Source of the DNA: Chloroflexota bacterium
GTDB lineage: Bacteria; Chloroflexota; Anaerolineae; Aggregatilineales; Phototrophicaceae
Length of the DNA: 64,000 nucleotides
NCBI GenBank assembly: GCA_011523615.1
Contig: WTGJ01000027.1
Span: 297,632 to 361,631, forward strand
Direction: 5' to 3'
Shown here: piece after piece, positions 1-64,000 of the stretch
Layout: the number at the start of each line of letters is the position of its first letter
Position numbering within the stretch: the stretch's first letter is position 1
Notes under the pieces: generated by a model
Told to the model about the DNA's origin: nothing
The model's database searches: none
Seen by the model: only the letters and a program-made list of their open reading frames with translations
Made by a program: the position numbers and the translations under genes

Positions 1-1238
1 GGGTCGCCATCTTGATCCAAGTCCAACAAAACCAGACCCGAATCGCTCCACACCACCATTCCTGCATGAACTGCTCTGGCGGCGAAACCTGAAGCAAAGC
101 AGCTGCTGTAATGTTGCCCAGCATCCGGTGGAGCAAAATCTACGGCGCTCCAGGTGCTGTTCCGGCCCCAACCGTTGTGTGGCCCACCCGTGTAATACCA
201 GGTCTCACCGGCGGCAAAAGGCAGGGTCAATTCGGGTTGTTTGAGGTGGCCGATTGGATTGAGGTCGGTCGCTTCTGCAAAAGGATCACCGAAATACTGG
301 CGATAGACGCGGCTGAAGCCTTCGCTGCTGACATCCACGAGCCAGGTCGCGGGTGGGTGAAGCTGACTGAAGAGGGTTTGCAGCGCAACGCTGGCAGCGT
401 TCAGACCGCGAGCGATGCCAAAACGTTCGCCGGTGATCGACTGGATGGTATTGATGGAACCAAATCGCCAGCCATAATAGCCGTAATTCAACTGATCCGC
501 AGCCCAACTCAATTGTCGGTAGAGCCCGTTGGGATAGCCATACCCGAGGGCGATGGGCTGGCTCAAGCGACTGGCCTTGGGAAACGGGTCGCTGAGCCAA
601 TTGCCCAGGTATTCCAGCAAAGCGAGCAATATCCGTACATCGATGCTGAATTCCAGCGAAACACTCTGGATGATCTCCGCCGCACTGCGTGTTTCCGTGA
701 TCAAGCCACCGGCAGCAGCGCCATATTCCCAGCTCTCGTAATACTCTTTCACATAACCGGGCAGTTGGTCAATGAATGCAGCCAGATCGAAGTGGCCACT
801 ATAGGGACCGCGGACCAGAGCCCCATTGGGCAGAGTTTTTACCGCTGGCGTGAATTGTTTCGGGATTCCGGGCAATTTCAGAATCTGGCCGATATAGAGA
901 ACATTCGGATTGCTGATCTGGTTCAATTGCATGAGGGCAGCCACGGTCGTGTGGTAGCGGAGTGCAATCACCGATAGAGTATCGCCTGCCTGCACCGAGT
1001 ATTCACTGGGTTCCGCGGTCGCCATCTCGGTCGGGTTCAAAGTGGCCTGTGGCACCTGAGTGGGAGATGGTGAGAGCAATCGCGTGGCACTGGTTGGCGT
1101 GGTCTCGTTCGAGAGCGCGTATACCATTGGCGTTGCCGTGATGTATATGACGCGCTCTTCGCCGACATAACAAGCGCTCAACACACAAAGACACAAGCCA
1201 ATTGCACACCACAATGAGGCAATCGGTTTCCATTTCAT
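1..1238 (-). CDS. LysM-domain lipoprotein with M23-like C-terminal domain (3' end cut by window edge)
   Basis: The frame starts at ATG 1238 and stays open to base 1, so the C-terminus is missing. The N-terminus has a lysine-containing hydrophobic signal ending in a lipobox-like LSAC, so an exported lipoprotein is likely. A Thr/Pro-rich linker follows, then a LysM domain ([20 protein letters not shown], later ILKLPG). The middle is helical. Near the edge lies [20 protein letters not shown] followed by SAVDFAPP, an H...D arrangement I associate with divergent M23 metallopeptidase-like domains of Chloroflexi. The start ATG overlaps the TGA of the upstream M50 protease by four bases (ATGA), so the two are translationally coupled. 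A role in cell-wall binding or remodelling is inferred; peptidase activity is unproven because the second metal-ligand region is outside the window. Confidence 0.8.
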
Positions 1239-2680
1239 GGTGTCATGAAGGAAGTCGGGGGGTTCGCCAAATCGTTGACGATGATCAGGATGCCCAAAGC
1301 CAATAAGAAGGCAAAACCGACCAGATGAATGGCGCCTTCGAACCTCGGTGCAATGGGTTTGCCACGAACCAATTCAATCAGGACAAAGCCGATGCGACCG
1401 CCATCTAACGCCGGTAAGGGGAGCAAATTGGTGATTCCCAGTGCAATGCTGATGAAAGCGGCGAACTCCATCATTCCTGCAGGGTTGCCTTCCGCTAGGC
1501 TCATGCGCATTTGTTGCCCCCCCAGTTGACTGATGCCCACGATGCTGACGGGCCGGGCGTATTCAGCTGGGATGGCACCGCGGATGATCTCCACAGGGAG
1601 CTGAATGATCGAGCGCAACAGAAAACTGCTGACGGAACTGGCATATTGTACGGCTTCCGGCAGCGTAGCCGTCTGGCGTTCATACAACTGCGGCCCTTCC
1701 ACCAACGTGAGATTCCAGGGATCCAGCTCAAATGCGGTTCGAATCACGATACCCATCGCCCCTTGGTTGGGGCCGGTCTCCAGGCGAGGGACGAGGGAGA
1801 ATTCGAGGGTCTCGGCATCACGGCGCAAGCCGATGTGGATTTCTTGTCCCCGATGAGCGGCGGTGAAAGCAATCAGACTGTCAACCGCATCTGCCCCAGC
1901 TTGACCCAGGCGCTCCCCATCCACCGTGATGACGCGATCACCCACTCGAATGCCTGCCAAATCTGCGGGAGAGCCTGGCTCTACACCCAAGATCAATGCT
2001 TGGGCCACCCACTCAACCTCCTCGCTGGCCGTATCAGCGAGTTGGATATCTGATATTTCTGATGAGGAGCGGTCTGCTCGCTCGATTTGCAAGCTGATCG
2101 TTTCACTGGCGAGGAGTGATATAGCCAATTGCTCCCAGTCAACCATAGGCTGATCGTTGACGGCGATGATGCGATCGCCCTCTTCCAGACCCAGCGTTGC
2201 AGCGGCTTGGACGACGACAAAGGAAGAGCCGGTGGGTTGCATGACGCCGAAGAGCGCGCTGAGCACGAGGAGCAAAAATGCTGACAACAGGTTGAAGACC
2301 GAACCACCCAGGAAAAAGATCATCCTCGCCCAAGGATTGGCATCTTGCACTGCCGTACCGACAACGCCGGGAGCAATATTTTCTTGAATCTCGCCGTTAT
2401 CCGCGTTCGCCTCTTCATCCAGCGGGCGAATCAGATCTTCACCCAAAGGCCGGACAAAACCACCCAATGGCAGCCAATTCAACGTGAAATCCGTCCCTTT
2501 CCAATGAAACAAGCGAGTGATCCGTGGGGGAATGCCGATGCCGAACTCGAGAATTCTGATGCCAACGAAGCGTGCGGCGCAGTAATGTCCGATCTCATGC
2601 ACGATGATGGCTGGGATCAAGACCAGCACGAAGGCGGTTAAGGCGGGGTAAAACTCATTGGCCAGGAACAAATCGTTCAT
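1235..2680 (-). CDS. M50-family site-2 (intramembrane zinc) protease with two PDZ domains
   Basis: 481 residues, in the size range of RseP-type site-2 proteases. The zinc motif HEIGH is at residues 28-32 inside the first membrane segment, and the third-ligand motif LDG is at about 425-427 in a C-terminal membrane segment ([11 protein letters not shown]). Between them are two PDZ-like modules, around residues 163-185 ([14 protein letters not shown]) and 230-258 ([19 protein letters not shown]). The family cleaves membrane-embedded regulators or signal-peptide remnants. No anti-sigma factor is adjacent, so the substrate is unknown. A TATAAT-like hexamer lies on the minus strand at 2707-2712, without a convincing -35. 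The stop overlaps the start of the LysM lipoprotein. Confidence 0.93.
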
Positions 2681-2731
2681 TTCGATATATCACAAAATCA
2701 CACTCTATTATACGCAAATCGGCGGCCCAAT

Positions 2732-3724
2732 TTACGAAATGGCATGATCCAGTATGACATGTGCACCCTTGCCCACGAAGGCGGTCATGGTTTCAACAAC
2801 CCCCGGGATGTTTCGCAAACCCTCGCGAATGGTGGGGGCGACCTCTTGCGGGCAGATGCAATGCACATTCGGGCCAGCATCCAGCGTATAGCACACTGGG
2901 ATCCCGCTCCGCCGCCATTCAGTGACTGCATTCATCACGGCGATGCTCGCCGGATGCCAATACAGCAAAGGCGGGCTGCTGGTCATCATCACGGCGTGCA
3001 TCGCGTTGCTATCCAGCTCCACAACTGCGGCCAGGGCGTCAAAATCCCGGGTCAAGATGGCTCGTTCACACTGGCGGTATCGCTCTGCTGCACTCTTGAT
3101 TCGAGCGGATTGCAGCGGACTCGTCTTCGCCGATCGATGCCCAGCCAAGGACGAGACTTTTTTCGGCGCAGTTTCGATCAAGGCGATCACATCAGCCAGT
3201 GCCCAGTGGTTCGGCGGTGCGATGCTCCGGGCATGACAGGCAGCGTGGGTATCGGCGGCCGGTAAGCTAACGAATCCCGTTGGGACGGAACGCGCAGCCG
3301 AACCGCTACCCAATCGAGCCAAGGCGCTCAAGGTAGCCTCGTCACACTCGAAACCCGCCGCAGTGGTGGCTGCGAGCGTCAGTGCAGCAAAGGCAGCCGC
3401 TGAAGAAGCAACCCCTGCTCCGAGGGGGATATTTGTTTCGGAAACGACCTCAGCCATTCCCTGGAAACCCAGCCGCTGGCGAAGCGCGGACAAGTGCGAT
3501 GAAACGCGCGCTGTGGCCTTTGGCGAGGCTTGCTCCCCGTTAATGGTGAGTGAATCTGCATCCGCCCCCCAGTTCACCGTCACCTCTGTGAATAAGCCAG
3601 CCAAGTTGAAGCTGAGCGAAGGGTTGGCCGGCAAGCGCAGACGCTCACCCTGGTTGCCCCAATACTTGATCAGGGCGATGTTGGAATGCGCTCGGGCCGT
3701 CGCACTACCCTCGTGGTTCATCAT
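2732..3724 (-). CDS. mvaD: mevalonate-phosphate decarboxylase (phosphomevalonate or diphosphomevalonate decarboxylase), GHMP family
   Basis: 330 residues from the chosen start (tandem ATG at 3724 and 3721). An in-frame extension to 3970 exists, but it would overlap the divergent UbiA gene and lacks family similarity. Family signatures are SNIALIKYWGNQ (residues 14-25), a phosphate-binding segment GAGVASSAAAFAAL, GSGSAARSVPTGFV, and the catalytic-Asp motif LDAGPN with Asp282. Classical diphosphomevalonate decarboxylases usually read KYWGK; here the Lys is Asn24. The neighbouring operon holds mevalonate kinase and isopentenyl phosphate kinase, and no phosphomevalonate kinase is seen. I therefore favour mevalonate 5-phosphate as substrate, as shown for a Roseiflexus homologue, but sequence alone does not settle it. 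A TATGCT hexamer six bases before the start suggests a leaderless mRNA. Confidence 0.88.
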   Translation of the reverse strand: MMNHEGSATARAHSNIALIKYWGNQGERLRLPANPSLSFNLAGLFTEVTVNWGADADSLTINGEQASPKATARVSSHLSALRQRLGFQGMAEVVSETNIPLGAGVASSAAAFAALTLAATTAAGFECDEATLSALARLGSGSAARSVPTGFVSLPAADTHAACHARSIAPPNHWALADVIALIETAPKKVSSLAGHRSAKTSPLQSARIKSAAERYRQCERAILTRDFDALAAVVELDSNAMHAVMMTSSPPLLYWHPASIAVMNAVTEWRRSGIPVCYTLDAGPNVHCICPQEVAPTIREGLRNIPGVVETMTAFVGKGAHVILDHAIS

Positions 3725-3769
3725 GGATCCAGCATAGTCTGGCCGGCTGGCAAATTCTATAATGCAGAT
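3725..3769. promoter_or_regulatory. divergent promoter region of the isoprenoid locus, both -10 elements abutting the start codons
   Basis: Only 45 bases separate the two start codons. On the plus strand TATAAT (3758-3763) is followed by six bases and then the UbiA ATG. On the minus strand TATGCT (3731-3736) is followed by six bases and then the decarboxylase ATG at 3724. Neither gene has a Shine-Dalgarno sequence. The -35 matches at 17-base spacing are weak (TAGTCT and TAGAAT). Both transcripts would start at or next to the initiation codon. This is inference from spacing. Confidence 0.55.
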
Positions 3770-4660
3770 ATGCGTGAGTGCTTCCGTGCCCTGCGTCCCA
3801 AACAATGGACCAAAAATGTGTTGGTTTTTGCGGGGCTGTTTTTTGACCAACAGTTCTTTGATCAAGTGGCTTTGTTGCGGGTCTCGCTCTGTTTTTTGCT
3901 TTGCTGTGCGCTGTCGAGTGCCGTTTATCTCATCAACGATCTGGTGGATCTCGAAAGTGACCGCAAACATCCCACGAAACGCAACCGCCCTTTGGCTGCA
4001 GGGTCGCTATCACCGCGGATCGCGCAGGTGGCGGCTGTGATTCTGCTGGCCGTTAGTTTGCTGGGTAGTTATGCGCTTGCCATCCGTCTATTCGTCGTTT
4101 TCATCATCTATCTTGCCCTGCAAATCTTGTACAACCTTTGGTTGAAGAAAGTCATCATCATCGACATCATGGTCGTGAGTGCAGGTTTCATCTTGCGCGT
4201 GGCGGCGGGTACGGTGGTCATCCAGGTGGCACAGTTTTCGCCCTGGCTGTACATCTGCACGGCATGGTTGGCTTTGTTCTTGGTGGTCGGGAAAAGACGC
4301 CAGGATGCGATTTTGCTGGCCGATTCGGCCGCTGGCAGTTCCACGGATATTCGAAAATATCCGCGCGGATTGCTCGATGAAATGTTGCGTGTGATCACCA
4401 CTGCGACATTGATCGCTTATTTGATTTATACCATAGATGTGGAGCAAGCGACGATCGGCGGCGTCAATCTGGCTTTGATCACGACCGTTTTTGTATTCTA
4501 TTCTTTGATGCGATACCTCCAGTTGATCCTGGAAAATCAGCAGGCTAGCGCCCCGGAAGAAGTCTTATTCAGCGATCGCCCCCTGCAGATTGCCATCGTT
4601 CTTTGGGCTTTGAGTTATCTCTTCATCCTGTACGTTCTGGCTCCGATCGCATCCCCATGA
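3770..4660 (+). CDS. UbiA-family prenyltransferase, decaprenyl-phosphate phosphoribosyltransferase-like
   Basis: 296 residues from ATG 3770; a longer reading from 3686 would run through the divergent gene. The N-terminus LRPKQWTKNVLVFAGLFF and the Asp-rich motif NDLVDLESDRKHP (residues 56-68), followed by KRNRPLAAG, match the branch of UbiA proteins that transfers phosphoribose to polyprenyl phosphate for arabinan or cell-envelope glycan synthesis. About eight hydrophobic segments predict an integral membrane enzyme. It is the first gene of the operon with mevalonate kinase and isopentenyl phosphate kinase, and its TGA overlaps the next ATG. Assignment to UbiA is firm; the phosphoribosyl specificity is inferred from the N-terminal signature, and quinone or other lipid prenylation remains possible. 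Confidence 0.85.
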   Translation: MRECFRALRPKQWTKNVLVFAGLFFDQQFFDQVALLRVSLCFLLCCALSSAVYLINDLVDLESDRKHPTKRNRPLAAGSLSPRIAQVAAVILLAVSLLGSYALAIRLFVVFIIYLALQILYNLWLKKVIIIDIMVVSAGFILRVAAGTVVIQVAQFSPWLYICTAWLALFLVVGKRRQDAILLADSAAGSSTDIRKYPRGLLDEMLRVITTATLIAYLIYTIDVEQATIGGVNLALITTVFVFYSLMRYLQLILENQQASAPEEVLFSDRPLQIAIVLWALSYLFILYVLAPIASP

Positions 4661-5574
4661 TGCGGGGGATCGCCCCGGCGAAAGCGATCCTCTTCGGGGA
4701 ACATGCCGTGGTGTATGGCTACCCGGCGATCGCCTTTCCCATCCGCCAGCTGACTTGTGAGGTGCGAGCAGAACCTCGTAGCGATGGGCGCACTCTGATC
4801 CACGCTCCACAGACATCAGAAATCCTCGATGTGCAAACCGATCAGGATCACCCCTTGGTCGTGTTGTGGCAGCTCTTGCAAGAGACGCAAAAAGTCACCT
4901 TGCCCGCGGCAGATTTCACGGTTCATTCGAAGATCCCGATCGCCGCAGGCTTCGGCAGCGGGGCGGCCCTCAGCACAGCGTTGATCGATGCCTGTATGAA
5001 ACTGCTGGGCACTGCAATCCCCTTGCACCAACAGAATGAAATGGTTTATCAAATTGAAAAGCGCTATCATGGCACCCCCAGCGGCATCGACAATCACGTG
5101 GTGGTGTATCAAAAACCGCTGTTCTTTCAACCTGGGGCAAAGCTGGAATTCCTCCATTGGCCGCAAACTTTCCCGATTCTCAGCCTCCAATGTGGAAAAG
5201 GGGCGCCTACCCATCAAGTGCTCGCACATCTGCGAAAACGGCGACGGTTGCAGCCCCAACGGTTTGAGCAATGGTTCGCGGCGATTGGCGAGACGACCCA
5301 GGCGGCGAAAATGGCCCTGGTAACCGGAGATCTGGTTGAAGTGGGAAAGCGCATGTACGAGAACCATGCGCTTTTGCAGCAACTGGGGGTTTCCTCTCCT
5401 TTGCAAGATGAAGCGGTGGAGTGCGCCCGATCCCTGGGCGCATTGGGCGCAAAAATGAGTGGTGCCGGTTGGGGCGGACAGGTTTTGGTATTGGCAGACG
5501 CGGATTCCTTTGAAGAATTGACACGGTCACTGGAGCAGCAGGGTTGGCCCATCGTATTTCGGGATCTGGGGTGA
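4657..5574 (+). CDS. mvk: mevalonate kinase (GHMP kinase)
   Basis: 305 residues. The tandem ATG at 4657/4660 overlaps the UbiA stop (ATGA), so it is coupled. Motif 1 APAKAILFGEHAVVYG (residues 6-21) is diagnostic for mevalonate kinase. The phosphate-binding loop is PIAAGFGSGAAL (94-105). HGTPSGIDNHV (138-148) carries the catalytic Asp145. A C-terminal GHMP motif GAKMSGAGWGGQVLVLA follows. The enzyme makes mevalonate 5-phosphate in the cytoplasm using ATP. One base separates its stop from the isopentenyl phosphate kinase start, so products of this gene feed the decarboxylase encoded divergently and then the kinase encoded next door. Loop 2 reads GFGSGAA rather than the more common GLGSSAA, a modest variation. 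Confidence 0.95.
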   Translation: MMRGIAPAKAILFGEHAVVYGYPAIAFPIRQLTCEVRAEPRSDGRTLIHAPQTSEILDVQTDQDHPLVVLWQLLQETQKVTLPAADFTVHSKIPIAAGFGSGAALSTALIDACMKLLGTAIPLHQQNEMVYQIEKRYHGTPSGIDNHVVVYQKPLFFQPGAKLEFLHWPQTFPILSLQCGKGAPTHQVLAHLRKRRRLQPQRFEQWFAAIGETTQAAKMALVTGDLVEVGKRMYENHALLQQLGVSSPLQDEAVECARSLGALGAKMSGAGWGGQVLVLADADSFEELTRSLEQQGWPIVFRDLG

Positions 5575-5575
5575 G

Positions 5576-6376
5576 ATGGGTGAATTGATCTTCATCAAAT
5601 TGGGCGGATCACTCATTACCGACAAGAGGGTCGATTCGTGCTATCGCGCCGAGGTCGTGACCCAACTGGGGGAAACGTTGCGAAAAGCGTGGCAAAGCAC
5701 ACCCGACCTGAGCATTCTCCTGGCACATGGCAGCGGTTCTTTTGGTCATTCCGCAGCGGCGCGCTTTGGGACGATGGGGGGAGTAGCCAGTGAAGAAGAG
5801 TGGCTGGGCTTCACCCAGGTCGCCCACGCTGCCGCCAAGTTGAACCATCTCGTGAGGGGCGACTTGCTGAAATGCCGCTTGCCCATCATGAGCATGCAAC
5901 CATCCACCAGCCTATGGAAGGAACGAGGCAGACTGGTCCATTACGACTGGTTGACGGTGCGGGAACTCCTCGCGCGGAGGGTGATCCCTTTGATCTATGG
6001 TGATGTGGCGCTGGATGCAAAAATGGGTGGCGCCATCGCCTCGACGGAAGAAATCCTTGCTTATCTCGTCCCTCCTTTGCTGCCGCAGCGCATCCTGTTG
6101 CTCGGCGATACTGCCGGTGTGTACGATGGAGCAGGCAAGGTCATTCCTTCCATCACGCCCGCAAATTTCTCGCAATACGAAGTTCTCATTGAGGGCAGCA
6201 GCGGTGTCGACGTCACCGGTGGTATGTGGAGCAAAGTCCGAAGAATGGTGGAGCTGGTCAAACAGCATCCCTCCGTCACCGTTCGGATCATGGGAGGGAG
6301 CGATCCCAATTCATTCCTCGCAGCGTTGAAAGGCGGCGGAGCGGTTACACCGGGAACTTTGATCCAGGCACGATGA
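5576..6376 (+). CDS. ipk: isopentenyl phosphate kinase (amino-acid kinase family)
   Basis: 266 residues, typical length. N-terminal IKLGGSLITDK, then HGSGSFGH at residues 51-58, which contains the His that contacts the substrate phosphate and separates IPK from other amino-acid kinases. Further on are YGDVALD, STEEI and GVDVTGGMWSKV. IPK converts isopentenyl phosphate plus ATP to IPP and is the last step of the alternative mevalonate pathway of archaea and some Chloroflexi. The ATG lies one base after the mevalonate kinase stop. Its presence in one operon with mevalonate kinase, without phosphomevalonate kinase, is the main evidence for that pathway here. Confidence 0.95.
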   Translation: MGELIFIKLGGSLITDKRVDSCYRAEVVTQLGETLRKAWQSTPDLSILLAHGSGSFGHSAAARFGTMGGVASEEEWLGFTQVAHAAAKLNHLVRGDLLKCRLPIMSMQPSTSLWKERGRLVHYDWLTVRELLARRVIPLIYGDVALDAKMGGAIASTEEILAYLVPPLLPQRILLLGDTAGVYDGAGKVIPSITPANFSQYEVLIEGSSGVDVTGGMWSKVRRMVELVKQHPSVTVRIMGGSDPNSFLAALKGGGAVTPGTLIQAR

Positions 6377-6397
6377 TTGACGGATACCCAACGTCAA
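6377..6397. terminator. small inverted repeat between convergent operons
   Basis: TTGACG and CGTCAA form a six-base stem around a nine-base loop between the IPK stop and the convergent permease stop. There is no clear T-run, so this is a weak candidate for a bidirectional terminator. Confidence 0.3.
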
Positions 6398-6398
6398 A

Positions 6399-7175
6399 TT
6401 AAGGGATCGCAGCCAGATCTTCCGACAATTGATTGATGGCCATCACCAGCAATGTAAGCGTTCCTCCTGCGCTCAAAGCGATCCAGGGTGCTTGCAGGAT
6501 GGCCGCTCTACCCTCATTCAGCAAGACCCCCAAATCGGCAACACCGGGTGTGCCAGCCAAACCCAGGAAGGTCAATGCGGCCACATTCAATATCGACTGG
6601 CTGAATATGACCGCGCAGTAAGCAGACATCACCGTCAGGCAATTCGGTAGGATATGGGCCGGGATCAAGTACAGTTCGCTCGCCCCTTGGGCCCGGGCTG
6701 CCAATACGTACTCATCTCGGTACACGCTCAAAGCTTTGGCATAGATCACGCGGGCGAATGGAGCAATTTGGGCCGTGCCCACGGCGATCACGATCGCATT
6801 TGCATGGCTGCCCAACACTGTGATGATCACCAGACTCCAAAGTAAGCCAGGCAGGGCGAGCAGAGAATTGATGATCGCATGCAAGAATCGGCTGAAGCCA
6901 TAGCGGGGGTGGCTGGCAAAAATGCCGAGCCAGAATCCTCCCATAGCAGCGAGCATGGTGGCCAAACCGCTGAGGATGAGGCTGCGGTGGATGCCGACGA
7001 CCAGCCGACTGTACACATCCCGGCCCAGCTGATCAGTACCCAGCCAGTGTTGCCAGTTGGGCGCTTCAAACTGAATTCCAAACAGAGCATTTGGATCGTA
7101 ACGGGTCAACCAGGGAGATACGACTGCTAGCAAGATGAAGATCAGCAGGATACGTTTGGCGCGCGATGGTTTCAT
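6399..7175 (-). CDS. peptide/nickel-type ABC transporter permease (DppC/OppC family)
   Basis: 258 residues, slightly short for the family. The N-terminal membrane segment is followed by the conserved LGTDQLGRDVYSRLVVG (around residues 45-61). The EAA-type loop is around ARAQGASELYLIPAHILPNC, and GLAGTPGVADLGVLLNEG lies near the C-terminus. It forms the channel together with the upstream DppB-like protein. Start ATG 7175 overlaps the stop of that gene (ATGA). No dppD/dppF-type ATPase gene follows; the next gene is convergent isopentenyl phosphate kinase, so the ATPase must be encoded elsewhere. Confidence 0.9.
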   Translation of the reverse strand: MKPSRAKRILLIFILLAVVSPWLTRYDPNALFGIQFEAPNWQHWLGTDQLGRDVYSRLVVGIHRSLILSGLATMLAAMGGFWLGIFASHPRYGFSRFLHAIINSLLALPGLLWSLVIITVLGSHANAIVIAVGTAQIAPFARVIYAKALSVYRDEYVLAARAQGASELYLIPAHILPNCLTVMSAYCAVIFSQSILNVAALTFLGLAGTPGVADLGVLLNEGRAAILQAPWIALSAGGTLTLLVMAINQLSEDLAAIP

Positions 7176-8065
7176 AGCCGAATTCTTGGATCCAACAAAC
7201 GGAACAGCATCTCTGCGGCAGAATTGACGAGGATGTACACCGCAGTCATGAACAATACCAGGGCTTGTACGACGGCATAATCTTGATGGATGGTTCGTTC
7301 GAAGAGCAATCTGCCGAGACCGGGTCGGTTAAAAATGATTTCGGTCATCAGTGCACCACCCATCAACCAACCCAACTGAATGGCGATCAAACTGATGGTG
7401 GGCAACATGACAATTCTCAGGACGTGAACCCGCAATATCCGGAGATTGGATAGGCCTTTCGCACGCGCAACCCATATGTAATCCGCGCGCATGACGGTCT
7501 GGATTTCACTGGCCAATAACTTGGCGATGCTGCCCATGCCGCTGAAGCCCAGCACGAAGACCGGCAACCAAAAACGGCGCCAGACGGGTGAGACCCCGGC
7601 GGTGGTGAACCATAGGGCAGCGGTCGCCAAGCCGAAGATCGGGATGGATAGCGAAAGCCCGGTCAAACTTTTGGCCAGCTGCCGGATGGTTTTGCTGCCA
7701 CTGCTCGCCGCCGCAATGCCGATGATGATGCCCAAACATGCCGAAACAACGATGGCGGCTAAGGCCAAGGTTGCGCTGGGCAAGAGGCGCGGCGCGATCA
7801 GTTCCATCACCGGCAAGCCATCCAGTAAGGAATTGCCAAAATCACCACGAGCGAGTTGCCGCCAATAAACCCAGTATTGCTGCAGGTAGGGTTCATCCAG
7901 GCCCATCGCGTTTCGCCGGGCTTCCAATTCAGCTGCCGAAACAGGGACATTGGCCAGCTGCGCGCTGATGGCATCACCCGGCAAGACCCGCAAGGCAAAG
8001 AAAGCCAGTGAAGCCGCAAGCCAAAGCGAAAATAGGGTTGTGAAGAAAATTCGGCTTAAATTCAC
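7172..8065 (-). CDS. peptide/nickel-type ABC transporter permease (DppB/OppB family)
   Basis: 297 residues from GTG 8065, which overlaps the TGA of the binding-protein gene (GTGA). An in-frame ATG at 8110 would intrude 49 bases into that gene and has no support. Family features are an N-terminal membrane helix, LRVLPGDAISAQL, a long periplasmic loop with NAMGLDEPYLQQYWVYWRQL and ARGDFGNSL, and an EAA loop ARAKGLSNLRILRVHVLRIV. It is inferred to import peptides or related solutes with the neighbouring binding protein and DppC-like subunit. Confidence 0.9.
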   Translation of the reverse strand: MNLSRIFFTTLFSLWLAASLAFFALRVLPGDAISAQLANVPVSAAELEARRNAMGLDEPYLQQYWVYWRQLARGDFGNSLLDGLPVMELIAPRLLPSATLALAAIVVSACLGIIIGIAAASSGSKTIRQLAKSLTGLSLSIPIFGLATAALWFTTAGVSPVWRRFWLPVFVLGFSGMGSIAKLLASEIQTVMRADYIWVARAKGLSNLRILRVHVLRIVMLPTISLIAIQLGWLMGGALMTEIIFNRPGLGRLLFERTIHQDYAVVQALVLFMTAVYILVNSAAEMLFRLLDPRIRL

Positions 8066-9681
8066 GTATTCGCTGGCAATAGCCGAACCGGGTATAGCAG
8101 GGGGAACCAACCATAGGGATCAAATTGCAGACCGCGGACTCGCTGAGACGCCGCATTGAGATTGACAAATTCTACGAGGGGCAAAACCAATGCTTCACGC
8201 ATGATGGCCTGTTGGGCATTGGCATACCATTGCCTTCTTTGGTCGGGTGCAGAAGTTTCTCCCGCGCGGGATAACCAATCGTCCAATTCTGGATTGTTCA
8301 CGCGCGACCAGTTTCGATTGCCCGCGGAATGATAATAATCGTACAACAGGGCAGGATCGGGCCCAAAACTGTTGAACGGGGCCAAATGGTAATCGTTGTT
8401 TTCAATCCGGTTGAGCAGGGCTGAATACCCAGGGACAGGTTGCAAAATGAGGCGAATCTGGATCGCGCGCCATTGTTCCTGCAACAATTGGGCGGCTTCG
8501 GGCAAGTGATTCCAGTTGGGAATGACCAGATTCAGCTGCAAAGTTTGCCCATCACGTTCGAGCACACCATCGTTGTTCTCATCGCGATAACCGGCTTCAG
8601 CCAAGATTTCCCGCGCCTTTTCTGGGTTGAAATCATATTCTGCGCCGGCATGGGCATCGTAAAATAGGGTTTGCCTCGCCAGCGGGCCTCTGGCGACGGG
8701 GGGGAAACCCTGGTAGACGAACTGAGCGATCGCCTGTCGGTCGGTTGCGTGGAGCAAAGCTTTGCGCACCGCCAATTCATTGGTGGGCGCCAGTTGAGTG
8801 TTGATGAGGAACTGCAAAGGTTGCCCGGGAATGTTCGTCGGGTACAGCCGTATGGTTGGATGATCACTCAGTCCGGCCGCATTGACCGGCGGGAGCTCTC
8901 CCATTACGTGTGCCGATCCATTCAATAACGCGATGTGTCGGGTGGGCGGATCTTCGTAAAACTGGAAGACGATCTGATCAACCACATCTTCGGCAAGTGG
9001 GGAAAAGAAGGCCGGTGGCCAGGCATAATCTGCCCAGCGTTCCAGGATGATGCGATCGCCGGGCAAGTAATCGATGAAGCGAAACGGTCCGGTGCCCACT
9101 TGATGAAACTGATAGCGATTTCGGGAATATTCGGCTAATGCGGTGGGGCTTGCCATCGCCAGATAGATTTGGCTCAAGCCATCCAATAATGGAGTAAAAG
9201 GCTGGGATAAATGGAATCGTATGACATATTCATCGATGATTTCATAGCTTTCCAAAGGGCCCAATAAAAACTTCGCCTTTTGTGAGATGGGCGCAGCGTC
9301 ACTCATGATCCGATCCAAATTTGCGGCAACGGCCTCCGCATTGAATGGGGTATCATCGTGAAAATGTACATCCTGGCGTAAGGAAAACTCATAGGTTCTC
9401 TGGTCTGTAGAAATGCGCCAACTCTCGGCCAAGCCAGGAGTGAACACGCTCGTTTCCGGATGGCGATAGATCAACGTGTCATATACTTGTCGTAGGACAA
9501 TTCCCAATTCCGCGGAGGAATGTATGTGTGGATCAAAACCGCTCGCCTCCAGCGTCAACCCATAGTGCAAGGTGTTTTGTATCAATTCGCTATCATTTTG
9601 TTGCGTGAACAGAGGGTAAGACAGGATCAACGCCAGGATCAATAAAGATGTTATGATGAAGAAAAGCCAGATTTTTTTCAT
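8062..9681 (-). CDS. ABC transporter substrate-binding protein, family 5 (DppA/OppA-like)
   Basis: 539 residues with an N-terminal hydrophobic anchor (residues 5-25), then the family 5 core: LEASGFDPHIHSSAELG, LAESWRISTDQRTYEFSLRQ, DVHFHDDTPFNAEAVAANLD, VGTGPFRFIDYLPGDRI, and a C-terminal domain near NRNWSRVNNPELDDWLS. It has no lipobox Cys, so it is probably tethered by the uncleaved helix or secreted. Ligand is not predictable; family members bind peptides, nickel or glutathione. It is the first gene of a three-gene coupled operon without ATPases. Confidence 0.9.
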   Translation of the reverse strand: MKKIWLFFIITSLLILALILSYPLFTQQNDSELIQNTLHYGLTLEASGFDPHIHSSAELGIVLRQVYDTLIYRHPETSVFTPGLAESWRISTDQRTYEFSLRQDVHFHDDTPFNAEAVAANLDRIMSDAAPISQKAKFLLGPLESYEIIDEYVIRFHLSQPFTPLLDGLSQIYLAMASPTALAEYSRNRYQFHQVGTGPFRFIDYLPGDRIILERWADYAWPPAFFSPLAEDVVDQIVFQFYEDPPTRHIALLNGSAHVMGELPPVNAAGLSDHPTIRLYPTNIPGQPLQFLINTQLAPTNELAVRKALLHATDRQAIAQFVYQGFPPVARGPLARQTLFYDAHAGAEYDFNPEKAREILAEAGYRDENNDGVLERDGQTLQLNLVIPNWNHLPEAAQLLQEQWRAIQIRLILQPVPGYSALLNRIENNDYHLAPFNSFGPDPALLYDYYHSAGNRNWSRVNNPELDDWLSRAGETSAPDQRRQWYANAQQAIMREALVLPLVEFVNLNAASQRVRGLQFDPYGWFPLLYPVRLLPANT

Positions 9682-9779
9682 CGTCCGTGATGTGGCTGGA
9701 AGTCCAGGTGAAGGTGCTTCATTTCATGAATGTTAGCATAATTTACGGAGCTGATGATGGATCAGGGGTGGTTGATCCT

Positions 9780-9791
9780 TCACGATCGTGA
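9780..9791. promoter_or_regulatory. 12-bp perfect palindrome in the divergent oppA / membrane-protein intergenic region
   Basis: TCACGATCGTGA is a perfect palindrome. Just before it, GGATCA (9759-9764) and TGATCC (9773-9778) form another inverted repeat. They lie between two divergent genes, where an operator would be expected. No regulator gene is adjacent, so this is only a candidate site. Confidence 0.35.
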
Positions 9792-9815
9792 TGGTAGGAA
9801 GTGGTAATTTGAGAA

Positions 9816-10676
9816 TTGCCTGAATTACGGAATGAGTGGCGGGCCATCGGTTGGCAACTATTCGGTTCAACGTTGTTGATGTTTGCCTTGTATTGGCTAT
9901 CGCGGCCGATTTCCATAGAACAAATACTGCTGGGTGAGCAGGTGCTGGTATTACTCCTCGTCGCCTGGCCCGTTCTCCTATGGCTTTATTTTTCTTTCAT
10001 GCGCAATCAAAGCTCGGCGAACCCGACTTCGGGTCTGTTGTTGGTATTTGTGACCTGTTTTTTGGCGGCACGCGCCTTGGTCCTCCCATTGGTCGAACAA
10101 TGGTTGCAACCCGATTTATGGTTGCCCGGCGCGCAAACGATCACCCGGCTATTGGGTTTTTCTCTCGTCATTGGCTTCACCCAGGAATGCACGCGATACT
10201 TCGTGATCCGTTACACCATGTGGGGAAGCGGCATCCGATCCAGAAAAGATGTGGTCGCCTATGGAACGGCTGGAGCGGTCTCCTGTGCTCTGGCAGTGAA
10301 TCTGGATTGGCTTTTTGCAACCGAAGTTGAAGTTCCTGCTGCTGCGCTCGCCATATTGGAAACGCAGTTGCTGCATTTTACTGGCGCCATGACTCTGGCG
10401 CTCGGGATGAGCGAAGTGCGCTTGGGTCAAGCAAACCCATTCTTGCTTGCGTTCGCTACCCTCAGCGCCTCACTGCAGGTGGGTATTTTGATTTCGGCAC
10501 GCGCAGGCTTAGCGAATGCCTCTTTTTCCCTGCCCACCAGTGATGCCAGCCTTTGGATAGGCGCAGTATGGATCGTGATCGGTGCTCTCTCGTTCCTGAG
10601 CATCAATGCCATCCTCTTTCTGCGTGCGGATCGATCGCCGATCCACCTTGCAGAAAACAGAACGATAGCGGTTTAG
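9816..10676 (+). CDS. polytopic membrane protein, unknown function
   Basis: 286 residues with about seven or eight hydrophobic segments. I do not recognise a family with confidence. The segment GFTQECTRYFVIRYTMWG in the middle, with a Glu and Arg in a helix, is faintly reminiscent of membrane peptidase families of the PrsW or CPBP type, but the diagnostic second motif is not seen. The start is TTG 9816; TAATTT lies five bases upstream and no good Shine-Dalgarno is present. It begins an operon: 11 bases separate it from the next gene, followed by a serine protease, tlyA and lepA. Confidence 0.7.
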   Translation: MPELRNEWRAIGWQLFGSTLLMFALYWLSRPISIEQILLGEQVLVLLLVAWPVLLWLYFSFMRNQSSANPTSGLLLVFVTCFLAARALVLPLVEQWLQPDLWLPGAQTITRLLGFSLVIGFTQECTRYFVIRYTMWGSGIRSRKDVVAYGTAGAVSCALAVNLDWLFATEVEVPAAALAILETQLLHFTGAMTLALGMSEVRLGQANPFLLAFATLSASLQVGILISARAGLANASFSLPTSDASLWIGAVWIVIGALSFLSINAILFLRADRSPIHLAENRTIAV

Positions 10677-10687
10677 GAGCCAACGGA

Positions 10688-11281
10688 ATGGCTGCAACTA
10701 TAGATTCCATCCCAATACGAAGGCAAATCGCGCTCGATTTCATGATGTGGTTGCTACTTTTCCTGGGATTGAGCGCAGCCTTGGTATTGCGGCAGCAAAC
10801 TTTGTATTCGTTTCGAGAATATGTGGATCCATCAGCGGGCATTCGTTTGCGTTATCCGACCCACTGGTTGCTGGAGCATCAAGATGATTCGTTGTTTCGA
10901 GCGGTAGATGTGGCCAACCCCCGTTTCGAAACTACCTTCCAGATCCAACGAATCCCGATCCGGAGTTTTCCAGAAGTCACGGGGCATACCGTGCTCTATT
11001 CACGATCCATTGAATATGCGGATGCGTTGTCCAATTTCCGCACATTGGAATTCCCGACACTATCATTTGGTGAATTTGAAGAGCTGCAAGGAATGGTCTA
11101 TACCTTCGTCAGCAGCAGCAGCAATCCCTTGATCCAACCGGAAGTGGTGGTGGTCAGAGGATTGGATATCGTGGTCATTCGCAGAGGATTGGCTTACGTC
11201 ATCAGCTATCGGGCGGAAATCAGCGAGTACGATCAACAACTCCCCTTCTTCCGGCGATTTTCCGAAAGTTTGCGCATTTGA
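10688..11281 (+). CDS. hypothetical single-pass membrane protein
   Basis: 197 residues from ATG 10688, preceded by an AGGAG nine bases upstream. A longer frame from 10553 overlaps the upstream gene and is not favoured. One N-terminal membrane helix (around residues 18-36) is followed by an extracytoplasmic beta-rich domain beginning YSFREYVDPSAGIRLRYPTH. This resembles small extracytoplasmic domains describing a membrane-anchored lipoprotein-like fold (PsbP-like region), but I cannot name it. Its TGA overlaps the TTG start of the protease gene (TTGA), which suggests a functional link with that protease. Confidence 0.72.
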   Translation: MAATIDSIPIRRQIALDFMMWLLLFLGLSAALVLRQQTLYSFREYVDPSAGIRLRYPTHWLLEHQDDSLFRAVDVANPRFETTFQIQRIPIRSFPEVTGHTVLYSRSIEYADALSNFRTLEFPTLSFGEFEELQGMVYTFVSSSSNPLIQPEVVVVRGLDIVVIRRGLAYVISYRAEISEYDQQLPFFRRFSESLRI

Positions 11282-13530
11282 GAACATACAGTCAACCAAC
11301 AACCCGCTTCTGGTTGTATGCGCTGCTGCCCATCCTGTCGATCTTTTTGGGTTGGGATGCTGCCTTCGCGCAATCGAACGATCCTCGGATCGAATCGTTG
11401 ATGAGAGCAACGGTCCTTGTGATCCAAGCGCGCGAGATCAACGATGTACTGGTCGAAACTTGCGTTGGTTCAGGAACCCTCGTTGGGCGTGAAGGTCTCA
11501 TCCTCACCAATGCCCACATCGTAGAGCCATCCGATATCTGTGATGGTGACCAAATCTTAATCGCCATCAGCAAGAGCTTGGAGGAGCCGCCCGTCCCCAG
11601 CTTTCGTGCTGAAATGGTTCAAGTGGATGCAAAAAGAGATCTGGCCTTATTGCAGATCCGGCAAGAGTTGGATGGTCGTTCGCTCGACCCTCGTGCCCTG
11701 ACCCTACCCTACGCGGAGCTGGGCAATTCCGATGACGTGCAACTCGATCAAACCGTTGTGTTTCTCGGCTTCAGCGGCATTGGCGATGCGCCGATTCGCC
11801 CTGCGGAAGACGTTTTGCGGGGGACGATCAGTGGTTTCTTGGCTGAGCCCAGTGTAGGTGATCGTGCCTGGTTGAAGACGGACCTGCAGATCCCCGGAGT
11901 GATGTCAGGAGGGGGGGTGTATGATTTGGCGGGGCGATTGATCGGCGTGCCCACTTCGTCGCCCCTGAAAACCGGCGGTTCTGGCCAATGCATCCCACTG
12001 CGGGATAGCAATCGCGATGGTCTGGTGGATGAAGCCGACCGCTGCATACCCATTGGCGCGGATAGCAATGCCATCCGACCGATCAACATCTTCCAACCGC
12101 TTTTGCGCGCTGCGACCTTGGGATTGACGATCGCAGAAACACCGCCCACGACCATTCCCCTAGGTTTGGCGCCCAGCATCAGCCGCTTGTTTTTTGCCAC
12201 GAATGTGCGGGATGGGCAACCCAATACCGTGGTCGACGAATTACCGGCCAATCCAGCCAGCCTCTATCTCTTTTTTGACTATGCAAATATGCCAGAAGAT
12301 GCGGTGTATGAAATTCGCGTCATCGTGCAAGGCGTCCCCAATCCCGTGCTTTCTTTGGCGCCGGTTCGTTGGAGTGGAGAGCGGGAAGGCACCTGGTTCT
12401 TTGGCACGAGCGAGCTGGTCTTGCCCAATGGGCGTTACCAATTCACGGTGTTCATCGATGGTTCCGCCGCTGCGACGCGGAGCATTCTCATCGGAGCGGC
12501 TACGGTCAATGCCCCGAGGTTCACGGATATCGTTTTTGGCATTGCCGATGATGTGGGGAATTTTTCTGGTAGTGGGTATCTATTACCAGTGGGTGAAATT
12601 GCCACTGCTCGCTTCATTCATCAGAACATACCGCCCGGAATACCCTGGCAAACACGCTGGTATTATGAGGGTGTGCTCACCAGCAACAGTGCAGATGCAT
12701 GGATCGATGGGGTCAACGGCATCAAAGAGATCAGCATCGCCCCCTTAGGTGGCTTGTTACCCGGTAGATATCGCCTGGAATTGGGGATCGAGGATCGCCT
12801 GGCAGCGACCGCAGATTTCATCATAGCCGGCAATCCACCCACCTCCATCCCGCGCATTTTCACCAACCTTCGTTTTGTCGCAGCGAGTGACAGAAGTGCA
12901 TTGCCGACGGCGGCATCGGCGACGACCTTTTTGCGTACCATCAACTCGATTTATGTTTTGTTCGAATGGCAGCGAATTTCGCAAGAATTGCCTTGGGAAC
13001 TGAACTGGTTTGTCGATGATGCTTCGTTTTACGAACATTCATCTTTATGGCAAAGTACCGCCAATGGCTCCGGCGTGCTCTCTCGTTTGCAAGGGCAAAA
13101 TTTGATCCCTGAAGGAAGGTATCGAGTTGAGTTGAGTGTGGCAGGTGTGGTGCTGGCCGAAGGAGAATTCACCGTTGGGATTGGTCAATTGTCCAGCGAA
13201 GAAAGCCGAGAGCCCAGAGGGGTACGTTTGCAAGGTCAGGTGGTGGATGCCGGTACATCGGAGGGAATTGCCGGGGCAAGTTTCATTTTGATCAGCGAAG
13301 ACTTTGCCGTGGAGGATTGGGAGTGGGATGCGAGACAAGTGTTCGATCGTGCGAGGAGCGATGCTCAAGGATTCTTTCAATTCGATCGCTTGTTGCAGTT
13401 TGGCATCCCTTACAGTGTGTATGTTTCGACGAGAGGGTACCTGCCCATCACAGCGGATGGTTTCATCGTCACCGAGGATACCGCAAACCCACTCGCGTTA
13501 ACCCTTGAGTTGGTCCGCGATCGGCCATGA
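11278..13530 (+). CDS. secreted trypsin-like serine protease with an EF-hand-like loop and C-terminal beta domains
   Basis: 750 residues from TTG 11278. Residues 8-31 are a signal peptide ending DAAFAQ. The S1C catalytic domain has His80 (LTNAHIV), Asp121 (KRDLALL) and Ser210 (PGVMSGGGVYD), so the triad is complete. There is no PDZ domain, unlike DegP/HtrA. Residues 243-254 (DSNRDGLVDEAD) match an EF-hand or dockerin-type calcium loop and are flanked by Cys238 and Cys256. The rest appears to be several beta-sandwich repeats (RLFFATNVRDGQ, RFTDIVFGIADDVGNFSGSG, RIFTNLRFVAASDRSALP), ending in a carboxypeptidase-regulatory-like domain (VRLQGQVVDAGTSEGIAGAS). Substrate unknown. Its stop overlaps the tlyA start. 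Confidence 0.85.
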   Translation: MRTYSQPTTRFWLYALLPILSIFLGWDAAFAQSNDPRIESLMRATVLVIQAREINDVLVETCVGSGTLVGREGLILTNAHIVEPSDICDGDQILIAISKSLEEPPVPSFRAEMVQVDAKRDLALLQIRQELDGRSLDPRALTLPYAELGNSDDVQLDQTVVFLGFSGIGDAPIRPAEDVLRGTISGFLAEPSVGDRAWLKTDLQIPGVMSGGGVYDLAGRLIGVPTSSPLKTGGSGQCIPLRDSNRDGLVDEADRCIPIGADSNAIRPINIFQPLLRAATLGLTIAETPPTTIPLGLAPSISRLFFATNVRDGQPNTVVDELPANPASLYLFFDYANMPEDAVYEIRVIVQGVPNPVLSLAPVRWSGEREGTWFFGTSELVLPNGRYQFTVFIDGSAAATRSILIGAATVNAPRFTDIVFGIADDVGNFSGSGYLLPVGEIATARFIHQNIPPGIPWQTRWYYEGVLTSNSADAWIDGVNGIKEISIAPLGGLLPGRYRLELGIEDRLAATADFIIAGNPPTSIPRIFTNLRFVAASDRSALPTAASATTFLRTINSIYVLFEWQRISQELPWELNWFVDDASFYEHSSLWQSTANGSGVLSRLQGQNLIPEGRYRVELSVAGVVLAEGEFTVGIGQLSSEESREPRGVRLQGQVVDAGTSEGIAGASFILISEDFAVEDWEWDARQVFDRARSDAQGFFQFDRLLQFGIPYSVYVSTRGYLPITADGFIVTEDTANPLALTLELVRDRP

Positions 13531-14342
13531 ACACAAGTCGCTTGGATCTGCTTTTGGTCGAACGAAAGCTCGTGCAAAGCCGGGCGGAAGCCCAGCAACT
13601 CATCGCAACGGGTCAAGTGCTATGCGACGGGAAAGTGCGGAGAAAACCGTCTTACCCGTGTTCCTGGAATGCAAAATTGCGCGTCTTGCGTCCGCGAAAA
13701 TACGTCAGCAGAGGGGGTGTGAAGCTGGCGGCTGCGTTGAAGGAATGTAACTTGACGGTGGTTCAAAAGGTATGCGCCGATGTAGGAGCGAGTACCGGTG
13801 GCTTCACCGATTGCCTGTTGCAAGCGGGGGCAGCACGCATTTACGCGATTGATGTGGGCAGGGGCCAATTGTCATGCAAACTGCGGCAAGACCCAAGGGT
13901 AGTCTCGATGGAGAAAACGAACGCTCGCTATTTGACAGCTTTGCCAGAGCCCTGTGATTTGGTCGTGATGGATGTATCTTTCATTTCCATCACTCATCTG
14001 TTGCCAAAAATCCGCCGATGGTTGGCGGATCGGGCAGCTGTATTGGCATTGGTAAAACCTCAATTTGAGTTGGGTCCCGGCGCCACCAACCAGAGTGGTG
14101 TGATCGAGAAGGAAGAATTGCGCCAAGCAGCCCTGGTGAAGGTCCTGAACCACGCCATTGCACTGGGTTATCGCCCTTTGCAATGTGTGCGCTCTTGCTT
14201 GCTTGGGCCAGCGGGGAATCAAGAGTATTTCCTCCATCTGGGGTGGCATCAGGGAATTGAACGCACTGTCGAAGAGTTGCTCAGTCATTCATTCGCGTCC
14301 GACACGCAACACAAGAATCCGGGTATCGCACGCTCTTACTGA
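13527..14342 (+). CDS. tlyA: TlyA family rRNA 2'-O-methyltransferase (S4 plus FtsJ domains)
   Basis: 271 residues. An S4 RNA-binding domain at about 1-60 (RLDLLLVERKLVQSRAEAQQ) precedes an FtsJ-like methyltransferase with the SAM motif CADVGASTGGFTDCLLQAG and the downstream LVKPQFELGPG. The family methylates ribose positions in 16S and/or 23S rRNA. The ATG overlaps the protease TGA (ATGA), and its own TGA shares one base with the lepA ATG. An RNA-modification enzyme paired with a translation factor makes functional sense. Confidence 0.93.
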   Translation: MNTSRLDLLLVERKLVQSRAEAQQLIATGQVLCDGKVRRKPSYPCSWNAKLRVLRPRKYVSRGGVKLAAALKECNLTVVQKVCADVGASTGGFTDCLLQAGAARIYAIDVGRGQLSCKLRQDPRVVSMEKTNARYLTALPEPCDLVVMDVSFISITHLLPKIRRWLADRAAVLALVKPQFELGPGATNQSGVIEKEELRQAALVKVLNHAIALGYRPLQCVRSCLLGPAGNQEYFLHLGWHQGIERTVEELLSHSFASDTQHKNPGIARSY

Positions 14343-16159
14343 TGGATGCAAACTTGAGGCGGTCATCCATACGCAATTTTTGCATCATCGCCCATGTGGA
14401 TCATGGCAAAAGCACATTGGCCGATCGCCTCCTGGAACAGACCCAGACTGTGGCAAGCAGAGAAATGAAAGCTCAACTTTTGGATAGCATGGATCTGGAA
14501 CGTGAGCGAGGCGTTACCATCAAGGCATCTGCCGTACGGATGCAGCATGTGTCGGCGGATGGTAGCCGTACCATTTTGAATTTGATCGATACACCGGGTC
14601 ATGTCGATTTTTCCTACGAAGTGAGCCGGGCCTTGCAGGCCTGTGAAGGTGCCTTGTTGGTCGTGGATGCCAGCCAGGGGATCGAAGCGCAGACACTGGC
14701 CAATGTGTACCTGGCTTTGGAACAGGATTTAGAGATTGTTCCGGTCATCAACAAAATTGATTTGCCGGCTGCCAGGACAGAGGAAGTGGCCGGAGAGCTG
14801 GCAGATTTGCTCGGCGTGGCGGCGAAAGAAGTTTTACGCATCTCCGCGAAACAAGGGGCGGGGATCGATCATCTGTTGGAAGCGATCATCCAAAGGATCC
14901 CAGCACCTTCGGGTGCGGACGCTGGCCCGTTGCGGGCCTTGGTGTTTGATTCACATTACGATGCCTTCAAGGGGGTGATCGCATACGTTCGCGTCGTGGA
15001 TGGGCAGCTGGAACTGAGGCAGCGTTATCGAATGATGATGACCGGCGCCACGCTCGAACCGGTGGAGATCGGAGTGTTCACACCCGAGATGGAAACCACC
15101 GGCCGACTTTCCAGCGGCGAAGTGGGTTACATCGCGACCGGTTTGAAGACGGTTCAAATTTGCCGAGTCGGGGATACCCTGACGCAAACGGGCAAGCGCG
15201 CTGCCCCACAAGCTTTGCCCGGCTACCAGGAAGTCAAGCCGATGGTCTTCGCTGGTTTGTACCCCACAGAGAATGAAGACTACCCCACCTTAAAGGATGC
15301 GCTGGAAAAACTTCAGCTGAACGATTCGTCTTTGAGCTATGAGCCAGAGACTTCTCAGGCACTCAATTTTGGCTTTCGAGTGGGTTTCCTGGGTTTGCTG
15401 CATATGGATATCGTGCAAGAAAGACTCGAACGAGAATATGATCTGGACGTTCTCGTCACGGCACCCAGCGTTGCCTATCGAGTGGTGATGAAGGATGGAG
15501 CAACCGTTGCCATCTCCAGCCCGGCACAATGGCCCGACGAAAATGACATCGAGGCGGTCTTTGAGCCCTGGATGAAGATCCAGATTTATACGCCGCAAGA
15601 GTTCATGGGGGCGGTGATGCAGTTGACATTGAAGAAGAGAGGCGTCTACAAGAGTACGGAATATCTGGATGAAAACCGCATCATCCTGCACTTTGAGATT
15701 CCACTCTCTGAAATCGTGATCGATTATTTCGATCGCTTGAAGAGCGTATCTCGTGGGTATGCCAGCCTGGATTACCAGCATGCTGAATATCGGGAAGGTG
15801 ATTTGTTGAAGCTGGAAATCCTGGTGAATCGTCAACCCGTGGATGCTCTAGCCATCATCGTCCATCGGGAAGCTGCCTATCACAAGGGACAACGATTGGT
15901 CAGTAGACTGAAGAAGTTGATACCCAGACAGTTGTTTGCCGTCCCGATCCAGGCGGCCATGGGGAAACGGGTCATTTCACGGGCGAATGTGAAAGCGATG
16001 CGAAAAGATGTGCTGGCCAAATGTTATGGCGGGGACGTGACGCGCAAGAAGAAACTGCTGGAGCGGCAAAAGGCCGGCAAGAAACGCATGAAAATGGTGG
16101 GTAACGTAGAAGTACCGCAAGAAGCTTTTTTGGCCTTATTGCGTCTGGAAGATGATTGA
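14342..16159 (+). CDS. lepA: elongation factor 4 (LepA)
   Basis: 605 residues, standard length. G1 AHVDHGKST near residue 17, G3 DTPGHVDF, G4 NKID, the EF-Tu-like domain 2, and the LepA-specific C-terminal domain with VKAMRKDVLAKCYGGDVTRK and a lysine-rich KKLLERQKAGKKRMK. LepA is a ribosome-associated GTPase linked to initiation and elongation quality control. It ends one base before the convergent cinA stop; I see no hairpin terminator between them. Confidence 0.97.
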   Translation: MDANLRRSSIRNFCIIAHVDHGKSTLADRLLEQTQTVASREMKAQLLDSMDLERERGVTIKASAVRMQHVSADGSRTILNLIDTPGHVDFSYEVSRALQACEGALLVVDASQGIEAQTLANVYLALEQDLEIVPVINKIDLPAARTEEVAGELADLLGVAAKEVLRISAKQGAGIDHLLEAIIQRIPAPSGADAGPLRALVFDSHYDAFKGVIAYVRVVDGQLELRQRYRMMMTGATLEPVEIGVFTPEMETTGRLSSGEVGYIATGLKTVQICRVGDTLTQTGKRAAPQALPGYQEVKPMVFAGLYPTENEDYPTLKDALEKLQLNDSSLSYEPETSQALNFGFRVGFLGLLHMDIVQERLEREYDLDVLVTAPSVAYRVVMKDGATVAISSPAQWPDENDIEAVFEPWMKIQIYTPQEFMGAVMQLTLKKRGVYKSTEYLDENRIILHFEIPLSEIVIDYFDRLKSVSRGYASLDYQHAEYREGDLLKLEILVNRQPVDALAIIVHREAAYHKGQRLVSRLKKLIPRQLFAVPIQAAMGKRVISRANVKAMRKDVLAKCYGGDVTRKKKLLERQKAGKKRMKMVGNVEVPQEAFLALLRLEDD

Positions 16160-16160
16160 A

Positions 16161-17399
16161 TCAACCGTCACCGTCGCCGTTTGACTTCAACATGCGCCAA
16201 CCCCGGGCCAGTCCCCAACTCGTCACCCACAACCGGGCCAAAGAATGGCGGCCGCCAAAACCATAACTCCGGGATGCGCTATCGCGTTCATTGGTGACGG
16301 CGACCGTCGTCCCCGCATCATCGTCAATTCGCTCATAATCATCATCGTAGCTGACCACCGCAATCGCCAAGTCAGAGGCATCGTCCTTGAGATAATGTTG
16401 ACAGGCATTTTCAGCGAGGACTCGCAAAGGAGTGTCGGGAGCAAGGCCCAACTGTCGCGCGAGTTCCTCAGCGTTGGGGAACACGTGGCTGTTCCACAAT
16501 GGCCCGCCATCCGCCATTTTCTCGCTGAGCTGTGCACCGATCACGTCAACGATACCGGCCGCAATGAGCGATACGTTTTGTTTTTGCTGCACCAGCAATT
16601 GCAAGAAAGCATCGGCCAATTCTTCATCCCCCGTGCCGTAAACGTAGGGGCCGATGCGCGTCCGCACGGTGGCTTCCGTCTCCGCAATCAATTGCAAGGC
16701 TGCTTCTTCAGAATCATGTTTTGCGGTGATCCGCACATCCACCTGACCGCTGTGCGCTGCCAAACCAATGGTAGGGTTGTTGCGGTTCAGCAAGTCGGTG
16801 CCCAATAGGTCATCCAGAGAGGATTCACCGATCCCTGCGGTCCGCAAAACGCGGGCGATGATGGTACCGAGGCGGAACTGTTTGCTCAGGTAAGGCACTA
16901 CCTGATCGGCGAGCAAGAATTTCATCTCTCTGGGGACGCCCGGCAGGCTGATGACGGTCCCATCATTGTTTTTGACGATGAACGAAGGTGCGGTGCCGAC
17001 GGGATTGTCGATCAGGATGGCGTCTTCTGGTAAGAAAGCCTGCTGGCGATTGTTCTCCGTCATCCGCACGCGGAAACCGGCAAAACGAGTTGCGATTTGG
17101 TCGAATAGCTCGGGGTGATACACCAAAGAACGTTCTGTGGCGTCGGCGACTGCATGGCGTGTCATATCATCGACCGTGGGCCCGAGGCCACCGGTTGTGA
17201 TCACGATATCCGCTCGATTCAGACCATTGCGGATGGCCATGGCGATGCGTTCTCGGTTATCACCCACCGTCGTCATCATATACACGTTGATGCCGATGCC
17301 GCGAAACACGCGAGCGATGTGTGCCGAATTCGAATCGACCAACTCACCCAACAATAATTCCGTACCAATGGCGATGATTTCTGCGTTTATGTTTTGCAA
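16161..17399 (-). CDS. cinA: CinA-like protein with intact MoCF domain and degenerate C-terminal amidase domain
   Basis: 412 residues if initiated at TTG 17399, which places NAEIIAIGTELLLGELVDSN at the usual N-terminus and has AGGG a few bases upstream; TTG 17456 is a less likely alternative. The MoCF-like domain is clear: TTGGLGPTVDDMTRHAVA, NPVGTAPSFIV and SLPGVPREMKFLL. The middle domain follows. The C-terminal region aligns in layout with the CinA nicotinamide-nucleotide amidase domain, but the ESCTGG-type catalytic motif is replaced by AAGIVDVIGAQL, and the GPGG motif is not recognisable. Family members hydrolyse ADP-ribose and/or deamidate NMN. Here only the first activity is plausible. 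It lies 65 bases downstream of btuD, possibly on the same transcript. Confidence 0.85.
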   Translation of the reverse strand: MQNINAEIIAIGTELLLGELVDSNSAHIARVFRGIGINVYMMTTVGDNRERIAMAIRNGLNRADIVITTGGLGPTVDDMTRHAVADATERSLVYHPELFDQIATRFAGFRVRMTENNRQQAFLPEDAILIDNPVGTAPSFIVKNNDGTVISLPGVPREMKFLLADQVVPYLSKQFRLGTIIARVLRTAGIGESSLDDLLGTDLLNRNNPTIGLAAHSGQVDVRITAKHDSEEAALQLIAETEATVRTRIGPYVYGTGDEELADAFLQLLVQQKQNVSLIAAGIVDVIGAQLSEKMADGGPLWNSHVFPNAEELARQLGLAPDTPLRVLAENACQHYLKDDASDLAIAVVSYDDDYERIDDDAGTTVAVTNERDSASRSYGFGGRHSLARLWVTSWGLARGWRMLKSNGDGDG

Positions 17400-17463
17400 G
17401 CAATCCCTACGAGTGGCGGTTGCCGTGAATTCTACATTGAAAAATCGGCTTGCCAACTCTCAC

Positions 17464-18513
17464 TTAATTGGGTTTCATAGCAACGGGATAATCCTTCGTG
17501 ATTTCTCGCAGCAATTCTGCCATTTCTTGGGCTTCGTATTGATTGCCACGGTGTTGCCATTTCCATTGGAATTCCCCATCGTTCCGCTTGATGTCTACGG
17601 CGGGGATGTCTGGCTGAGTGGCGTGATCGGCGATCGTGTACCCCAGCCTTTTCAGTGCGCGACAGGTCCATTCATGCACTCTGCCCCGGCCATTGACGTG
17701 AATCGGAGGGCAAAACTCACGGTCTTTCTCGAAGGAGCCAGAATGATAGTTGAATCGTAAGCCTGAATCTGAAAACGCCGTTTCCAGCTGGCCCTGGAGC
17801 ACCAACTGTTCTGGGATATCACAGTACACTCGACCATCGCCGCCGATCAACCAAAAACAGTCGGCGACGCGCAAGGCGGAATCAAGATCGTGAGTGGCCA
17901 TGATGACGGTACAACCGGTTTCTCTCGTTAACTCTTTCAACAGCAACATGATCTCGATTCTTCTGGTCAAGTCCAGGAATGCGGTCGGTTCATCCAATAG
18001 AAGCAATTGAGGTTCCTGCGCCATTGCCCGGGCGATGAGGATCTTTTGTTTTTGCCCGTCGCTCAGCTGATCAAACAGCTCGCGGGCAAATTCTTGCGCT
18101 CCGACCCATTGCAAGACCTGTGAAACGATTTCCTGATCCTGATCCTTCACCTGGCCGCGCCAATCGGTATAAGGAAACCGACCCAGGGTTACGACATCCA
18201 ATCCGGTGAGCATGGCGCCATTGATCCGATCGGTCAGTACGATGGCGCGGATTTTGGCCAACTCCAGCTGACTCAGGCTGGGCAATGGCTCACCCCCAAT
18301 GTGCAGTTCACCGGCGATCGGTACATTCATCCCGGCCAGGGTTCGCAGCAGCGTGGTTTTCCCACTGCCGTTTTCACCCAGCACACAAATGAGCTCTCGC
18401 TGATGTGCCACCAAGTTCAGTTGCTCCAAAATGACGCGCGGGGAACGTCGTCCGTTTGCATAACCGATGGCCAATTCTCGGGTCGTGAGCAGTTGGCAGG
18501 CTGAGTTCATCAT
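17464..18513 (-). CDS. btuD: cobalamin (FecCD/BtuCD family) ABC transporter ATPase with C-terminal extension
   Basis: 349 residues from ATG 18513, which overlaps the permease TGA. A longer open frame to 18723 lies inside the permease gene. Walker A GENGSGKTT is at residues 46-54, signature LSDGQKQKI, Walker B LLLLDEPTAFLD, and the H-loop MATHD. About 95 residues after the ATPase core form a small domain containing IHVNGRGRVHEWTCRALKRL, seen in some iron/cobalamin-type ATPases. The substrate is assigned from the cobalamin riboswitch at the head of this operon. It powers uptake with BtuC and BtuF. Confidence 0.9.
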   Translation of the reverse strand: MMNSACQLLTTRELAIGYANGRRSPRVILEQLNLVAHQRELICVLGENGSGKTTLLRTLAGMNVPIAGELHIGGEPLPSLSQLELAKIRAIVLTDRINGAMLTGLDVVTLGRFPYTDWRGQVKDQDQEIVSQVLQWVGAQEFARELFDQLSDGQKQKILIARAMAQEPQLLLLDEPTAFLDLTRRIEIMLLLKELTRETGCTVIMATHDLDSALRVADCFWLIGGDGRVYCDIPEQLVLQGQLETAFSDSGLRFNYHSGSFEKDREFCPPIHVNGRGRVHEWTCRALKRLGYTIADHATQPDIPAVDIKRNDGEFQWKWQHRGNQYEAQEMAELLREITKDYPVAMKPN

Positions 18514-19544
18514 TGGAACATGCTCACGGTTCGTTGTTTCGCCAATAAAATCCGCAACACGATCGGCACACCGATCAAAGCGGTGACGGCATTCACTGGT
18601 AGAGCAAAAGGGGTGCCCGGTAAACTGGCCACCAATCCGGTGAGGAGGGCGAGACTTCCCCCCATGAGCATCAGGGGGAAAAAGAGGATGCGGTGGTCTG
18701 ATGTTTGGAAAAGGCCACGGCAAAGATGAGGGGTCGCCAAACCGAGAAAGGCGATCGGCCCGCAGTATGCAGTCACCGTCCCTCCCAGGATGGCAGCAGC
18801 GATCAGAATCGCCAGGCGTGCGCGAGTGATATGAACCCCGAGGCTGATCGCATAATCTTCCCCCAGCAACAATGCGTTCAGCGATTTGCTTTGGAGAAAT
18901 GCCAGCAACAAACCGAAACTCAGGATGGGTATGAATAGGTACAGTTGAGTCAGGGTCACCCCACCAAAACTGCCGAAGGTCCAGCGAATGTACGCCTGGA
19001 TGCGTTCGGGGATGCTGTAATGAAGGAGGATGCTGACGAGGCTGCTCGTAAAACTGGCCAACATGATGCCTACGAGCAACAGCGTTACATTGCTATGGAT
19101 GCGGCGGGCGAAAAACAACACCACCAAGAGTGAAAGGGTAGCCCCCAGGCTCGCCGAAGCGGTCATGCCCAAGTCCCCCAGCAAACTGCTGCCCGCCAAA
19201 AGTGCGCCACCCAGCGTACCGGTGATGAGCACCACCATGGCCACTCCCAGACTCGCCCCGGCACTCACCCCCAAAATGAAGGGCCCTGCCAGTGGGTTAC
19301 GAAAAAATGTCTGCATCAACGCCCCGGCAACCCCGAGGCTCGCCCCGGCAAAGAAAGCCGTCACTGCCTTGGGCAAACGGATTTGGATCACGATATCGCC
19401 CCAGCTCGGAGTCCGGGGGGATTGCCCCATGAGGATGCGCCCGATGTCTTCGAGCGGGATGGCAATCGAGCCCAGCGCTAAACTGAGGATGAATAGCAAC
19501 ACGGTCGCAACAATCAGGATAACCAGCCAACGTGCCTGAGTCAC
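18510..19544 (-). CDS. btuC: cobalamin ABC transporter permease (BtuC/FecCD family)
   Basis: 344 residues with about nine or ten hydrophobic segments. Family motifs include GASLGVAGALMQTFFRNPLA, PFILGVSAGASLGVAM and, towards the C-terminus, GPIAFLGLATPHLCRGLF (the region that docks the ATPase). Start and stop overlap the neighbouring genes by four bases (ATGA on both sides). FecCD permeases also serve iron-siderophore and haem import; cobalamin is inferred from the riboswitch. Confidence 0.93.
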   Translation of the reverse strand: MTQARWLVILIVATVLLFILSLALGSIAIPLEDIGRILMGQSPRTPSWGDIVIQIRLPKAVTAFFAGASLGVAGALMQTFFRNPLAGPFILGVSAGASLGVAMVVLITGTLGGALLAGSSLLGDLGMTASASLGATLSLLVVLFFARRIHSNVTLLLVGIMLASFTSSLVSILLHYSIPERIQAYIRWTFGSFGGVTLTQLYLFIPILSFGLLLAFLQSKSLNALLLGEDYAISLGVHITRARLAILIAAAILGGTVTAYCGPIAFLGLATPHLCRGLFQTSDHRILFFPLMLMGGSLALLTGLVASLPGTPFALPVNAVTALIGVPIVLRILLAKQRTVSMFQ

Positions 19545-20782
19545 GGGGAATCGCTGAGTCTTCGGTAGAAACGACGCTCTACATCCGGCAACAGATCGGG
19601 ATGCAGGATGGTGATGAGATCCTGCAAAATGAGCTCGGGGAAAGCGCTGCCGCTCTCAAAAAAATCGTTACCGAACGATTCGTTGATGGCGAGGTTGTTG
19701 GACCAAATTTGACCTTTTTCGAATGCGGCAAAATTGGCGTATCGGCTGTCTTCCGCGAGCACATCCGCCGAAGAAAACCACCATTGGCTGACGTTCAACC
19801 AGTAATCCGCCGACTCCGCTCGTTCAAAAACTGTTTCAAAATCTAGGAATAGGGAGCCGATGCTCTCATCGTCTGCCCATAGATAAGCCCCTCCGGCATC
19901 TTTCAGGAACTGCGCCATGAAGCTGCGCCCACCCGCCATATACCATACATCCTGGAACGGCGAGTTGAGGAAAACGGTGGGTCGCTCGCTTGCCTCACTG
20001 GCTAGTGCTTTCAATTGCGCATATGAAGTTGCAGATTGCTGGAATACCTCTTCTGCGGTCGCTTCTTGATTGAGGAAGAGGCTGATGTATTTGCCCCATT
20101 CGGCACGACCCAAAGGAGTTCCTTCAGCGAATTCGCCATTCAGGACCACCGTTATGCCCAGATCACGCAGCCGATGGTAGGAATCTGTTTCAAAGCCGAA
20201 GCCGTAAGTCATCGTAATGGCGGGCTGGATTTCCAGTATGGCTTCCAGATTGATCTCGCCATAGTTGGGCGCCAGCGCCATGATCTGCCCGGTCGCCGCT
20301 GCTTCCGCGACCTCTTCCGTATGGATGGTAGTCAAATCCGATACGGCGACGAGGCGATCCACGGCGCCAAACAGAGGCAGGAAAGGGAGATATGTGGTGG
20401 ATAAGGCAGCGAGGCTGGTGATGGGTATTTCGACGGTGATGTACTCTTCATAGCCTTCGGGGATCGGTGTTCCGCACTGCACCAATAGATACGTTTCGCT
20501 GGCTTCTGCGGGTGCATCCCGCCAGGGTTGACTGACGGTCACCAACTTGTAGTGATTGAAGTATTCGACCTGGAAACCGGTAGCCTGTTCGACCGTGATC
20601 TTGGTGGGGAAGTAATCGTGATCTTCGACGAATTCATCCACGCAAGTGGCTGGGTTGTCTTCGGCCTGCGCTATGGATTGGGGATGAAAACTGAAACCCA
20701 AAAACCATATCAAAAGGATGATCAAAAAGAAATCCGCCTGGCGGCGGATGCTTGGGAATGCGGTTGCGACCGGCTTCCACAT
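19541..20782 (-). CDS. btuF: cobalamin-type periplasmic binding protein (BtuF/FecB family)
   Basis: 413 residues with an N-terminal signal or anchor helix (about residues 15-40). The binding-protein core shows LSTTYLPFLPLFGAVDRLVAV, LEAILEIQPAITMTYGFG and RPTVFLNSPFQDVWYMAGG, consistent with the two-lobed clade with a rigid helix. The start ATG 20782 is preceded by GGTAGGAGAGC, which lies in the expression platform of the cobalamin riboswitch. It captures ligand outside the membrane for BtuCD. No lipobox is obvious. Confidence 0.9.
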   Translation of the reverse strand: MWKPVATAFPSIRRQADFFLIILLIWFLGFSFHPQSIAQAEDNPATCVDEFVEDHDYFPTKITVEQATGFQVEYFNHYKLVTVSQPWRDAPAEASETYLLVQCGTPIPEGYEEYITVEIPITSLAALSTTYLPFLPLFGAVDRLVAVSDLTTIHTEEVAEAAATGQIMALAPNYGEINLEAILEIQPAITMTYGFGFETDSYHRLRDLGITVVLNGEFAEGTPLGRAEWGKYISLFLNQEATAEEVFQQSATSYAQLKALASEASERPTVFLNSPFQDVWYMAGGRSFMAQFLKDAGGAYLWADDESIGSLFLDFETVFERAESADYWLNVSQWWFSSADVLAEDSRYANFAAFEKGQIWSNNLAINESFGNDFFESGSAFPELILQDLITILHPDLLPDVERRFYRRLSDSP

Positions 20783-20814
20783 GCTCTCCTACCTTTCTCC
20801 ACGAAGGTGGTTGT

Positions 20815-20936
20815 GAGCGCTGCAGCTGGGCATTCGGACTCACGAAATCTTTCGCTTACCGTTGCGGGACAGTGCTGGATTCTCACCAGCTTCCCCCAGG
20901 CGGCTCTTGCAAACCGCCACTGCAGCTCTCTATGCA
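20815..20936 (-). ncRNA. cobalamin (AdoCbl-type) riboswitch
   Basis: Read on the minus strand, the leader contains the hallmark elements in order: GCAGTGGCGG, GGGGGAAGCTGGTGAGAATC with CAGCACTGTCCCGCAACGG, GTAAGC, a small hairpin around GAAAGATTTC, GTGAGTCCGAATGCCC, and a closing segment CAGCTGCAGC that can pair with the 5' segment. After it come two mutually exclusive hairpins. CCAC-CUUC-GUGG (20799-20810) leaves the ribosome-binding site free. Pairing of CCACCUU (20804-20810) with AAGGUAGG (20788-20795, one bulged A) buries it. Ligand binding would thus repress btuF translation. The boundaries are approximate. Confidence 0.92.
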
Positions 20937-20968
20937 GTTGTTAAGCGTACTGGTGCACGCACCACGCG

Positions 20969-20997
20969 ATCATAACCGGGGTGAACGCACTCGTCAA
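20969..20997 (-). promoter_or_regulatory. sigma-70-type promoter of the btuFCD riboswitch leader
   Basis: Minus strand TTGACG (20992-20997), a 17-base spacer and TATGAT (20969-20974). Transcription would start near 20962, giving a leader of about 180 bases that contains the whole aptamer. It lies just after the stop of the upstream L,D-transpeptidase gene. Confidence 0.8.
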
Positions 20998-21025
20998 GGG
21001 ATGAGTGAAGAAGTGCTGCAGTCTG

Positions 21026-22048
21026 TCAAAACGAGCCGGTACTGTAGACGTAGACCGAAGCACCCTGGTAACCGCTGTTGGTGTAACTGCCTGCGCTTCG
21101 CGTCCAATCGAAGAGCCATTTTGCATCGGTAACTGAGAGATTCACGCAACCGTGACTCTTGCGGAAACCAAATGCTTCATGCCAATAGGTGCCGTGAAGC
21201 GCGATGTCGCCATCAAAGTACATGGTGTAAGGAATATCTTGCAAATAGTAGTAATCGATTTCACCCTCACTGCCGCTCATTTTCGTGACAGGGAAGCGAA
21301 GATAGATGCGGAAGTTGCCCTCTCTCGTCGGCCACATCCCCATGCCGGAAGAAATCAAAGTCGCAAAAACGGGGTTGTTTCCCTCATATGCAGTCAATGT
21401 TTGTTCGTAAAGATCGATGGCGATCCAACGATCGGTGACGACTCCGGCAGGGCGGACGATGGGCGAAACTTTGGCGACGTTGAACTGATGTACCCACTGA
21501 TTCTCACCGATTTGATACCAGGTATAACCGCCTACATCCTGTTGTCCGTAAATATTGATGCGCGTGAAACGATACAGGAATGGGTTGTTGGCGGATGGCT
21601 CACCACCGGGATATTCGGCGGCATGCAGGTGGAAGAGGATCCAACCCATGGGGATGGATGGAGGGTGGTAGAAACCTACCCCGGCAAAGCGGGAGACTTT
21701 GATTTCCGTTTCGAGTGTTTCCGCTGGCAACCATTGATCCTCGCCAATCCGGACCCAATTCTCTGTCTCATCGATTTCTTCAACGCTGTAAAAGGTAAAG
21801 CCCAGTCCCGTACTGCCGACCACTTCACCATCGGGCGCATCGTAAATGGATAAATCTTCACGCACGCGAACGTATTCGTATTCTTCCAGCAAGGAGCGAT
21901 CAAAGCCAATGCCATAGACGGGCGGAACCGGTTGATTGGCGATATGGGGATTGGTGGCATCAAAGTTGCAATGGGTCTGTGGCGGGCAACCCTGTGCAAA
22001 AACGCCGGTCACCAAAAGCGAGAAGAGGATCATCAGTAGAGACTTCAT
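21026..22048 (-). CDS. exported L,D-transpeptidase (YkuD domain)
   Basis: 340 residues from ATG 22048, preceded by GCGAGGAAATAC as ribosome-binding site; an in-frame GTG at 22066 is less likely. A signal peptide covers about the first 20 residues. Two SH3-like segments follow (DLSIYDAPDGEVVGST and the WVRIGEDQWLPAE / WYQIGENQWV repeats). The YkuD domain has IAIDLYEQTLTAYEG and the catalytic motif HGTYWHEAFGFRKSHGCVN with nucleophile Cys301. These enzymes form 3-3 peptidoglycan cross-links or anchor proteins to the wall. It implies a peptidoglycan-containing envelope. Confidence 0.93.
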   Translation of the reverse strand: MKSLLMILFSLLVTGVFAQGCPPQTHCNFDATNPHIANQPVPPVYGIGFDRSLLEEYEYVRVREDLSIYDAPDGEVVGSTGLGFTFYSVEEIDETENWVRIGEDQWLPAETLETEIKVSRFAGVGFYHPPSIPMGWILFHLHAAEYPGGEPSANNPFLYRFTRINIYGQQDVGGYTWYQIGENQWVHQFNVAKVSPIVRPAGVVTDRWIAIDLYEQTLTAYEGNNPVFATLISSGMGMWPTREGNFRIYLRFPVTKMSGSEGEIDYYYLQDIPYTMYFDGDIALHGTYWHEAFGFRKSHGCVNLSVTDAKWLFDWTRSAGSYTNSGYQGASVYVYSTGSF

Positions 22049-22097
22049 GTATTTCCTCGCAATCACTCGTTACTGAAATGTAACTCCCCTCTAATTC

Positions 22098-22126
22098 AGT
22101 ATCCTAAATTTTGCGCGAAATACCAA
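22098..22126 (-). promoter_or_regulatory. predicted promoter of the L,D-transpeptidase gene
   Basis: Minus strand TTGGTA (22121-22126), 17 bases, GATACT (22098-22103), about 50 bases before the start codon. Good spacing with moderate hexamer matches. Confidence 0.55.
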
Positions 22127-22198
22127 GCCCCCAACGCAATCTGCGAAGTTGATTCAGGAACGCGTGCAAGATGAGATTTGCCAAAATGATCGATTAAT

Positions 22199-22227
22199 TT
22201 GGAATTCTGTTGGAGGCTGGTTATACT
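22199..22227 (+). promoter_or_regulatory. predicted promoter of the orphan MalK-type ATPase gene
   Basis: TTGGAA (22199-22204), 17-base spacer, TATACT (22222-22227). Transcription would start near 22234, about 40 bases before the ATG, leaving room for the GGAGG ribosome-binding site at 22266-22270. Confidence 0.65.
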
Positions 22228-22275
22228 CTTTCTCGCAAGAACGCCCAGCTGGTTTAATTCAGGATGGAGGAAGCG

Positions 22276-23376
22276 ATGGCGAGCGTAACTTACCGAAATG
22301 TGTTCAAGCGTTTTGGCGATTTACAAGTCATCAACGACTTAAACATCGATGTGGAGGATGGGGAATTCTTGGTGTTTGTGGGGCCATCCGGTTGCGGCAA
22401 ATCAACCAGTCTGCGCATGCTGGCCGGTTTGGAAGAGATCTCTGAAGGCGACATATTGATCGGCGAGCGAGTGGTCAATGATGTCGCTCCCAAAGATCGA
22501 GACATCGCAATGGTGTTCCAGTCCTATGCCCTGTATCCTCACATGACCGTCTATGACAACATGGCTTTCGGGCTCCGGCTGCGCAAAACACCCAAAGATG
22601 TGATCGACGAGCGCGTAAGGAGTTCGGCGGATTCCTTGGGGATCGGCCATTTGTTGGATCGCCGTCCCAGGCAACTCTCCGGCGGTCAGCGACAGCGCGT
22701 CGCATTGGGTCGCGCGATCGTTCGTGAACCGGCCGTGTTTTTATTGGATGAGCCCTTATCCAACCTCGACGCCAAACTTCGGGTAGAAGCGCGTTCGTTC
22801 ATCAGCAAGCTCCACCAGCGTTTGAATACGACGTTCATCTACGTCACGCATGATCAAACGGAAGCGATGACGATGGGCAGCCGAATCTGTGTTTTGAACG
22901 AAGGGTACCTGCAGCAGATCGATACCCCTTACAACCTGTACCATCTACCCGCCAATATCTTCGTGGCCGGTTTCATCGGCAGCCCGGCGATGAATTTTTA
23001 CGACGCTAAAGTATCCCGCAATGGTGTCGGGATGAAAGTGGAAACGGATATCTTCAGTATGGAAATACCGGACAATGTGGCATCCACCTTCCGCGATTTT
23101 CAAGGCGAAGTCACTTTAGGCATCCGTCCAGAGGACATTCATGATCGGGACTTCCCACCGGCCAACATCAATCCATTTCAATCTAAAGCACAGGTTGAGG
23201 TCATTGAACAAATGGGCAATGAGATGATCCTTTATCTTGAAAACGAGGGCAAGAATTTCGTTGCCAGGACGGATCCTCGAACCAGCGCCTCCGTCGGTGG
23301 AGAATTGCCCATCACCATCAATATGGATAACATTCACTTGTTTGAAAAAGGCAACGACCAATCCTTAAAGCAGTGA
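22276..23376 (+). CDS. MalK/UgpC/MsmX-type sugar ABC transporter ATPase (orphan)
   Basis: 366 residues from ATG 22276. The upstream ATG at 22264 overlaps the GGAGG that serves 22276, so it is not chosen. Walker A GPSGCGKST is at residues 36-44, Q-loop FQSYALYPHM, signature LSGGQRQRV (134 onwards), Walker B FLLDEPLSNLD, and a C-terminal TOBE-like domain (GIRPEDIHDRDFPP). Genes for CUT1 permeases or binding proteins are not adjacent. It has its own promoter and terminator, so it is a stand-alone ATPase of the kind that energises several sugar importers, a role known for MsmX. It may serve transporters elsewhere in the genome. Confidence 0.92.
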   Translation: MASVTYRNVFKRFGDLQVINDLNIDVEDGEFLVFVGPSGCGKSTSLRMLAGLEEISEGDILIGERVVNDVAPKDRDIAMVFQSYALYPHMTVYDNMAFGLRLRKTPKDVIDERVRSSADSLGIGHLLDRRPRQLSGGQRQRVALGRAIVREPAVFLLDEPLSNLDAKLRVEARSFISKLHQRLNTTFIYVTHDQTEAMTMGSRICVLNEGYLQQIDTPYNLYHLPANIFVAGFIGSPAMNFYDAKVSRNGVGMKVETDIFSMEIPDNVASTFRDFQGEVTLGIRPEDIHDRDFPPANINPFQSKAQVEVIEQMGNEMILYLENEGKNFVARTDPRTSASVGGELPITINMDNIHLFEKGNDQSLKQ

Positions 23377-23418
23377 GCTGAATTCCAACTGAGGAGCAAC
23401 AATCTGTCTCGGTATCAT

Positions 23419-23446
23419 AAAAGACCGCACCCGTTTGCGGTCTTTT
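23419..23446 (+). terminator. rho-independent terminator after the MalK-type ATPase gene
   Basis: An 11-bp perfect stem (AAAAGACCGCA with TGCGGTCTTTT) around a six-base loop, ending in a T-run. The A-run on the other arm means it could also act on the minus strand for the DUF35 operon that ends at 23502. Confidence 0.93.
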
Positions 23447-23501
23447 GCTTCAGCAGTAGGAGCTGTTGCCGCAGTTGGTTGAATGAAGACGGAAGCGAAG
23501 G

Positions 23502-23825
23502 CTAATTTTTTCCCAGCAGCGGGCGAAACTTGTAACCGTAGACGATCACGCCGCTCGCACCATCCGTAGTGAGGATGCGCGTCACCATTTCCACTTCTTC
23601 GTCAATGGCAATTTGGGAAGGGTCCGCGACATCCGTCAGTTGCGCTAGAAGCTGCCTGCCGTCTCTTAGGCGAACCAGGGCAAAATGTAGGGGGATTTGC
23701 GCTGAGTGACTGCTGGGCACGTCATACAATGTGGTGGTGCTCAAAATGATTCCGGTTGGCCCATTGGGGCCTGGTTTGCGATTGAGCGTATTTTTGAGCA
23801 GCGATTCGGCAGTCGATGGTGGCAT
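23502..23825 (-). CDS. DUF35 OB-fold protein lacking the zinc ribbon (C-terminal part of a split DUF35)
   Basis: 107 residues. IPLHFALVRLRDGRQLLAQL, ADPSQIAIDEEVEMVTRIL and ASGVIVYGYKFRPLL are diagnostic of the DUF35 OB-fold (acyl-CoA-associated) domain. The zinc-ribbon and N-terminal helix that normally precede it are not in this frame. The helix part seems to be encoded by the small gene just upstream (23833-24006) in another frame. In methanogens a DUF35 protein bridges thiolase and HMG-CoA synthase so that acetoacetyl-CoA is passed directly. Here it is the last gene of the HMG-CoA reductase/synthase/thiolase operon, so the same partner role is inferred, but with altered architecture. Confidence 0.8.
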   Translation of the reverse strand: MPPSTAESLLKNTLNRKPGPNGPTGIILSTTTLYDVPSSHSAQIPLHFALVRLRDGRQLLAQLTDVADPSQIAIDEEVEMVTRILTTDGASGVIVYGYKFRPLLGKN

Positions 23826-23832
23826 GATCTCG

Positions 23833-24006
23833 CTAAGTGGCTAGCGGCATCGGTTTCGCGAACCATTCACGGAGGTTTTCTTCGGAGATTCCTCGATCTT
23901 CGCTGGGACGTTCGTCGGTTTTCTGCTCAGCCCGTGGAAGCGGTGGACGCAAATCGGTCAGACGATATCTCGTAGCCTGCAGGCGCCAATGACGGATCGA
24001 ATGCAT
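23833..24006 (-). CDS. 57-residue ORF resembling the N-terminal helix of DUF35
   Basis: ATG 24006 is preceded by GAGGGGAGATTTAACTG. The start of the protein, HSIRHWRLQATRYRLTDLR, closely resembles the N-terminal helix that precedes the zinc ribbon in DUF35 proteins. Where four ribbon cysteines are expected the sequence reads PPLPRAEQKTDERP, without any Cys. The other frames of this stretch do not restore a CxxC pair. It ends with TAG seven bases before the ATG of the OB-fold ORF, which is in a different frame. It is either a genuine small subunit or the remnant of a broken DUF35 gene. Confidence 0.6.
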   Translation of the reverse strand: MHSIRHWRLQATRYRLTDLRPPLPRAEQKTDERPSEDRGISEENLREWFAKPMPLAT

Positions 24007-24095
24007 CAGTTAAATCTCCCCTCGAACTGCAGCAATCATAGAATTTCGACACTATCAGAAGCTATCGCTAGCCGCCGAATGCCTATCAAAACCCG

Positions 24096-25244
24096 TCAAA
24101 TCTGCAAAATGTGCGTCACAGCGGTAGCGGCCAGCCCGCCTATGTTTTGCACCATGGCATTGCGAATGTGGGGCAACTGGAGATCAGCGGCTTCACCGCG
24201 AAGCTGCTGGCAAGCTTCCGCAATTTGGTAAATGCCGGTGGCGCCGCCCACATCGCCGCGGGCCTTCAATCCGCCGGCGCAGGAAATTTCAGGCTGCCCT
24301 ACCCCTTCGCCATATTCACGCGCTTTTCGCCCCCCTTCTCCCATGCCCACGAAACCGGCAGCTTCCAAAGATAATGCAGCGAAGATGGAGAAGGCATCAT
24401 GCAGCTCAAACAGGTCGATATCCTCTTGGCTCATACTTGCAGCGGCTAACGCATTGTTTGTGGATCGAGCGATCGCTTCCAGGCGAGTCGGCTCGGGTCG
24501 TTCGGCCAAAGCCAAAGTGTCGGTAGCAACAGCGCTGCCTCGAATCATCACGGGCGGCCGAGCGTTGGTCGCCCCGGTTTTCAGCGAAGAAAGCACCACG
24601 GCAGCCGCGCCATCGCCCGGTGGTGCCATATCCAGCATACTGATCGGAGTGGCGATTTGCGGCGCTTTGCTGCTTGAGCCGGGTCGCAATGGGTTGCGAA
24701 ACATCGCCAAAGGGTTGTATTGACTTCGGCGATGGGCATGCAGGCTGAACCCTTCGAAATCGGTGGCTTGAATGTCGTAGGTTTCGCAATATGCCCGCAT
24801 CACCAACGCAGCCAGGACGGACAGAGTGGCCCCATGAGTGGCCTCAAAATCGGCATCCAGACTCACGCTCTTGGCGGCCAACCGATCTTCATGCGTGAGG
24901 TCGCTCTGTTTCTCCACCCCGCAAACCACGACGCAATCCATCAAACCGGAGGCAATGGCCAGATATCCGGCGCGCAGGGCGGCCCCACCAGAGGCTTCTG
25001 CGGCTTCGATGCGAAACCCTTCCACACCTCGCAAATCGGCGGCACTCGCGATCAAAGGGGCCAAATGAGCTTGACCGTTGATGGTACTGCCGTACGCATT
25101 GGCCACCCACAGCGCGGAAGGTTTTGGCTGGCCGGCATCTTCCAGAGCGAGCTGGATCGCTTGCGCTGCCAGTTCCCGCAAACTGCTGTCCCAATGTTCG
25201 GTAACCGCGGTCATCCCCAAACCGATGATGGCTACTTCATTCAT
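24096..25244 (-). CDS. archaeal-type thiolase homologue lacking catalytic Cys and His
   Basis: 382 residues of the SCP-x/archaeal acetyl-CoA acetyltransferase type (IIGLGMTAVTEHWDSSLREL, VVVCGVEKQSDL, FELHDAF at 279-285, QNIGGLAATAVTHIL). The nucleophile motif, normally close to EAACASGG, reads IEAAEASGGAAL with Glu83 in place of Cys (codon GAA). The C-terminal motif, normally GGLKARGHPVGATG, reads GGLKARGDVGGATG, so the catalytic His at 331 is Asp. The fold appears intact and the frame is uninterrupted, which points to a selected non-enzymatic protein. It sits between HMG-CoA synthase (three bases upstream) and the split DUF35 genes, so a structural role in the synthase complex is plausible. 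Confidence 0.9.
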   Translation of the reverse strand: MNEVAIIGLGMTAVTEHWDSSLRELAAQAIQLALEDAGQPKPSALWVANAYGSTINGQAHLAPLIASAADLRGVEGFRIEAAEASGGAALRAGYLAIASGLMDCVVVCGVEKQSDLTHEDRLAAKSVSLDADFEATHGATLSVLAALVMRAYCETYDIQATDFEGFSLHAHRRSQYNPLAMFRNPLRPGSSSKAPQIATPISMLDMAPPGDGAAAVVLSSLKTGATNARPPVMIRGSAVATDTLALAERPEPTRLEAIARSTNNALAAASMSQEDIDLFELHDAFSIFAALSLEAAGFVGMGEGGRKAREYGEGVGQPEISCAGGLKARGDVGGATGIYQIAEACQQLRGEAADLQLPHIRNAMVQNIGGLAATAVTHILQI

Positions 25245-25247
25245 CCT

Positions 25248-26324
25248 TCAATCCTTCAGCTTGCCGCGGAATCGGCAATAGGTAGCATAATCAATGGGGA
25301 TGCGCCGGCGGATGTATGTTTCCGTGGAGTTTGCGCGTGACTGTAGCGCTTCAATCCGTTCCGTAACGCGCAAATCGAAAGCATCGGAACCCGCGCCGCT
25401 GCCATAACTCACCATCAAGATGCGCGCGCCCGGCTTTGCCACATCCAGGATAGCCGTCAGGCCCAGCATGCACGAACCGGAATACACATTGCCCACCCGA
25501 TCCGCCAGCAATCCTGTTTCCAGTTGCTCCGCTACAAAGCCGAGCATTTTTCCGGCTCTGGATGGAAATTTCACATTGGGTTGGTGGAAAACAGCGTGAT
25601 CATAATCGCTTGCCTGGCTGCGCATCTCTTCCATCAAGGAGCTTGCGGCGGAGAGGGTATGGGCGAAATACGCGGGTTCACCGGTGAAACGGTCGGCATG
25701 AGTGGGGTAGGTTTCACCCGCGCGTCGCCAAAAATCTGGCGTATCGGTTACATAGGAGTAACTGGCCAGGAAGACCGCTCCTGCCTCATCCGCCGGCCCC
25801 AAAAGGAACGCCGCACCGCCACTGGCAGCGGTGTATTCCAGGGGGTCACCTGGGCGACCTTGTGCCGTATCCATCCCGATGCTCAATGTGTACTGACCCA
25901 TCCCACTGCCGATCAGGCCGATCGAGGCTTGCACGGCTTCGGTCCCCGCTTTGCAGGCGAATTCCCAATCCGCAGCCTGGATGTTGGGGGAAGTCCCGAG
26001 CGCTTCCGCCACGATGGTGCTGGTCGGTTTCACGGCATATGGGTGGCTCTCACTGCCGACCCAAACGGCCCTGAGTTGTTCCGGGGCGATGCCCGATCGG
26101 ATGATGGCGTTGCGCGCTGCTTCGATGGCCATCGTCGTCACGTCTTCATCCAAGCCAGCGACCGCTTTTTCGGTGATGGGGCTTTGGGCCGAGCCATCCG
26201 ACCAGACTCGGGCCACTTCGCTTCCCGGCAAGCGATATTGGGGGATGTATGCCCCATAACCGACGATGCCGACATCCTGGATGGACCGCATGAGATTTCG
26301 CTGTGTCGCCTGAGAAACGTTCAT
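25248..26324 (-). CDS. hydroxymethylglutaryl-CoA synthase, archaeal type
   Basis: 358 residues. IVGYGAYIPQYRLP at the N-terminus, Glu68 in MAIEAARN, nucleophile Cys124 in WEFACKAGTEA, His247 in FHQPNVKFP, and GNVYSGSCM. All three catalytic residues of the Cys-His-Glu set are present. It condenses acetyl-CoA with acetoacetyl-CoA to HMG-CoA. Its ATG overlaps the HMG-CoA reductase stop, and its own stop is three bases before the thiolase-like gene with GGATTGAAGG as ribosome-binding site. The downstream order synthase, thiolase, DUF35 parallels archaeal operons. Confidence 0.95.
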   Translation of the reverse strand: MNVSQATQRNLMRSIQDVGIVGYGAYIPQYRLPGSEVARVWSDGSAQSPITEKAVAGLDEDVTTMAIEAARNAIIRSGIAPEQLRAVWVGSESHPYAVKPTSTIVAEALGTSPNIQAADWEFACKAGTEAVQASIGLIGSGMGQYTLSIGMDTAQGRPGDPLEYTAASGGAAFLLGPADEAGAVFLASYSYVTDTPDFWRRAGETYPTHADRFTGEPAYFAHTLSAASSLMEEMRSQASDYDHAVFHQPNVKFPSRAGKMLGFVAEQLETGLLADRVGNVYSGSCMLGLTAILDVAKPGARILMVSYGSGAGSDAFDLRVTERIEALQSRANSTETYIRRRIPIDYATYCRFRGKLKD

Positions 26325-27661
26325 GAGTGATCTCCCGCAGATGTCATGCTCTTCATGAGTTCCGCGGCTCGAGAGGGGCGAATGTCATTTTCTGCGATCA
26401 TCACTGCTGCAATCTGCCCCACCATTTCATCGCTGGCACCCGCAGAAAGCGCGATTTGACGGGCGTGCAATCGCATGTGACCGTGTTGGATGCCTTCACC
26501 AGCCAAAGCCAGTAAGGCGGCGAAATTCTGCGCAAGGCCCACCGACGCAACGATTTCGGCGAGTTCGCTGGCGCTCTGGACATCGAGCAAAGCCAGGGCC
26601 GCTTTCGCTCCTGGATGAGCCCGGGTGCTTCCGCCTACGATGCCCAGAGCCAGGGGCAATTCAAGGGAACCCATCAGATTCCCGTATTCGTCCACTTGCC
26701 AGGTAGAAAGGCTGCGATAATTCCCCGTCCGCGCTGCATAGGCGTGCGCGCCCGCTTCCACCGCCCGCCAATCATTGCCTGTAGCCAGCACCACGGCGTC
26801 TATGCCGTTGAGGATGCCCTTGTTGTGGGTCGCCGCTCGATAGGGGTCTATTTCAGCGAGAGCCGCCGCTTCATAGACTCGTTGCAGAATGGGCGGCCCG
26901 TCTACGGAAGAGTGTGAGAAAGCGTCTGCATTGATTTGTGCTCGCGCCCGGGCCAGCCGCCGGTCATTCAAATTGCTGAGGATGCGCAAAACTACCCGGC
27001 CCTTGCTGATCTCAGCCAGTGAAGGAGCGATGCGTTCGAGCGCCGTATTGATGGCATTGGCACCCATGGCGTCCTGACAATCCACCAATAAATGCACCAC
27101 CAGCATCGGGCCGATTTTCGCGTGCGATAACTGGCGCAACTCGATCTCCCTCGCCCCACCGCCGCGCTGGGCCAAACTACCCAGCGCTTCATTCGCCGCT
27201 GCCAGGATCGCCGCTTTTTTCTCGTTGAGCGCAGCCATCGCTCGCTTCATTTGCGGTACATCCAGCAACTGAACCTGACCGATCATGAGGGGCGGATCGC
27301 TACTGGCGGTGATGCCGCCGGCAAGTCGCATGAGGCGTGCCGCGTTGCTGGCACCGGCGATGACGGAGGGTTCTTCCGTGATCATGGGGATGAGCCGATC
27401 CCGACCGTTGATGCGAAAATTAGTTGCGATGCCCAATGGCAATGCAAAGCGACCGATGGTGTTTTCGATCAACTGATCGGCGGTCTGCAGGTCCAACCCG
27501 TTCGGTGGCCCAAACAAATCCTGTCTGCTCGTTTCATCCCAATGACGGCTTGTCTGCGACGCCCAATCATGGACGATGGTTTGCCGCTCAGCGAGCGAAA
27601 GACGATGGAAACCAGTAAGGCGGGAACTGGGCAGATTTGGCTGCTGCATGGTGGTGAACAT
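26321..27661 (-). CDS. mvaA: class II HMG-CoA reductase
   Basis: 446 residues. Class II features are EEPSVIAGASNAARL (catalytic Glu), VDCQDAMGANAINT, ATHNKGILNGIDAVVLATGN (catalytic Lys) followed by DWRAVEAGAHAYA, and QHGHMRLHARQIALSAG (catalytic His). The class is known from Pseudomonas mevalonii and from biosynthetic pathways of Gram-positive bacteria; cofactor preference is not predictable here. It makes mevalonate and heads the HMG-CoA synthase operon. No good Shine-Dalgarno precedes ATG 27661; an in-frame ATG at 27649 is an alternative. Confidence 0.95.
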   Translation of the reverse strand: MFTTMQQPNLPSSRLTGFHRLSLAERQTIVHDWASQTSRHWDETSRQDLFGPPNGLDLQTADQLIENTIGRFALPLGIATNFRINGRDRLIPMITEEPSVIAGASNAARLMRLAGGITASSDPPLMIGQVQLLDVPQMKRAMAALNEKKAAILAAANEALGSLAQRGGGAREIELRQLSHAKIGPMLVVHLLVDCQDAMGANAINTALERIAPSLAEISKGRVVLRILSNLNDRRLARARAQINADAFSHSSVDGPPILQRVYEAAALAEIDPYRAATHNKGILNGIDAVVLATGNDWRAVEAGAHAYAARTGNYRSLSTWQVDEYGNLMGSLELPLALGIVGGSTRAHPGAKAALALLDVQSASELAEIVASVGLAQNFAALLALAGEGIQHGHMRLHARQIALSAGASDEMVGQIAAVMIAENDIRPSRAAELMKSMTSAGDHS

Positions 27662-27739
27662 AACCCGACGAGGCTGTCAAGAACTATCACGAGGCACTCA
27701 CTGCCATCAAAAGCTATCGGTCAAAACGATCAGACAGGC

Positions 27740-27751
27740 TAAGATGGGGAT
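27740..27751 (+). promoter_or_regulatory. -10-like hexamer six bases before the deacetylase start (leaderless candidate)
   Basis: TAAGAT (27740-27745) is followed by GGGGAT and then the ATG at 27752. There is no upstream Shine-Dalgarno, and the -35 match is weak. Confidence 0.4.
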
Positions 27752-28540
27752 ATGTTCCGATGGATCATCCTCGTTTTGATCTGCCAACTGGCCCCATTCT
27801 TCAGCGCGTCTGCACAGCAAGATTCACCGTTGTTACCGCCGGACGGCACCAGCCGTCGATTGCGCTTGCCGATTTTGATGTATCATTACATCAGCCCCAT
27901 CCCACCGGGGGCAGATGACTTCCGACGAGAGTTAACGGTTGAACCTGACATTTTTGCGAGGCATTTGCGGCACTTGCATGAAGCAGGTTTTAAAACCGTT
28001 TCTTTGAATGACTTATACAACGCACTGAATGCGGGCCAGCGGTTGCCGCAAAAGCCCATCATCCTGACCTTCGACGATGGGCATCGCGATCACTATGATC
28101 ACGCTCTTCCCTTGTTGATTGAGTATGGTTTCCAGGCGACCTTTTTCATCATCACGGGATTGGCGGACGAAGGAAACCCGGCTCACTTGAGCTGGGAGCA
28201 GATTTCAGCCATGGATGTTGCGGGTATGGAAATGGAAAGCCATAGCAAACATCACCGCGATCTGAGGAACAGGAGCAGCGATTTTTTGGTCTACGAATTG
28301 CTGGGGAGCTACCAATCTTTAGAGGCGCATCTGGGTGAGCCACCGACTTCCTTCTCTTACCCCAGTGGTTTCTATGACGCGACGGCCATTGAGGTAGTGC
28401 AAAGCGTGCCATATTCCATTGCCGTGACGACAGAGCCGGGCAATCGTCACACCATGGATGATATATTAACCCTGCGAAGAATCAGGATCTACGGCAATAT
28501 GCCCGTTGAGAATTTGGCGGTCGCGTTGGCATCGAATTGA
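27752..28540 (+). CDS. exported polysaccharide deacetylase (CE4 family)
   Basis: 262 residues with a signal peptide (residues 1-21, FFSASAQ). LPILMYHYI begins the NodB homology domain. Motif 1 TFDDGHRDHY holds the catalytic base and metal Asp, motif 2 is MESHSKHHRD with the metal His pair, and motif 3 is SFSYPSGFYD. CE4 enzymes remove N- or O-acetyl groups from peptidoglycan or surface glycans. It is divergent from the HMG-CoA reductase operon. Confidence 0.92.
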   Translation: MFRWIILVLICQLAPFFSASAQQDSPLLPPDGTSRRLRLPILMYHYISPIPPGADDFRRELTVEPDIFARHLRHLHEAGFKTVSLNDLYNALNAGQRLPQKPIILTFDDGHRDHYDHALPLLIEYGFQATFFIITGLADEGNPAHLSWEQISAMDVAGMEMESHSKHHRDLRNRSSDFLVYELLGSYQSLEAHLGEPPTSFSYPSGFYDATAIEVVQSVPYSIAVTTEPGNRHTMDDILTLRRIRIYGNMPVENLAVALASN

Positions 28541-28548
28541 GGATCCAT

Positions 28549-28782
28549 TCAATCGGGTAGGATCCCCGTATCGGCCAGCAAATCGATCCAAACCAAAAAA
28601 ACAAGCCCGAGGGGAACAGCGACGAAGAGGTAATACAGGGTGCCGAACTCTGCAATGGTGATGCCGGCCGATTCCGGTTTGATCGCGGGTAAGCCAACCA
28701 CGACCATCAAGGCAGCGAGGGCAAACCCCAGAGCCATGGAAATGAGCCAGACGAAGATGCGCAAAATGGTTTTTCCGGACAT
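28549..28782 (-). CDS. small two-helix membrane protein, unknown
   Basis: 77 residues with two hydrophobic segments (about 8-30 and 48-68) and a short charged loop. GAGGGTGAC just before ATG 28782 is a good ribosome-binding site, which supports real translation. No family recognised. It is convergent with the deacetylase gene eight bases away and divergent from the next gene. Confidence 0.6.
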   Translation of the reverse strand: MSGKTILRIFVWLISMALGFALAALMVVVGLPAIKPESAGITIAEFGTLYYLFVAVPLGLVFLVWIDLLADTGILPD

Positions 28783-28905
28783 GTCACCCTCGCCCCTGCT
28801 GCCCGTATTTTATCGTGCGGTCGATGCTCCGCAAGGGTCGACTCATAGAAATCAGCACCCTGCCCTGCTACACTCTTTTGAGTTTCCAATGTGAGGTTCA
28901 AGCAG

Positions 28906-30087
28906 GTGCCGGATCTGTTTGATAAAGCCAGCAAATTCACCTATGCCAAGGAAGCGATGGCTCTGGGCCTGTACCCTTATTTTCGCGCCTTGAGTGAATC
29001 CGAAGGCACTACGGCCATTTTTGAAGGCAAAGACGTGGTGATGATCGGCTCGAATAATTACCTGGGTTTGACCATGGATCCCAGAGTGAGGGCTGCGGCC
29101 TGTGATGCGATCGAGCAATATGGAACGAGCATGACCGGTTCCCGCTTCCTGAATGGCACCATCGAATTGCATTTGGAGCTGGATCGGCGGCTGGCCCGAT
29201 TCGTGGGCAAAGAAGCGGCACTCGTCTTTCCCACAGGATACCAGACCAACGTCGGCACCATATCGTCCCTGGTCCAAAAGGGGGATTTTGTCGTCATAGA
29301 TAAAGATTCTCATGCCAGTATCGTCGATGGTGCCATGATGTCCCGTGGGGAGATGAAGCGTTTCTTGCACAACGATGCCGAAAATTTGGACGCGGTTCTG
29401 ACCAAGTTACCCGAAGATGCGGGGAAATTGGTGATTGTGGATGGGGTCTACAGTATGGGTGGCGATATCGCCCCCTTGCCGGAGATCGTATCCGTTTGCA
29501 AGGAACACCGCGCCAGAATCCTGGTCGATGATGCCCATGGGATCGGCGTAACCGGTGACGGACATGGCACCGCCGCTCATTTTGGCCTCACTCACGACGT
29601 CGACCTGATCATGGGCACCTTCAGCAAGAGTTTTGCTTCCCTAGGGGGCTTCATCGCGGGATCGGAAGAAGTGGTGCATTACATCCAGCACTTTGCCCGT
29701 TCATTGGTTTTTTCTGCGGCGATTCCAGCACCGAGTGCTGCCGCCGTCCTCAAAGCGCTGGATATCATCGAAGCAGAGCCACAGCATGTCATCCAGTTGT
29801 GGGAAAACGCCGAATATATGAGAGCTGGTTTGCGAAACCTGGGTTTCAATACGGGGAATAGCGCAACTCCCATCATCCCCGTGATCATTGGGGAAGAATA
29901 CTTGACGAGCAAAGCCTGGAGTAGCTTGATCGACCAGGGCGCCTATACCAATCCCGTCGTTCCGCCCGGGGTACCACCCAACCAGAGTCTGTTGCGCACC
30001 AGTTATATGGCCCGCCACACTCGCGAACACCTCGATCACGCCTTGAACGCGTTCGAATACGTAGGCAAAGCGCTGAACCTGGTGTGA
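28906..30087 (+). CDS. alpha-oxoamine synthase family enzyme, serine palmitoyltransferase-like
   Basis: 393 residues from GTG 28906, nine bases after GAGG; GTG 28891 is the alternative (398 residues). PLP fold type I motifs are SNNYLGLTMDPRV, GTSMTGSRFLNGT, DKDSHASIVDGAMMS, VDDAHGIGVTG and the Schiff-base Lys in GTFSKSFASLGG. The family decarboxylatively condenses an amino acid with an acyl-CoA (BioF, Kbl, HemA, Spt). The N-terminal LGLYPYFRALSESEG followed by MIGSNNYLGL is closest to my memory of bacterial serine palmitoyltransferases, giving 3-ketosphinganine for sphingolipids. BioF or Kbl is the alternative, and neither biotin nor threonine genes are nearby. Confidence 0.85.
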   Translation: MPDLFDKASKFTYAKEAMALGLYPYFRALSESEGTTAIFEGKDVVMIGSNNYLGLTMDPRVRAAACDAIEQYGTSMTGSRFLNGTIELHLELDRRLARFVGKEAALVFPTGYQTNVGTISSLVQKGDFVVIDKDSHASIVDGAMMSRGEMKRFLHNDAENLDAVLTKLPEDAGKLVIVDGVYSMGGDIAPLPEIVSVCKEHRARILVDDAHGIGVTGDGHGTAAHFGLTHDVDLIMGTFSKSFASLGGFIAGSEEVVHYIQHFARSLVFSAAIPAPSAAAVLKALDIIEAEPQHVIQLWENAEYMRAGLRNLGFNTGNSATPIIPVIIGEEYLTSKAWSSLIDQGAYTNPVVPPGVPPNQSLLRTSYMARHTREHLDHALNAFEYVGKALNLV

Positions 30088-30178
30088 GCGGTGCTACTTC
30101 AGCATTGGGCTGAATGAACAGAGTGCTGTTTCAGCTCAGGCGATGCGTCTTTAATCGAGACTCCTAAACCATTGCCCT
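30088..30178. other. convergent intergenic spacer
   Basis: It holds one small inverted repeat, TTCAGC (30098-30103) and GCTGAA (30109-30114) with a five-base loop, but no T-run. It may mark the end of the two convergent transcripts; I see nothing else in it. Confidence 0.35.
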
Positions 30179-33100
30179 TCAATCCTGATTGCGCCGGTTG
30201 CGGAAGATGCGGGTCAGGAAAAGATGCGCTGGATTGAAGAGCATATAAGCCACGGGAACGACAACCAGGGTGAGGACCGTGCTGCCCAGCACACCGCCAA
30301 TCACCACCGTGCCCATTTCGGAAGCCACGATCGCTCCTTCCGATAATCCTACCGCCAAAGGCAACAAGGCGATGACGGTTGCCATCGATGTCATCAGGAT
30401 GGGGCGCAACCGGCGTGCTCCCGCTTCTTCTAGGGCCTCTCGGGTGTCCATGCCGCGTTGTTTGCGATTGGTCTGCACCCGATCGATGAGGACCACAGCA
30501 TTGGTGACCACGATGCCGATGAGCATCAAGAGACCGATCAATGCCGGGATGCCCAGCACGCGGTTCGTGATGGTCAGCGCGATGGCGGCGCCTACCGGGG
30601 CGACGATGACACTGAATATGATCACCAACCAGTACACCGGCGAGCCGAAAGTGATGATGAGGATGATGATGACCAGGACCAACGCGAGAATCATGGAGCG
30701 TCCCACGCTGATGAATCCTTCGGTTTGGACTTCGCTGGTGAAGCCCTGACTCACAACGATTTTCTCTGCCGCAGGTAGCGCTTCATTGATCTGTTGCAAC
30801 AGGGGTAAATCCTCAATGGTTTGGATCGCCTGTGCAGTGACGCCGATGGAATCCGCCGTCTCCAGATCCGCGCTGAATTGCAAGGCGGGGCGGCGATCGA
30901 TGCGGATGATGGATGCATTCTCTGGGTCGCTTGCATCACTGAGCGCGATGTTGCTGCTTACATTCACCAGGCCATCGATACTGGCTAAGGTTTGGATCAC
31001 GCAGGCATTGAGCCGTTCCAGACTTGCGGTACTGCCACTCATGATCATTTGAAATCCACCCACTCCCTCTCCACCGGCAGAAGTGGCCGTTACGGTGATG
31101 TCTGTGGCTGCGCTGCCTGCGCCCACGGTGAGCGGGGCTGCCTCCGCCGCCTCAACATCACAGTGATCGATGGTTTCGGTGTTGGCCGCAGCCGAAGCAG
31201 CACCCAGGAAAAATTGTCCAGATTCGTCGCGCAAGATGGTCAACCAGCGTTCTTGCGCTTCGAGGGAATTCATCGTCAGGGTGAGATTGGCGGTGTTACC
31301 ACTGATGTTGCTCACACCAATAGCGGCTTCATTGCCGCCAATGTTGCCCACTTCCGAGAGCAATTCGCGGACCTCGCTGGTTTCGCCGGGTTCATCATTG
31401 GCCCAGCCATCCTGGGATTTGATGAACTCTTCGAGCTGTTGCACGTTGGCATTCATCGTAAGGATCGAAGTTTCATTCGGCATTTGGATCTGCATCGTGA
31501 TTTGCGGTTCGCCCAGATCAGGGATGAAGGCGAAGGGACGCATGCCAAACAGGGCGAAACCGATGAACATGGAAACGATTGCGCCGGCTATGATCACCGT
31601 CACATTCCGCCAGCGCATCAGACCCCAGCGCAAGAATGGCAAGTAAATTTTCAATACCGCGTCGGCGATGGGGCCGGCATTTTCGCCGATGATGTCTTCT
31701 TCACGAATGAATATGGATGCCAATACGGGTACCACGATGATGGCTACCACGAATGATGCCGCCAAGGCGTAGGTTACGGCGATCCCAAAGGGCAGGAAGA
31801 ATTCACTGATCAAACCACCCGTCAACCCCAGGGGTAAGAAAACCACTACGGCCACGAAGGTTGCGGTGAATATCGCCGACGATACGTCACGCGTACCCGT
31901 GATGATCGCTTCTCGTTTGGAAACCTTAGAGACTTGCATTTGCCGGAAAATGTTTTCCAGGACGACGATGGAATCATCCACCACACGGCCAATCGCTACG
32001 GTGAGGCCGGATAGCACCATGATGTTCAAAGTCACATCGCGGGGGAACAGCTTGAGTATGAAGGTGATCAAAGCACCATCACCGAGTGGTTGGAGCAGAT
32101 CATGAACAAAATTGGGCAGGTGATGCAACATCGCCAGCGCCGACATCAGTGAAAGGGGGATGCTGATGGTCGTGACCAGGGTACTGCGCCAGGCGGGTAT
32201 CGGCAGATTGCCCGGGGAAACCAGGATGAGAACGCTGGTAATTGCGCCGACGATGAGCAGCACCCTCAACACGATGTCACTCGCTAGGAAAGCATCGACC
32301 ACATTGCCATTCGCTGTTTCGAGATTGCCCAGCGTCACGAGGATGATGCCCAGCGTGAAAGCGGCAAAGAGGATGATCCCTGCCAGCCTCCTCGGTTCTC
32401 GGCGCCATCGTCCATCGCTCAGGAAAAGCAAAATGACCACGATGGTGAAGACCGCGCCGAGCGCTCCTTCCCGGGCGACGCCGGTAATGGATTCTTCGAT
32501 GTAGCTCGCTTGTTCAGAGACCACCGTAATCTGAATGTTGGGATAGCGACTCTGGATTTGTTCCAGTTCCTCTTCGATGGCATGGTATGTTTCGACACTG
32601 TTTGCGTCGCTATTCTTCAAAACGGTGAGCAGTAGACTGGGTTGAGAATTCACGCTGGTGATGCTGGCGAGTGGCTGTACATTGACTCGTTGGGACCTTT
32701 GCGTAATTCCGGGTGAAAGCGCTTCCAGCTCCATCAGGACCGCAGGAGACAGCAAGCTCAAGGCTTCGGCACTCAAATCTGTCAAGAAATTCTCGTCATT
32801 GACTGCGATATAAGACATCGCTTCGAGGTTGATGTTGCCAAATATCCCAGGAGCAACTGCTTGCGCTCGTGGACCCAAAAAGATGCTATTCATGAAAGCG
32901 GCTGGGCTGCCCAAAACGTCGCTGAAACGGAAAAAATCATCCGCGGTATCCAGCTCGATCCCGTAAAAATCGGCCAGGGGTTGCCATTCCTCATTCAGGG
33001 CGGGGCCATCTTCGATGAGAATTTGCTGTTCTTCATTGTTTTCTGCCAGATTTTCTGCAAGCCAGCTTTCCAGGGCGGTGGGCGCACCCACGGCAATGGC

Positions 33101-35293
33101 TTCCAGTTCCGAGCGCAGGTCAGCCGTCAGGATGAGAGAACGTTCATCCTCAAGCAGTGCCACAATGCTTTCCCGCGAAAAGGAAAGCAAGACATCCTCC
33201 GCCAAAGTGGAATAAAAATCTTCGTTGCGCAACGCTAGAGTGCGTAGAGCCAGCGGCGTAATCTCATCCAACAGGCGAATTTGATTCGCTGGTATGGTGG
33301 GAGCCTCGCTGAAGGTGGCGATCCGGTTGAGCGCTTGTGCGGGTGAGTCGGCGATCAGCGTCAGAGAATCGGTCGTGACGTTGCCTGAGCTGTGGTCTGA
33401 AAGCAGGGTCTCCCAACCATTGCCTCCCATGGGCGGAGCAAAACCTGGAATCTCCAGTGCAAGCAGCACGTCCGGCAAATAGGTGTAAAAATCTTCTGAC
33501 AGGCTTGCGGTAAAAGTGGGATCGGCGGCCGCCAGCCAACGCAAGCTATCTTCATCGATGCAGGTGATCATGACACCGGTGCCCGCGGTAGTGAGTGCGG
33601 CCGCTTGACTCGGACTCAGCTGGTTTTCCACGCTGCATTCAGATATAGCGGCAAACAATGCTCCCAAATTGAGCGAATCACCCCCGGCTGTAACCGTATT
33701 GGTGAAATCCACACCGGCCATCAAAGCCGTCATGTTCAGGAACTGAGAGGCATTGAGCTGAGAAATGCCGAATGTTTCCGCCAATTCAGCGGGCAGCACG
33801 ATGTGCAGCAAGTCGTCCGCAGTATCCAACTCCAAGCCAAATGCAGCGGATAGCGCCGGATAGATGGCCGGCAGCTCAGGGCCCTCTGCAGAGCTTGGGC
33901 GAACCATCGTTTGGCCCGGTGGAACGTTCGCCGCTGCGGCATCGGTGCTGGGGATTTCCGCCTCTCCCGTGATGCTGAATATGGCGATGGGGAAATCTTC
34001 AAAACTGAACGTGAGCAACGATGGCACAGCGGTCCGCCAAGCATTGGGCAGGTCGACGGGTACCGGATTGCCCGGTGCGCCCAACAAATCTCGACCCAGC
34101 TCTTTCAAAGCGAGCAAGCGTCGAATGCGGGTATCCGCTGGCATCCTGATGTCTTCGGGCAACAGAGCGAGGAGCTCTCCTGGTAAGGCCAGCAGTTGTT
34201 CTTCATCGAAGGCAGCCGCAAAACTCGCATCGATCGCCAGCATTTGCTGGATGGTCGCCGCATCCAAGTCATTCGTTTGCCCCAAAGGACCACGAATTTC
34301 CCCCGTTCGGACGAAGTCATTCAGAATCTGCCCCAGGCTATTGCCAAATCCGACGATTTCCAGGAGATCATCCGCTGTCTGAAAGCGCGTCTCTTCAGCT
34401 GCAACCCAACTGCCGGGTAGTGAGGGGGCAGTTTCTGGCACAACGACAGCCTCAGCCGCCAAAGATTCTGTCAATCCCTGGCTCAGGGATTCGGTGATGC
34501 CAATTTTTTCAGCAATGATCTGCCAGGCTTCATCATCCAGTTGCAACAATAGGCTTCTGGTTGCAGCGCCACTTTCTGTCGCCTCCACCATTTCACCCAT
34601 CAAGCGATCCACCGATTCTCCACCACTGATGGATGCATCTGCTACATCATCCAATTCCAACAAATCGGGGATGATGGATTGGGCGACAAAGCGCTGTAAG
34701 GCGGTCGCGTTCTCGTCGACAAAGCTGGTTTGCCTCGCAAAAATGGGCAGGGCCGCGGCGACGGTTTCTGCAGAGAGAGCCGCCCATGTTTCAGGATTTA
34801 AATCCAACAAGAGGGTGGGGTCCGCGGCGGCCAGATACGTCAACGTTGCGCCATCCCAATCATTCAGCAGTCGAGTCGCAAACTCTGTTCCGTTTTCACC
34901 TGTCGGCGGTTTCAAGTGCCGGGTGGGCAACCAAAGGCGGCCGATGGCTTCATGAATCTGATCATCGAGCTCAGAGCGGTTGACGCCAAAATCATTGGAC
35001 AGATTGAGGAACAGAATGCCCGGATTGGTGTAAGATTCGATGTTCACGATGTCATCGATCTTTGCCATTTCTTCTTCGATTGGGATGGTGTACAGGTTGC
35101 TCACTTGAGTGCTGTTCATTCCACCCGCGAAAACAGTCACGAAGCTAGAAGGGAATTCGACCGGTGGTAACAACTCTTGATTCATGTTGGACCAGGATTG
35201 CACACCCAAGACCATCACCAGAGCGGAGAGTACGATCACCAACCAGCGAAAACGTAATGCAATGATGGTGAGCCAGTTAAAGAACGATCGCAT
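30179..35293 (-). CDS. giant RND-family transporter with a repeat-bearing insertion in the first periplasmic loop
   Basis: 1704 residues against about 1040 for AcrB. The RND core is clear: first membrane helix at about 15-33, QELLPPVEFPSSFVTVFAGG, the proton-relay motif GRVVDDSIVVLEN (1102-1114), and RRLRPILMTSMATVIALLPL near the C-terminus. The first periplasmic loop runs from about 35 to 942. Five copies of a roughly 38-residue unit of the form LxxxDxxFxxxLxxExLxxLPxxxLxxL begin near residues 148, 345, 581, 680 and 822. A second motif, ELDTADDLL or close to it, recurs near 305, 488 and 780. About 90 extra residues between the second and third core helices add two hydrophobic segments. It is the last gene of an operon with two ABC exporter genes; GGAGG precedes the start. 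Confidence 0.9.
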   Translation of the reverse strand: MRSFFNWLTIIALRFRWLVIVLSALVMVLGVQSWSNMNQELLPPVEFPSSFVTVFAGGMNSTQVSNLYTIPIEEEMAKIDDIVNIESYTNPGILFLNLSNDFGVNRSELDDQIHEAIGRLWLPTRHLKPPTGENGTEFATRLLNDWDGATLTYLAAADPTLLLDLNPETWAALSAETVAAALPIFARQTSFVDENATALQRFVAQSIIPDLLELDDVADASISGGESVDRLMGEMVEATESGAATRSLLLQLDDEAWQIIAEKIGITESLSQGLTESLAAEAVVVPETAPSLPGSWVAAEETRFQTADDLLEIVGFGNSLGQILNDFVRTGEIRGPLGQTNDLDAATIQQMLAIDASFAAAFDEEQLLALPGELLALLPEDIRMPADTRIRRLLALKELGRDLLGAPGNPVPVDLPNAWRTAVPSLLTFSFEDFPIAIFSITGEAEIPSTDAAAANVPPGQTMVRPSSAEGPELPAIYPALSAAFGLELDTADDLLHIVLPAELAETFGISQLNASQFLNMTALMAGVDFTNTVTAGGDSLNLGALFAAISECSVENQLSPSQAAALTTAGTGVMITCIDEDSLRWLAAADPTFTASLSEDFYTYLPDVLLALEIPGFAPPMGGNGWETLLSDHSSGNVTTDSLTLIADSPAQALNRIATFSEAPTIPANQIRLLDEITPLALRTLALRNEDFYSTLAEDVLLSFSRESIVALLEDERSLILTADLRSELEAIAVGAPTALESWLAENLAENNEEQQILIEDGPALNEEWQPLADFYGIELDTADDFFRFSDVLGSPAAFMNSIFLGPRAQAVAPGIFGNINLEAMSYIAVNDENFLTDLSAEALSLLSPAVLMELEALSPGITQRSQRVNVQPLASITSVNSQPSLLLTVLKNSDANSVETYHAIEEELEQIQSRYPNIQITVVSEQASYIEESITGVAREGALGAVFTIVVILLFLSDGRWRREPRRLAGIILFAAFTLGIILVTLGNLETANGNVVDAFLASDIVLRVLLIVGAITSVLILVSPGNLPIPAWRSTLVTTISIPLSLMSALAMLHHLPNFVHDLLQPLGDGALITFILKLFPRDVTLNIMVLSGLTVAIGRVVDDSIVVLENIFRQMQVSKVSKREAIITGTRDVSSAIFTATFVAVVVFLPLGLTGGLISEFFLPFGIAVTYALAASFVVAIIVVPVLASIFIREEDIIGENAGPIADAVLKIYLPFLRWGLMRWRNVTVIIAGAIVSMFIGFALFGMRPFAFIPDLGEPQITMQIQMPNETSILTMNANVQQLEEFIKSQDGWANDEPGETSEVRELLSEVGNIGGNEAAIGVSNISGNTANLTLTMNSLEAQERWLTILRDESGQFFLGAASAAANTETIDHCDVEAAEAAPLTVGAGSAATDITVTATSAGGEGVGGFQMIMSGSTASLERLNACVIQTLASIDGLVNVSSNIALSDASDPENASIIRIDRRPALQFSADLETADSIGVTAQAIQTIEDLPLLQQINEALPAAEKIVVSQGFTSEVQTEGFISVGRSMILALVLVIIILIITFGSPVYWLVIIFSVIVAPVGAAIALTITNRVLGIPALIGLLMLIGIVVTNAVVLIDRVQTNRKQRGMDTREALEEAGARRLRPILMTSMATVIALLPLAVGLSEGAIVASEMGTVVIGGVLGSTVLTLVVVPVAYMLFNPAHLFLTRIFRNRRNQD

Positions 35294-35298
35294 GAGTT

Positions 35299-37074
35299 TT
35301 ATGCCTCCTGTAAGTCAGCCATGGTATACAACCGACGATAGATTCCATCGTGTTCGAGCAATTCATGGTGAGAGCCCATTTCCATGATTTCGCCAGCCTC
35401 GAGCACGATGATGATATCTGCGTTGGTGATGGTGCTGAGGCGATGGGCGATCACGATGCTGGTCCGATCTTGCAAGAGATGAGCCAAACCGTTTTGAATG
35501 ATGCGCTCTGTTTTTGTGTCTATATTGCTCGTCGCTTCGTCCAATATGAGGATTCTGGGGTCGGCGAGATAGGCACGAGCGAGAGAAATCAATTGTTTTT
35601 GGCCGGTCGAAAGTGAAGTGCCCCCTTCACTCAATTCGGTTTCATAGCCTTCGGGCAATTTGCGGATGAAATCATGAGCGCCGATCTCTCGGGCAGCCGT
35701 TTCTACTTCCTCGTCCGTTGCGTTCAGGCGACCAAAACGGATGTTATCCTGGATGCTGCCAGAAAAAAGATGTGACTCCTGCAAGACCGCACCCATTTGA
35801 TTGCGCAAACTGAATTGGGTGACCTTCCGCAAATCGTGTCCGTCGACGGTGATGCTGCCAGAGCTCACGTCATAGAAACGCTGGATCAATTTGATGATGG
35901 TCGTTTTTCCGGCCCCGGTGTGACCGACCAGGGCAATCGTGGTCTTCGGTGGCACAGCAAAATCAATATCATGAAGGATATCTTCCCCTTCATCCTGGTA
36001 TTGGAATGAGACATTCTCGAAGCGGATCGTACCCTCGATCTGCGGCATCGCGTATGCGTCCGGCGCATCTTTTACATCTTGTTTACGATCGAGCAAATCA
36101 AAGATCTTGTGACAAGCAGCCATGACTGCCTGAAACAAATTGTAGCGTTGGGCCAGCATACGAATGGGGAAAAAGAACTGTTCAATATAAACGGTGAACA
36201 TGACCAGGACGCCGACCGTCAGCTCGCCATCCAATATCAATGTCCCCCCTACAGCGACGATCAGGCCCAAAGCGATGCCGCCGACCAGCTCGATGGAAGT
36301 AAAAAATAAGCTGGCGACCATGGCGGCTTTGGTGTTGTTGCGGAGGTGGGCATGATTGATTTCACCGATGAAGCGCTGCTGATTGAAGTCTTCGCGGGTG
36401 TAAGATTGGGTCACACGGACCCCGTTGAAGGCTTCTGCCAACTCTGAATTCACGCTGGCGTTCGATTCACGAACCAAGAGATATATTTTGCGGGCATGGA
36501 TGCGCCATACATTGGCGATGACGCTGAGGACGATGATGATGCCAAAGGAAAGGATCGTGAGCGGAAAGCTGAAAATAAGCATCGAAATGAAAATGCCGAA
36601 CAGGATCAGCAGATCACGAACCGTTCCGACCAAAGCCCAGGTGATCAACTCACGCAATAGATTGACGTCACTGATGACTCGGGCGATGATCCGACCCGTT
36701 TCATAGTCGGCGAAGAAGGAAATGGATAAGCGTTGCAATTGGGCGAACAACTCATCGCGCAATTCCTGGATGACTGCTTGGCCCGCCTTGGCCATGATCA
36801 ACATTTGAAAACGAAAACCAAAAAAGCCAATCACTTGAATCAGCATGAGCACGAGGATGGCTTGCCAGATGTTGCGAAAACTGCCTGCTTTAATTCCTTC
36901 ATCAATGACGTAGCGGATCGCCGGAGCGAATGATAGGCTGGCACCCACATTCAGCAGCATCAAAAACATGGAGATGTAGACTCGTCTTTTATGAGGGATC
37001 ACATAAGATAAGAGTCGTCGGGTGATCCTCCAATCAAACTTCTCAAATCCTTCTGCACCGCTGCGAAATCCCAT
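35299..37074 (-). CDS. ABC exporter half-transporter, catalytic-Glu subunit of a heterodimer
   Basis: 591 residues: a six-helix membrane domain (about 25-320) and an ATPase domain with Walker A GHTGAGKTT, Walker B ILILDEATSNID and an H-loop IAHRLST. The catalytic Glu is present, but the signature reads LSTGQKQLI rather than LSGGQ. The gene upstream has the complementary defects, so the pair should form a heterodimer with one working site and one degenerate site, as in the TM287/288 type. It lies three bases after its partner and five bases before the RND gene. Substrate is unknown (drug, lipid or peptide). Confidence 0.92.
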   Translation of the reverse strand: MGFRSGAEGFEKFDWRITRRLLSYVIPHKRRVYISMFLMLLNVGASLSFAPAIRYVIDEGIKAGSFRNIWQAILVLMLIQVIGFFGFRFQMLIMAKAGQAVIQELRDELFAQLQRLSISFFADYETGRIIARVISDVNLLRELITWALVGTVRDLLILFGIFISMLIFSFPLTILSFGIIIVLSVIANVWRIHARKIYLLVRESNASVNSELAEAFNGVRVTQSYTREDFNQQRFIGEINHAHLRNNTKAAMVASLFFTSIELVGGIALGLIVAVGGTLILDGELTVGVLVMFTVYIEQFFFPIRMLAQRYNLFQAVMAACHKIFDLLDRKQDVKDAPDAYAMPQIEGTIRFENVSFQYQDEGEDILHDIDFAVPPKTTIALVGHTGAGKTTIIKLIQRFYDVSSGSITVDGHDLRKVTQFSLRNQMGAVLQESHLFSGSIQDNIRFGRLNATDEEVETAAREIGAHDFIRKLPEGYETELSEGGTSLSTGQKQLISLARAYLADPRILILDEATSNIDTKTERIIQNGLAHLLQDRTSIVIAHRLSTITNADIIIVLEAGEIMEMGSHHELLEHDGIYRRLYTMADLQEA

Positions 37075-37077
37075 CGA

Positions 37078-38961
37078 TCAATGCCGACCCATCCGGTCCA
37101 GGATCTGCTGGAACTCAACCGTTGCTCGTTTTTCTTCCAGGTGTTTGTGTTTCGGGTCTATCGCTGCACGCGTCCTTTCCTGATCGGCCAGCTGCAATTC
37201 ATAGATTTCATGGTAATAGCCGTTCAGCTGCAGCAGCTCCTCGTGCGTCCCTTGCTCCACGATGTGCCCTTCATCCAGCACGATGATTTGGTCGGCATTC
37301 ATGACAGAAGACAGCCGTTGTGCGATGACAAAAGTCGTTCGGTTTTGCATCAACTGGCGCAAGGCGAGCTGAATCAACACCTCTGTATGGGTATCGACGC
37401 TGCTCGTGGAATCATCCAGAATGAGGATGCAGGGGTCGATGAGGATGGCCCTGGCGATGGCGACGCGTTGTCGTTGCCCACCCGATAAGGTAATCCCCCT
37501 TTCGCCAATGATCGTTTGATAGCCATCCGGTAATTCCTGGATGAATTCATGGGCATTGGCCGCTCTGGCCGCCCGGAGGATCTCTTCATCGCTCGCTTCC
37601 GGGTGACCATAAGCGATGTTATCCGCGATGCTCGCAGAGAACAGGAGGGATTCTTGCAGCACAAAACCAATCTGCCGACGCAAACTGTGGAGATCTACTT
37701 CTCGAATGTCCTGGCCGTCGATGAGGATTCTGCCTTCGGTCACGTCGAAGAAACGGGGAATCAGATTGATGACCGTGGTTTTGCCAGAACCCGTCGCACC
37801 GAGCAAAGCAATGGCCTGACCCGGCAGGGCTTCGAGCGAGATGTGATGTAAGGTTGGGCTTTCGCCATCTTCAAACTGAAAACTCACGTCTTCGAAAATC
37901 ACATGACCTTTGATGCGAGGCATCTGTGGCGCGTTCGCTTGGCTCTGGATCGGGTTCGGCGTGTCCAAAATCTCAAAGACGCGTTGGCTGCTGGTGGCCG
38001 CTTGAGTGGTCAGCAAAATTACAAAGCCCAGAAACCGCAATGGCTGGGCCAACATGAAGACAAAAGTATTGAATGCCGTAACTGTGCCTACCGTCACATT
38101 GCCCAATTCGGATATGGCCATTACGCCACCAAAGAAGAGCACGGAAGCCATTGCCGTGGCGACCAAAAAGGCGCTGGCCGGAAAGAAAAACGTCCACTGA
38201 TTGACCAACGCCAATTGCTCGTGGAAGAGCAATTCATTTTGCTCGGCAAAGAGTTTCTTTTCGTGTTCTTCTCTGGCATAGGCACGGACGACCGCCGCGC
38301 CGAGGATGTTTTCCTGCAAGTGATTGCTCAATTTTTGGATGCGGTTCATGATGTTGCGCCATTTCGGCGCTACGCGAATGATGAAGGTCTGTGAATACCT
38401 CATCAGTGGAATCAACGGGATGATCGCCGCCAGGGTCAGATAAGGGCTGATGAAGAACATCGCAACGGTGATGCAAACCAGGAGCAGTGCGATGTTCACG
38501 CCATCGATGAAACCATAGGCGAAATAGCGTTGGATCTCGTCTACATCGCTGATGGCCCGCGTGATCAGCGTCCCCGTTGGCGTTTTATTGTGATAGGCGA
38601 AGGGCAAACGCTGCACTTTGTCATAGACTTCATTGCGAATGTCGTAGGCTACATAGTGGGAGAGCCGCTCACCGAAATAGCGGAGGAGCATGCTGCTTGC
38701 GCCTCGAATCACGGCGAGCCCACAAATCAAGCCACCCGCCAACAGCATGAATGGGTAACCCTGTTCGCCCAAGTTGACGCCGTAATCGATCACTGTCCTC
38801 AAGATCAACGGCAAAGTGGTCTGGAGGATGACGGTGATCAATACACCACAAAATGCCAGGACCGCCCACCTGCGATAGGGTTGCATATAAGTCAGCATTC
38901 TGCGCCAGGAAGCCAGAGCATCAGCCGTCTTCGCGTGGTTTTGGGCAGCCGTGTCGGTCAT
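37078..38961 (-). CDS. ABC exporter half-transporter, degenerate-site subunit of a heterodimer
   Basis: 627 residues: membrane domain about 30-335, then Walker A GATGSGKTT, canonical signature LSGGQRQRV, and Walker B ILILDDSTSSVD with Asp replacing the catalytic Glu. The canonical signature completes the active site formed with the Glu of the partner encoded downstream. The C-terminal tail ends in a charged helix. ATG 38961 is preceded by GGGAAGGTC. It is the first gene of the three-gene operon with its partner and the giant RND protein. Confidence 0.92.
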   Translation of the reverse strand: MTDTAAQNHAKTADALASWRRMLTYMQPYRRWAVLAFCGVLITVILQTTLPLILRTVIDYGVNLGEQGYPFMLLAGGLICGLAVIRGASSMLLRYFGERLSHYVAYDIRNEVYDKVQRLPFAYHNKTPTGTLITRAISDVDEIQRYFAYGFIDGVNIALLLVCITVAMFFISPYLTLAAIIPLIPLMRYSQTFIIRVAPKWRNIMNRIQKLSNHLQENILGAAVVRAYAREEHEKKLFAEQNELLFHEQLALVNQWTFFFPASAFLVATAMASVLFFGGVMAISELGNVTVGTVTAFNTFVFMLAQPLRFLGFVILLTTQAATSSQRVFEILDTPNPIQSQANAPQMPRIKGHVIFEDVSFQFEDGESPTLHHISLEALPGQAIALLGATGSGKTTVINLIPRFFDVTEGRILIDGQDIREVDLHSLRRQIGFVLQESLLFSASIADNIAYGHPEASDEEILRAARAANAHEFIQELPDGYQTIIGERGITLSGGQRQRVAIARAILIDPCILILDDSTSSVDTHTEVLIQLALRQLMQNRTTFVIAQRLSSVMNADQIIVLDEGHIVEQGTHEELLQLNGYYHEIYELQLADQERTRAAIDPKHKHLEEKRATVEFQQILDRMGRH

Positions 38962-39006
38962 GACCTTCCCATACAGGAAAAAGGTATCTTACACGAAACG
39001 CAGCAA

Positions 39007-39750
39007 TTAGGAAGAGAGCAAAATCAATCCCAAAAGGGCCAACAGGATGAGCAACAATCCTTCAAACAGCTGCGCATTGATTCGTTTCAGGCCCAGGTAA
39101 CCGATCGAGAATCCCACGGGGATCAAGAAAAAGACCCAGGCGATGGGCCAGATGCGATCGAACTGCAAGACACCGCCACCCAAGTAACCGGGCACTTTCA
39201 ACGCATTGATCAGAAAGAAGAACAGGGTGGCTGTGCCGACAAACATCCGGGGTTGCATATCGGGTTGCAGCAACATGTATGCTGTGAAAGGGGCCGCGCC
39301 GGAGTTCGCCAAGGCTGCGCCAAAAGCCGAACCCCAACCTGCCAAAGAACCATGCCAGGCCCTGGGTCGGTAATTCCAGGCATTGGCTTTGTCTCCGATC
39401 AACTTGTAGGCAATCATCAACAGGGTGAAACCGCCGATGACGCGGCGCAAAGAAGCATCCGGCAAGATCAGCAACACCAACGTACCCGAAATGATGCCCA
39501 CCGTGGCTGCCGGCAATAGCAGCCGCAGGTAATGATGCGACCATTTCCGCCAATACAATCGCAGTGCCAACAGATCAGCAAAAAGCAACATCGGCAGAAC
39601 AATGCCCATCGCATCGGCCGCTGGCATGACCAGGGTCAGGATGGGGGCAGCCATCGAGCCGGGTACGGGCCCACCCAAACCCCCTTTGGATATGCCAATC
39701 AACAACGCGGCCAGGATCAGAAAGAGGGTGATTTCCATGCGGCCAGCCAT
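39007..39750 (-). CDS. TauE/SafE-family membrane permease
   Basis: 247 residues (ATG 39738 would give 243). The family pattern is two repeats of four helices with GISKGGLGGPVPGSMAAPIL near the N-terminus and GWGSAFGAALANSGAAPFTAY in the second half. Members export or import sulfite, sulfoacetate and other organic anions. It follows the dihydropyrimidinase gene at 54 bases on the same strand, so it may move a product or intermediate of that pathway; this is inference. Confidence 0.85.
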   Translation of the reverse strand: MAGRMEITLFLILAALLIGISKGGLGGPVPGSMAAPILTLVMPAADAMGIVLPMLLFADLLALRLYWRKWSHHYLRLLLPAATVGIISGTLVLLILPDASLRRVIGGFTLLMIAYKLIGDKANAWNYRPRAWHGSLAGWGSAFGAALANSGAAPFTAYMLLQPDMQPRMFVGTATLFFFLINALKVPGYLGGGVLQFDRIWPIAWVFFLIPVGFSIGYLGLKRINAQLFEGLLLILLALLGLILLSS

Positions 39751-39804
39751 ACAAAAAGAGCCAGGAATGTCTCTCCCAGCTCTGTTTTTCGTGCTACCAG
39801 TTGC

Positions 39805-41280
39805 TTACAGGATGGCTGCGTTCGCTTTTCGGGGGATGTAACGACCGTTGCCGTTTCTACCATGCCATTCCTCCCCATCGACCAGCAGATTGCCCCGTTG
39901 ATACACTCGAATTGGCTTGCCACGGATCTGCATCCCTTCGTACACGTTGTAATCGCAGCGCATGTGGCTGGTTGCTACACCCATGGTCATTTCCAGGTTG
40001 GGGTCCCATACCAGGATATCGGCGTCAGAACCCACTGCGATGGTCCCTTTTTGCGGATGCATGCCAAAGACGCGGGCGGGGTTGGTGCAATGCAGTTCAA
40101 CGAAGCGCTGAGGTGAAATCCGCCCTTGATTCACGCCGGCTTCCCACATGACCAACATGCGGTCTTCCAAGCCGGGCATTCCATTCGGGATTTTGCTGAA
40201 ATCGCCGCTGCCCAACTCTTTGCCCGGCCGGCGGTAACTGGGATCTTGCTTCTCATAATCCGCCCAATTCGTGCCGCCAGTTTTCTCTTGCCATTCCTGC
40301 CAGGGGCCATGCCCACCGTCGTACCAAAAATCGCAGTGATCGGTGCTGACCACCTGCAGGGTGCCGTCGTTCAAGGCGTTCCATAACGCTTCCTGGTCCG
40401 CTGCAGACCGAATCGGTGGCGAACAGACGTACTTCGCTCCTTCAAAACCGGGAGCGGCCAGGTGTTCATCCACGCTGAGGAAACAGTACTGGCAACAAGT
40501 CTCGCCCATTACGGGATAGCCGGCGTCACGACCACGGCGGAGCGCTTCCAGTGCGGGGATGCAAGTCATGTGCACCACATACAGCGGGCATTGAGCCAAA
40601 CCTGCGAGCACCACCGCACGGTTGGTCGCTTCGCCTTCGATCTCCGGCGGGCGGGAATCAGCGTGGAATTTCGGCGCCGTCTTCCCTGCCGCCAGCAATG
40701 CGGGGGTGAGCGCGGCTTCCACATCGCCATTCTCCGCGTGCACCATCACCAACATACCATGATCTGCCGCAATCCTCATCGTGCTGAACAGGGTGGCATC
40801 ATCGATTTGAAAGACGTTTTTATAGGCCATGAAGAGTTTCAGGCTGGTGATCCCTTCATCGAGCAAGGTGGGGATTTCCGCCCGTACGGCATCGTTCAAG
40901 TCGGTGATCGCCATGTGGTAGCCATAGTCAATCTGCGCCGTGGTGGATTTTGCCCGCCAGGTCGCCAGGCCATCTTGCAAACTGCCACCAATGGGTTGGA
41001 CGACGAAATCGATGTGAGTGGTGGTGCCGCCGAAAGCTGCTGCTTTGTGCCCGATGTCGAAGTCATCGTTGCTGATCGTCCCACCGAAGGGTAGATCCAG
41101 ATGAGTGTGCACATCGATGCCGCCGGGCATCAGGTAGAGGCCGGTGCAATCTTGCACTTCATGATTCGCGGTGGGCAAGTTTTCACCGATCTGTTCGATG
41201 GTCTCTCCTGCGATGAGGACATCGGTTGCTTTCATCTCCGTCGCCGTAATCAGCGTCCCATTTTTGAATAGGATTCCCAT
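39805..41280 (-). CDS. hydA: dihydropyrimidinase (D-hydantoinase)
   Basis: 491 residues, typical length. Metal ligands are visible: His58 and His60 (GGIDVHTHLDLP), the carboxylated Lys148 (ITSLKLFMAYKN), His181 (MVHAENGD), a His in YVVHMTC, and Asp in STDHCDFWYDGG. It hydrolyses dihydrouracil or dihydrothymine to N-carbamoyl-beta-amino acids in the cytoplasm. AGGAGGTTGGC precedes the ATG. The following genes (LLM oxidoreductase, beta-ureidopropionase, semialdehyde dehydrogenase) make the pyrimidine assignment stronger than a general hydantoinase role. Confidence 0.93.
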   Translation of the reverse strand: MGILFKNGTLITATEMKATDVLIAGETIEQIGENLPTANHEVQDCTGLYLMPGGIDVHTHLDLPFGGTISNDDFDIGHKAAAFGGTTTHIDFVVQPIGGSLQDGLATWRAKSTTAQIDYGYHMAITDLNDAVRAEIPTLLDEGITSLKLFMAYKNVFQIDDATLFSTMRIAADHGMLVMVHAENGDVEAALTPALLAAGKTAPKFHADSRPPEIEGEATNRAVVLAGLAQCPLYVVHMTCIPALEALRRGRDAGYPVMGETCCQYCFLSVDEHLAAPGFEGAKYVCSPPIRSAADQEALWNALNDGTLQVVSTDHCDFWYDGGHGPWQEWQEKTGGTNWADYEKQDPSYRRPGKELGSGDFSKIPNGMPGLEDRMLVMWEAGVNQGRISPQRFVELHCTNPARVFGMHPQKGTIAVGSDADILVWDPNLEMTMGVATSHMRCDYNVYEGMQIRGKPIRVYQRGNLLVDGEEWHGRNGNGRYIPRKANAAIL

Positions 41281-41308
41281 GCCAACCTCCTGAGGATCTC
41301 AACCAGAC

Positions 41309-42304
41309 TCAAGTAAAATGCGGGATGATGTGGCTGCCATAGGCATCGACCATTCGTTCTTCCTCACCACACATCAGATAAATGTTGAATTGAGTGACGC
41401 CGACGTCTTTCAGTTGTTGCAGTTTGGCAATTTGTGCATCGACATCACCCAACAGGCTGAAGCTATCGGTGATGTCATCGGTGATGAAATCCAAATGTTC
41501 CGCGTCCTTATCCGCATGTTCGGCATAATCATAACCACGCCGGCCTTCGATGTAATCGGTTAAGGACTGGGGGACTTCAGCGGAAGCGCTGCCGTATTTT
41601 TGCACGATGTCGGCTACGTGATTGCCCACCATCGCGGGGAACCAGCGCGTCTGCTCGCGCGCTTTCTCCATTTCCCCTACCCAGACGGGTGCCGCGGCCA
41701 TGATGCCAAATTGAGACATATCCCGGCCCGCTTGTTGGCCGGCGCGCAAAGCCTGTTCGCTGAACCACTTGACCAGGAGCGGTTCCCCCAATTGGATCAC
41801 GAGGCCATCGCCGATCTCACCGGCTGTTTGCAGGGCTTTCGGGCCATATGCTGCGACCCAAATCGGCAAATCGTATCCTTCCGGCCAGGGGAGTTGTGTT
41901 TGCGTATCGTCGTAGCCGGCCGGATCACCACGCACCAAGGATTTTACGGTCTGAGTGAAATCTACCATCCTGGCGAGTGTGTTCGGTTTCTTCCCGAGCA
42001 CGCGGCGTGAACTGTCACCGCGGCCCAAACCCAGCTCGAATCGCCCTTCGCTTTGATGCAACAGGGTGGCATACAAGCTGGCTGCCACCGACCACTCTCG
42101 GACGCCGGGATTGGTGACCAGCGGGCCGAAAATCATACGCTCGGTATGTTCCATGCACATCGCCATCGTGACGTAACATTCCCGCCAGAGGACGTGAGAA
42201 TCGAAGAACCAAGCGTGACGGAAACCGGCGGCCTCTGCTTGTTGGCAAAGTGCAACCGTTCGTTGTGCGCTGATGTCGCCTTTAAATGTGATGCCGAAAT
42301 CCAT
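41309..42304 (-). CDS. LLM-family oxidoreductase (F420- or FMN-dependent) in the pyrimidine operon
   Basis: 331 residues. Luciferase-like TIM-barrel features are MDFGITFKGDISAQRTVALC, AWFFDSHVLWRECYVTMAM, FGPLVTNPGVREWSVAASLY, GRFELGLGRGDSSRR and LPIWVAAYGPKALQTAGEIG. The pattern is closest to the F420-dependent methylenetetrahydromethanopterin-reductase-like branch. It lies between beta-ureidopropionase (18 bases) and dihydropyrimidinase (28 bases). No dihydropyrimidine dehydrogenase is present in the window, so it may perform the first reduction of uracil or thymine. LLM enzymes also include RutA, the uracil ring-opening monooxygenase, but the downstream hydrolases fit a reductive route better. 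The function is inferred only. Confidence 0.85.
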   Translation of the reverse strand: MDFGITFKGDISAQRTVALCQQAEAAGFRHAWFFDSHVLWRECYVTMAMCMEHTERMIFGPLVTNPGVREWSVAASLYATLLHQSEGRFELGLGRGDSSRRVLGKKPNTLARMVDFTQTVKSLVRGDPAGYDDTQTQLPWPEGYDLPIWVAAYGPKALQTAGEIGDGLVIQLGEPLLVKWFSEQALRAGQQAGRDMSQFGIMAAAPVWVGEMEKAREQTRWFPAMVGNHVADIVQKYGSASAEVPQSLTDYIEGRRGYDYAEHADKDAEHLDFITDDITDSFSLLGDVDAQIAKLQQLKDVGVTQFNIYLMCGEEERMVDAYGSHIIPHFT

Positions 42305-42322
42305 TACCCGCCTCCGCTGAGG

Positions 42323-43180
42323 TTAGGCTGAAGAAACTGTATCTTGAGTCAAGAGATCATATTGATCCGGCCGGCGGTTGAAGTAAAAGCTCCAGGTGTC
42401 CCGCACTTCCTGGATCAGAGAGAGATCCATATCGCGGATGATCAATTCTTCATCATGTGCGCTGGCGACATCACCGATGAATTGGCCTTTGGGGTCACAG
42501 AAGTAACTTTCGCCATAAAAATCGTTTTCGCCCCAGGGTTCGATGCCGACCCGATTGATTGTGCCGACAAAATAGGTGTTGAATATGGCGTGCGCCGTCT
42601 GCTCCACTCGCCATAGATGCTGGCTGAGTCCCCGGGAAGTTGCCGACGGGATGAAAACCATTTCCGCACCGTTCAAACCGAGCGCCCTCGCCCCTTCCGG
42701 GAAGTGACGATCGTGGCAAATGTACACGCCAACTTTACCCACAGCGGTATCAAAGACGGGGTAGCCGAGATTGCCGGGCCGAAAATAGAATTTCTCCCAA
42801 AAGCCGGGCAAATGAGGGATGTGCGTTTTGCGGTACTTGCCCAAATACGTACCATCGGCATCGATCACAGCGCCGGTGTTGTAATACACTCCCACCCCAT
42901 CTTGCTCATACATGGAGGCGACGAGCACCAAATTCAACTCCTGAGCGAGTTTTTGCAGGCGCTCGGTAGTCGGCCCGTCTGGGATGGCTTCGGTGAAGCG
43001 GAAGAATTCGGGATCTTGTACCTGGCAAAAATAAGGCCCGTAGAATAGTTCCTGGAAGCACATGATTTGTGCTCCCTCATCGGCCGCCTTTTTCGCATAC
43101 TCTTCGTGCTTGACGATCATCGATTCCTTATCACCCGTCCAAGTCGCTTGGAGGAGTGCACCGCGGACTATGCGAGACAT
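42323..43180 (-). CDS. pydC: beta-ureidopropionase-like N-carbamoyl amidohydrolase (nitrilase superfamily)
   Basis: 285 residues. The catalytic triad is Glu44 (CFQELFYGPYFC), Lys118 (GKYRKTHIPH) and Cys155 (VGVYICHDRHFPEGARALG). FQELFYGPYFCQ and the HIPHLPGFWEKFYFRPG segment are characteristic of the N-carbamoyl-beta-alanine / N-carbamoylputrescine branch. In this operon it should release beta-alanine, CO2 and ammonia from N-carbamoyl-beta-alanine. A GGAG ribosome-binding site precedes the ATG. Confidence 0.93.
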   Translation of the reverse strand: MSRIVRGALLQATWTGDKESMIVKHEEYAKKAADEGAQIMCFQELFYGPYFCQVQDPEFFRFTEAIPDGPTTERLQKLAQELNLVLVASMYEQDGVGVYYNTGAVIDADGTYLGKYRKTHIPHLPGFWEKFYFRPGNLGYPVFDTAVGKVGVYICHDRHFPEGARALGLNGAEMVFIPSATSRGLSQHLWRVEQTAHAIFNTYFVGTINRVGIEPWGENDFYGESYFCDPKGQFIGDVASAHDEELIIRDMDLSLIQEVRDTWSFYFNRRPDQYDLLTQDTVSSA

Positions 43181-43209
43181 GAGCTAACTCCTAAAGTTCC
43201 ATTCTATGT

Positions 43210-43569
43210 TCAACCGGCATTGGATTGTGCTGCATGTTCGCGAGCGCACCGTTGCAGGACGCGTTGCGCCTGCCGCACGTTGATTTTCGGTGAAGCATCC
43301 TGGAAAAAAGCAGTGGCAGCTGCTTCTTTATCTCGTAGGTCCGTGCTCACATCATGCAGCTCTGCGTAATCGGTGACCGCCAATCCATGTATGGGTTCCA
43401 ATGTGATTTCCAGGACATGTTCTGCGCGGGTGCGCTCCAAACGAAGCCGGCGTCGATCCGCGGCCTTGGCTTCCGCAGCCATGCCGGTTTCGCGGTAGGC
43501 ATCCCGCAGCAGGGTTTCGATTTCTATGGCATAAGTGAGCACGGCGCCAAAGGTGTTCAATTCTCGCAT
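43210..43569 (-). CDS. hypothetical helical protein, possibly ferritin-like
   Basis: 119 residues, predicted almost entirely helical and rich in Arg, Ala and Glu. The start, NTFGAVLTYAIEIETLLRDA, is reminiscent of the first helix of rubrerythrin/ferritin-like proteins (Glu-rich helix after FGAVL), but the ExxH metal pair is incomplete. Not otherwise recognised. It lies seven bases after the semialdehyde dehydrogenase and 29 bases before beta-ureidopropionase on the same strand, so it belongs to the pyrimidine operon. Confidence 0.65.
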   Translation of the reverse strand: MRELNTFGAVLTYAIEIETLLRDAYRETGMAAEAKAADRRRLRLERTRAEHVLEITLEPIHGLAVTDYAELHDVSTDLRDKEAAATAFFQDASPKINVRQAQRVLQRCAREHAAQSNAG

Positions 43570-43576
43570 TGAATCT

Positions 43577-45028
43577 TCACACCCAGCGCTCGATCACGAC
43601 TTTTCGTTCCGTGAAGAATTCGATGGAATCCGCACCCTGGCCATGCAGATCGCCAAAAAACGAATCCTTTTGACCGCCAAATGGGAAGGAAGCGGATGGC
43701 GCGGCCACGCCGATGTTGACGCCAATGTTGCCGGCATTCACATGGTATTTGAATTCTCTGGCGTAATTGCCGTTGGAAGTGAAAATGCTCGCTCCGTTGC
43801 CAAATTTGCTGCCATTGATGAGCTCAATGGCTTCATCAAAGGTATCTGCCTTCATCAAAGACAACACGGGGCCGAAGATCTCTTCACGGGCAACGGACAT
43901 CTCCGGTGTTACATCGGCGAGGATGGTCGGCCCGACGAAGGAACCACCTTCATAACCGTCCACATCGACGCTTCGTCCATCCACCAATACTTCTGCGCCG
44001 GCCGCTTCTCCTTCCGAGATCATGTGCTCAATTCGTTCTCGCGCTGCGTCACTGACGACCGAACCCATCTGTGAGCTTTCATCCAGACCATAGCCGACGC
44101 GCAGCTGTTGGGCCTGGCTGCGCAACTTTTCCTTCAGCGGTTCGTAGGCATCCCCTACCCCGACGGCCACCGCAGCGGCCAGGCAACGTTGCCCCGCGCA
44201 ACCATAGGCGGCGCCCAAGATGTTCATCACGCTGGCATCCAGATTGGCATCCGGCATGACGGCGATGTAGTTTTTCGCGCCGCCTTGAGCCTGGACTCGT
44301 TTCCCGTTGCGGGTACAGGTCTCATACACAATTTTGGCTACGGGAGTGGAACCGACGAAAGAGACCCCCGTCACTCCCGGATGTTCCATTAGGGCTGTTG
44401 ATGCGGCAACTCCACCATGGACGAGATTGACCACACCTTCCGGCAAATCCAAGTCATCCAACATTTCCAAAATCAACTGTGCGCTCAAAGGAGTCTGCGG
44501 CGATGGTTTGAGGATGAAGGTATTGCCGCATACAATCGCCACCGGCAGGAACCAGAGTGGCACCATGGAGGGAAAGTTAAAGGGCGTGATGGCGACGAAA
44601 ACTCCCGCGGGTTGGCGCACAGTGGTTTCATCGATGCCCGAACTGATATCTTCTACCCCGTCATTGCGCATCAAAAACGGAACGCCCAGGGCGAAATCGA
44701 TGCTTTCGATGCCCCGGCGCACCTCACCCCGCGCCTCATCCATGGTTTTGCCATTTTCGATGACGATGGTTCGAGCGACTTCTTCAAACCGATCTTCCAT
44801 TTGGACTTTGAAGTGGTGCATGTATTGTGCTCGACTCAACAGCGGGGTCTGTCGCCATTCAGCAAAACCGGCCCGAGCTGCCTGAACAGCATGATCCACA
44901 TCGGCCTGGTTCGACTCAGGGCAGAGAGCCAGCAACTCACAAGTGGCTGGATTGTGCACTGGCAGAGCGTCGATACCGGCAGCGTCCACCCATTCACCAT
45001 CGATGTAATTCTGGATTCTGCTGGCCAT
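43577..45028 (-). CDS. mmsA: CoA-acylating (methyl)malonate-semialdehyde dehydrogenase
   Basis: 483 residues. Aldehyde dehydrogenase fold with TPFNFPSMVPLWFLPVAIVC, cofactor motif FVGSTPVA and nucleophile Cys282 in GCAGQRCLAAAVAV. FPFGGQKDSFFGDLHGQG and an N-terminal NYIDGEW are typical of the MmsA branch. The enzyme converts malonate semialdehyde (from beta-alanine) to acetyl-CoA and CO2, or methylmalonate semialdehyde (from thymine) to propionyl-CoA, which suits the rest of the operon. It is the first gene, downstream of a promoter overlapped by a palindrome. Confidence 0.93.
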   Translation of the reverse strand: MASRIQNYIDGEWVDAAGIDALPVHNPATCELLALCPESNQADVDHAVQAARAGFAEWRQTPLLSRAQYMHHFKVQMEDRFEEVARTIVIENGKTMDEARGEVRRGIESIDFALGVPFLMRNDGVEDISSGIDETTVRQPAGVFVAITPFNFPSMVPLWFLPVAIVCGNTFILKPSPQTPLSAQLILEMLDDLDLPEGVVNLVHGGVAASTALMEHPGVTGVSFVGSTPVAKIVYETCTRNGKRVQAQGGAKNYIAVMPDANLDASVMNILGAAYGCAGQRCLAAAVAVGVGDAYEPLKEKLRSQAQQLRVGYGLDESSQMGSVVSDAARERIEHMISEGEAAGAEVLVDGRSVDVDGYEGGSFVGPTILADVTPEMSVAREEIFGPVLSLMKADTFDEAIELINGSKFGNGASIFTSNGNYAREFKYHVNAGNIGVNIGVAAPSASFPFGGQKDSFFGDLHGQGADSIEFFTERKVVIERWV

Positions 45029-45085
45029 TCTTCAGCCTTTCTCTCGTAGAATTCGTGTTTCAAGATAGGCAATTCATGAAGTGTG

Positions 45086-45113
45086 ATTGTAACAGAATTG
45101 CGGTTGATTACAA
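45086..45113 (-). promoter_or_regulatory. promoter of the pyrimidine-degradation operon
   Basis: Minus strand TTGTAA (45108-45113), 16-base spacer, TACAAT (45086-45091). The strong palindrome at 45097-45120 covers the -35 and most of the spacer. Confidence 0.6.
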
Positions 45114-45120
45114 CCGAAAT
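45097..45120. promoter_or_regulatory. 24-bp imperfect palindrome, candidate operator of the divergent pyrimidine genes
   Basis: Ten-base arms with a single mismatch around ATTA. The core CGGTTG-ATTA-CAACCG (45101-45116) is perfect. It overlaps the minus-strand promoter and ends eight bases before the plus-strand -35, a position from which one repressor could block both directions. No regulator gene is within the cluster. Confidence 0.65.
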
Positions 45121-45127
45121 GAAGGGT

Positions 45128-45157
45128 TTGAAAGTGTACCCCAGTCTCCGCTATCCT
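45128..45157 (+). promoter_or_regulatory. promoter of the aminotransferase and importer operon
   Basis: TTGAAA (45128-45133), 18-base spacer, TATCCT (45152-45157). A TATGAT at 45160-45165 is an alternative -10. GGAGGG lies before the ATG at 45194. Confidence 0.5.
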
Positions 45158-45193
45158 GCTATGATGATGGTGAATGATTTTGGAGGGTGATGG

Positions 45194-46480
45194 ATGTCCG
45201 TTGCCAATCAGGTCCTCGAACGATATGAACGGGTGATCTTTCCCGCAGCCAAACCTTATCATGAGGCTCCTCTGGTGGTGAGCCACGCCAAGGATCAATA
45301 CGTTTGGGATGTGGATGATCGACGTTATCTCGATTTTTTCGGTGGGGTGCTCACCATCAGTTGCGGACATTGCAACGATGAGATCACCCAGCGCGTCGCC
45401 AATCAACTGCGCACCCTGCAACACACCACCACGTTGTATGTGAACGAGATCATGGTGCAAGTGGCGGAAAAGGTGGCTGAACTCACCCCCGGTCGCTTGG
45501 AGAAATGCTATTTCACCAACAGCGGCTCCGAGGCCATCGAGACCGCCATCCTGGCCGCTCGGATGTACACCGGGAATTCCACTGTGATTGCTTTGCGACA
45601 TGGTTACTCGGGTCGAACCTTGCAAGCCATGAGCCTGACCGCGCACAGCAATTGGCGGCTGGGGAACGTCGTCGATGCGAATGTGCGTCATGTACGGAAC
45701 CCCTACCAATACCGCGCGCCGGAATGGCTGAGTGAAGATGAACTGGTGGAGTTATGCGTGGAGGACTTGGAAGAAACGATCGCCACCACCACCCAGGGAA
45801 AGATCGCTGCTTTTTTGGCCGAACCCATCCAAGGGGTGGGTGGTTTTGTGACGCCGCCAAAATCCTATTTTGAGCGCATCCTGCCCATCGTGCGGAAGGC
45901 AGGGGGGGTGTTCATCGCCGACGAGATACAGACGGGTTGGGGCCGCACCGGCGGCAAGTGGTGTGGCATCGAGCATTGGGGAGTGCAACCGGACATCATG
46001 ACGTTTGCCAAAGGCATGGCCAATGGCTCACCGATCGGTTGTACGGTGGCGATCCCCGAAGTGGCGGATGCCTTGGCCGGTTCCACTTTCTCCACCTTCG
46101 GCGGCAATCCCGTTACGATGGCGAGTGCATTGGCCACCATCGAATACATGGAAGAACATGATTTGCCCACCAACGCCGCGGTCAGAGGTGCGAGACTATC
46201 GGAACGTTTGGAAGAATTCGCTCAGGAATTCAATTTCGTCGGTGAGGCGCGTGGGATGGGCCTCATGCAAGGTTTGGAATTGGTGAAACCGGGCGGAAAA
46301 GAACCCGATCCAGCCCGGGCCAACGCCATGATTGATGCCGCAAAATCGCGCGGTTTGTTGATCGGCAAAGGCGGCCTCTATAACAACGTCTTGCGCATCG
46401 CTCCTCACCTGAATGTCTCGGCGCAGGATATTGAGACGGGTTGCGACATCATCGCACAAGCCCTGGTTGACATTTCATAA
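45194..46480 (+). CDS. class III aminotransferase, beta-alanine/alanine-glyoxylate aminotransferase-like
   Basis: 428 residues. The N-terminal FPAAKPYHEAPLVVSHAKDQ and the substrate region are of the AGXT2/beta-alanine-pyruvate type. PLP residues are FTNSGSEAIETA, ADEIQTGWGRTG, and Schiff-base Lys273 in FAKGMANGSPIG. In context it should transfer the amino group of beta-alanine to give malonate semialdehyde for the dehydrogenase encoded across the divergent promoter. It is 16 bases upstream of the first importer gene. Confidence 0.9.
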   Translation: MSVANQVLERYERVIFPAAKPYHEAPLVVSHAKDQYVWDVDDRRYLDFFGGVLTISCGHCNDEITQRVANQLRTLQHTTTLYVNEIMVQVAEKVAELTPGRLEKCYFTNSGSEAIETAILAARMYTGNSTVIALRHGYSGRTLQAMSLTAHSNWRLGNVVDANVRHVRNPYQYRAPEWLSEDELVELCVEDLEETIATTTQGKIAAFLAEPIQGVGGFVTPPKSYFERILPIVRKAGGVFIADEIQTGWGRTGGKWCGIEHWGVQPDIMTFAKGMANGSPIGCTVAIPEVADALAGSTFSTFGGNPVTMASALATIEYMEEHDLPTNAAVRGARLSERLEEFAQEFNFVGEARGMGLMQGLELVKPGGKEPDPARANAMIDAAKSRGLLIGKGGLYNNVLRIAPHLNVSAQDIETGCDIIAQALVDIS

Positions 46481-46496
46481 GACGATGTTCTAGTTC

Positions 46497-48230
46497 ATGA
46501 GTTCATGGCTCGCACCGGCAGGAGTAAGACGGGAGTGGCGGAAATTGCTCCCAGTTGCCATGGTGTTCCTCATTGCGGTGTGGCAATTCTCCATTGCGAG
46601 TTCCTGGCTGCAGAACCGGGAAGATGCTCCTGCGGTCACAGAATCCACTCTGGGCCAACTGGTGCTTTGGCTCCTGGAACAGGCAGAGGATGAAGAACCG
46701 AGATCCCTTCTGGGGCAGTTGGCCCGTGCTCGTTTCGAGGAGACAGGTGATCTCGAAAAACTGACGATTCAACTGCTGTCGGCGGTTTGCTGGCTGCACA
46801 TCGTGCTCAGCACTGGGAACTGCTTCCTTGCGCTCGCTATCGCTTACGCAATTTGGCGCAACTGGCAGCGGTTGCCGGTCGCAATGGCCATTTTGATATT
46901 GGCAAATGGTGCTCACCTGTTCCTGTATTCACCCGCTGCGAGTCCATGGCTGTTTCAAAGCATCATCGCGCTCGGCTGGCTCATCCTGGTGATTCTGTTT
47001 TTGCATCCGACCGCCAAGAATCGAATCGTGGCTTTCCTCGCGATCGTGAGTGTGTTGCTGCTCGGTTGGGAGACGATCAAACTGGCGGCTGAGTTGCTCG
47101 ATTATCGAGTGACGCGGCCCCTGCCAGATTGGCAATATGAAACCCGAGCGGATCTAACCAGCGCTCTGGATCAATTGGCTGCGGGAGAGGTCGATATCGT
47201 GATCGCTGACCGTCGGCTATTGGATGATCTGATGCCACCGCACCCTGCCACCGATCGACAAACAGAAGAAGAACGAAATGCCCTTCCCAGGCAAGAGCTC
47301 CGCTACGAACGCGTCTTCAATCGTTCGGAGCGGTATCTGTTCTTCCCGGTCGAGCCGGCGGTCTTGCCGAGGCTTTCGATTGCCGTTCGCGCAGCAGATG
47401 CAGGACGCTGGACCTCGACCGCCGATTTACGCTCCTTGAAGATGGTTACCGATGAAGGCAGCTTCGCCGATGAGAGATATCTCGCAGAACCGCGATCGTT
47501 GGTGCTCTTGAATCTGCGCATCTTCAATGATCTGAATTTACCCCACCTTCAATCCATCGCGCAGGCCTTCCTGCAACCGGCACGGCGCAACGGCCCCTTC
47601 TTGCTGATCAGCATTTTGAGTGGTGCGGGGCTATTCACCTTATCGGAAGCTGCTCTGGGGTTTGCGATAGGCGCTGCGCTGGGTTTTGTCTTGGGTACGA
47701 TTTTCGCCCATTCGCCTTTTCTGGAACGTTCCCTGCTCCCCTTTGTGGTTGCTTCACAGACCGTACCCATTCTCGCTTTTGCACCGATGGTGGTCATCTG
47801 GTTGGGCGCAAGCGCGGTATCGGTAGCCGTCATCGCCGCTTATTTGACTTTTTTCCCGGTCACGATCAACACTTTGCGCGGTCTGCTTTCCCCTAGCCCA
47901 ATCGCGCTGGAGTTGATGCGTTCTTATGCCGCCAGTCGTCTGGAAACGCTATGGAAACTCCGGATACCGGCGGCACTCCCCTACATTTTCACGGCGCTCA
48001 AGGTTTCCGCCACCGCGAGCGTGGTGGGCGCCATCATTGGCGAATTGCCTTCCGGGATTTCTGCCGGTTTGGGGCGGGCAATTTTGAACTTTTCTTCCGA
48101 TTACAGCTTGGTTTCCACGCCAAAACTCTGGGCCAGCATCGTCACCGCGGCGGGGATCGGGATCTTATTCTTTGTGACGGTTTCGTTGGTGGAAGGGCGC
48201 GCATTGAGACAGGCAAGAAATGTCAGCTGA
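46497..48230 (+). CDS. ABC importer permease with an unusual N-terminal membrane and soluble extension
   Basis: 577 residues against about 260 for its paralogue at 49043. The last 200 residues are a standard SsuC/TauC/ThiX-type permease, with EAA loop LMRSYAASRLETLWKLRI (about 473-490) and six helices. Before it are five extra hydrophobic segments (about 17-36, 92-118, 125-143, 150-170, 176-196) and a hydrophilic stretch of about 155 residues (210-365). Phrases such as AAGEVDIVIADRR and RLSIAVRAAD there recall part of a periplasmic binding-protein fold. The extension may be a built-in receptor or sensor. It forms an operon with an ATPase, a second permease and an NMT1-type binding protein. 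Confidence 0.85.
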   Translation: MSSWLAPAGVRREWRKLLPVAMVFLIAVWQFSIASSWLQNREDAPAVTESTLGQLVLWLLEQAEDEEPRSLLGQLARARFEETGDLEKLTIQLLSAVCWLHIVLSTGNCFLALAIAYAIWRNWQRLPVAMAILILANGAHLFLYSPAASPWLFQSIIALGWLILVILFLHPTAKNRIVAFLAIVSVLLLGWETIKLAAELLDYRVTRPLPDWQYETRADLTSALDQLAAGEVDIVIADRRLLDDLMPPHPATDRQTEEERNALPRQELRYERVFNRSERYLFFPVEPAVLPRLSIAVRAADAGRWTSTADLRSLKMVTDEGSFADERYLAEPRSLVLLNLRIFNDLNLPHLQSIAQAFLQPARRNGPFLLISILSGAGLFTLSEAALGFAIGAALGFVLGTIFAHSPFLERSLLPFVVASQTVPILAFAPMVVIWLGASAVSVAVIAAYLTFFPVTINTLRGLLSPSPIALELMRSYAASRLETLWKLRIPAALPYIFTALKVSATASVVGAIIGELPSGISAGLGRAILNFSSDYSLVSTPKLWASIVTAAGIGILFFVTVSLVEGRALRQARNVS

Positions 48231-48245
48231 GTGGGAAAGTAGTCG

Positions 48246-49046
48246 TTGATGTCGGAAACAAAGTGCGAGCCTGTGATCCAGGTGGATCGAGTCCACAAAG
48301 TTTTCAACCCCGAAAGCGAGAATCGCGTCGTCGCGCTCAGTGATTTCACCCTTGCGGTGGAGCGTGGTGAGTTCATTTCATTGATCGGCCCTTCGGGTTG
48401 TGGCAAGTCAACTTTGTTGCGCTTGATGGCGGATTTGCTCACCCTCCAAGAAGGAGAGTTGAAGATCAATGGAAAATTGCCAGCGGAGGCACGGTTGGAT
48501 CGGGATTATGGATTTGTGTTCCAGGCGGCGACCTTGTACGACTGGCGAACCGTCAGCAAGAATGTGCAGTTGCCTTTGGAGATCATGAAGTATCCGAAAG
48601 CGGAACGGGAAGCGCGAGCGCGCGAATTATTGGCGCTGGTCGAACTTGAAGGCTTTGAGAAGCATTATCCGTGGCAACTCTCCGGCGGTATGCAACAAAG
48701 AGTCGCCATCGCCCGCGCTTTGGTGTTTGAGCCTACCCTGTTGTTGATGGATGAGCCCTTCGGTGCCCTGGATGAATTCACCCGCGAGCGGATGAACATG
48801 GAGCTGATGCGCATCTGGGAGCAGAAAGATCTGACGGTAATCTTCGTGACGCACAGCATTCCCGAAGCGGTGTTCCTCTCCACCCGCATTGTGGTGATGT
48901 CGGCCCGACCTGGGCGGATCATCAAGATCGTCAAAAACGAGGTGGAATACCCGCGCGTATTTGCTTCACGAAAAACCCAGCAGTATTACGAAACCGTCAA
49001 TGAGGTTCGGGAAGCGTTGGCGTCAGCGCATAGTTACGAAATATGA
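48246..49046 (+). CDS. ABC importer ATPase (SsuB/TauB/ThiZ family)
   Basis: 266 residues starting at ATG 48249 or the TTG at 48246. Walker A GPSGCGKST, Q-loop VFQAATLYDWRTV, signature LSGGMQQRV, Walker B LLLMDEPFGALD, and the H-loop FVTHSIPEAV. This is the nitrate/sulfonate/pyrimidine-precursor branch. Its stop overlaps the start of the next permease. It energises the importer formed by the two permeases around it. Confidence 0.92.
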   Translation: MMSETKCEPVIQVDRVHKVFNPESENRVVALSDFTLAVERGEFISLIGPSGCGKSTLLRLMADLLTLQEGELKINGKLPAEARLDRDYGFVFQAATLYDWRTVSKNVQLPLEIMKYPKAEREARARELLALVELEGFEKHYPWQLSGGMQQRVAIARALVFEPTLLLMDEPFGALDEFTRERMNMELMRIWEQKDLTVIFVTHSIPEAVFLSTRIVVMSARPGRIIKIVKNEVEYPRVFASRKTQQYYETVNEVREALASAHSYEI

Positions 49047-49873
49047 AAGGGCAAATTTTCGCTCGGGTATTGCGTTTCTTCCAAAAATATGCCCCATCCA
49101 TCACTCTGGCGGTCGGCGTCCTCGTGTTTTGGGAAGTGGTGGTCACGGTTTTTGCCATCCAACAGTTCCTCTTGCCAAAACCATCGGCCATCCTCACCGA
49201 ATATCTGAACGAATTACGCTTGTTTTTGGATCCAGCAGGTGCCTCACTGCTCTTCGAAGCCAGTGGCGCAACTTTGCGAGAGGCGATCGGCGGATTTGTG
49301 ATTGGCTGCGGCAGTGGCATCGGCATCGCTTTGTTGACCGCTCGCTGGACTGCAGTCAATCAAGCCTTGATGCCCTTCGCCATCGCGGCCAACTCCGTGC
49401 CGATCATCGCCTTTGCGCCGATCATGAACAACTGGTTCGGGATCACCAACCCTTTCTCGAAGATGGCCATCGTATCGATCATTGTTTTCTTCCCCACCAT
49501 GATCAATACCGTGCGTGGGTTGACGCTGATCGACCCCAATCAGCTGGAGCTCATGCATTCCTACGCGGCGAGCCCGATGCGCATCATGCGGGACTTGCGC
49601 ATTCCGAATGCCTTGCCATATATCTTTAGCGCTTTACGAATCGCGAGTTCATTGAGTGTGGTGGGTGCCATCGTTGGTGAATTCTTTGGAGGACCGTTAT
49701 GGGCGACCCTGGGTGATTTTATCACTCAAGAAGCGAGCAGATTTAATTTCGCGAGGGCCTGGTCCGCTATCATCATGGCTTCGCTGATCGGGCTTTCCAT
49801 GTATTTTGTGGTGTTGGCTTTGGAACGTTGGCTGATGCCCTGGCATGTTTCATTCAGAACGGACTCGTCATAA
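49043..49873 (+). CDS. ABC importer permease (SsuC/TauC/ThiX family)
   Basis: 276 residues, standard length, six helices. LPKPSAILTEYLNELRLF near the N-terminus, EAA loop LMHSYAASPMRIMRDLRI, then LPYIFSALRIASSLSVVGAI. It overlaps the ATPase stop by four bases and pairs with the extended permease upstream, giving a heteromeric channel. Confidence 0.92.
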   Translation: MKGQIFARVLRFFQKYAPSITLAVGVLVFWEVVVTVFAIQQFLLPKPSAILTEYLNELRLFLDPAGASLLFEASGATLREAIGGFVIGCGSGIGIALLTARWTAVNQALMPFAIAANSVPIIAFAPIMNNWFGITNPFSKMAIVSIIVFFPTMINTVRGLTLIDPNQLELMHSYAASPMRIMRDLRIPNALPYIFSALRIASSLSVVGAIVGEFFGGPLWATLGDFITQEASRFNFARAWSAIIMASLIGLSMYFVVLALERWLMPWHVSFRTDSS

Positions 49874-49907
49874 AACCAATGAATCTGAGCCAATTATTTG
49901 AAACCAC

Positions 49908-49919
49908 CACTTGCAAGTG
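49908..49919. promoter_or_regulatory. 12-bp palindrome upstream of the importer binding-protein gene
   Basis: CACTTGCAAGTG is a perfect palindrome in the 124-base gap before the binding-protein gene. It might be an operator for a separate transcript or part of a processing site. Nothing else supports it. Confidence 0.3.
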
Positions 49920-49997
49920 ATAGACTCGTTGAGGCATTTTGCCAGAGAAATAGAGCGTTGATATTCGCTGACGGAATTAGGAGAGGAGGAGAAGCGC

Positions 49998-51086
49998 ATG
50001 CGCAGAATGGTTGGGTTTCTTGTATTGGCGTCATTGCTGAGTGTCGCAGCTGGCGCCCAAGCTCAGGACGATCTGGTTGAAATTCGGCTGCAGTTGCAAT
50101 GGGTGACGCAATCCCAGTTTGCGGGATATTACGCCGCAAGAGATTTGGGTTTCTTTGAGGAGGAAGGCCTCGATGTCACCATTCTCGAAGGGGCGGTCGA
50201 ATTGGTGCCACAACAGGTGGTGGCCTCCGGTGGCGCAGAATTTGGCCTTTCCTGGGTGCCCAAAGTGTTGGAATCCAATGAAGCCGGCGTCAACCTGGTG
50301 AACATCGCCCAGGTCTTCCAACGCAGCGGCACGTTGATGGTTTCCTTCGTCGATACCGGTGTGGAAACCGTGGAAGATTTTGCCGGGCTGCGTGTCGGTA
50401 CCTGGGGTTTCGGCAATGAGCATGAGTTGTTTGCCGCCATGCGCGCCGTCGGGATCGATCCCCAAAATCCCAATGACGTAACAATCATCAGGCAACCTTT
50501 CGATATGTCTCAGCTACATAATCATGAGTTGGATGTGGCCCAGGCCATGACCTACAACGAATACGCGCAGGTTTTGGAACAGGTCAATCCCGATACGGGT
50601 GAGTTGTATCAACCGGAAGATCTCAACGTGATTGATTTCAATGAAGTGGGTACCGCGATGTTGCAAGATCTGGTCTTCGCCAGCGCTGATTGGCTGGCGG
50701 AAGAAGGGAATGAAGAAATTGCCGTCGCTTTCTTGCGCGGAGCGTTCCGTGGTTGGATCCATTGTCGGGAAAATTTCGATGAGTGCGTCGAAATCGTGCT
50801 GGATAACGGCTCCACCCTGGGTGAAAGCCATCAACAATGGCAGTTGAATGAAATCAACAAACTCATCTGGCCATCACCCAATGGCATTGGCATCATGAAT
50901 CCGGATTTGTGGGAGCAAACGGTGGCCGTGGCCATCGATGGTGGTGTGATCATGGAAGAACCACATGAAGGCTCCTATCGCACCGATCTGGCACAGGCAG
51001 CGCTGGATTCGCTCAGTGAAGAGTACGATGTCATCGGTGATATGTGGGTACCTGAGTATATTGCGCTCCGTGAAGGCGGCAACTGA
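49998..51086 (+). CDS. NMT1/THI5-type ABC substrate-binding protein
   Basis: 362 residues with a signal peptide (1-22, ending GAQAQ). The mature N-terminus IRLQLQWVTQSQFAGYYAAR, then DLGFFEEEGLDVTILEG, is typical of the NMT1/THI5 family, whose members bind pyrimidine precursors of thiamine, riboflavin, nitrate or sulfonates. Strong ribosome-binding site GGAGAGGAGGAG. Its operon is divergent from the pyrimidine-degradation genes, so uracil, thymine or a related pyrimidine is the likely ligand. Thiamine-precursor uptake cannot be excluded, but no thi gene or TPP riboswitch is seen. Confidence 0.88.
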   Translation: MRRMVGFLVLASLLSVAAGAQAQDDLVEIRLQLQWVTQSQFAGYYAARDLGFFEEEGLDVTILEGAVELVPQQVVASGGAEFGLSWVPKVLESNEAGVNLVNIAQVFQRSGTLMVSFVDTGVETVEDFAGLRVGTWGFGNEHELFAAMRAVGIDPQNPNDVTIIRQPFDMSQLHNHELDVAQAMTYNEYAQVLEQVNPDTGELYQPEDLNVIDFNEVGTAMLQDLVFASADWLAEEGNEEIAVAFLRGAFRGWIHCRENFDECVEIVLDNGSTLGESHQQWQLNEINKLIWPSPNGIGIMNPDLWEQTVAVAIDGGVIMEEPHEGSYRTDLAQAALDSLSEEYDVIGDMWVPEYIALREGGN

Positions 51087-51108
51087 ACCACTCGTGAATC
51101 AGTGGATG

Positions 51109-51142
51109 GAGCGGGGCTGATTGCAGCCTCGCTCTTTCTTTT
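51109..51142 (+). terminator. rho-independent terminator of the importer operon
   Basis: An 11-bp stem with one G-T pair (GAGCGGGGCTG with CAGCCTCGCTC), loop ATTG, followed by TTTCTTTT. It lies 23 bases after the binding-protein stop. Confidence 0.9.
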
Positions 51143-51145
51143 ATT

Positions 51146-52285
51146 TCAAGAAAAGAAATCAACCACGCGGCTGACGCGATCCAAAGCCATTCGTAAGAAA
51201 TCCGGCGGGAGGCCGTAACTGATCCGAATATGCTGCTCGACGCCGAAATGCGCTCCTGGCGCAGCATAGGTGCTTTCTGCTTCCGCCAAACGCCGGACAA
51301 ACTCTTCCGAAGGTACGGTGGGCCGATAACGGATGAACGCGATGGCGCCAGCCTGGGGCGGCACCCAGGTGAAGCGTTGCCCTTGCTCCATCCCCCACTC
51401 TTCCAGCAGGGCGTATCCTTCACGCAAGAGATTGCGTGTGCGCTGTCGGATCCGTTGCAGGACTGCCGGCTGCAAAGCATATTCGGCGATCAGATTGGCT
51501 AACAACCCGGCAGTGATGGTGGTATAGTCCTGCCGCGCGGCACATTCTTCCAGAATCGCGGGAGGAGCGACCAGCCAACCCAAGCGCAAGCCGGGCAAAC
51601 CATAGGCCTTGGATAGGCTGCCACAAACGATGACCCGCTCATACTTCCCCCAGAAGGAAGGGGTGATTTCAGCTGCTTCCCGTTCTGCTCCGCGATACAC
51701 TTCATCCGCAACCAACCATGCTCCCACATCCGCCGCCGCTTCCAGCACGGCAGACATTTCTGAGGGCGAGAGCACTTTGCCGGTCGGGTTGTTTGGGTTG
51801 CATACAAACACCACTTTGGTTTGCGGGTTTATGGCCCGCTTCAGTTCGTCGCGATCCAGCCGCCAATCGTCTGCATCACGAAGTGAAAATGTCTGGCAGT
51901 GGATGCCGTTGTTTTGTGCAATGCCCCAAAGCTGCAAGTAATTCGGCGTCATGAAAGCTGCCTGATCGCCGGGTTTCAGCAAACTCGAGAGGATTGCATG
52001 ATTCGCCCCCGCACCGCCCACGGTGACCAGGACGTTATCTGCATTGGCTTTCCCGTCATAAAGGTGAGCGATGCGTTCTCGCAAAGCGGGTCTCCCCTGC
52101 ACGTGAGGGTAATCCAACGGTGCATCGAGCAGCTGTTGCAGGAAGGCATCATCTTGGATGAGTTCCTTCAATGAAATCGGCCAGACGCCACTTTCCGAGA
52201 TGTTGAAAGAAACGATTTTCTCCCAACGAGACATCTCTCTTTCCAGAGCAAAGGGGATGAATTCTCGCTTGGGTGTCGTGTGCAA
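51146..52285 (-). CDS. class I/II PLP-dependent aminotransferase
   Basis: 379 residues from TTG 52285, which has AGGAG at good spacing (CAGGAGAAGCAAG). PLP-fold motifs are TVGGAGANHAIL, VCNPNNPTGKVL, VADEVYRGAE and the Schiff-base Lys in CGSLSKAYGLPGLRLGWL. The N-terminal FIPFALEREMSRWEKIVSFN followed by ISESGVWPISL recalls aminotransferases near arginine/capreomycidine enzymes, but the substrate cannot be called. It is convergent with the importer operon and follows the tRNA gene. Confidence 0.85.
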   Translation of the reverse strand: MHTTPKREFIPFALEREMSRWEKIVSFNISESGVWPISLKELIQDDAFLQQLLDAPLDYPHVQGRPALRERIAHLYDGKANADNVLVTVGGAGANHAILSSLLKPGDQAAFMTPNYLQLWGIAQNNGIHCQTFSLRDADDWRLDRDELKRAINPQTKVVFVCNPNNPTGKVLSPSEMSAVLEAAADVGAWLVADEVYRGAEREAAEITPSFWGKYERVIVCGSLSKAYGLPGLRLGWLVAPPAILEECAARQDYTTITAGLLANLIAEYALQPAVLQRIRQRTRNLLREGYALLEEWGMEQGQRFTWVPPQAGAIAFIRYRPTVPSEEFVRRLAEAESTYAAPGAHFGVEQHIRISYGLPPDFLRMALDRVSRVVDFFS

Positions 52286-52312
52286 CTTGCTTCTCCTGAA
52301 TCGACTTACTGC

Positions 52313-52338
52313 AAAACGGAGGCCCGCAGGCCTCCGTT
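52313..52338 (-). terminator. rho-independent terminator of tRNA-Asp
   Basis: Minus strand: a 10-bp perfect stem AACGGAGGCC / GGCCTCCGTT with tetraloop TGCG, ending in TTTT. It starts five bases after the tRNA discriminator base. Confidence 0.88.
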
Positions 52339-52342
52339 CGTG

Positions 52343-52415
52343 CGGGAGCGACGGGATTCGAACCCGCGATCTCCACCTTGACAGGGTGGCATGTTAACCG
52401 CTACACTACGCCCCC
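52343..52415 (-). tRNA. tRNA-Asp (GTC)
   Basis: A 73-base cloverleaf on the minus strand. Acceptor GGGGGCG pairs with CGCTCCC (one G-T). D-stem GTGT/ACAT, anticodon stem CCACC/GGTGG with loop CTGTCAA (anticodon GTC), T-arm GCGGG TTCGAAT CCCGT. The discriminator is G and CCA is not encoded. It has its own promoter and terminator. Confidence 0.97.
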
Positions 52416-52424
52416 TAGGGGAAA

Positions 52425-52453
52425 ATCTTAGCAAGCACAGCAGCGTGTGTCAA
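52425..52453 (-). promoter_or_regulatory. consensus promoter of tRNA-Asp
   Basis: Minus strand TTGACA (52448-52453), 17 bases, TAAGAT (52425-52430). The start would fall near 52418, three bases before the mature tRNA. Confidence 0.9.
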
Positions 52454-52472
52454 CCTGCTGTGTTTTTCTTTT
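52436..52472 (+). terminator. plus-strand hairpin with T-tract overlapping the tRNA promoter
   Basis: CACAGCAG (52436-52443) and CTGCTGTG (52455-52462) form a perfect eight-base stem with an 11-base loop, followed on the plus strand by TTTTTCTTTT. It looks like a terminator facing away from the tRNA, although no plus-strand gene ends there. Confidence 0.5.
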
Positions 52473-52542
52473 GTAGGGCAAATTTCCAAACGAAGTGAGT
52501 GGTTGCGGCAGCCACGCCGTAACGCATGGAATTGGGGAAAGC

Positions 52543-53469
52543 CTATTCGGCAATGAAATCTTCACCGCCGGTTTCGCGGATCTGGCCGATGCGTGCTTCG
52601 AGGATGTGATCTGAACTCAGATCGGGTAGATGCCAATGGCGCCGAGCATCCTCCATCATCGCGGCAAGCGGCACCAACCCCACCAGTTCCGCGCGATCGA
52701 TGCAAACCTGCAACTGCCGCACTTCGTTTTCAATCGCGCGGATGACAGCAGAGATCGAGGTGATTCGATGATCGGTCAGGTTCATGGAGATTTGTGCCTG
52801 ACCACCCACCATCAAGCCCAAGGCTTTCACACAGGGTAGACCGCCGGAAGATTGTCGGATGTTGCGGGCGATGGTACGAGCATGATCGGTCTCGCTACTC
52901 GCGAGATACACATTGAAGGCGATCAACGGTCCTCGGGCGCCAATGGCAGTGGCTCCTGCGGGCCCCATTCTGGCCGGGCCAAAATCGGGATGTCGATCGG
53001 CATCTCGAGCGATGTTCTCTTTCAGCCATTCGTATTGGCCCATCCGGATGCGTTCCAGATTCCGGTTGCGAGCAGCGAAGGCAGCTGCGCCGTAGCAGTA
53101 CACCGGAATCTCCAGCTCCTTGCCCACCTGTTCGGCGAGTTCTCGAGCGATTTCGATGCAGGTGGGGAGTTGTTCTGCCCTAAGGGGAACGAAAGGGATG
53201 ACATCGGCCGCGCCGATGCGCGGGTGCACCCCCCGATGCTGGTTCATGTCGATGGCTTCACAAGCGACCCGTATGGCGCGGTAAGCTGCCCACTTGGCCG
53301 CTTCCGGTGGGCCCACGAAGGTGAGTACCGCACGGTTGTGGTCCACATCCCGATGGGTATCCAGCAAATGGACTTCACGAACCGAACGCACCGCCGCTTG
53401 CAGCGCGGCGATCGTCACCTCGTTGCGCCCTTCGGAAAAATTGGCCACGCACTCGATGAATTCTTTCAT
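52543..53469 (-). CDS. ftcD: glutamate formimidoyltransferase
   Basis: 308 residues. ECVANFSEGRNEVTIAAL, LLDTHRDVDHNRAVLTFVG, HRGVHPRIGAADVIPFVP and the FGPARMGPAGATAIGARGPL segment are diagnostic for the formimidoyltransferase domain of FTCD, without the cyclodeaminase domain. It transfers the formimino group from formiminoglutamate to tetrahydrofolate, usually the last step of histidine degradation. No hut genes are in the window. AGGAG precedes the ATG. Confidence 0.95.
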   Translation of the reverse strand: MKEFIECVANFSEGRNEVTIAALQAAVRSVREVHLLDTHRDVDHNRAVLTFVGPPEAAKWAAYRAIRVACEAIDMNQHRGVHPRIGAADVIPFVPLRAEQLPTCIEIARELAEQVGKELEIPVYCYGAAAFAARNRNLERIRMGQYEWLKENIARDADRHPDFGPARMGPAGATAIGARGPLIAFNVYLASSETDHARTIARNIRQSSGGLPCVKALGLMVGGQAQISMNLTDHRITSISAVIRAIENEVRQLQVCIDRAELVGLVPLAAMMEDARRHWHLPDLSSDHILEARIGQIRETGGEDFIAE

Positions 53470-53531
53470 TGTGGTGGACTCCTGCGGATGGGCATGCCTG
53501 CACCTAGCTCAAACGACGCATTTTGCTCTGA

Positions 53532-54329
53532 CTACATTTTGTCTGGCAAACGCAACAACCAACGGGCCAACAGGAGGGCGAAAAATGCCAGGATGAGCAA
53601 GAAAGCAGCAGAGGCGATGGCCGCATCGATGTCGGTAGCCAATGCTCGTTCGATGAGCAAAGGGAGCGTCTGTGTGGTGGCGCGGAGGTTACCGGCAAAT
53701 ACCAGCGTCGCGCCGAATTCTCCGGCAGCCCGGGCCCAACTGAGCACAATTCCGCCGGCCAGGGTAGGCGCGGCCAAAGGGAAGGTCACCGACCAAAATA
53801 CACGCCAGGGGGATGCACCATCGACTTGCGCTGCTTCTTCCAGTTCCACCTGTCTCTGCTGAAAACGCAAATGCGCCACACGGATGTACAGTGGCGCGGC
53901 GACGAACAGCTGGGCGAAAATCACTGCGGTGCGCGTGAACGTGATTTCCAGCTGGATGCCGGGCAACCACTGGCTCAGGAGCCCATTGCGCCCGAAGGCG
54001 AGCAACAAGGCGATGCCAGCTGCAGCAGGTGGCAACACGATGGGAATATCAACGAGGATGTTGATCAACCCACGCAAGGGAAATTCTTTGCGCGCCAACA
54101 CATAGGCAAAGGGTGTGCCGATGATCAAGATGAACAGCGCAGATAAGGTGGTCGTGCTCAAACTCACCCAGATCGCTTCCCTTAAGAGGTTGCCGCTGAG
54201 TGCATGTCCCGCGCCGATGCGCAACGTTCTTTCGACCAAAGAAAGCAGAGGCAAAATCAAAAATAAAGCTACAAGGGGGACCGTAACCAACAGGAGGGAG
54301 CGCTGGAAGTAGAATTGCCAGGGCCGCAT
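53532..54329 (-). CDS. modB: molybdate-type ABC transporter permease
   Basis: 265 residues from ATG 54329, five bases after the modA stop; a frame extending to 54371 would overlap modA. ModB/CysTW-type features: YVLARKEFPLRGLINILVDI, PIVLPPAAAGIALLLAFG, LRFQQRQVELEEAAQVDGA and SWARAAGEFGATLVFAGN. No modC ATPase gene follows; the next gene is ftcD, so the ATPase lies elsewhere. Confidence 0.92.
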   Translation of the reverse strand: MRPWQFYFQRSLLLVTVPLVALFLILPLLSLVERTLRIGAGHALSGNLLREAIWVSLSTTTLSALFILIIGTPFAYVLARKEFPLRGLINILVDIPIVLPPAAAGIALLLAFGRNGLLSQWLPGIQLEITFTRTAVIFAQLFVAAPLYIRVAHLRFQQRQVELEEAAQVDGASPWRVFWSVTFPLAAPTLAGGIVLSWARAAGEFGATLVFAGNLRATTQTLPLLIERALATDIDAAIASAAFLLILAFFALLLARWLLRLPDKM

Positions 54330-54334
54330 CGAGG

Positions 54335-55129
54335 TCAATTCTCGATCCGGGATACCAGCACGAAGCCCCATTTCGCCAAGATCGACTGACCCACAGGCGA
54401 GAGCATGAATTCGATGTAGGAGGCGGCGAGTTCTTTCGGTGATGCTTCGTCAAGGATGGCGACCGGGTAGACGATCTCTGATTGATACTCGACCGGAGTG
54501 GCGATGATCGCAATTTCATCACGCACTTCCGCTGTGATATCCGAGAGATAGACAAATGCGGCATCTGCTTCTCCCAGCACCACTTTGGAAAGGACCAGAC
54601 GGACTGTCGCTTCTTCCGATCTTACATTGGCCAGTACGGAGTTCAGATATTCCCCATCCTGATCTGCCGCGGCGGAACTCAGCAGATGGTCGGTGTAGGC
54701 GCGGATGGGTGTGCCCGGTAACGCGAGGATGATCCTGAGCCCCGGCGCAGTTAAATCAGCCAATCCCTGGATGTTTTTGGGATTCGTGGAAGGCACGATC
54801 AGCACCACACGATTGCTGGCAAAAGTTTCTGCCTCTTCATGCAGCAAGCCTGCTTCGGCGATGCGCTCCATTTGAAGGATGTTTGCACTCGCGAATAGAT
54901 CTGCTTTTGCGCCCTCGATGATTTGCGTGGCTAGCGTGCTGGATGAGGCAAAATTCAATTGGATGTTGATGTCTGGATGCTCAGCGGCAAAGACGCTGGC
55001 CATTTCCTCTTGCGCATCGGTCAGCGAAGTAGCGGAGAAAATGATCAAAGTATCGTCAGTTTGACCACAGGCGGTGAAGAGACTCAACGCAACGGTCAGC
55101 AATAGAAGCAAAAATGATCGGCTTTGCAT
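54335..55129 (-). CDS. modA: molybdate-type ABC transporter binding protein, lipoprotein
   Basis: 264 residues. The signal ends in a lipobox-like LFTACG, so it is membrane-anchored. ModA core: LIIFSATSLTDAQEEMASVF, LNFASSSTLATQIIEGAKAD, LFASANILQMERI and LSKVVLGEADAAFVYLSDI. It binds molybdate or tungstate. TAGAAT lies six bases before the ATG with no Shine-Dalgarno, another leaderless candidate. Confidence 0.92.
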   Translation of the reverse strand: MQSRSFLLLLLTVALSLFTACGQTDDTLIIFSATSLTDAQEEMASVFAAEHPDINIQLNFASSSTLATQIIEGAKADLFASANILQMERIAEAGLLHEEAETFASNRVVLIVPSTNPKNIQGLADLTAPGLRIILALPGTPIRAYTDHLLSSAAADQDGEYLNSVLANVRSEEATVRLVLSKVVLGEADAAFVYLSDITAEVRDEIAIIATPVEYQSEIVYPVAILDEASPKELAASYIEFMLSPVGQSILAKWGFVLVSRIEN

Positions 55130-55135
55130 GACGGA

Positions 55136-55141
55136 ATTCTA
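55136..55141 (-). promoter_or_regulatory. -10-like hexamer six bases before the modA start
   Basis: Minus strand TAGAAT, then TCCGTC, then ATG at 55129. The -35 is weak, as in the other cases of this class in the window. Confidence 0.4.
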
Positions 55142-55197
55142 GCATAGGAAAATGGGAATATCCCCGCCCAAGTCTATGAATGAAAGTATGGCGAGGG

Positions 55198-55203
55198 TAT
55201 AAT
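55198..55203 (+). promoter_or_regulatory. -10 hexamer seven bases before the ABC exporter start
   Basis: Consensus TATAAT, then CTGATGA, then ATG 55211. No Shine-Dalgarno. TATGAA at 17-base spacing is the best -35. Confidence 0.5.
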
Positions 55204-55210
55204 CTGATGA

Positions 55211-57064
55211 ATGCCTGCGACGCATTTGCGAAACCACAGCTCAGATTCCCGCTCTACTTCTGAGGAAGAGGAAGCCGAACCGCTACCATTCGCATCGCCG
55301 ACTTCTCCCCTTCTTCAAGCTCAAGAAGCCAATTTGCGCTGGTTGTTGACGTATGTGGTCCGGCATCGTTACGCTGCTCTCACCGCATTGTCTTTCGGGG
55401 CGGTGGGTGGTTTCACATTGGCGCTCGAACCATTCCTCATCGGCGACATCGTCGATCACCTCAATGAGGGTCTGAATTTTCAACGAGTCCTGAGCGATAT
55501 CTTTCGCTTGTTGTTGTTAACGGCGATCACCGTGGTTGCCTTCTTCGGTCAACGATATTTCAGTGGGGTCGTGGGCTATGCCGTTACTTACGACATTCGC
55601 AAGGCTTTCTTCCACAATCTCCTCACGCTGGATCAACATTTTTACGACCGCTATTCCACGGGTGACCTCATATCCCGTATGCATAGCGATCAGACGATGA
55701 TCTGGCGTTTGCTGGCATTGACTTTCAGCTCTTTCGGCAGTGCGATGACGGCGGCGGTCATGAGCTTTGTGCTGCTGGCGAGTGTCAATTTCCAACTCAC
55801 CATAGCGGTGTACGGCGTTGTCGTTGTGATCACCGCGCTGCAGCTCTGGGCCGGGACGATGTTGGTGCGCGTATTCGAAACTGTGCAGGCGCAGGCGGGC
55901 AGAATCTCTGCAATGGCACAAGATTGCTTCAGCGGCATCCAGACCATCAAGACATTTGGCAAAACCGCTTCCGTAAATCGTGCCTTTGCTCGCGAGAACC
56001 GTGAATACCGCCGGCGATGGTTGTTTTTTCGGCGGCGCAATGAACCCATCGGGATGATGCCGCAGGCTTTGATCCAATTATTGACCGGCACCGTGCTGCT
56101 TTTTGGCGGAATATCGACGATTCAAGGTTCTATGAAGTTCGGCAACCTCATTCAATTTCTTTTGTATTTGAGCTTGATCCGCCAAATGTTGCTCCGTTTG
56201 GGCATGATTTTTCAGCGGCTCCAACAAACCCGCGGCGCGATGCAACGACTCACTCCATTATTGAGCCAGGCGAAGATCCAAAATTCACCCAAAGCAGTCA
56301 TGCAAGATCCACCAGCCAGCTGTCACATCTCATTTCGCAATGTTTCGTTAACTTTGGCCGGTGTGCGGGTATTGGAGCGGATTGATCTGGAAATTCCAGT
56401 GGGCCAGGTATTGGCGATCGTTGGTGCGACGGGAAGTGGCAAGACCAATTTGGTCAACCTCCTGGGTCGTGTGATGGATCCAGCTACCGGCTGTATCGCC
56501 ATCAATGATATCGATATCAGAGATTGGGACTTGTCATCTCTCCGTCGCTTGATCGCTTTCGTACCACAGACCACGTTCCTGTTCAGCCAAGAGTTGCAAG
56601 AAAATGTCCGCATGGGAACCGAGAATTTACCTGAAAGCGGTTTGATGCATGCGGTCAAGATCTCACATTTGGCGGAAGATATCCCCGATTTACCCCATGG
56701 CCTGGCGACGCTCGTCGGCGAAAAAGGAGTGATGTTATCCGGTGGGCAGAAGCAGCGGGTTGCAATTGCCCGGGCGGTGGCGCGGGATCCGGCCATCCTC
56801 GTGCTGGATGATGCCCTTTCCAGCGTCGATACCAAAACGGCATCCCACATATTGCGCGATTTGCGTCAGTTCTTGCATTCACGAACCAGTTTGATCATCG
56901 CTCATCGCGTGGCAACGGTGAAGGATGCCGATCGAATCATCGTGATGGATCAGGGGCGGATCGTGGAAGATGGCAGGCATGAGGACTTGCTGAAGCGTGA
57001 TGGTTTTTACGCGCGCATGGTGGAGCGAGAAATGAAAGAGGAACCGAGAATTGCGCCGATCTGA
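55211..57064 (+). CDS. ABC exporter half-transporter, degenerate-site subunit of a second heterodimer
   Basis: 617 residues: an acidic Ser/Glu-rich N-terminal tail (about 35 residues), a six-helix membrane domain, and an ATPase domain with Walker A GATGSGKTN, canonical signature LSGGQKQRV and Walker B ILVLDDALSSVD, where Asp replaces the catalytic Glu. This is the same asymmetry as in the pair at 35299-38961. The last 14 bases overlap the next gene. Confidence 0.92.
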   Translation: MPATHLRNHSSDSRSTSEEEEAEPLPFASPTSPLLQAQEANLRWLLTYVVRHRYAALTALSFGAVGGFTLALEPFLIGDIVDHLNEGLNFQRVLSDIFRLLLLTAITVVAFFGQRYFSGVVGYAVTYDIRKAFFHNLLTLDQHFYDRYSTGDLISRMHSDQTMIWRLLALTFSSFGSAMTAAVMSFVLLASVNFQLTIAVYGVVVVITALQLWAGTMLVRVFETVQAQAGRISAMAQDCFSGIQTIKTFGKTASVNRAFARENREYRRRWLFFRRRNEPIGMMPQALIQLLTGTVLLFGGISTIQGSMKFGNLIQFLLYLSLIRQMLLRLGMIFQRLQQTRGAMQRLTPLLSQAKIQNSPKAVMQDPPASCHISFRNVSLTLAGVRVLERIDLEIPVGQVLAIVGATGSGKTNLVNLLGRVMDPATGCIAINDIDIRDWDLSSLRRLIAFVPQTTFLFSQELQENVRMGTENLPESGLMHAVKISHLAEDIPDLPHGLATLVGEKGVMLSGGQKQRVAIARAVARDPAILVLDDALSSVDTKTASHILRDLRQFLHSRTSLIIAHRVATVKDADRIIVMDQGRIVEDGRHEDLLKRDGFYARMVEREMKEEPRIAPI

Positions 57065-58847
57065 ACCCCGACCGAAGCGAGCGAATGGCAGGGTGGCAAT
57101 TCATAGCGATCGTCACTTGCTCTCTGTATTGGGTGTTTTCCTCAAACCGTATGCGCTGCATATGGTGATCGTTCTGCTCTTCTTGTGTGTCGTAACGGCG
57201 ATGACGGCCCTGCTGCCTTACATCGTCCAGCTGGCCATAGATGGTCCCATCATCGAGCGAGATCTGCCCGGGCTATACGGATATGCGGTAGCCTATTTCA
57301 TCGTGGTAGCCATCCTGTTTGTCGCTCGCTTTGCCCACACGTATTTGTTGCAATCGGTCGGACAATCGGTGCTGGCCAACATCCGGCAAGCGATGTTCGA
57401 GCGAATGATCCGGATGGAACTGGGCCATTTCCAAAGGACGCCCGTGGGGCACCTCGTTTCCCGCCTCACCAATGACATTGAAGCCGTCACTGAACTGTTA
57501 TCCACCAGCATCGTCATGGTCGTGAGCCATCTGATCACCCTGATCGGTTTGATGCTGGCGATGATGCTCATCAATTGGCGTTTGGCATTGTTGGTGTTTG
57601 GAGTTTTACCGGTGATGATGATCTTGAGCATACAATTTCGCCGCAAGATACGCTTTGCCGCTTCTCGCTTCCATCGCCTGGTGGCCGATTATCAAGGTTT
57701 CCTCAACGAGCAGTTCAATGGCATGTTGGTGGTCCAACTGTTCAATCGGGAAGCGCACAGCCAAGCAGATTTTGAAACGATCAATTCGGGGTACCGTGAT
57801 CTGCATAAAATCATCCGTGATTCTTACACACGCTACTCCTCGAAATTGCAACTGTTGTCCGCTGTTGGCTTAGCGGTCCTGCTCTACGGAGGAGGTCGGG
57901 GTGTCTTAGCAGAATGGGCAACATTGGGCACGCTCATTTCTTTCATCCAGTATTCCCGTTTGAGTTACGAACCGATCCAACAACTGGCGGAACAGTTTTC
58001 ACAAATCCAGCAAGCATTTTCTGCCGTAGAGAGGATCGTCGATGTGCTCGAGTTAGAACCGGCAATCCAGTCCCCCGGTCTACCCATCAAATTGGCAGCA
58101 TTCAGCCAGTCCGTTCAGATCCACGAAATGAGTTTTCATTACCATCCGAAGAAGCCAGTCCTGAACAACGTCACTCTTCAAATCCAGAGCGGTCAGAGAA
58201 TTGCCCTCGTCGGGGAGACAGGTGTGGGCAAAACCACCCTCGCCTCACTCATCGCACGGATGTACGACGTGAAAGCTGGTTCGATCTGCATCGATGGTGT
58301 GGACTTGCGTGAGGTGTCCCTCGAAGAATTGCCGCGTTATGTCAGCCTGGTGCCGCAGAACCCCTACATTTTCGATGGTACCATCGCCGATAATTTGCGG
58401 TTGTTTGATGAGAGCATTGGCGAGGATCAGCTCCGAGAGGCGGCTCAAATTGCCTGTGCCGAACCCTTCATACAACAGCTGAACGGGGGCTACGATCATC
58501 ACTTGTTGCCGGGCGGTGCCGATTTATCCGAAGGGCAAAGACAGCTGCTGGCCTTGGCGAGGGCGCTGGTCCACAGTCCAAACAGCATTTTGATCCTGGA
58601 TGAAGCGACCAGCAACATCGATACGGAAACGGATGAATTGATCCAGCAAGGCTTGGAACGAGCGCTCCGGGGTAGGACTTCCATCATCATCGCGCATCGC
58701 TTGAGCACGATACGGAATGCCGACCGCATCTTGGTCATGATCGAAGGTGAGATTGCCGAGGATGGCAGTCATGAAGAATTGATGCAGCTCGATGGGAGCT
58801 ATGCAGAATTGTTTCAGCGGCAGTTTGCCACGAGCGCTTGGCATTGA
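57051..58847 (+). CDS. ABC exporter half-transporter, catalytic-Glu subunit of the second heterodimer
   Basis: 598 residues from TTG 57051, preceded by AGAGGA about nine bases upstream and overlapping the partner gene. Six-helix membrane domain, Walker A GETGVGKTT, signature LSEGQRQLL (non-canonical), Walker B ILILDEATSNID with the catalytic Glu, and H-loop IAHRLST. The two proteins should form one functional and one degenerate ATP site. Substrate unknown. Confidence 0.92.
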   Translation: MRRSEPRPKRANGRVAIHSDRHLLSVLGVFLKPYALHMVIVLLFLCVVTAMTALLPYIVQLAIDGPIIERDLPGLYGYAVAYFIVVAILFVARFAHTYLLQSVGQSVLANIRQAMFERMIRMELGHFQRTPVGHLVSRLTNDIEAVTELLSTSIVMVVSHLITLIGLMLAMMLINWRLALLVFGVLPVMMILSIQFRRKIRFAASRFHRLVADYQGFLNEQFNGMLVVQLFNREAHSQADFETINSGYRDLHKIIRDSYTRYSSKLQLLSAVGLAVLLYGGGRGVLAEWATLGTLISFIQYSRLSYEPIQQLAEQFSQIQQAFSAVERIVDVLELEPAIQSPGLPIKLAAFSQSVQIHEMSFHYHPKKPVLNNVTLQIQSGQRIALVGETGVGKTTLASLIARMYDVKAGSICIDGVDLREVSLEELPRYVSLVPQNPYIFDGTIADNLRLFDESIGEDQLREAAQIACAEPFIQQLNGGYDHHLLPGGADLSEGQRQLLALARALVHSPNSILILDEATSNIDTETDELIQQGLERALRGRTSIIIAHRLSTIRNADRILVMIEGEIAEDGSHEELMQLDGSYAELFQRQFATSAWH

Positions 58848-58869
58848 ATGGCTGAGTTATGCCGCTTTT

Positions 58870-60036
58870 CTATGAGCACCATCTCCGGCAACATTCGGCA
58901 ATCACTTGAGCACAGCGTTCTACGCTGGCTGGATCCACCCACTCTTCTGCGGCATGTGCGCCATGACCCTTGGGCCCAAAGATCACCGTTGGGATGCCAG
59001 CCGCGACCAGAATGGCAGAATCCAGCCAGCCAAAACTCGCCCCGATGGGAGCCGGGTTGTCGAAGCATTGGGTATGGGCCGTTGCTAAAGCCTGAACGAT
59101 GGCTTGTGTGGGTTCGATCGCCAGTGGCGGCCTCTCCAGCTTCAGGTGGACTGTTGCGTCAAAATCCTGTCGTTGTTTCTTTTCGTTGCGAATGAAATCT
59201 CGCCAATCGGTGACGATTTGATCACCGCTATCCCCCGGTAGGGTGCGGTGTTCGATCCAAAGCGTGCAAGAATCAGGATAGGTACTCCACTCCGTACCTC
59301 CTTCAATCCGGCTGGCATGCACCGAAGAGCGACCCAACAGAGGATGTTGAATCTGAGGATACACTTCTTCTTCCAACGAGCGGATGCGTTCCAGGATGGG
59401 CGCCATGTGCCGGATCGCGTCTCGCCCGTGCACAAAGTCACTGCCATGGGCGGCCAATCCCGCTGTGGAAATCTCGACCCAGGCAAAACCACGGTGGGCG
59501 ATGCTGATGATTTCGTCGGTGGGTTCGGTGAGGATGGCAGCATCCGGTCGAAGGCGCTGGACGAGGGCCTCTGTGCCGATGCTGGCATATTCTTCATCAC
59601 AAACGAAACCCAGCCAGATGTCACCGGCGGGGTGGAAGTCATTTTCCTGTAGGATGCAGATGGCGGCTAAAATGGCGGCGATGCCCCCTTTCATATCATA
59701 AGCACCCCGCCCATATAGCCGTCCATCGCGCACTTTGGGAGAGAAGGGCTCGCCTCGATAATCGGCTACACCGACGACATCCATGTGTCCCGTCAACAAC
59801 AAGCTTTGGCCTGCACCCGAGCCCGGCCAATGGGCGATGACATTGGGTCGACCGGGAGTCACTGCTGATGATTCTACGGCGAGTGCGAAATCCTCTGCAC
59901 AAATCTCTGCCAGCTTGGCGGCGATCCTGCTTTCCCCGGCGCCGCCTGGCACCAAATCCGGGTTCACCGAATCTATGGAGACTAACTCCTTCAGATAGGT
60001 CATCAATCGGGCCGAAGCCATCGGTGAATCAATCAT
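58870..60036 (-). CDS. M20-family metallopeptidase/deacylase (ArgE/DapE-like)
   Basis: 388 residues. Metal and catalytic motifs are LLLTGHMDVVG, LYGRGAYDMKGGIAAIL and FVCDEEYASIGTEAL, followed by the dimerisation domain and a C-terminal IFGPKGHGAHAAEEWV with the last metal His. The group hydrolyses N-acyl amino acids or small peptides; substrate not predictable. ATG 60036 overlaps the DUF1028 stop (ATGA), so the two act together, possibly in peptide or amide turnover. Confidence 0.92.
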   Translation of the reverse strand: MIDSPMASARLMTYLKELVSIDSVNPDLVPGGAGESRIAAKLAEICAEDFALAVESSAVTPGRPNVIAHWPGSGAGQSLLLTGHMDVVGVADYRGEPFSPKVRDGRLYGRGAYDMKGGIAAILAAICILQENDFHPAGDIWLGFVCDEEYASIGTEALVQRLRPDAAILTEPTDEIISIAHRGFAWVEISTAGLAAHGSDFVHGRDAIRHMAPILERIRSLEEEVYPQIQHPLLGRSSVHASRIEGGTEWSTYPDSCTLWIEHRTLPGDSGDQIVTDWRDFIRNEKKQRQDFDATVHLKLERPPLAIEPTQAIVQALATAHTQCFDNPAPIGASFGWLDSAILVAAGIPTVIFGPKGHGAHAAEEWVDPASVERCAQVIAECCRRWCS

Positions 60037-60992
60037 GGAGTGGATTTGGCAATCGCTGCGATCAGTTCATCGGCTGCCCCTTCTCGTTCCAGCATGCCAT
60101 TCTCTTCAATGCGCCGAATCAAGTCGATCCATTGTTCGGCCAACTCATCCTGCAGCACACTCTCACGCAGGATGGCTGCCGCGATGGCGATGGAATCTGC
60201 TTTGGGATTGCGGTCGGCTAGAGCCGCGGCTTGCCAGAAACCCAGTTCTTCCAATTCGGGGGCCTCTTTGCGAGCTGCTGACCAAGCATCCAGCGCTTCC
60301 GATACCTGACCGTCACGCAAGGCACGATGACCTGCTTGATCGGTGTGTTGCGCATGGCGCATCCGGACCAAACGAGCCAGCTCTTCTACAGGATGAGGGT
60401 GATCATCGACGCGCAAATCGTACAGCGCTTGCCAGGGCAGTGCTTTGGCATCATTGGGCATCACGCGCACACAGGCGGATTGCATCCCGCGGATGTCGCC
60501 GGCTTCGGCTTCGGCCGCCTGTAAGGCAGCCAACATTCTCTGCGCCAAATCTCCTGGTGCACTTTCGAATGCAGCACGCATCGCATCGACCACGGTGGTG
60601 CGCGTCATCATGTTGGCCTGGACGCTGTAGCCCTCGCCCACAAAATGACCAAACTCGCGGATGCAACGTTCACCGCTGTATGCGGCCACGCTGCCATCGC
60701 TGGCCAAAACGGCGAGTTGCCGGTAAGCGGCGCCTTCGTCAGAAGCAATCAAGGCATCGACCACTTTCTGGACGGAGACGCCCTGGCGCAGCATGGTGAT
60801 CGCGATATCCGGGAACATTTGATTCATGGCGGATTGTGAGTTGACCACGCCGATTCCCGGTTCAACAACGGGGATGCGAGCGCCAACCGACATCTGATGG
60901 GTCTGAACCGCACCGCCCAGACAACCTGCTTCGTGATCGATCGCTACGATGCTGTAGGTGGAATGAATCTGCGCATAGCTGGGTAAAGGCAT
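60033..60992 (-). CDS. DUF1028 protein (Ntn-hydrolase-like fold)
   Basis: 319 residues. The N-terminus STYSIVAIDHEAGCLGGAVQ, then VGARIPVVEPGIGVVNSQSA and an ANMMTRTTVVDAM segment, identify DUF1028. A C-terminal helical region of about 100 residues follows, which in relatives carries a peptidoglycan-binding or TPR-like domain. The biochemical activity of the family is not established. It is coupled to the M20 peptidase. Confidence 0.85.
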   Translation of the reverse strand: MPLPSYAQIHSTYSIVAIDHEAGCLGGAVQTHQMSVGARIPVVEPGIGVVNSQSAMNQMFPDIAITMLRQGVSVQKVVDALIASDEGAAYRQLAVLASDGSVAAYSGERCIREFGHFVGEGYSVQANMMTRTTVVDAMRAAFESAPGDLAQRMLAALQAAEAEAGDIRGMQSACVRVMPNDAKALPWQALYDLRVDDHPHPVEELARLVRMRHAQHTDQAGHRALRDGQVSEALDAWSAARKEAPELEELGFWQAAALADRNPKADSIAIAAAILRESVLQDELAEQWIDLIRRIEENGMLEREGAADELIAAIAKSTP

Positions 60993-61098
60993 GACGTTCT
61001 CTCTTCTCTACTCAGTGGATGGCCATTCTAGCGTAGACTTTAGGCAGGATCGGCTACATGATGGGGATCGTTCGTGACTCCACAAGAGAAGTGAAATC

Positions 61099-61974
61099 GT
61101 GCGCTATCAGATCTACATCGATACTCAATCTTTCATCCAGCGAGTAGGCGCTTTTCTGAGGCAGCGCGAGGTCGAACACAACTTGATGCTCGGCCTCTGC
61201 AAAGAATTGCTCAGCGAAAACTCTCGCTACGAACTGCCACCCTTTCACTGCATCGTGGAGGCGAACGATGGCCGCGTTTTGGCTGCTGCCTTGAGGACGC
61301 CACCACATCACTTGATCCTGTCGCATTGTGATGACCTCAGGGTGATCCCCTCAATTGTGGATGCTTGCCTGGCTGCGGGGCAGGAGATCGAAGGAGTGTT
61401 GGGGATGCCAGAGCAGTCGTTGCGGTTTGCAGAAGAATGGCGCATTCGCAGCGGTTGCGGCATGAAGTTGAAAATGCGGCAAATGCTGCATCAACTCGAT
61501 CGTGTCGTTCCTCCCGAACGCGCCGTCCGCGGGAAGATGGTCGCGGCACAAGCCAATGATCAGGCGCTGTTGGAATATTGGTATGCCGCCTTTCAAATGG
61601 AAGTTCATGGGATTTTGCCCGTAGAGTGGTTCAGCGCAAAACAGAAAGAATATATGTCACATCGCTTGGCACAAAAACCTTCCCTCCATTTTCTCTGGTG
61701 GGTGGGCGAACGACCGGTGTGCTGGGTCAGCTTCCGCGCCACGACCGAAAGAGTCGTGCGGATCGCGCCGGTGTACACGCCGCCATCCGCGCGAGGATGT
61801 GGCTATGCAAGCGCTCTGGTGGCTGCCGTTTCTCTCACCGTTTTGGAACGGGGTTTCTCTTACTGCAGTCTATACACAGATCTTGCCAACCCTACATCGA
61901 ACGCCATCTACCAGCGCGTGGGCTATCAACCCCTGCAGGAGATTCATCAATACGAGAAGAACGGCGACCGATGA
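61099..61974 (+). CDS. GNAT-family N-acetyltransferase
   Basis: 291 residues from GTG 61099 with GAGAAGTG upstream. The C-terminal half has the acetyl-CoA-binding GNAT pattern: VYTPPSARGCGYASALVAAV, then LYTDLANPTSNAIYQRVGYQ. The N-terminal half is a less conserved GNAT-like domain, suggesting a tandem arrangement. Substrate unknown. Its TGA overlaps the ATG of the J-domain gene. Confidence 0.88.
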   Translation: MRYQIYIDTQSFIQRVGAFLRQREVEHNLMLGLCKELLSENSRYELPPFHCIVEANDGRVLAAALRTPPHHLILSHCDDLRVIPSIVDACLAAGQEIEGVLGMPEQSLRFAEEWRIRSGCGMKLKMRQMLHQLDRVVPPERAVRGKMVAAQANDQALLEYWYAAFQMEVHGILPVEWFSAKQKEYMSHRLAQKPSLHFLWWVGERPVCWVSFRATTERVVRIAPVYTPPSARGCGYASALVAAVSLTVLERGFSYCSLYTDLANPTSNAIYQRVGYQPLQEIHQYEKNGDR

Positions 61975-62711
61975 GGTTCGATACACACCGAGCTCGCGTC
62001 TTCGTCGTGAACCAGTTGCTCCGCACGCCTGGCATCCACGATATTCACGATGATGGCACCGATATCGTGTTGTTTCGCAATCGTGCGGGCAATCATGTGA
62101 TGGTTCACTTGTTTGAAAGAGTGACGTCATTGACGGAGTTGCGGCAGCTGTATGCTGAAAATGGGGCCAATGGCATCCACACTTTGCCTTTGTATTGGGC
62201 GGATATGATGTTACCGGGTCATGGCCAGTGGTATGAAGCGGATGATTGGATGAATGCCTTATTGAAGCTGCAGCGGAATTGGATCTACGGTTATGAGGTA
62301 TTCGGAGATTCGGTGTATTTGTTCGGCGTGCATTTTCGAAAACAGGGGTGGTTGCACGAAATCTCCCATGGGCCTGCGCTGGATTTTCGTACGCTGAACA
62401 CGCAAAACGTGGCCAGTGAAACGCCGCCGCTGATCGGTAACTGGTACGCCGTACATTTTGAAACGGGCAGGTTTAATGAAACAGCCGATCCGCAGGAGGA
62501 ATTGCAGCGGTCACATTTATATCAGGATTTTGAACGCTTGAAGCTCTCCACAAGCGCGACGTTTGCGGAAGTACAACAATCATATCGCCAGTTGGCCCGG
62601 GCCTTGCACCCAGATCACAATCTGAATGCGGCAGCCAACGAGCAAATGAAATTGCTCAACCTATCCTATTCACGCATCCGCCAGTTCATGTGGGATCAAG
62701 GTGAGCACTAA
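61971..62711 (+). CDS. protein with novel N-terminal domain and C-terminal J domain
   Basis: 246 residues from ATG 61971 (ATGA overlap with the GNAT gene); a frame extending to 61578 lies inside that gene. The last 70 residues form a J domain: SHLYQDFERLKLSTSATFAE, then VQQSYRQLARALHPDHN with the HPD motif, then MKLLNLSYSRIRQ. The first 165 residues (RVFVVNQLLRTPGIHDIHDD, YADDWMNALLKLQRNW-like region) are not recognised and resemble a small alpha/beta domain. A DnaK cochaperone role is inferred; its client may be linked to the acetyltransferase. Confidence 0.78.
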   Translation: MRFDTHRARVFVVNQLLRTPGIHDIHDDGTDIVLFRNRAGNHVMVHLFERVTSLTELRQLYAENGANGIHTLPLYWADMMLPGHGQWYEADDWMNALLKLQRNWIYGYEVFGDSVYLFGVHFRKQGWLHEISHGPALDFRTLNTQNVASETPPLIGNWYAVHFETGRFNETADPQEELQRSHLYQDFERLKLSTSATFAEVQQSYRQLARALHPDHNLNAAANEQMKLLNLSYSRIRQFMWDQGEH

Positions 62712-64000
62712 GCACCACTGGCGATCAGCGGCGCCAGGACCAGCGAGACGATCGCCAGCAATTTGATCAAGATATTGAGCGAAGGGCCGGATGTATCCTT
62801 GAAGGGGTCGCCTACGGTATCTCCCACGACCGCCGACTTGTGCGCAGCGGAACCTTTGCCACCCAAGGCGCCGGCTTCAATGAATTTCTTCGCATTGTCC
62901 CAGGCACCGCCGGCGTTCGCCATCATCACGGCGAGCATGAATGCACTGACGAGCGAACCCAACAAAACGCCGATCAGCGTCGTTGCACTCACGTAATCTT
63001 CGATCGCATTGCCACGGCCGAGGACGGTCAAGACAGCAATCAAGGTCGGCACGGCGACGGCGATGACGCCTGGCGCGAGCATTTGACGAATCGCGCTATC
63101 GGTACTGATCGCGACGCATCGTTCGTAATCCGGCTGGTTTTCCCCGGCCAACAATCCTGAAATTTCACGGAACTGACGGCGCACCTCCTCCACGATTTGC
63201 TGTGCAGCATTGCCGACAGCGACCATGGTCAATGCGCTGAATATGAAGGGCAACAACGCGCCAAGAAACAGCCCGGTGATCAACCGTGGGTCGAGTACCA
63301 GAGCTTGCAATGTGGTGCTTTCACCCAAGGCTGCACCCAGTGCCGTGATGAAGGCTGCCGTCAATGCCAGAGCCGTCATCGCCGCGCTGCCAATGGCAAA
63401 CCCCTTGCCGGTGGCGGCCGTCGTATTGCCCAGACTATCCAGAGCATCGGTGCGTTCGCGTACGCTTTCCGCCAAACCGGCCATTTCGGCAATGCCACCG
63501 GCATTATCGGCGACGGGTCCATAGGCATCGGTCGCCAGGGTGATGCCCAGAGTCGAGAGCATGCCCACTGCAGCCAGGGCGACGCCGTACAAACCGGTCG
63601 CGGAAGTGGCGATCAAGGTAACCGCGATGACGATGATCACGGGAGCCAGGGTGGACATCATGCCCAAGGCCAAACCACGGATCACGACGATCCCTGCCCC
63701 TCCCCCAGCGCTATCGGCCAAGTTTTGTGTAGGAGAATACCCGGCGGATGTGAAATACTCGGTGAAATAGCCAATCAACACCCCGCCGACCAAGCCACTG
63801 AGGGTAGCGATGATCACGCTCTCGCCGAGTTCGAGCCACCATGCCAAAGCGATCACGGCGATGCCCACGGCGATGCTGGCACTGTAAATACCGCGGCGGA
63901 TGGCCGCCAGGAGCTGCTCTTGATCCGCACCTTCTTCCGTTCGCACCAGGAAAGTCGCTACCAGACCGATGATGAGCCCGGCTGCGGCAACCAACAGCGG
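62708..64000 (-). CDS. hppA: membrane-bound pyrophosphatase, C-terminal part (5' end beyond window)
   Basis: The frame is open to the right edge, so the N-terminus with the first catalytic motif is missing. The visible 430 residues have about ten helices and the conserved segments TDAYGPVADNAGGIAEMAGL, SLGNTTAATGKGFAIGSAAM and VVGDTVGDPFKDTSGPSLNI. The Ala-(x2)-Gly in NTTAATGKG is the K+-dependent signature; K+-independent enzymes have Lys and Thr there. The enzyme couples pyrophosphate hydrolysis to H+ or Na+ pumping. Its stop overlaps the convergent J-domain gene by four bases. Confidence 0.95.
   Translation of the reverse strand, partial: PLLVAAAGLIIGLVATFLVRTEEGADQEQLLAAIRRGIYSASIAVGIAVIALAWWLELGESVIIATLSGLVGGVLIGYFTEYFTSAGYSPTQNLADSAGGGAGIVVIRGLALGMMSTLAPVIIVIAVTLIATSATGLYGVALAAVGMLSTLGITLATDAYGPVADNAGGIAEMAGLAESVRERTDALDSLGNTTAATGKGFAIGSAAMTALALTAAFITALGAALGESTTLQALVLDPRLITGLFLGALLPFIFSALTMVAVGNAAQQIVEEVRRQFREISGLLAGENQPDYERCVAISTDSAIRQMLAPGVIAVAVPTLIAVLTVLGRGNAIEDYVSATTLIGVLLGSLVSAFMLAVMMANAGGAWDNAKKFIEAGALGGKGSAAHKSAVVGDTVGDPFKDTSGPSLNILIKLLAIVSLVLAPLIASGA

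Follow-up and report, generated by a model that had tools for sequence, protein, structure and literature searches.

The window, that is, the whole stretch of 64,000 nt analysed here, carries a large open reading frame on its minus strand, next to a convergent gene and two further genes on the same strand. All coordinates given are those of the window, and residue numbers are those of the 1704-amino-acid (aa) RND protein.

28891–30087, plus strand: convergently oriented alpha-oxoamine synthase, most similar to serine palmitoyltransferase (NCBIfam SerpalmtaseCFB 492 bits, under the cut-off of 640)
30179–35293, minus strand: RND-family exporter with a repeat arm, 1704 aa (ACR_tran 352.8 bits)
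35299–37074, minus strand: ABC exporter half of 591 aa, immediately upstream of the RND reading frame
37078–38961, minus strand: ABC exporter half, 627 aa

The reading frame at 30179–35293 contains no internal stops. Its product scored 352.8 bits against ACR_tran (PF00873, cut-off 28) and 25.8 bits against MMPL (PF03176, cut-off 20.5), ACR_tran being the best-scoring family, which agrees with the original prediction of an RND transporter. In the window genome the ACR_tran cut-off was exceeded by one protein, the window RND. Orthologs occur throughout the window's taxonomic family, with matches in 42 of 98 genomes and most of them 1620–1690 aa long; among the named records, Anaerolineae or Chloroflexi MAGs predominate, and some carry the label Aggregatilineales. 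As orthologs of similar length are present family-wide and the reading frame is intact, the gene is not an assembly artefact, and the window protein is an intact member of a conserved family. A window-type gene with the usual neighbours was also seen on a 1.02 Mb contig (L060, JAHHHY010000001.1) deposited as ‘Pleurocapsa minor’ (Cyanobacteriota); its RND groups inside the window family in the tree, and the record is probably a mislabelled or mixed genome.

The alpha-oxoamine synthase, whose closest known type is the Bacteroidota-type serine palmitoyltransferase (at a score under the cut-off), is found beside the RND reading frame at about 27 of the 31 loci with enough flank, mostly in convergent orientation, and lies upstream on the same strand in L064 and L065. 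It was not found in the flanks read near the RND genes of three related families (f4, f8 and f94, see below), and a literature search returned no paper on sphingolipids in Chloroflexota. The ABC exporter halves are absent beside most RND orthologs, and an operon partnership of the RND and ABC genes was rejected because this neighbourhood is not conserved. Elsewhere in the window, genes for a thiolase, an HMG-CoA synthase of archaeal type and an HMG-CoA reductase lie in a row on the minus strand (24096–27661), an isoprenoid (mevalonate) gene set.

Within the RND gene, the following features were assigned, in the order of the protein.

34934–35182, minus strand: porter subdomain PN1, residues 38–120 (ordinary-RND HMM 7–122 equals residues 5–120; AF2 strands and helices 46–127)
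34733–34852, minus strand: repeat unit 1, residues 148–187, between PN1 and PN2 (repeat HMM iE 9e-8)
34625–34702, minus strand: PN2 α1-β2, residues 198–223, ALQRFVAQSIIPDLL..VADASISGG (profile match to f4/f8 PN2 148–195, E 5e-11; AF2 helix 198–212, strand 217–223)
34082–34426, minus strand: repeat unit 2, residues 290–404, an LPGSW..FQTADDLLE half and the half at 337–383 (iE 8e-7)
33959–34057, minus strand: permuted PN2 β1, residues 413–445, LPNAWRTAVPSLLTFSFEDFPIAIFSITGEA (match to f4/f8 PN2 β1, E 1.5e-6; AF2 strands 425–430, 435–443)
33449–33874, minus strand: repeat unit 3, residues 474–615, an ELDTADDLL half and a weak half at 582 (half-units iE 0.009, 0.035)
33089–33448, minus strand: repeat unit 4, residues 616–735 (iE 2e-6 at 675–734)
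32690–33004, minus strand: repeat unit 5, residues 764–868, an ELDTADDFF half and the half at 820 (iE 4e-6 at 820–854; half-unit 768–786 weak)
32513–32644, minus strand: PN2 β3-α2-β4, residues 884–927, running into TM2 (ordinary-RND HMM 296–385 equals residues 871–959; AF2)
32219–32401, minus strand: two extra TM helices between TM2 and TM3, residues 965–1025 (hydropathy peaks 970–988, 1007–1025; AF2 helices 965–989, 1007–1025)
31973–31978, minus strand: Asp-Asp proton-relay pair of TM4, D1106 and D1107 (invariant columns, 36 sequences)
30926–30931, minus strand: second-loop junction without DC, near residue 1455 (about 80 ordinary-RND columns unmatched by the family profile)

The repeats were examined with a profile HMM built only from units of relatives outside the window family (f4 and f8), with no window-family sequence included. 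This profile recovered units in the window protein at residues 150–185 (iE 9e-8), 337–383 (8e-7), 582–612 (0.035, weak), 675–734 (2e-6) and 820–854 (4e-6), together with half-units at 474–495 and 768–786, and none of 500 shuffled inserts reached an iE of 1e-3. The five repeat starts originally placed at 148, 345, 581, 680 and 822 were thus found again by an independent model, and, judged by profile significance, the repeats in the window protein are real. The tandem unit has the consensus LPESWVAGAAAAGLEIETTADLTPEVLAALAEFAPQLLAELTPEILRALSPEVLALLPAEYLATLDADLRAELDAIAA, taken from f4/f8 relatives of the same class (1351 to 1761 aa), and a length of ∼80 residues; the window arm holds five degenerate units, members of the window family about five to seven (repeat HMM) and the relatives four to eight. 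A TADDLL motif previously described as a second motif alternating with the repeats does exist, but it is the N-terminal half of the ∼80-residue unit, which is whole in the relatives; the repeat pattern originally described forms the other half. The module lies in the first extracytoplasmic loop, as had been proposed; the extra material there is ∼720 residues (about 121–197 plus 224–870), not ∼600, and it replaces a domain. The original prediction knew of no RND protein with such a module, and no Pfam or NCBIfam family covers it. When a 400-genome sample of the phylum was searched with the unit profile, three genomes matched, all of the same class, a search that missed the window's own units; a contig scan of genomes with window-family patterns returned the window family. 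The arm alignment (A1) contains 51 invariant columns across 20 relatives that are 32–38% identical to the window protein, and repeat unit 3 is conserved across the window family. In the relative L110, adjacent units between residues 363 and 720 are almost identical in sequence, which suggests a recent tandem expansion.

The docking or funnel subdomains of RND pumps, DN and DC, have been described (PMC8277102, PMC4403515). Alignment of the f4 relative L044 with the solved MdtB covered MdtB residues 22–191 and then 284–389, 92 MdtB residues being exchanged for 475 others. Against an HMM of ordinary Chloroflexota RNDs, L044 skipped the model positions between 183 and 287, where it has 458 other residues instead, and those between 732 and 822, where it has nothing; the replaced segment (184–286) and the cleanly deleted one (733–821) correspond by position to DN and DC. 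In the window protein aligned alone the DC gap was smeared into many small deletions, and it was resolved by the family profile. The AF2 model of the C-terminal half (pLDDT 81), which matched AcrB-type pumps in a fold search, showed VNVSSN leading directly into the PC2 return strand with no additional domain, and the model of residues 224–870 contained no DN strands besides the moved PN2 strand described below and one four-residue strand. These alignments and models show that the repeat insert replaces DN and that DC is deleted in the window family, and that the crown which meets TolC is therefore absent; the simple insertion between porter subdomains envisaged originally does not describe this arrangement. 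That the protein is an ordinary RND, merely divergent in its porter and docking domain, is the least credible alternative, since the porter subdomains are indeed present but the repeats are significant by an independent profile, the family profile lacks about 80 docking columns in the second loop and the DN strands are missing from the AF2 model, and it was rejected.

PN2 is built on a six-element plan, β1-α1-β2-(DN)-β3-α2-β4 (PMC8277102). In the window protein, residues 198–235 matched the α1-β2 profile of f4/f8, and a segment with the window-family consensus PQLITFSFDDLPLATFSV, corresponding to β1, was located at 413–445, behind a repeat unit and shifted ∼220 residues downstream. When the profile of the window family (f1) was compared with the β1 segment of f4/f8, this was the sole match, with a score of 44 as against a maximum of 19.4 among 60 column-shuffled templates and 16.0 for the reversed control. 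In the AF2 model, the elements of PN2 (435–443, 198–212, 217–223 and 884–927) are complete only if the moved strand is included, and the strands at 425–443 are the only candidates to complete the plan. L118 belongs to a different family of the window's order, and in it a block of repeat, LPxAWR and β1 precedes α1-β2; this block, whose repeat is homologous to unit 2 of the window protein, corresponds to window residues 330–445 (E 2.7e-15), and thus the block moved, or was copied and then pruned, on the branch of the window family. By profile and model, then, PN2 is permuted in the window family. The extra TM pair is common to the window family and absent from the f4, f8 and f94 relatives, and it was gained on the same branch as the permutation.

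The AF2 model of the N-terminal half (pLDDT 79, 36 sequences) predicted an all-helical arm, with zero strands per repeat and with short helices of which several begin eight residues apart (356, 364, 372 and 380). Hydrophobicity autocorrelation over the family arm peaked at lag 8 (0.14; shuffle SD 0.036), and a profile of relatives' units (A4) found as its best match in the PDB 9zem, ‘HeliScrew4’ (E 7.6e-15), a chain of LTPEQIAA octads. Strict runs of an eight-residue pattern were not found in the window protein, and the period is therefore taken from the family autocorrelation and the 9zem match. The likeness to 9zem, one of sequence profile, consists in the octad short-helix steps of LTPEQIAA type; 9zem is composed of 120 residues of plain octads, whereas the repeat units add an LPxxW...TTADL segment. 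A fold search with the N-terminal model returned only RNDs, at TM-scores of about 0.16 over very long alignments and mostly with poor superpositions, and a literature search found no paper on HeliScrew, the origin of 9zem or such repeat-armed RNDs. Mesothelin-type proteins form extracellular right-handed solenoids of many short helices (PMC10035497) and offer an analogy alone, as the PDB search gave no hit to them in sequence at E ≤ 1. The arm had originally been called leucine-rich repeats, and a true LRR fold forming a ligand-binding crown would account for the periodic Leu-rich motif and for weak PDB matches to designed LRR proteins (E 0.006 to 1). Neither Pfam nor NCBIfam yielded an LRR match, however, and in the PDB the octad protein 9zem matched best; an LRR fold was rejected on the family searches and the AF2 model, and such a crown is very improbable. 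Given the short helices, the lag-8 peak and the lack of a strand in each repeat, the module is therefore Leu-rich yet not an LRR.

Phylogenetic analysis placed the docking-less repeat-armed RNDs in one clade (support 100/100), with L118 as sister of the window family (99/97). These relatives, all of the same class, belong to f4 (L044, L122), f8 (L107–L117) and f94 (L118). They share with the window protein the loss of DN and DC and an identical type of repeat unit, and differ from it in their arms of four to eight units, the normal order of PN2 and the absence of the extra TM pair; f94 has a single unit ahead of PN2 β1, and f8 has the clearest tandem copies.

Unlike the window protein, the f6 RNDs L130 and L135 retain their docking regions, and carry a ∼80-residue repeat unit within the DN region, identified in L130 by the unit-profile search and in L135 by eye. 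A LysM domain scored 42.7 bits in L135 (cut-off 20.9) and 19.8 bits, just under this cut-off, in L130. The insert of L130 lies between MdtB residues 255 and 262, which, from the closely similar numbering, we take to be the site of the D256 hairpin of AcrB. This β1 hairpin of AcrB faces TolC (PMC2292822). Neither LysM nor any other recognised wall-binding domain was found in the window protein or the docking-less relatives scanned. The f6 forms suggest a path in which repeat and wall-binding material was first acquired at the TolC-facing tip, the docking fold was then lost and the arm became free. As the tree did not settle the position of f6 relative to the docking-less clade, this path is a proposal, and f6 may have acquired its insert independently.

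Searches for TolC-family OEP, Omp85 and HlyD_D23, each with one profile per family and each positive in control genomes, gave no match in the window genome, which is 94% complete, in keeping with the original view that the cell probably lacks an outer membrane channel. OEP was likewise absent from eight of nine relatives' genomes, the single match being a short reading frame from a fragmented assembly. To judge from the families missing in this 94% complete genome, there is no sign of an outer membrane in the window lineage.

The analysis shows the repeat units, the absence of DN and DC, the conservation of the family, its relatives and their tree, and the permuted PN2. We favour the reading that the protein is an RND exporter driven by protons and adapted to a single-membrane envelope, in which the docking crown has given way to a wall-side repeat arm, probably a solenoid of ∼80-residue units built from eight-residue short-helix steps; we put the probability of this explanation as a whole at about 60%. 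As to transport direction, oligomeric state, wall contact and substrate, we infer the following. The TM core with its proton-relay Asp residues and the porter would use protons to operate like those of other RND pumps. With the crown gone, there would be no outer channel to open, and a substrate at the top of the porter would already be outside the membrane. The arm, placed where AcrB holds TolC, would most likely hold or anchor the pump at peptidoglycan or at a partner on the wall side; should the pump be trimeric, up to three arms could stand around the substrate exit. The wall-spanning extension or crown proposed originally, and with it a possible contact of the arm with the wall, is backed indirectly by the f6 relatives, one of them with a clear LysM domain, whose repeat sits at the TolC-facing hairpin. 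In AcrB, PN2 moves during the transport cycle; the moved strand would couple the arm to this moving subdomain, so that the arm may move along with it. A bolder extension, which we hold tentatively and consider rather unlikely, is a single-protein counterpart of tripartite efflux, in which arms of adjustable length would replace the crown and pass the substrate outward through the wall, the LysM form being an intermediate and the transposed strand the anchor of the arm.

Two further alternatives concern what the arm is for. The repeats could be a functionless tract, tolerated and expanding freely in a loop left idle by the loss of docking, as the four to eight units among relatives and the near-identical adjacent copies in L110 would allow; the length kept within the window family and the many conserved arm residues, with 51 invariant columns at 32–38% identity, argue against it, and we regard it as improbable. 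A stronger competitor, although still clearly less probable than the favoured reading, is a crownless exporter of lipid or sphingolipid-like molecules in the style of MmpL3 or HpnN, the arm acting as a chaperone or shuttle to which the porter hands the lipid. A lipid substrate deserves serious consideration because the oxoamine synthase adjoins the gene in most of the loci. RNDs that export lipids lack the crown, as the window protein does, and the weak MMPL match points the same way. Against this, the ACR_tran score lies far above that of MMPL, the synthase is under its family cut-off, and it was not encountered beside the f4, f8 and f94 genes.

The window family provides a testable case for the operation of RND pumps in single-membrane cells. 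Such pumps are known mainly from machines that cross two membranes, and the window family presents one where no outer-membrane channel was found: both docking subdomains are lost, a solenoid outside Pfam has apparently grown in their place, with a number of units that differs between lineages, and a rare natural permutation has arisen, by profile and model, within a porter subdomain that must move in transport.

Compared with AcrB/MdtB-type RNDs (HAE-1), the window protein has in common the plan of the TM core, the Asp pair of TM4, the RPILMT motif and the porter subdomains PN1, PN2, PC1 and PC2. It differs in that the tripartite arrangement of RND/HAE-1 systems appears to be lacking, no OMF gene having been found in the genome and neither OEP nor HlyD_D23 (the one adaptor family searched) being detected there, and in that DN and DC are missing, a repeat arm stands at the place of DN, PN2 is permuted and, beyond the twelve TM helices of RND/HAE-1, the window family has two more. 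The finding is more unusual than originally described, yet it represents a variant within an established family of transporters and not a system of a new kind.

Follow-up and report, generated by a model that had tools for sequence, protein, structure and literature searches.

The LLM-family oxidoreductase encoded at positions 41309..42304 on the minus strand of the analysed window (the whole 64,000 nt stretch of Chloroflexota DNA) is predicted from its sequence and gene context, with a probability of about 0.72, to be an F420H2-dependent dihydropyrimidine dehydrogenase for which NpdG would supply the F420H2. It probably represents a new kind of uracil/thymine reductase, because it occupies the place of the usual reductase in a probable operon for reductive pyrimidine breakdown, and because the gene travels with F420 genes in unrelated bacteria. 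An earlier note on this DNA had raised F420H2-dependent uracil or thymine reduction as a possibility, and the linkage of the genes, seen in more than one phylum, now supports this reading well. It remains a prediction: we infer from the operon and the genome context that uracil or thymine is the substrate, how the hydride is transferred and which way the reaction runs.

The operon and its neighbouring genes

The following features were assigned in the window:

39007..39750 (-), TauE/SafE-family permease, at the end of the operon (PF01925, 82 bits)
39805..41280 (-), dihydropyrimidinase / D-hydantoinase (HydA/PydB) (TIGR02033, 561 bits, cut-off 393; nearest solved chains D-hydantoinase/dihydropyrimidinase)
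41309..42304 (-), LLM-family oxidoreductase of NCBIfam TIGR03842, proposed F420H2-dependent dihydropyrimidine (uracil/thymine) reductase (open reading frame, profile and fold)
42323..43180 (-), carbon-nitrogen hydrolase, probable beta-ureidopropionase (PydC) (CN_hydrolase, 204 bits)
43210..43569 (-), 119-aa protein, conserved in this operon in Anaerolineae (no match in Pfam or NCBIfam)
43577..45028 (-), CoA-acylating (methyl)malonate-semialdehyde dehydrogenase MmsA (TIGR01722, 568 bits, cut-off 449)
45194..46480 (+), class-III aminotransferase, probable beta-alanine / beta-aminoisobutyrate transaminase (PF00202 at 321 bits, with none of the equivalog models over its cut-off)
46497..48230 (+), ABC importer permease, 577 aa (PF00528)
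48246..49046 (+), ABC importer ATPase (PF00005)
49043..49873 (+), ABC importer permease (PF00528)
49998..51086 (+), NMT1/THI5-type substrate-binding protein, probable pyrimidine importer (PF09084, 121 bits)

In the direction of transcription the minus-strand operon runs MmsA, 119-aa protein, beta-ureidopropionase-like hydrolase, LLM, dihydropyrimidinase and TauE, with successive gaps of 7, 29, 18, 28 and 54 bp. The LLM gene is the fourth of the six, with 18 bp between it and the beta-ureidopropionase-like gene on one side and 28 bp between it and the dihydropyrimidinase gene on the other, and a 165 bp region separates the operon from the divergent set of class-III aminotransferase, two permeases, ATPase and NMT1-type binding protein. 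The position of the LLM gene in the middle of the cluster and the presence of dihydropyrimidinase, beta-ureidopropionase-like, aminotransferase and MmsA genes were both as the earlier note had described them. The solved chains nearest to the PydC candidate were an N-carbamoylputrescine amidase (204 bits) and relatives of beta-ureidopropionase (180 and 165 bits), and its probable assignment as beta-ureidopropionase comes from family and context, since the sequence does not fix the exact substrate. The TIGR02033 match of HydA falls into two stretches with an unmatched part after approximately residue 322, which is also present in close relatives, and this protein thus seems to carry a lineage-specific insertion. 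The 119-aa protein between MmsA and PydC is kept in 24 of the 40 Chloroflexota-type loci among the best 80 of 585 LLM loci (see below).

According to the proposed pathway, the NMT1-type importer would take up the pyrimidine, and NpdG, an NADPH:F420 oxidoreductase, would reduce F420 with NADPH. The LLM enzyme would use F420H2 to deliver a hydride to the C6 position of uracil or thymine while C5 is protonated, and the ring of the resulting dihydrouracil or dihydrothymine would be opened by the dihydropyrimidinase. The beta-ureidopropionase-like hydrolase would subsequently release beta-alanine or beta-aminoisobutyrate, which the aminotransferase may convert to malonate or methylmalonate semialdehyde, and MmsA to acetyl-CoA or propionyl-CoA. 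The steps from the dihydropyrimidinase onward follow established enzyme families, and the first step is the one that we infer.

Search for dihydropyrimidine dehydrogenase and F420 genes in the host genome

The earlier note had pointed out that the expected two-subunit dehydrogenase is absent from the cluster, and for the PreA part this absence extended to the host genome (a 2.64-Mb draft, 94% complete), where PF01180 (DHO_dh) matched a single protein (C11:6800-7588) and the PreA model NF006183 gave no match at E≤1e-30. The single protein has PRK07259 as its best model (below the cut-off of that model), is without a ferredoxin domain and has dihydroorotate dehydrogenases as its nearest solved chains, and the gene upstream has a weak PyrK-type Fe-S match. 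We rejected it as a hidden PreA, as this sole member of the DHO_dh family is of PyrD type. With one PyrD-type protein and no PreA match, this draft genome therefore did not yield the canonical enzyme for the first step of the reductive pathway. A dihydropyrimidinase and a CN hydrolase are both present in the window. The window LLM and the known dihydropyrimidine dehydrogenases (PydA/PreAT/PydAc) would share a reaction and a place in the pathway ahead of dihydropyrimidinase and beta-ureidopropionase. PydA and PreA belong to the dihydroorotate dehydrogenase family and contain FMN and Fe-S clusters, whereas the window LLM is a TIM barrel without such domains, with F420H2 as its proposed donor. 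NADPH-, NADH- and ferredoxin-dependent variants of PydA have been described, and the word F420 is absent from the portion of that paper that was available (PMC7332683).

A search for F420 genes, as the earlier note had proposed, found cofC (149 bits, cut-off 105), cofD (304 bits, cut-off 257), cofE (244 bits, cut-off 181) and npdG (219 bits, cut-off 150) in one cluster at approximately C19:419.5-424.2 kb. A second LLM gene (L010:4535-5542), which did not pass TIGR03842 (89 bits), is in the same cluster, and so are genes resembling xanthine dehydrogenase and one for an SsnA-type amidohydrolase. The region around C19:400-415 kb contains housekeeping genes. A CofD-like gene at C19:158183 was rejected as a sign of F420 synthesis, as it is of the YvcK type (TIGR01826, 335 bits). 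In the wider region (L010:804-10755, C19 ~415.8-425.8 kb), cofC, cofD, cofE and npdG occur along with an FbiB-C-terminal-like protein with the second Mer-like LLM, and this arrangement agrees with a uric-acid cluster with a putative F420 'yanthine reductase' that has been proposed for Chloroflexota (PMC12507026). That proposal, made in 2025 from gene neighbourhoods, places an F420-dependent LLM in Chloroflexota SsnA (uric acid) clusters, and it resembles ours in that Chloroflexota would have an F420 LLM instead of a reductive enzyme that is PydA-like or YgfK (PMC12507026). It differs in concerning a purine pathway, and the LLM of the SsnA-type cluster of the host is not a TIGR03842 member. The 'yanthine reductase' is the nearest precedent that we found, for the principle, in purine breakdown.

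Conservation of the gene neighbourhood in Chloroflexota

The host itself probably belongs to the Anaerolineae. A genome of the same family (G240) contains the orthologous locus, and its LLM protein is identical to that of a named Anaerolineae MAG. A TIGR03842 LLM was present in 52 of the 301 Chloroflexota genomes drawn. cofD was detected in 191 of the 301 genomes, comprising 46 of the 52 with the LLM and 145 of the 249 without it (Fisher p 1.5e-5); it was not found in six LLM genomes (G107, G123, G163, G250, G285 and G299), in a set with many drafts, and in one of these six (G250) the LLM gene is flanked by a CofE-like gene. The 51 LLM neighbourhoods other than that of the host (≤20 kb, with tally thresholds chosen by us) contained HydA in 42 cases, nitrilase-type PydC in 35, an aminotransferase in 27, NMT1 in 21 and MmsA in 17, and these tallies are lower bounds since many contigs are short. 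Dihydropyrimidinase was lacking in nine neighbourhoods, several of which are on short contigs. The co-occurrence with hydA and pydC that the earlier note had suggested surveying is thus widespread in Chloroflexota, and was accompanied by an npdG-LLM linkage in Proteobacteria (see below). Chance clustering of the LLM gene with pyrimidine genes was rejected, as the same partners recur in most of the 51 neighbourhoods and in other phyla.

Linkage to F420 operons in other phyla

A scan of named genomes gave 585 LLM loci, of which the best 80 were analysed: 40 of the Chloroflexota type and 40 others, mostly from Proteobacteria. Within these best 80, the Chloroflexota-type loci had dihydropyrimidinase or PydC in 33 of 40 and F420 genes in none, and F420 genes were present in 30 of the 40 other loci. 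In 28 of these 40, npdG immediately precedes the LLM gene on the same strand, and 15 have cofG, cofH, cofD, cofE and npdG together. Within the fetched flanks, 17 of the 40 have a dihydropyrimidinase-like gene and 16 an M20 carbamoylase, and F420 genes are combined with a ring-opening or carbamoylase gene in 15. These tallies, with thresholds of our own choice, are again lower bounds because of the many short contigs. The clearest case is a Rhodobacteraceae MAG (L149), with a single run of cofG-cofH-cofD-cofC-cofE-npdG-LLM-carbamoylase-HydA (580 bits)-ABC importer-NMT1. Vibrio tetraodonis (L137) has cofG-cofH-cofD-cofC-cofE-npdG-LLM, with a dihydropyrimidinase ~13 kb from this cassette and, by its coordinates, on the same contig. 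Neither ring-opening nor F420 genes were near the LLM gene in 13 of the 80 best loci; in one of these, L115, genes for an acyl-CoA dehydrogenase and for an ammonium transporter are nearby in their place.

At the genome level, cofD was detected in 48 of the 50 LLM genomes tested from the named set (with loci from the best 80 of 585), in 43 of them over the cut-off; it was not found in the remaining two, in a set with many drafts. In a draw of 289 alphaproteobacterial genomes, four had the LLM and 44 had cofD, and all four LLM genomes were among the latter (p 4.8e-4). We therefore predict from the co-occurrence with cofD and the adjacency to npdG that the window LLM probably uses F420. The window clade and the F420-linked proteobacterial clade are on one branch (a set of 59 rows, SH-aLRT 99) when 132 family members are placed in a tree; this tree was made by a quick method without a mixture model and has several long branches, which makes its deep joins unsure.

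Further arrangements were noted in single genomes. Two LLM genes of the family stand side by side behind npdG in a MAG from the Alphaproteobacteria (L160:9962-11904, 454 and 362 bits), and another genome (G546) has four matches to the TIGR03842 family. An LLM-HydA pair on a contig filed as Pleurocapsa minor (Cyanobacteriota; L135) clusters with Anaerolineae, and this bin may be contaminated.

Distribution of PreA, and other candidate substrates

Genomes with an LLM locus among the best 80 of 585 mostly have a dihydropyrimidinase and no PreA: HydA was present in 75 of 80, and PreA passed its cut-off in five (G058, G313, G314 Shimia, G336 Burkholderia and G345 Roseibium). Any PreA match at E≤1e-30 was seen in 28 of the 80, many of these being partial, and four matches were just under the cut-off of 335 (285-294 bits; G031, G131, G155 and G203). 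Pseudovibrio axinellae (G317) gave no PreA match, and the matches in two Cohaesibacter strains (G339 and G340) were weak and of DHO_dh type. In the alphaproteobacterial draw, 82 of the 289 genomes had a dihydropyrimidinase, 46 of which had PreA, and of the 41 genomes from loci L135-L175, 39 had a dihydropyrimidinase, four of these with PreA. The contrast in HydA-bearing genomes between 4 of 39 (LLM set) and 45 of 79 is a rough guide only, as the taxa differ between the sets, and no more than hints that one of LLM and PreA stands in for the other across genomes. Canonical PreA and F420-linked LLM are both present in Shimia, Burkholderia and Roseibium (L139, L161 and L170 of G314, G336 and G345). 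In Shimia, PreA and HydA are ~3 kb apart on a separate contig from the F420-LLM cassette, which is without HydA, and this may reflect redundancy or a different substrate.

Such a different substrate could be another cyclic ureide or unsaturated N-heterocycle, such as a hydantoin precursor or a modified pyrimidine, with the LLM as its F420H2-dependent reductase, HydA as a hydantoinase and the carbamoylase acting on an N-carbamoyl amino acid. Hydantoins are also substrates of D-hydantoinases and carbamoylases, TIGR02033 spans both D-hydantoinase and dihydropyrimidinase, and the nearest solved relatives of HydA carry both names. The type of carbamoylase also varies by lineage (nitrilase type in Chloroflexota and M20 type in Proteobacteria), and the few LLM genomes that retain PreA fit this reading as well. 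We nevertheless regard it as rather unlikely, since MmsA and the class-III aminotransferase fit malonate and methylmalonate semialdehyde, which derive from uracil and thymine, and since most LLM genomes are without PreA despite having HydA.

Relationship of the LLM protein to Mer and other F420 enzymes

The LLM gene of the window is an intact open reading frame of 331 aa with an ATG start, which corresponds exactly to 41309..42304(-). Its product scored 468 bits against TIGR03842, over the curated cut-off of 295.45 and across residues 2-330, and its only Pfam match, over the gathering score, was Bac_luciferase (PF00296, 178 bits). This makes it a member of the LLM superfamily, and the DHO_dh and ferredoxin domains that mark PydA/PreA were not found in it. 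The TIGR03842 model ('F420_CPS_4043') is a hypothetical equivalog described as an LLM class F420-dependent oxidoreductase, with no function stated. The AlphaFold2 model of the protein (pLDDT 90, pTM 0.89) had six Mer entries as its first fold neighbours (Z ~36, rmsd 2.5 over ~312 residues). The 15 best rows were all F420 enzymes (Z 29-36), with FMN enzymes at Z 28 and below.

The fold neighbours also include a secondary alcohol dehydrogenase and glucose-6-phosphate dehydrogenases, and the known F420 enzymes of the LLM type act on alcohols, sugars and C1 carriers. This would suit an F420-dependent enzyme of a later step, such as the reduction of malonate semialdehyde or another carbonyl, with the first step performed by an unrecognised enzyme. 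We consider this very unlikely: the semialdehyde is already handled by MmsA in the operon, the LLM gene stays beside dihydropyrimidinase in lineages that have loci without MmsA, and no other recurring reductase candidate was seen around the LLM loci.

The earlier note called the protein Mer-like, which held for the fold and failed for the function. Mer is the closest solved relative by sequence as well (~27% identity), and both would use F420 as hydride donor, as is the case for Mer and is proposed for the LLM. This closeness to the nearest characterised enzyme is what would favour a methylene-tetrahydromethanopterin reductase of C1 metabolism that is in the operon by chance. However, the two Mer models scored below their cut-offs (129 bits against 276 and 114 against 349), and Glu6 of Mer, which is mutated in entry 8qq8 and was placed by aligning the sequences of Mer and the window LLM, is replaced in all 132 family rows (Thr in 100, Cys in 31, Val in 1). 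The genome context also differs from that of Mer and a different substrate is expected, and the association with the operon is repeated in several phyla. A Mer function was rejected as highly improbable on the failed models and the loss of Glu6. With F420 enzymes at the top of the fold ranking and Glu6 replaced, the window LLM may be described as Mer-like by fold and probably by cofactor, not by substrate. An oxidative ring opening like that of RutA, an FMN/O2 oxygenase of the same superfamily that acts on uracil, is scarcely credible and was rejected, since the RutA chains are among the fold neighbours at Z ~26, far below Mer (Z 36) and other F420 enzymes, since in Proteobacteria an F420 operon ends with the LLM gene, and since a Rut pathway does not need the dihydropyrimidinase of the operon.

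For the uracil/thymine reductase reading, the conserved residues offer some candidates for catalysis. There are 52 positions conserved at ≥98.5% in the 132 family rows, among which are D35-S36-H37, W40, T64-N65-P66, R69, G94-R95-G96-D97-S98, Q171, W221-F222, N228-H229 and H263. As a guess, Thr/Cys6 or His37 could act as the proton donor at C5.

Implications and related reports

We lean towards a scenario in which an F420H2-dependent enzyme for the reduction of uracil and thymine evolved within the LLM superfamily, as a second origin of this activity, and in which it moved sideways in marine Proteobacteria as a self-contained cassette of F420 synthesis, the F420 recharging enzyme and the reductase, in some strains together with an importer and the remaining steps of pyrimidine breakdown. 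If true, such transfer would help to explain the scattered occurrence of F420 synthesis in Alphaproteobacteria, a Vibrio and a Burkholderia, providing a testable reason for it in scattered Proteobacteria, and F420 would gain a role in nitrogen scavenging. The reductive pathway would have one more electron donor and could start with an enzyme unrelated to the known one, due to which current annotation would overlook it in many Chloroflexota and in some of the Proteobacteria, and TIGR03842, a family without a function, would be given one. In applied work, a single-subunit uracil/thymine reductase without iron-sulfur clusters would be convenient for sensors and for the chemistry of fluoropyrimidines.

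The earlier note had considered the activity new to the LLM family, and no report of an F420-dependent uracil reductase was found in the open-licence literature that was searched. Neither CPS_4043/TIGR03842 nor CPS_RS18090 was named in the open-licence literature searched. An F420-dependent NADP reductase is mentioned for an Antarctic consortium (PMC4494151). In Colwellia psychrerythraea treated with cerulenin, a published study lists an 11-fold increase of the allantoate amidohydrolase CPS_RS18085 and a 4-fold increase of the NADPH-dependent F420 reductase CPS_RS18095 (PMC4744452). Judging by the tag numbers, the one tag between these two is probably CPS_4043, the namesake of TIGR03842.
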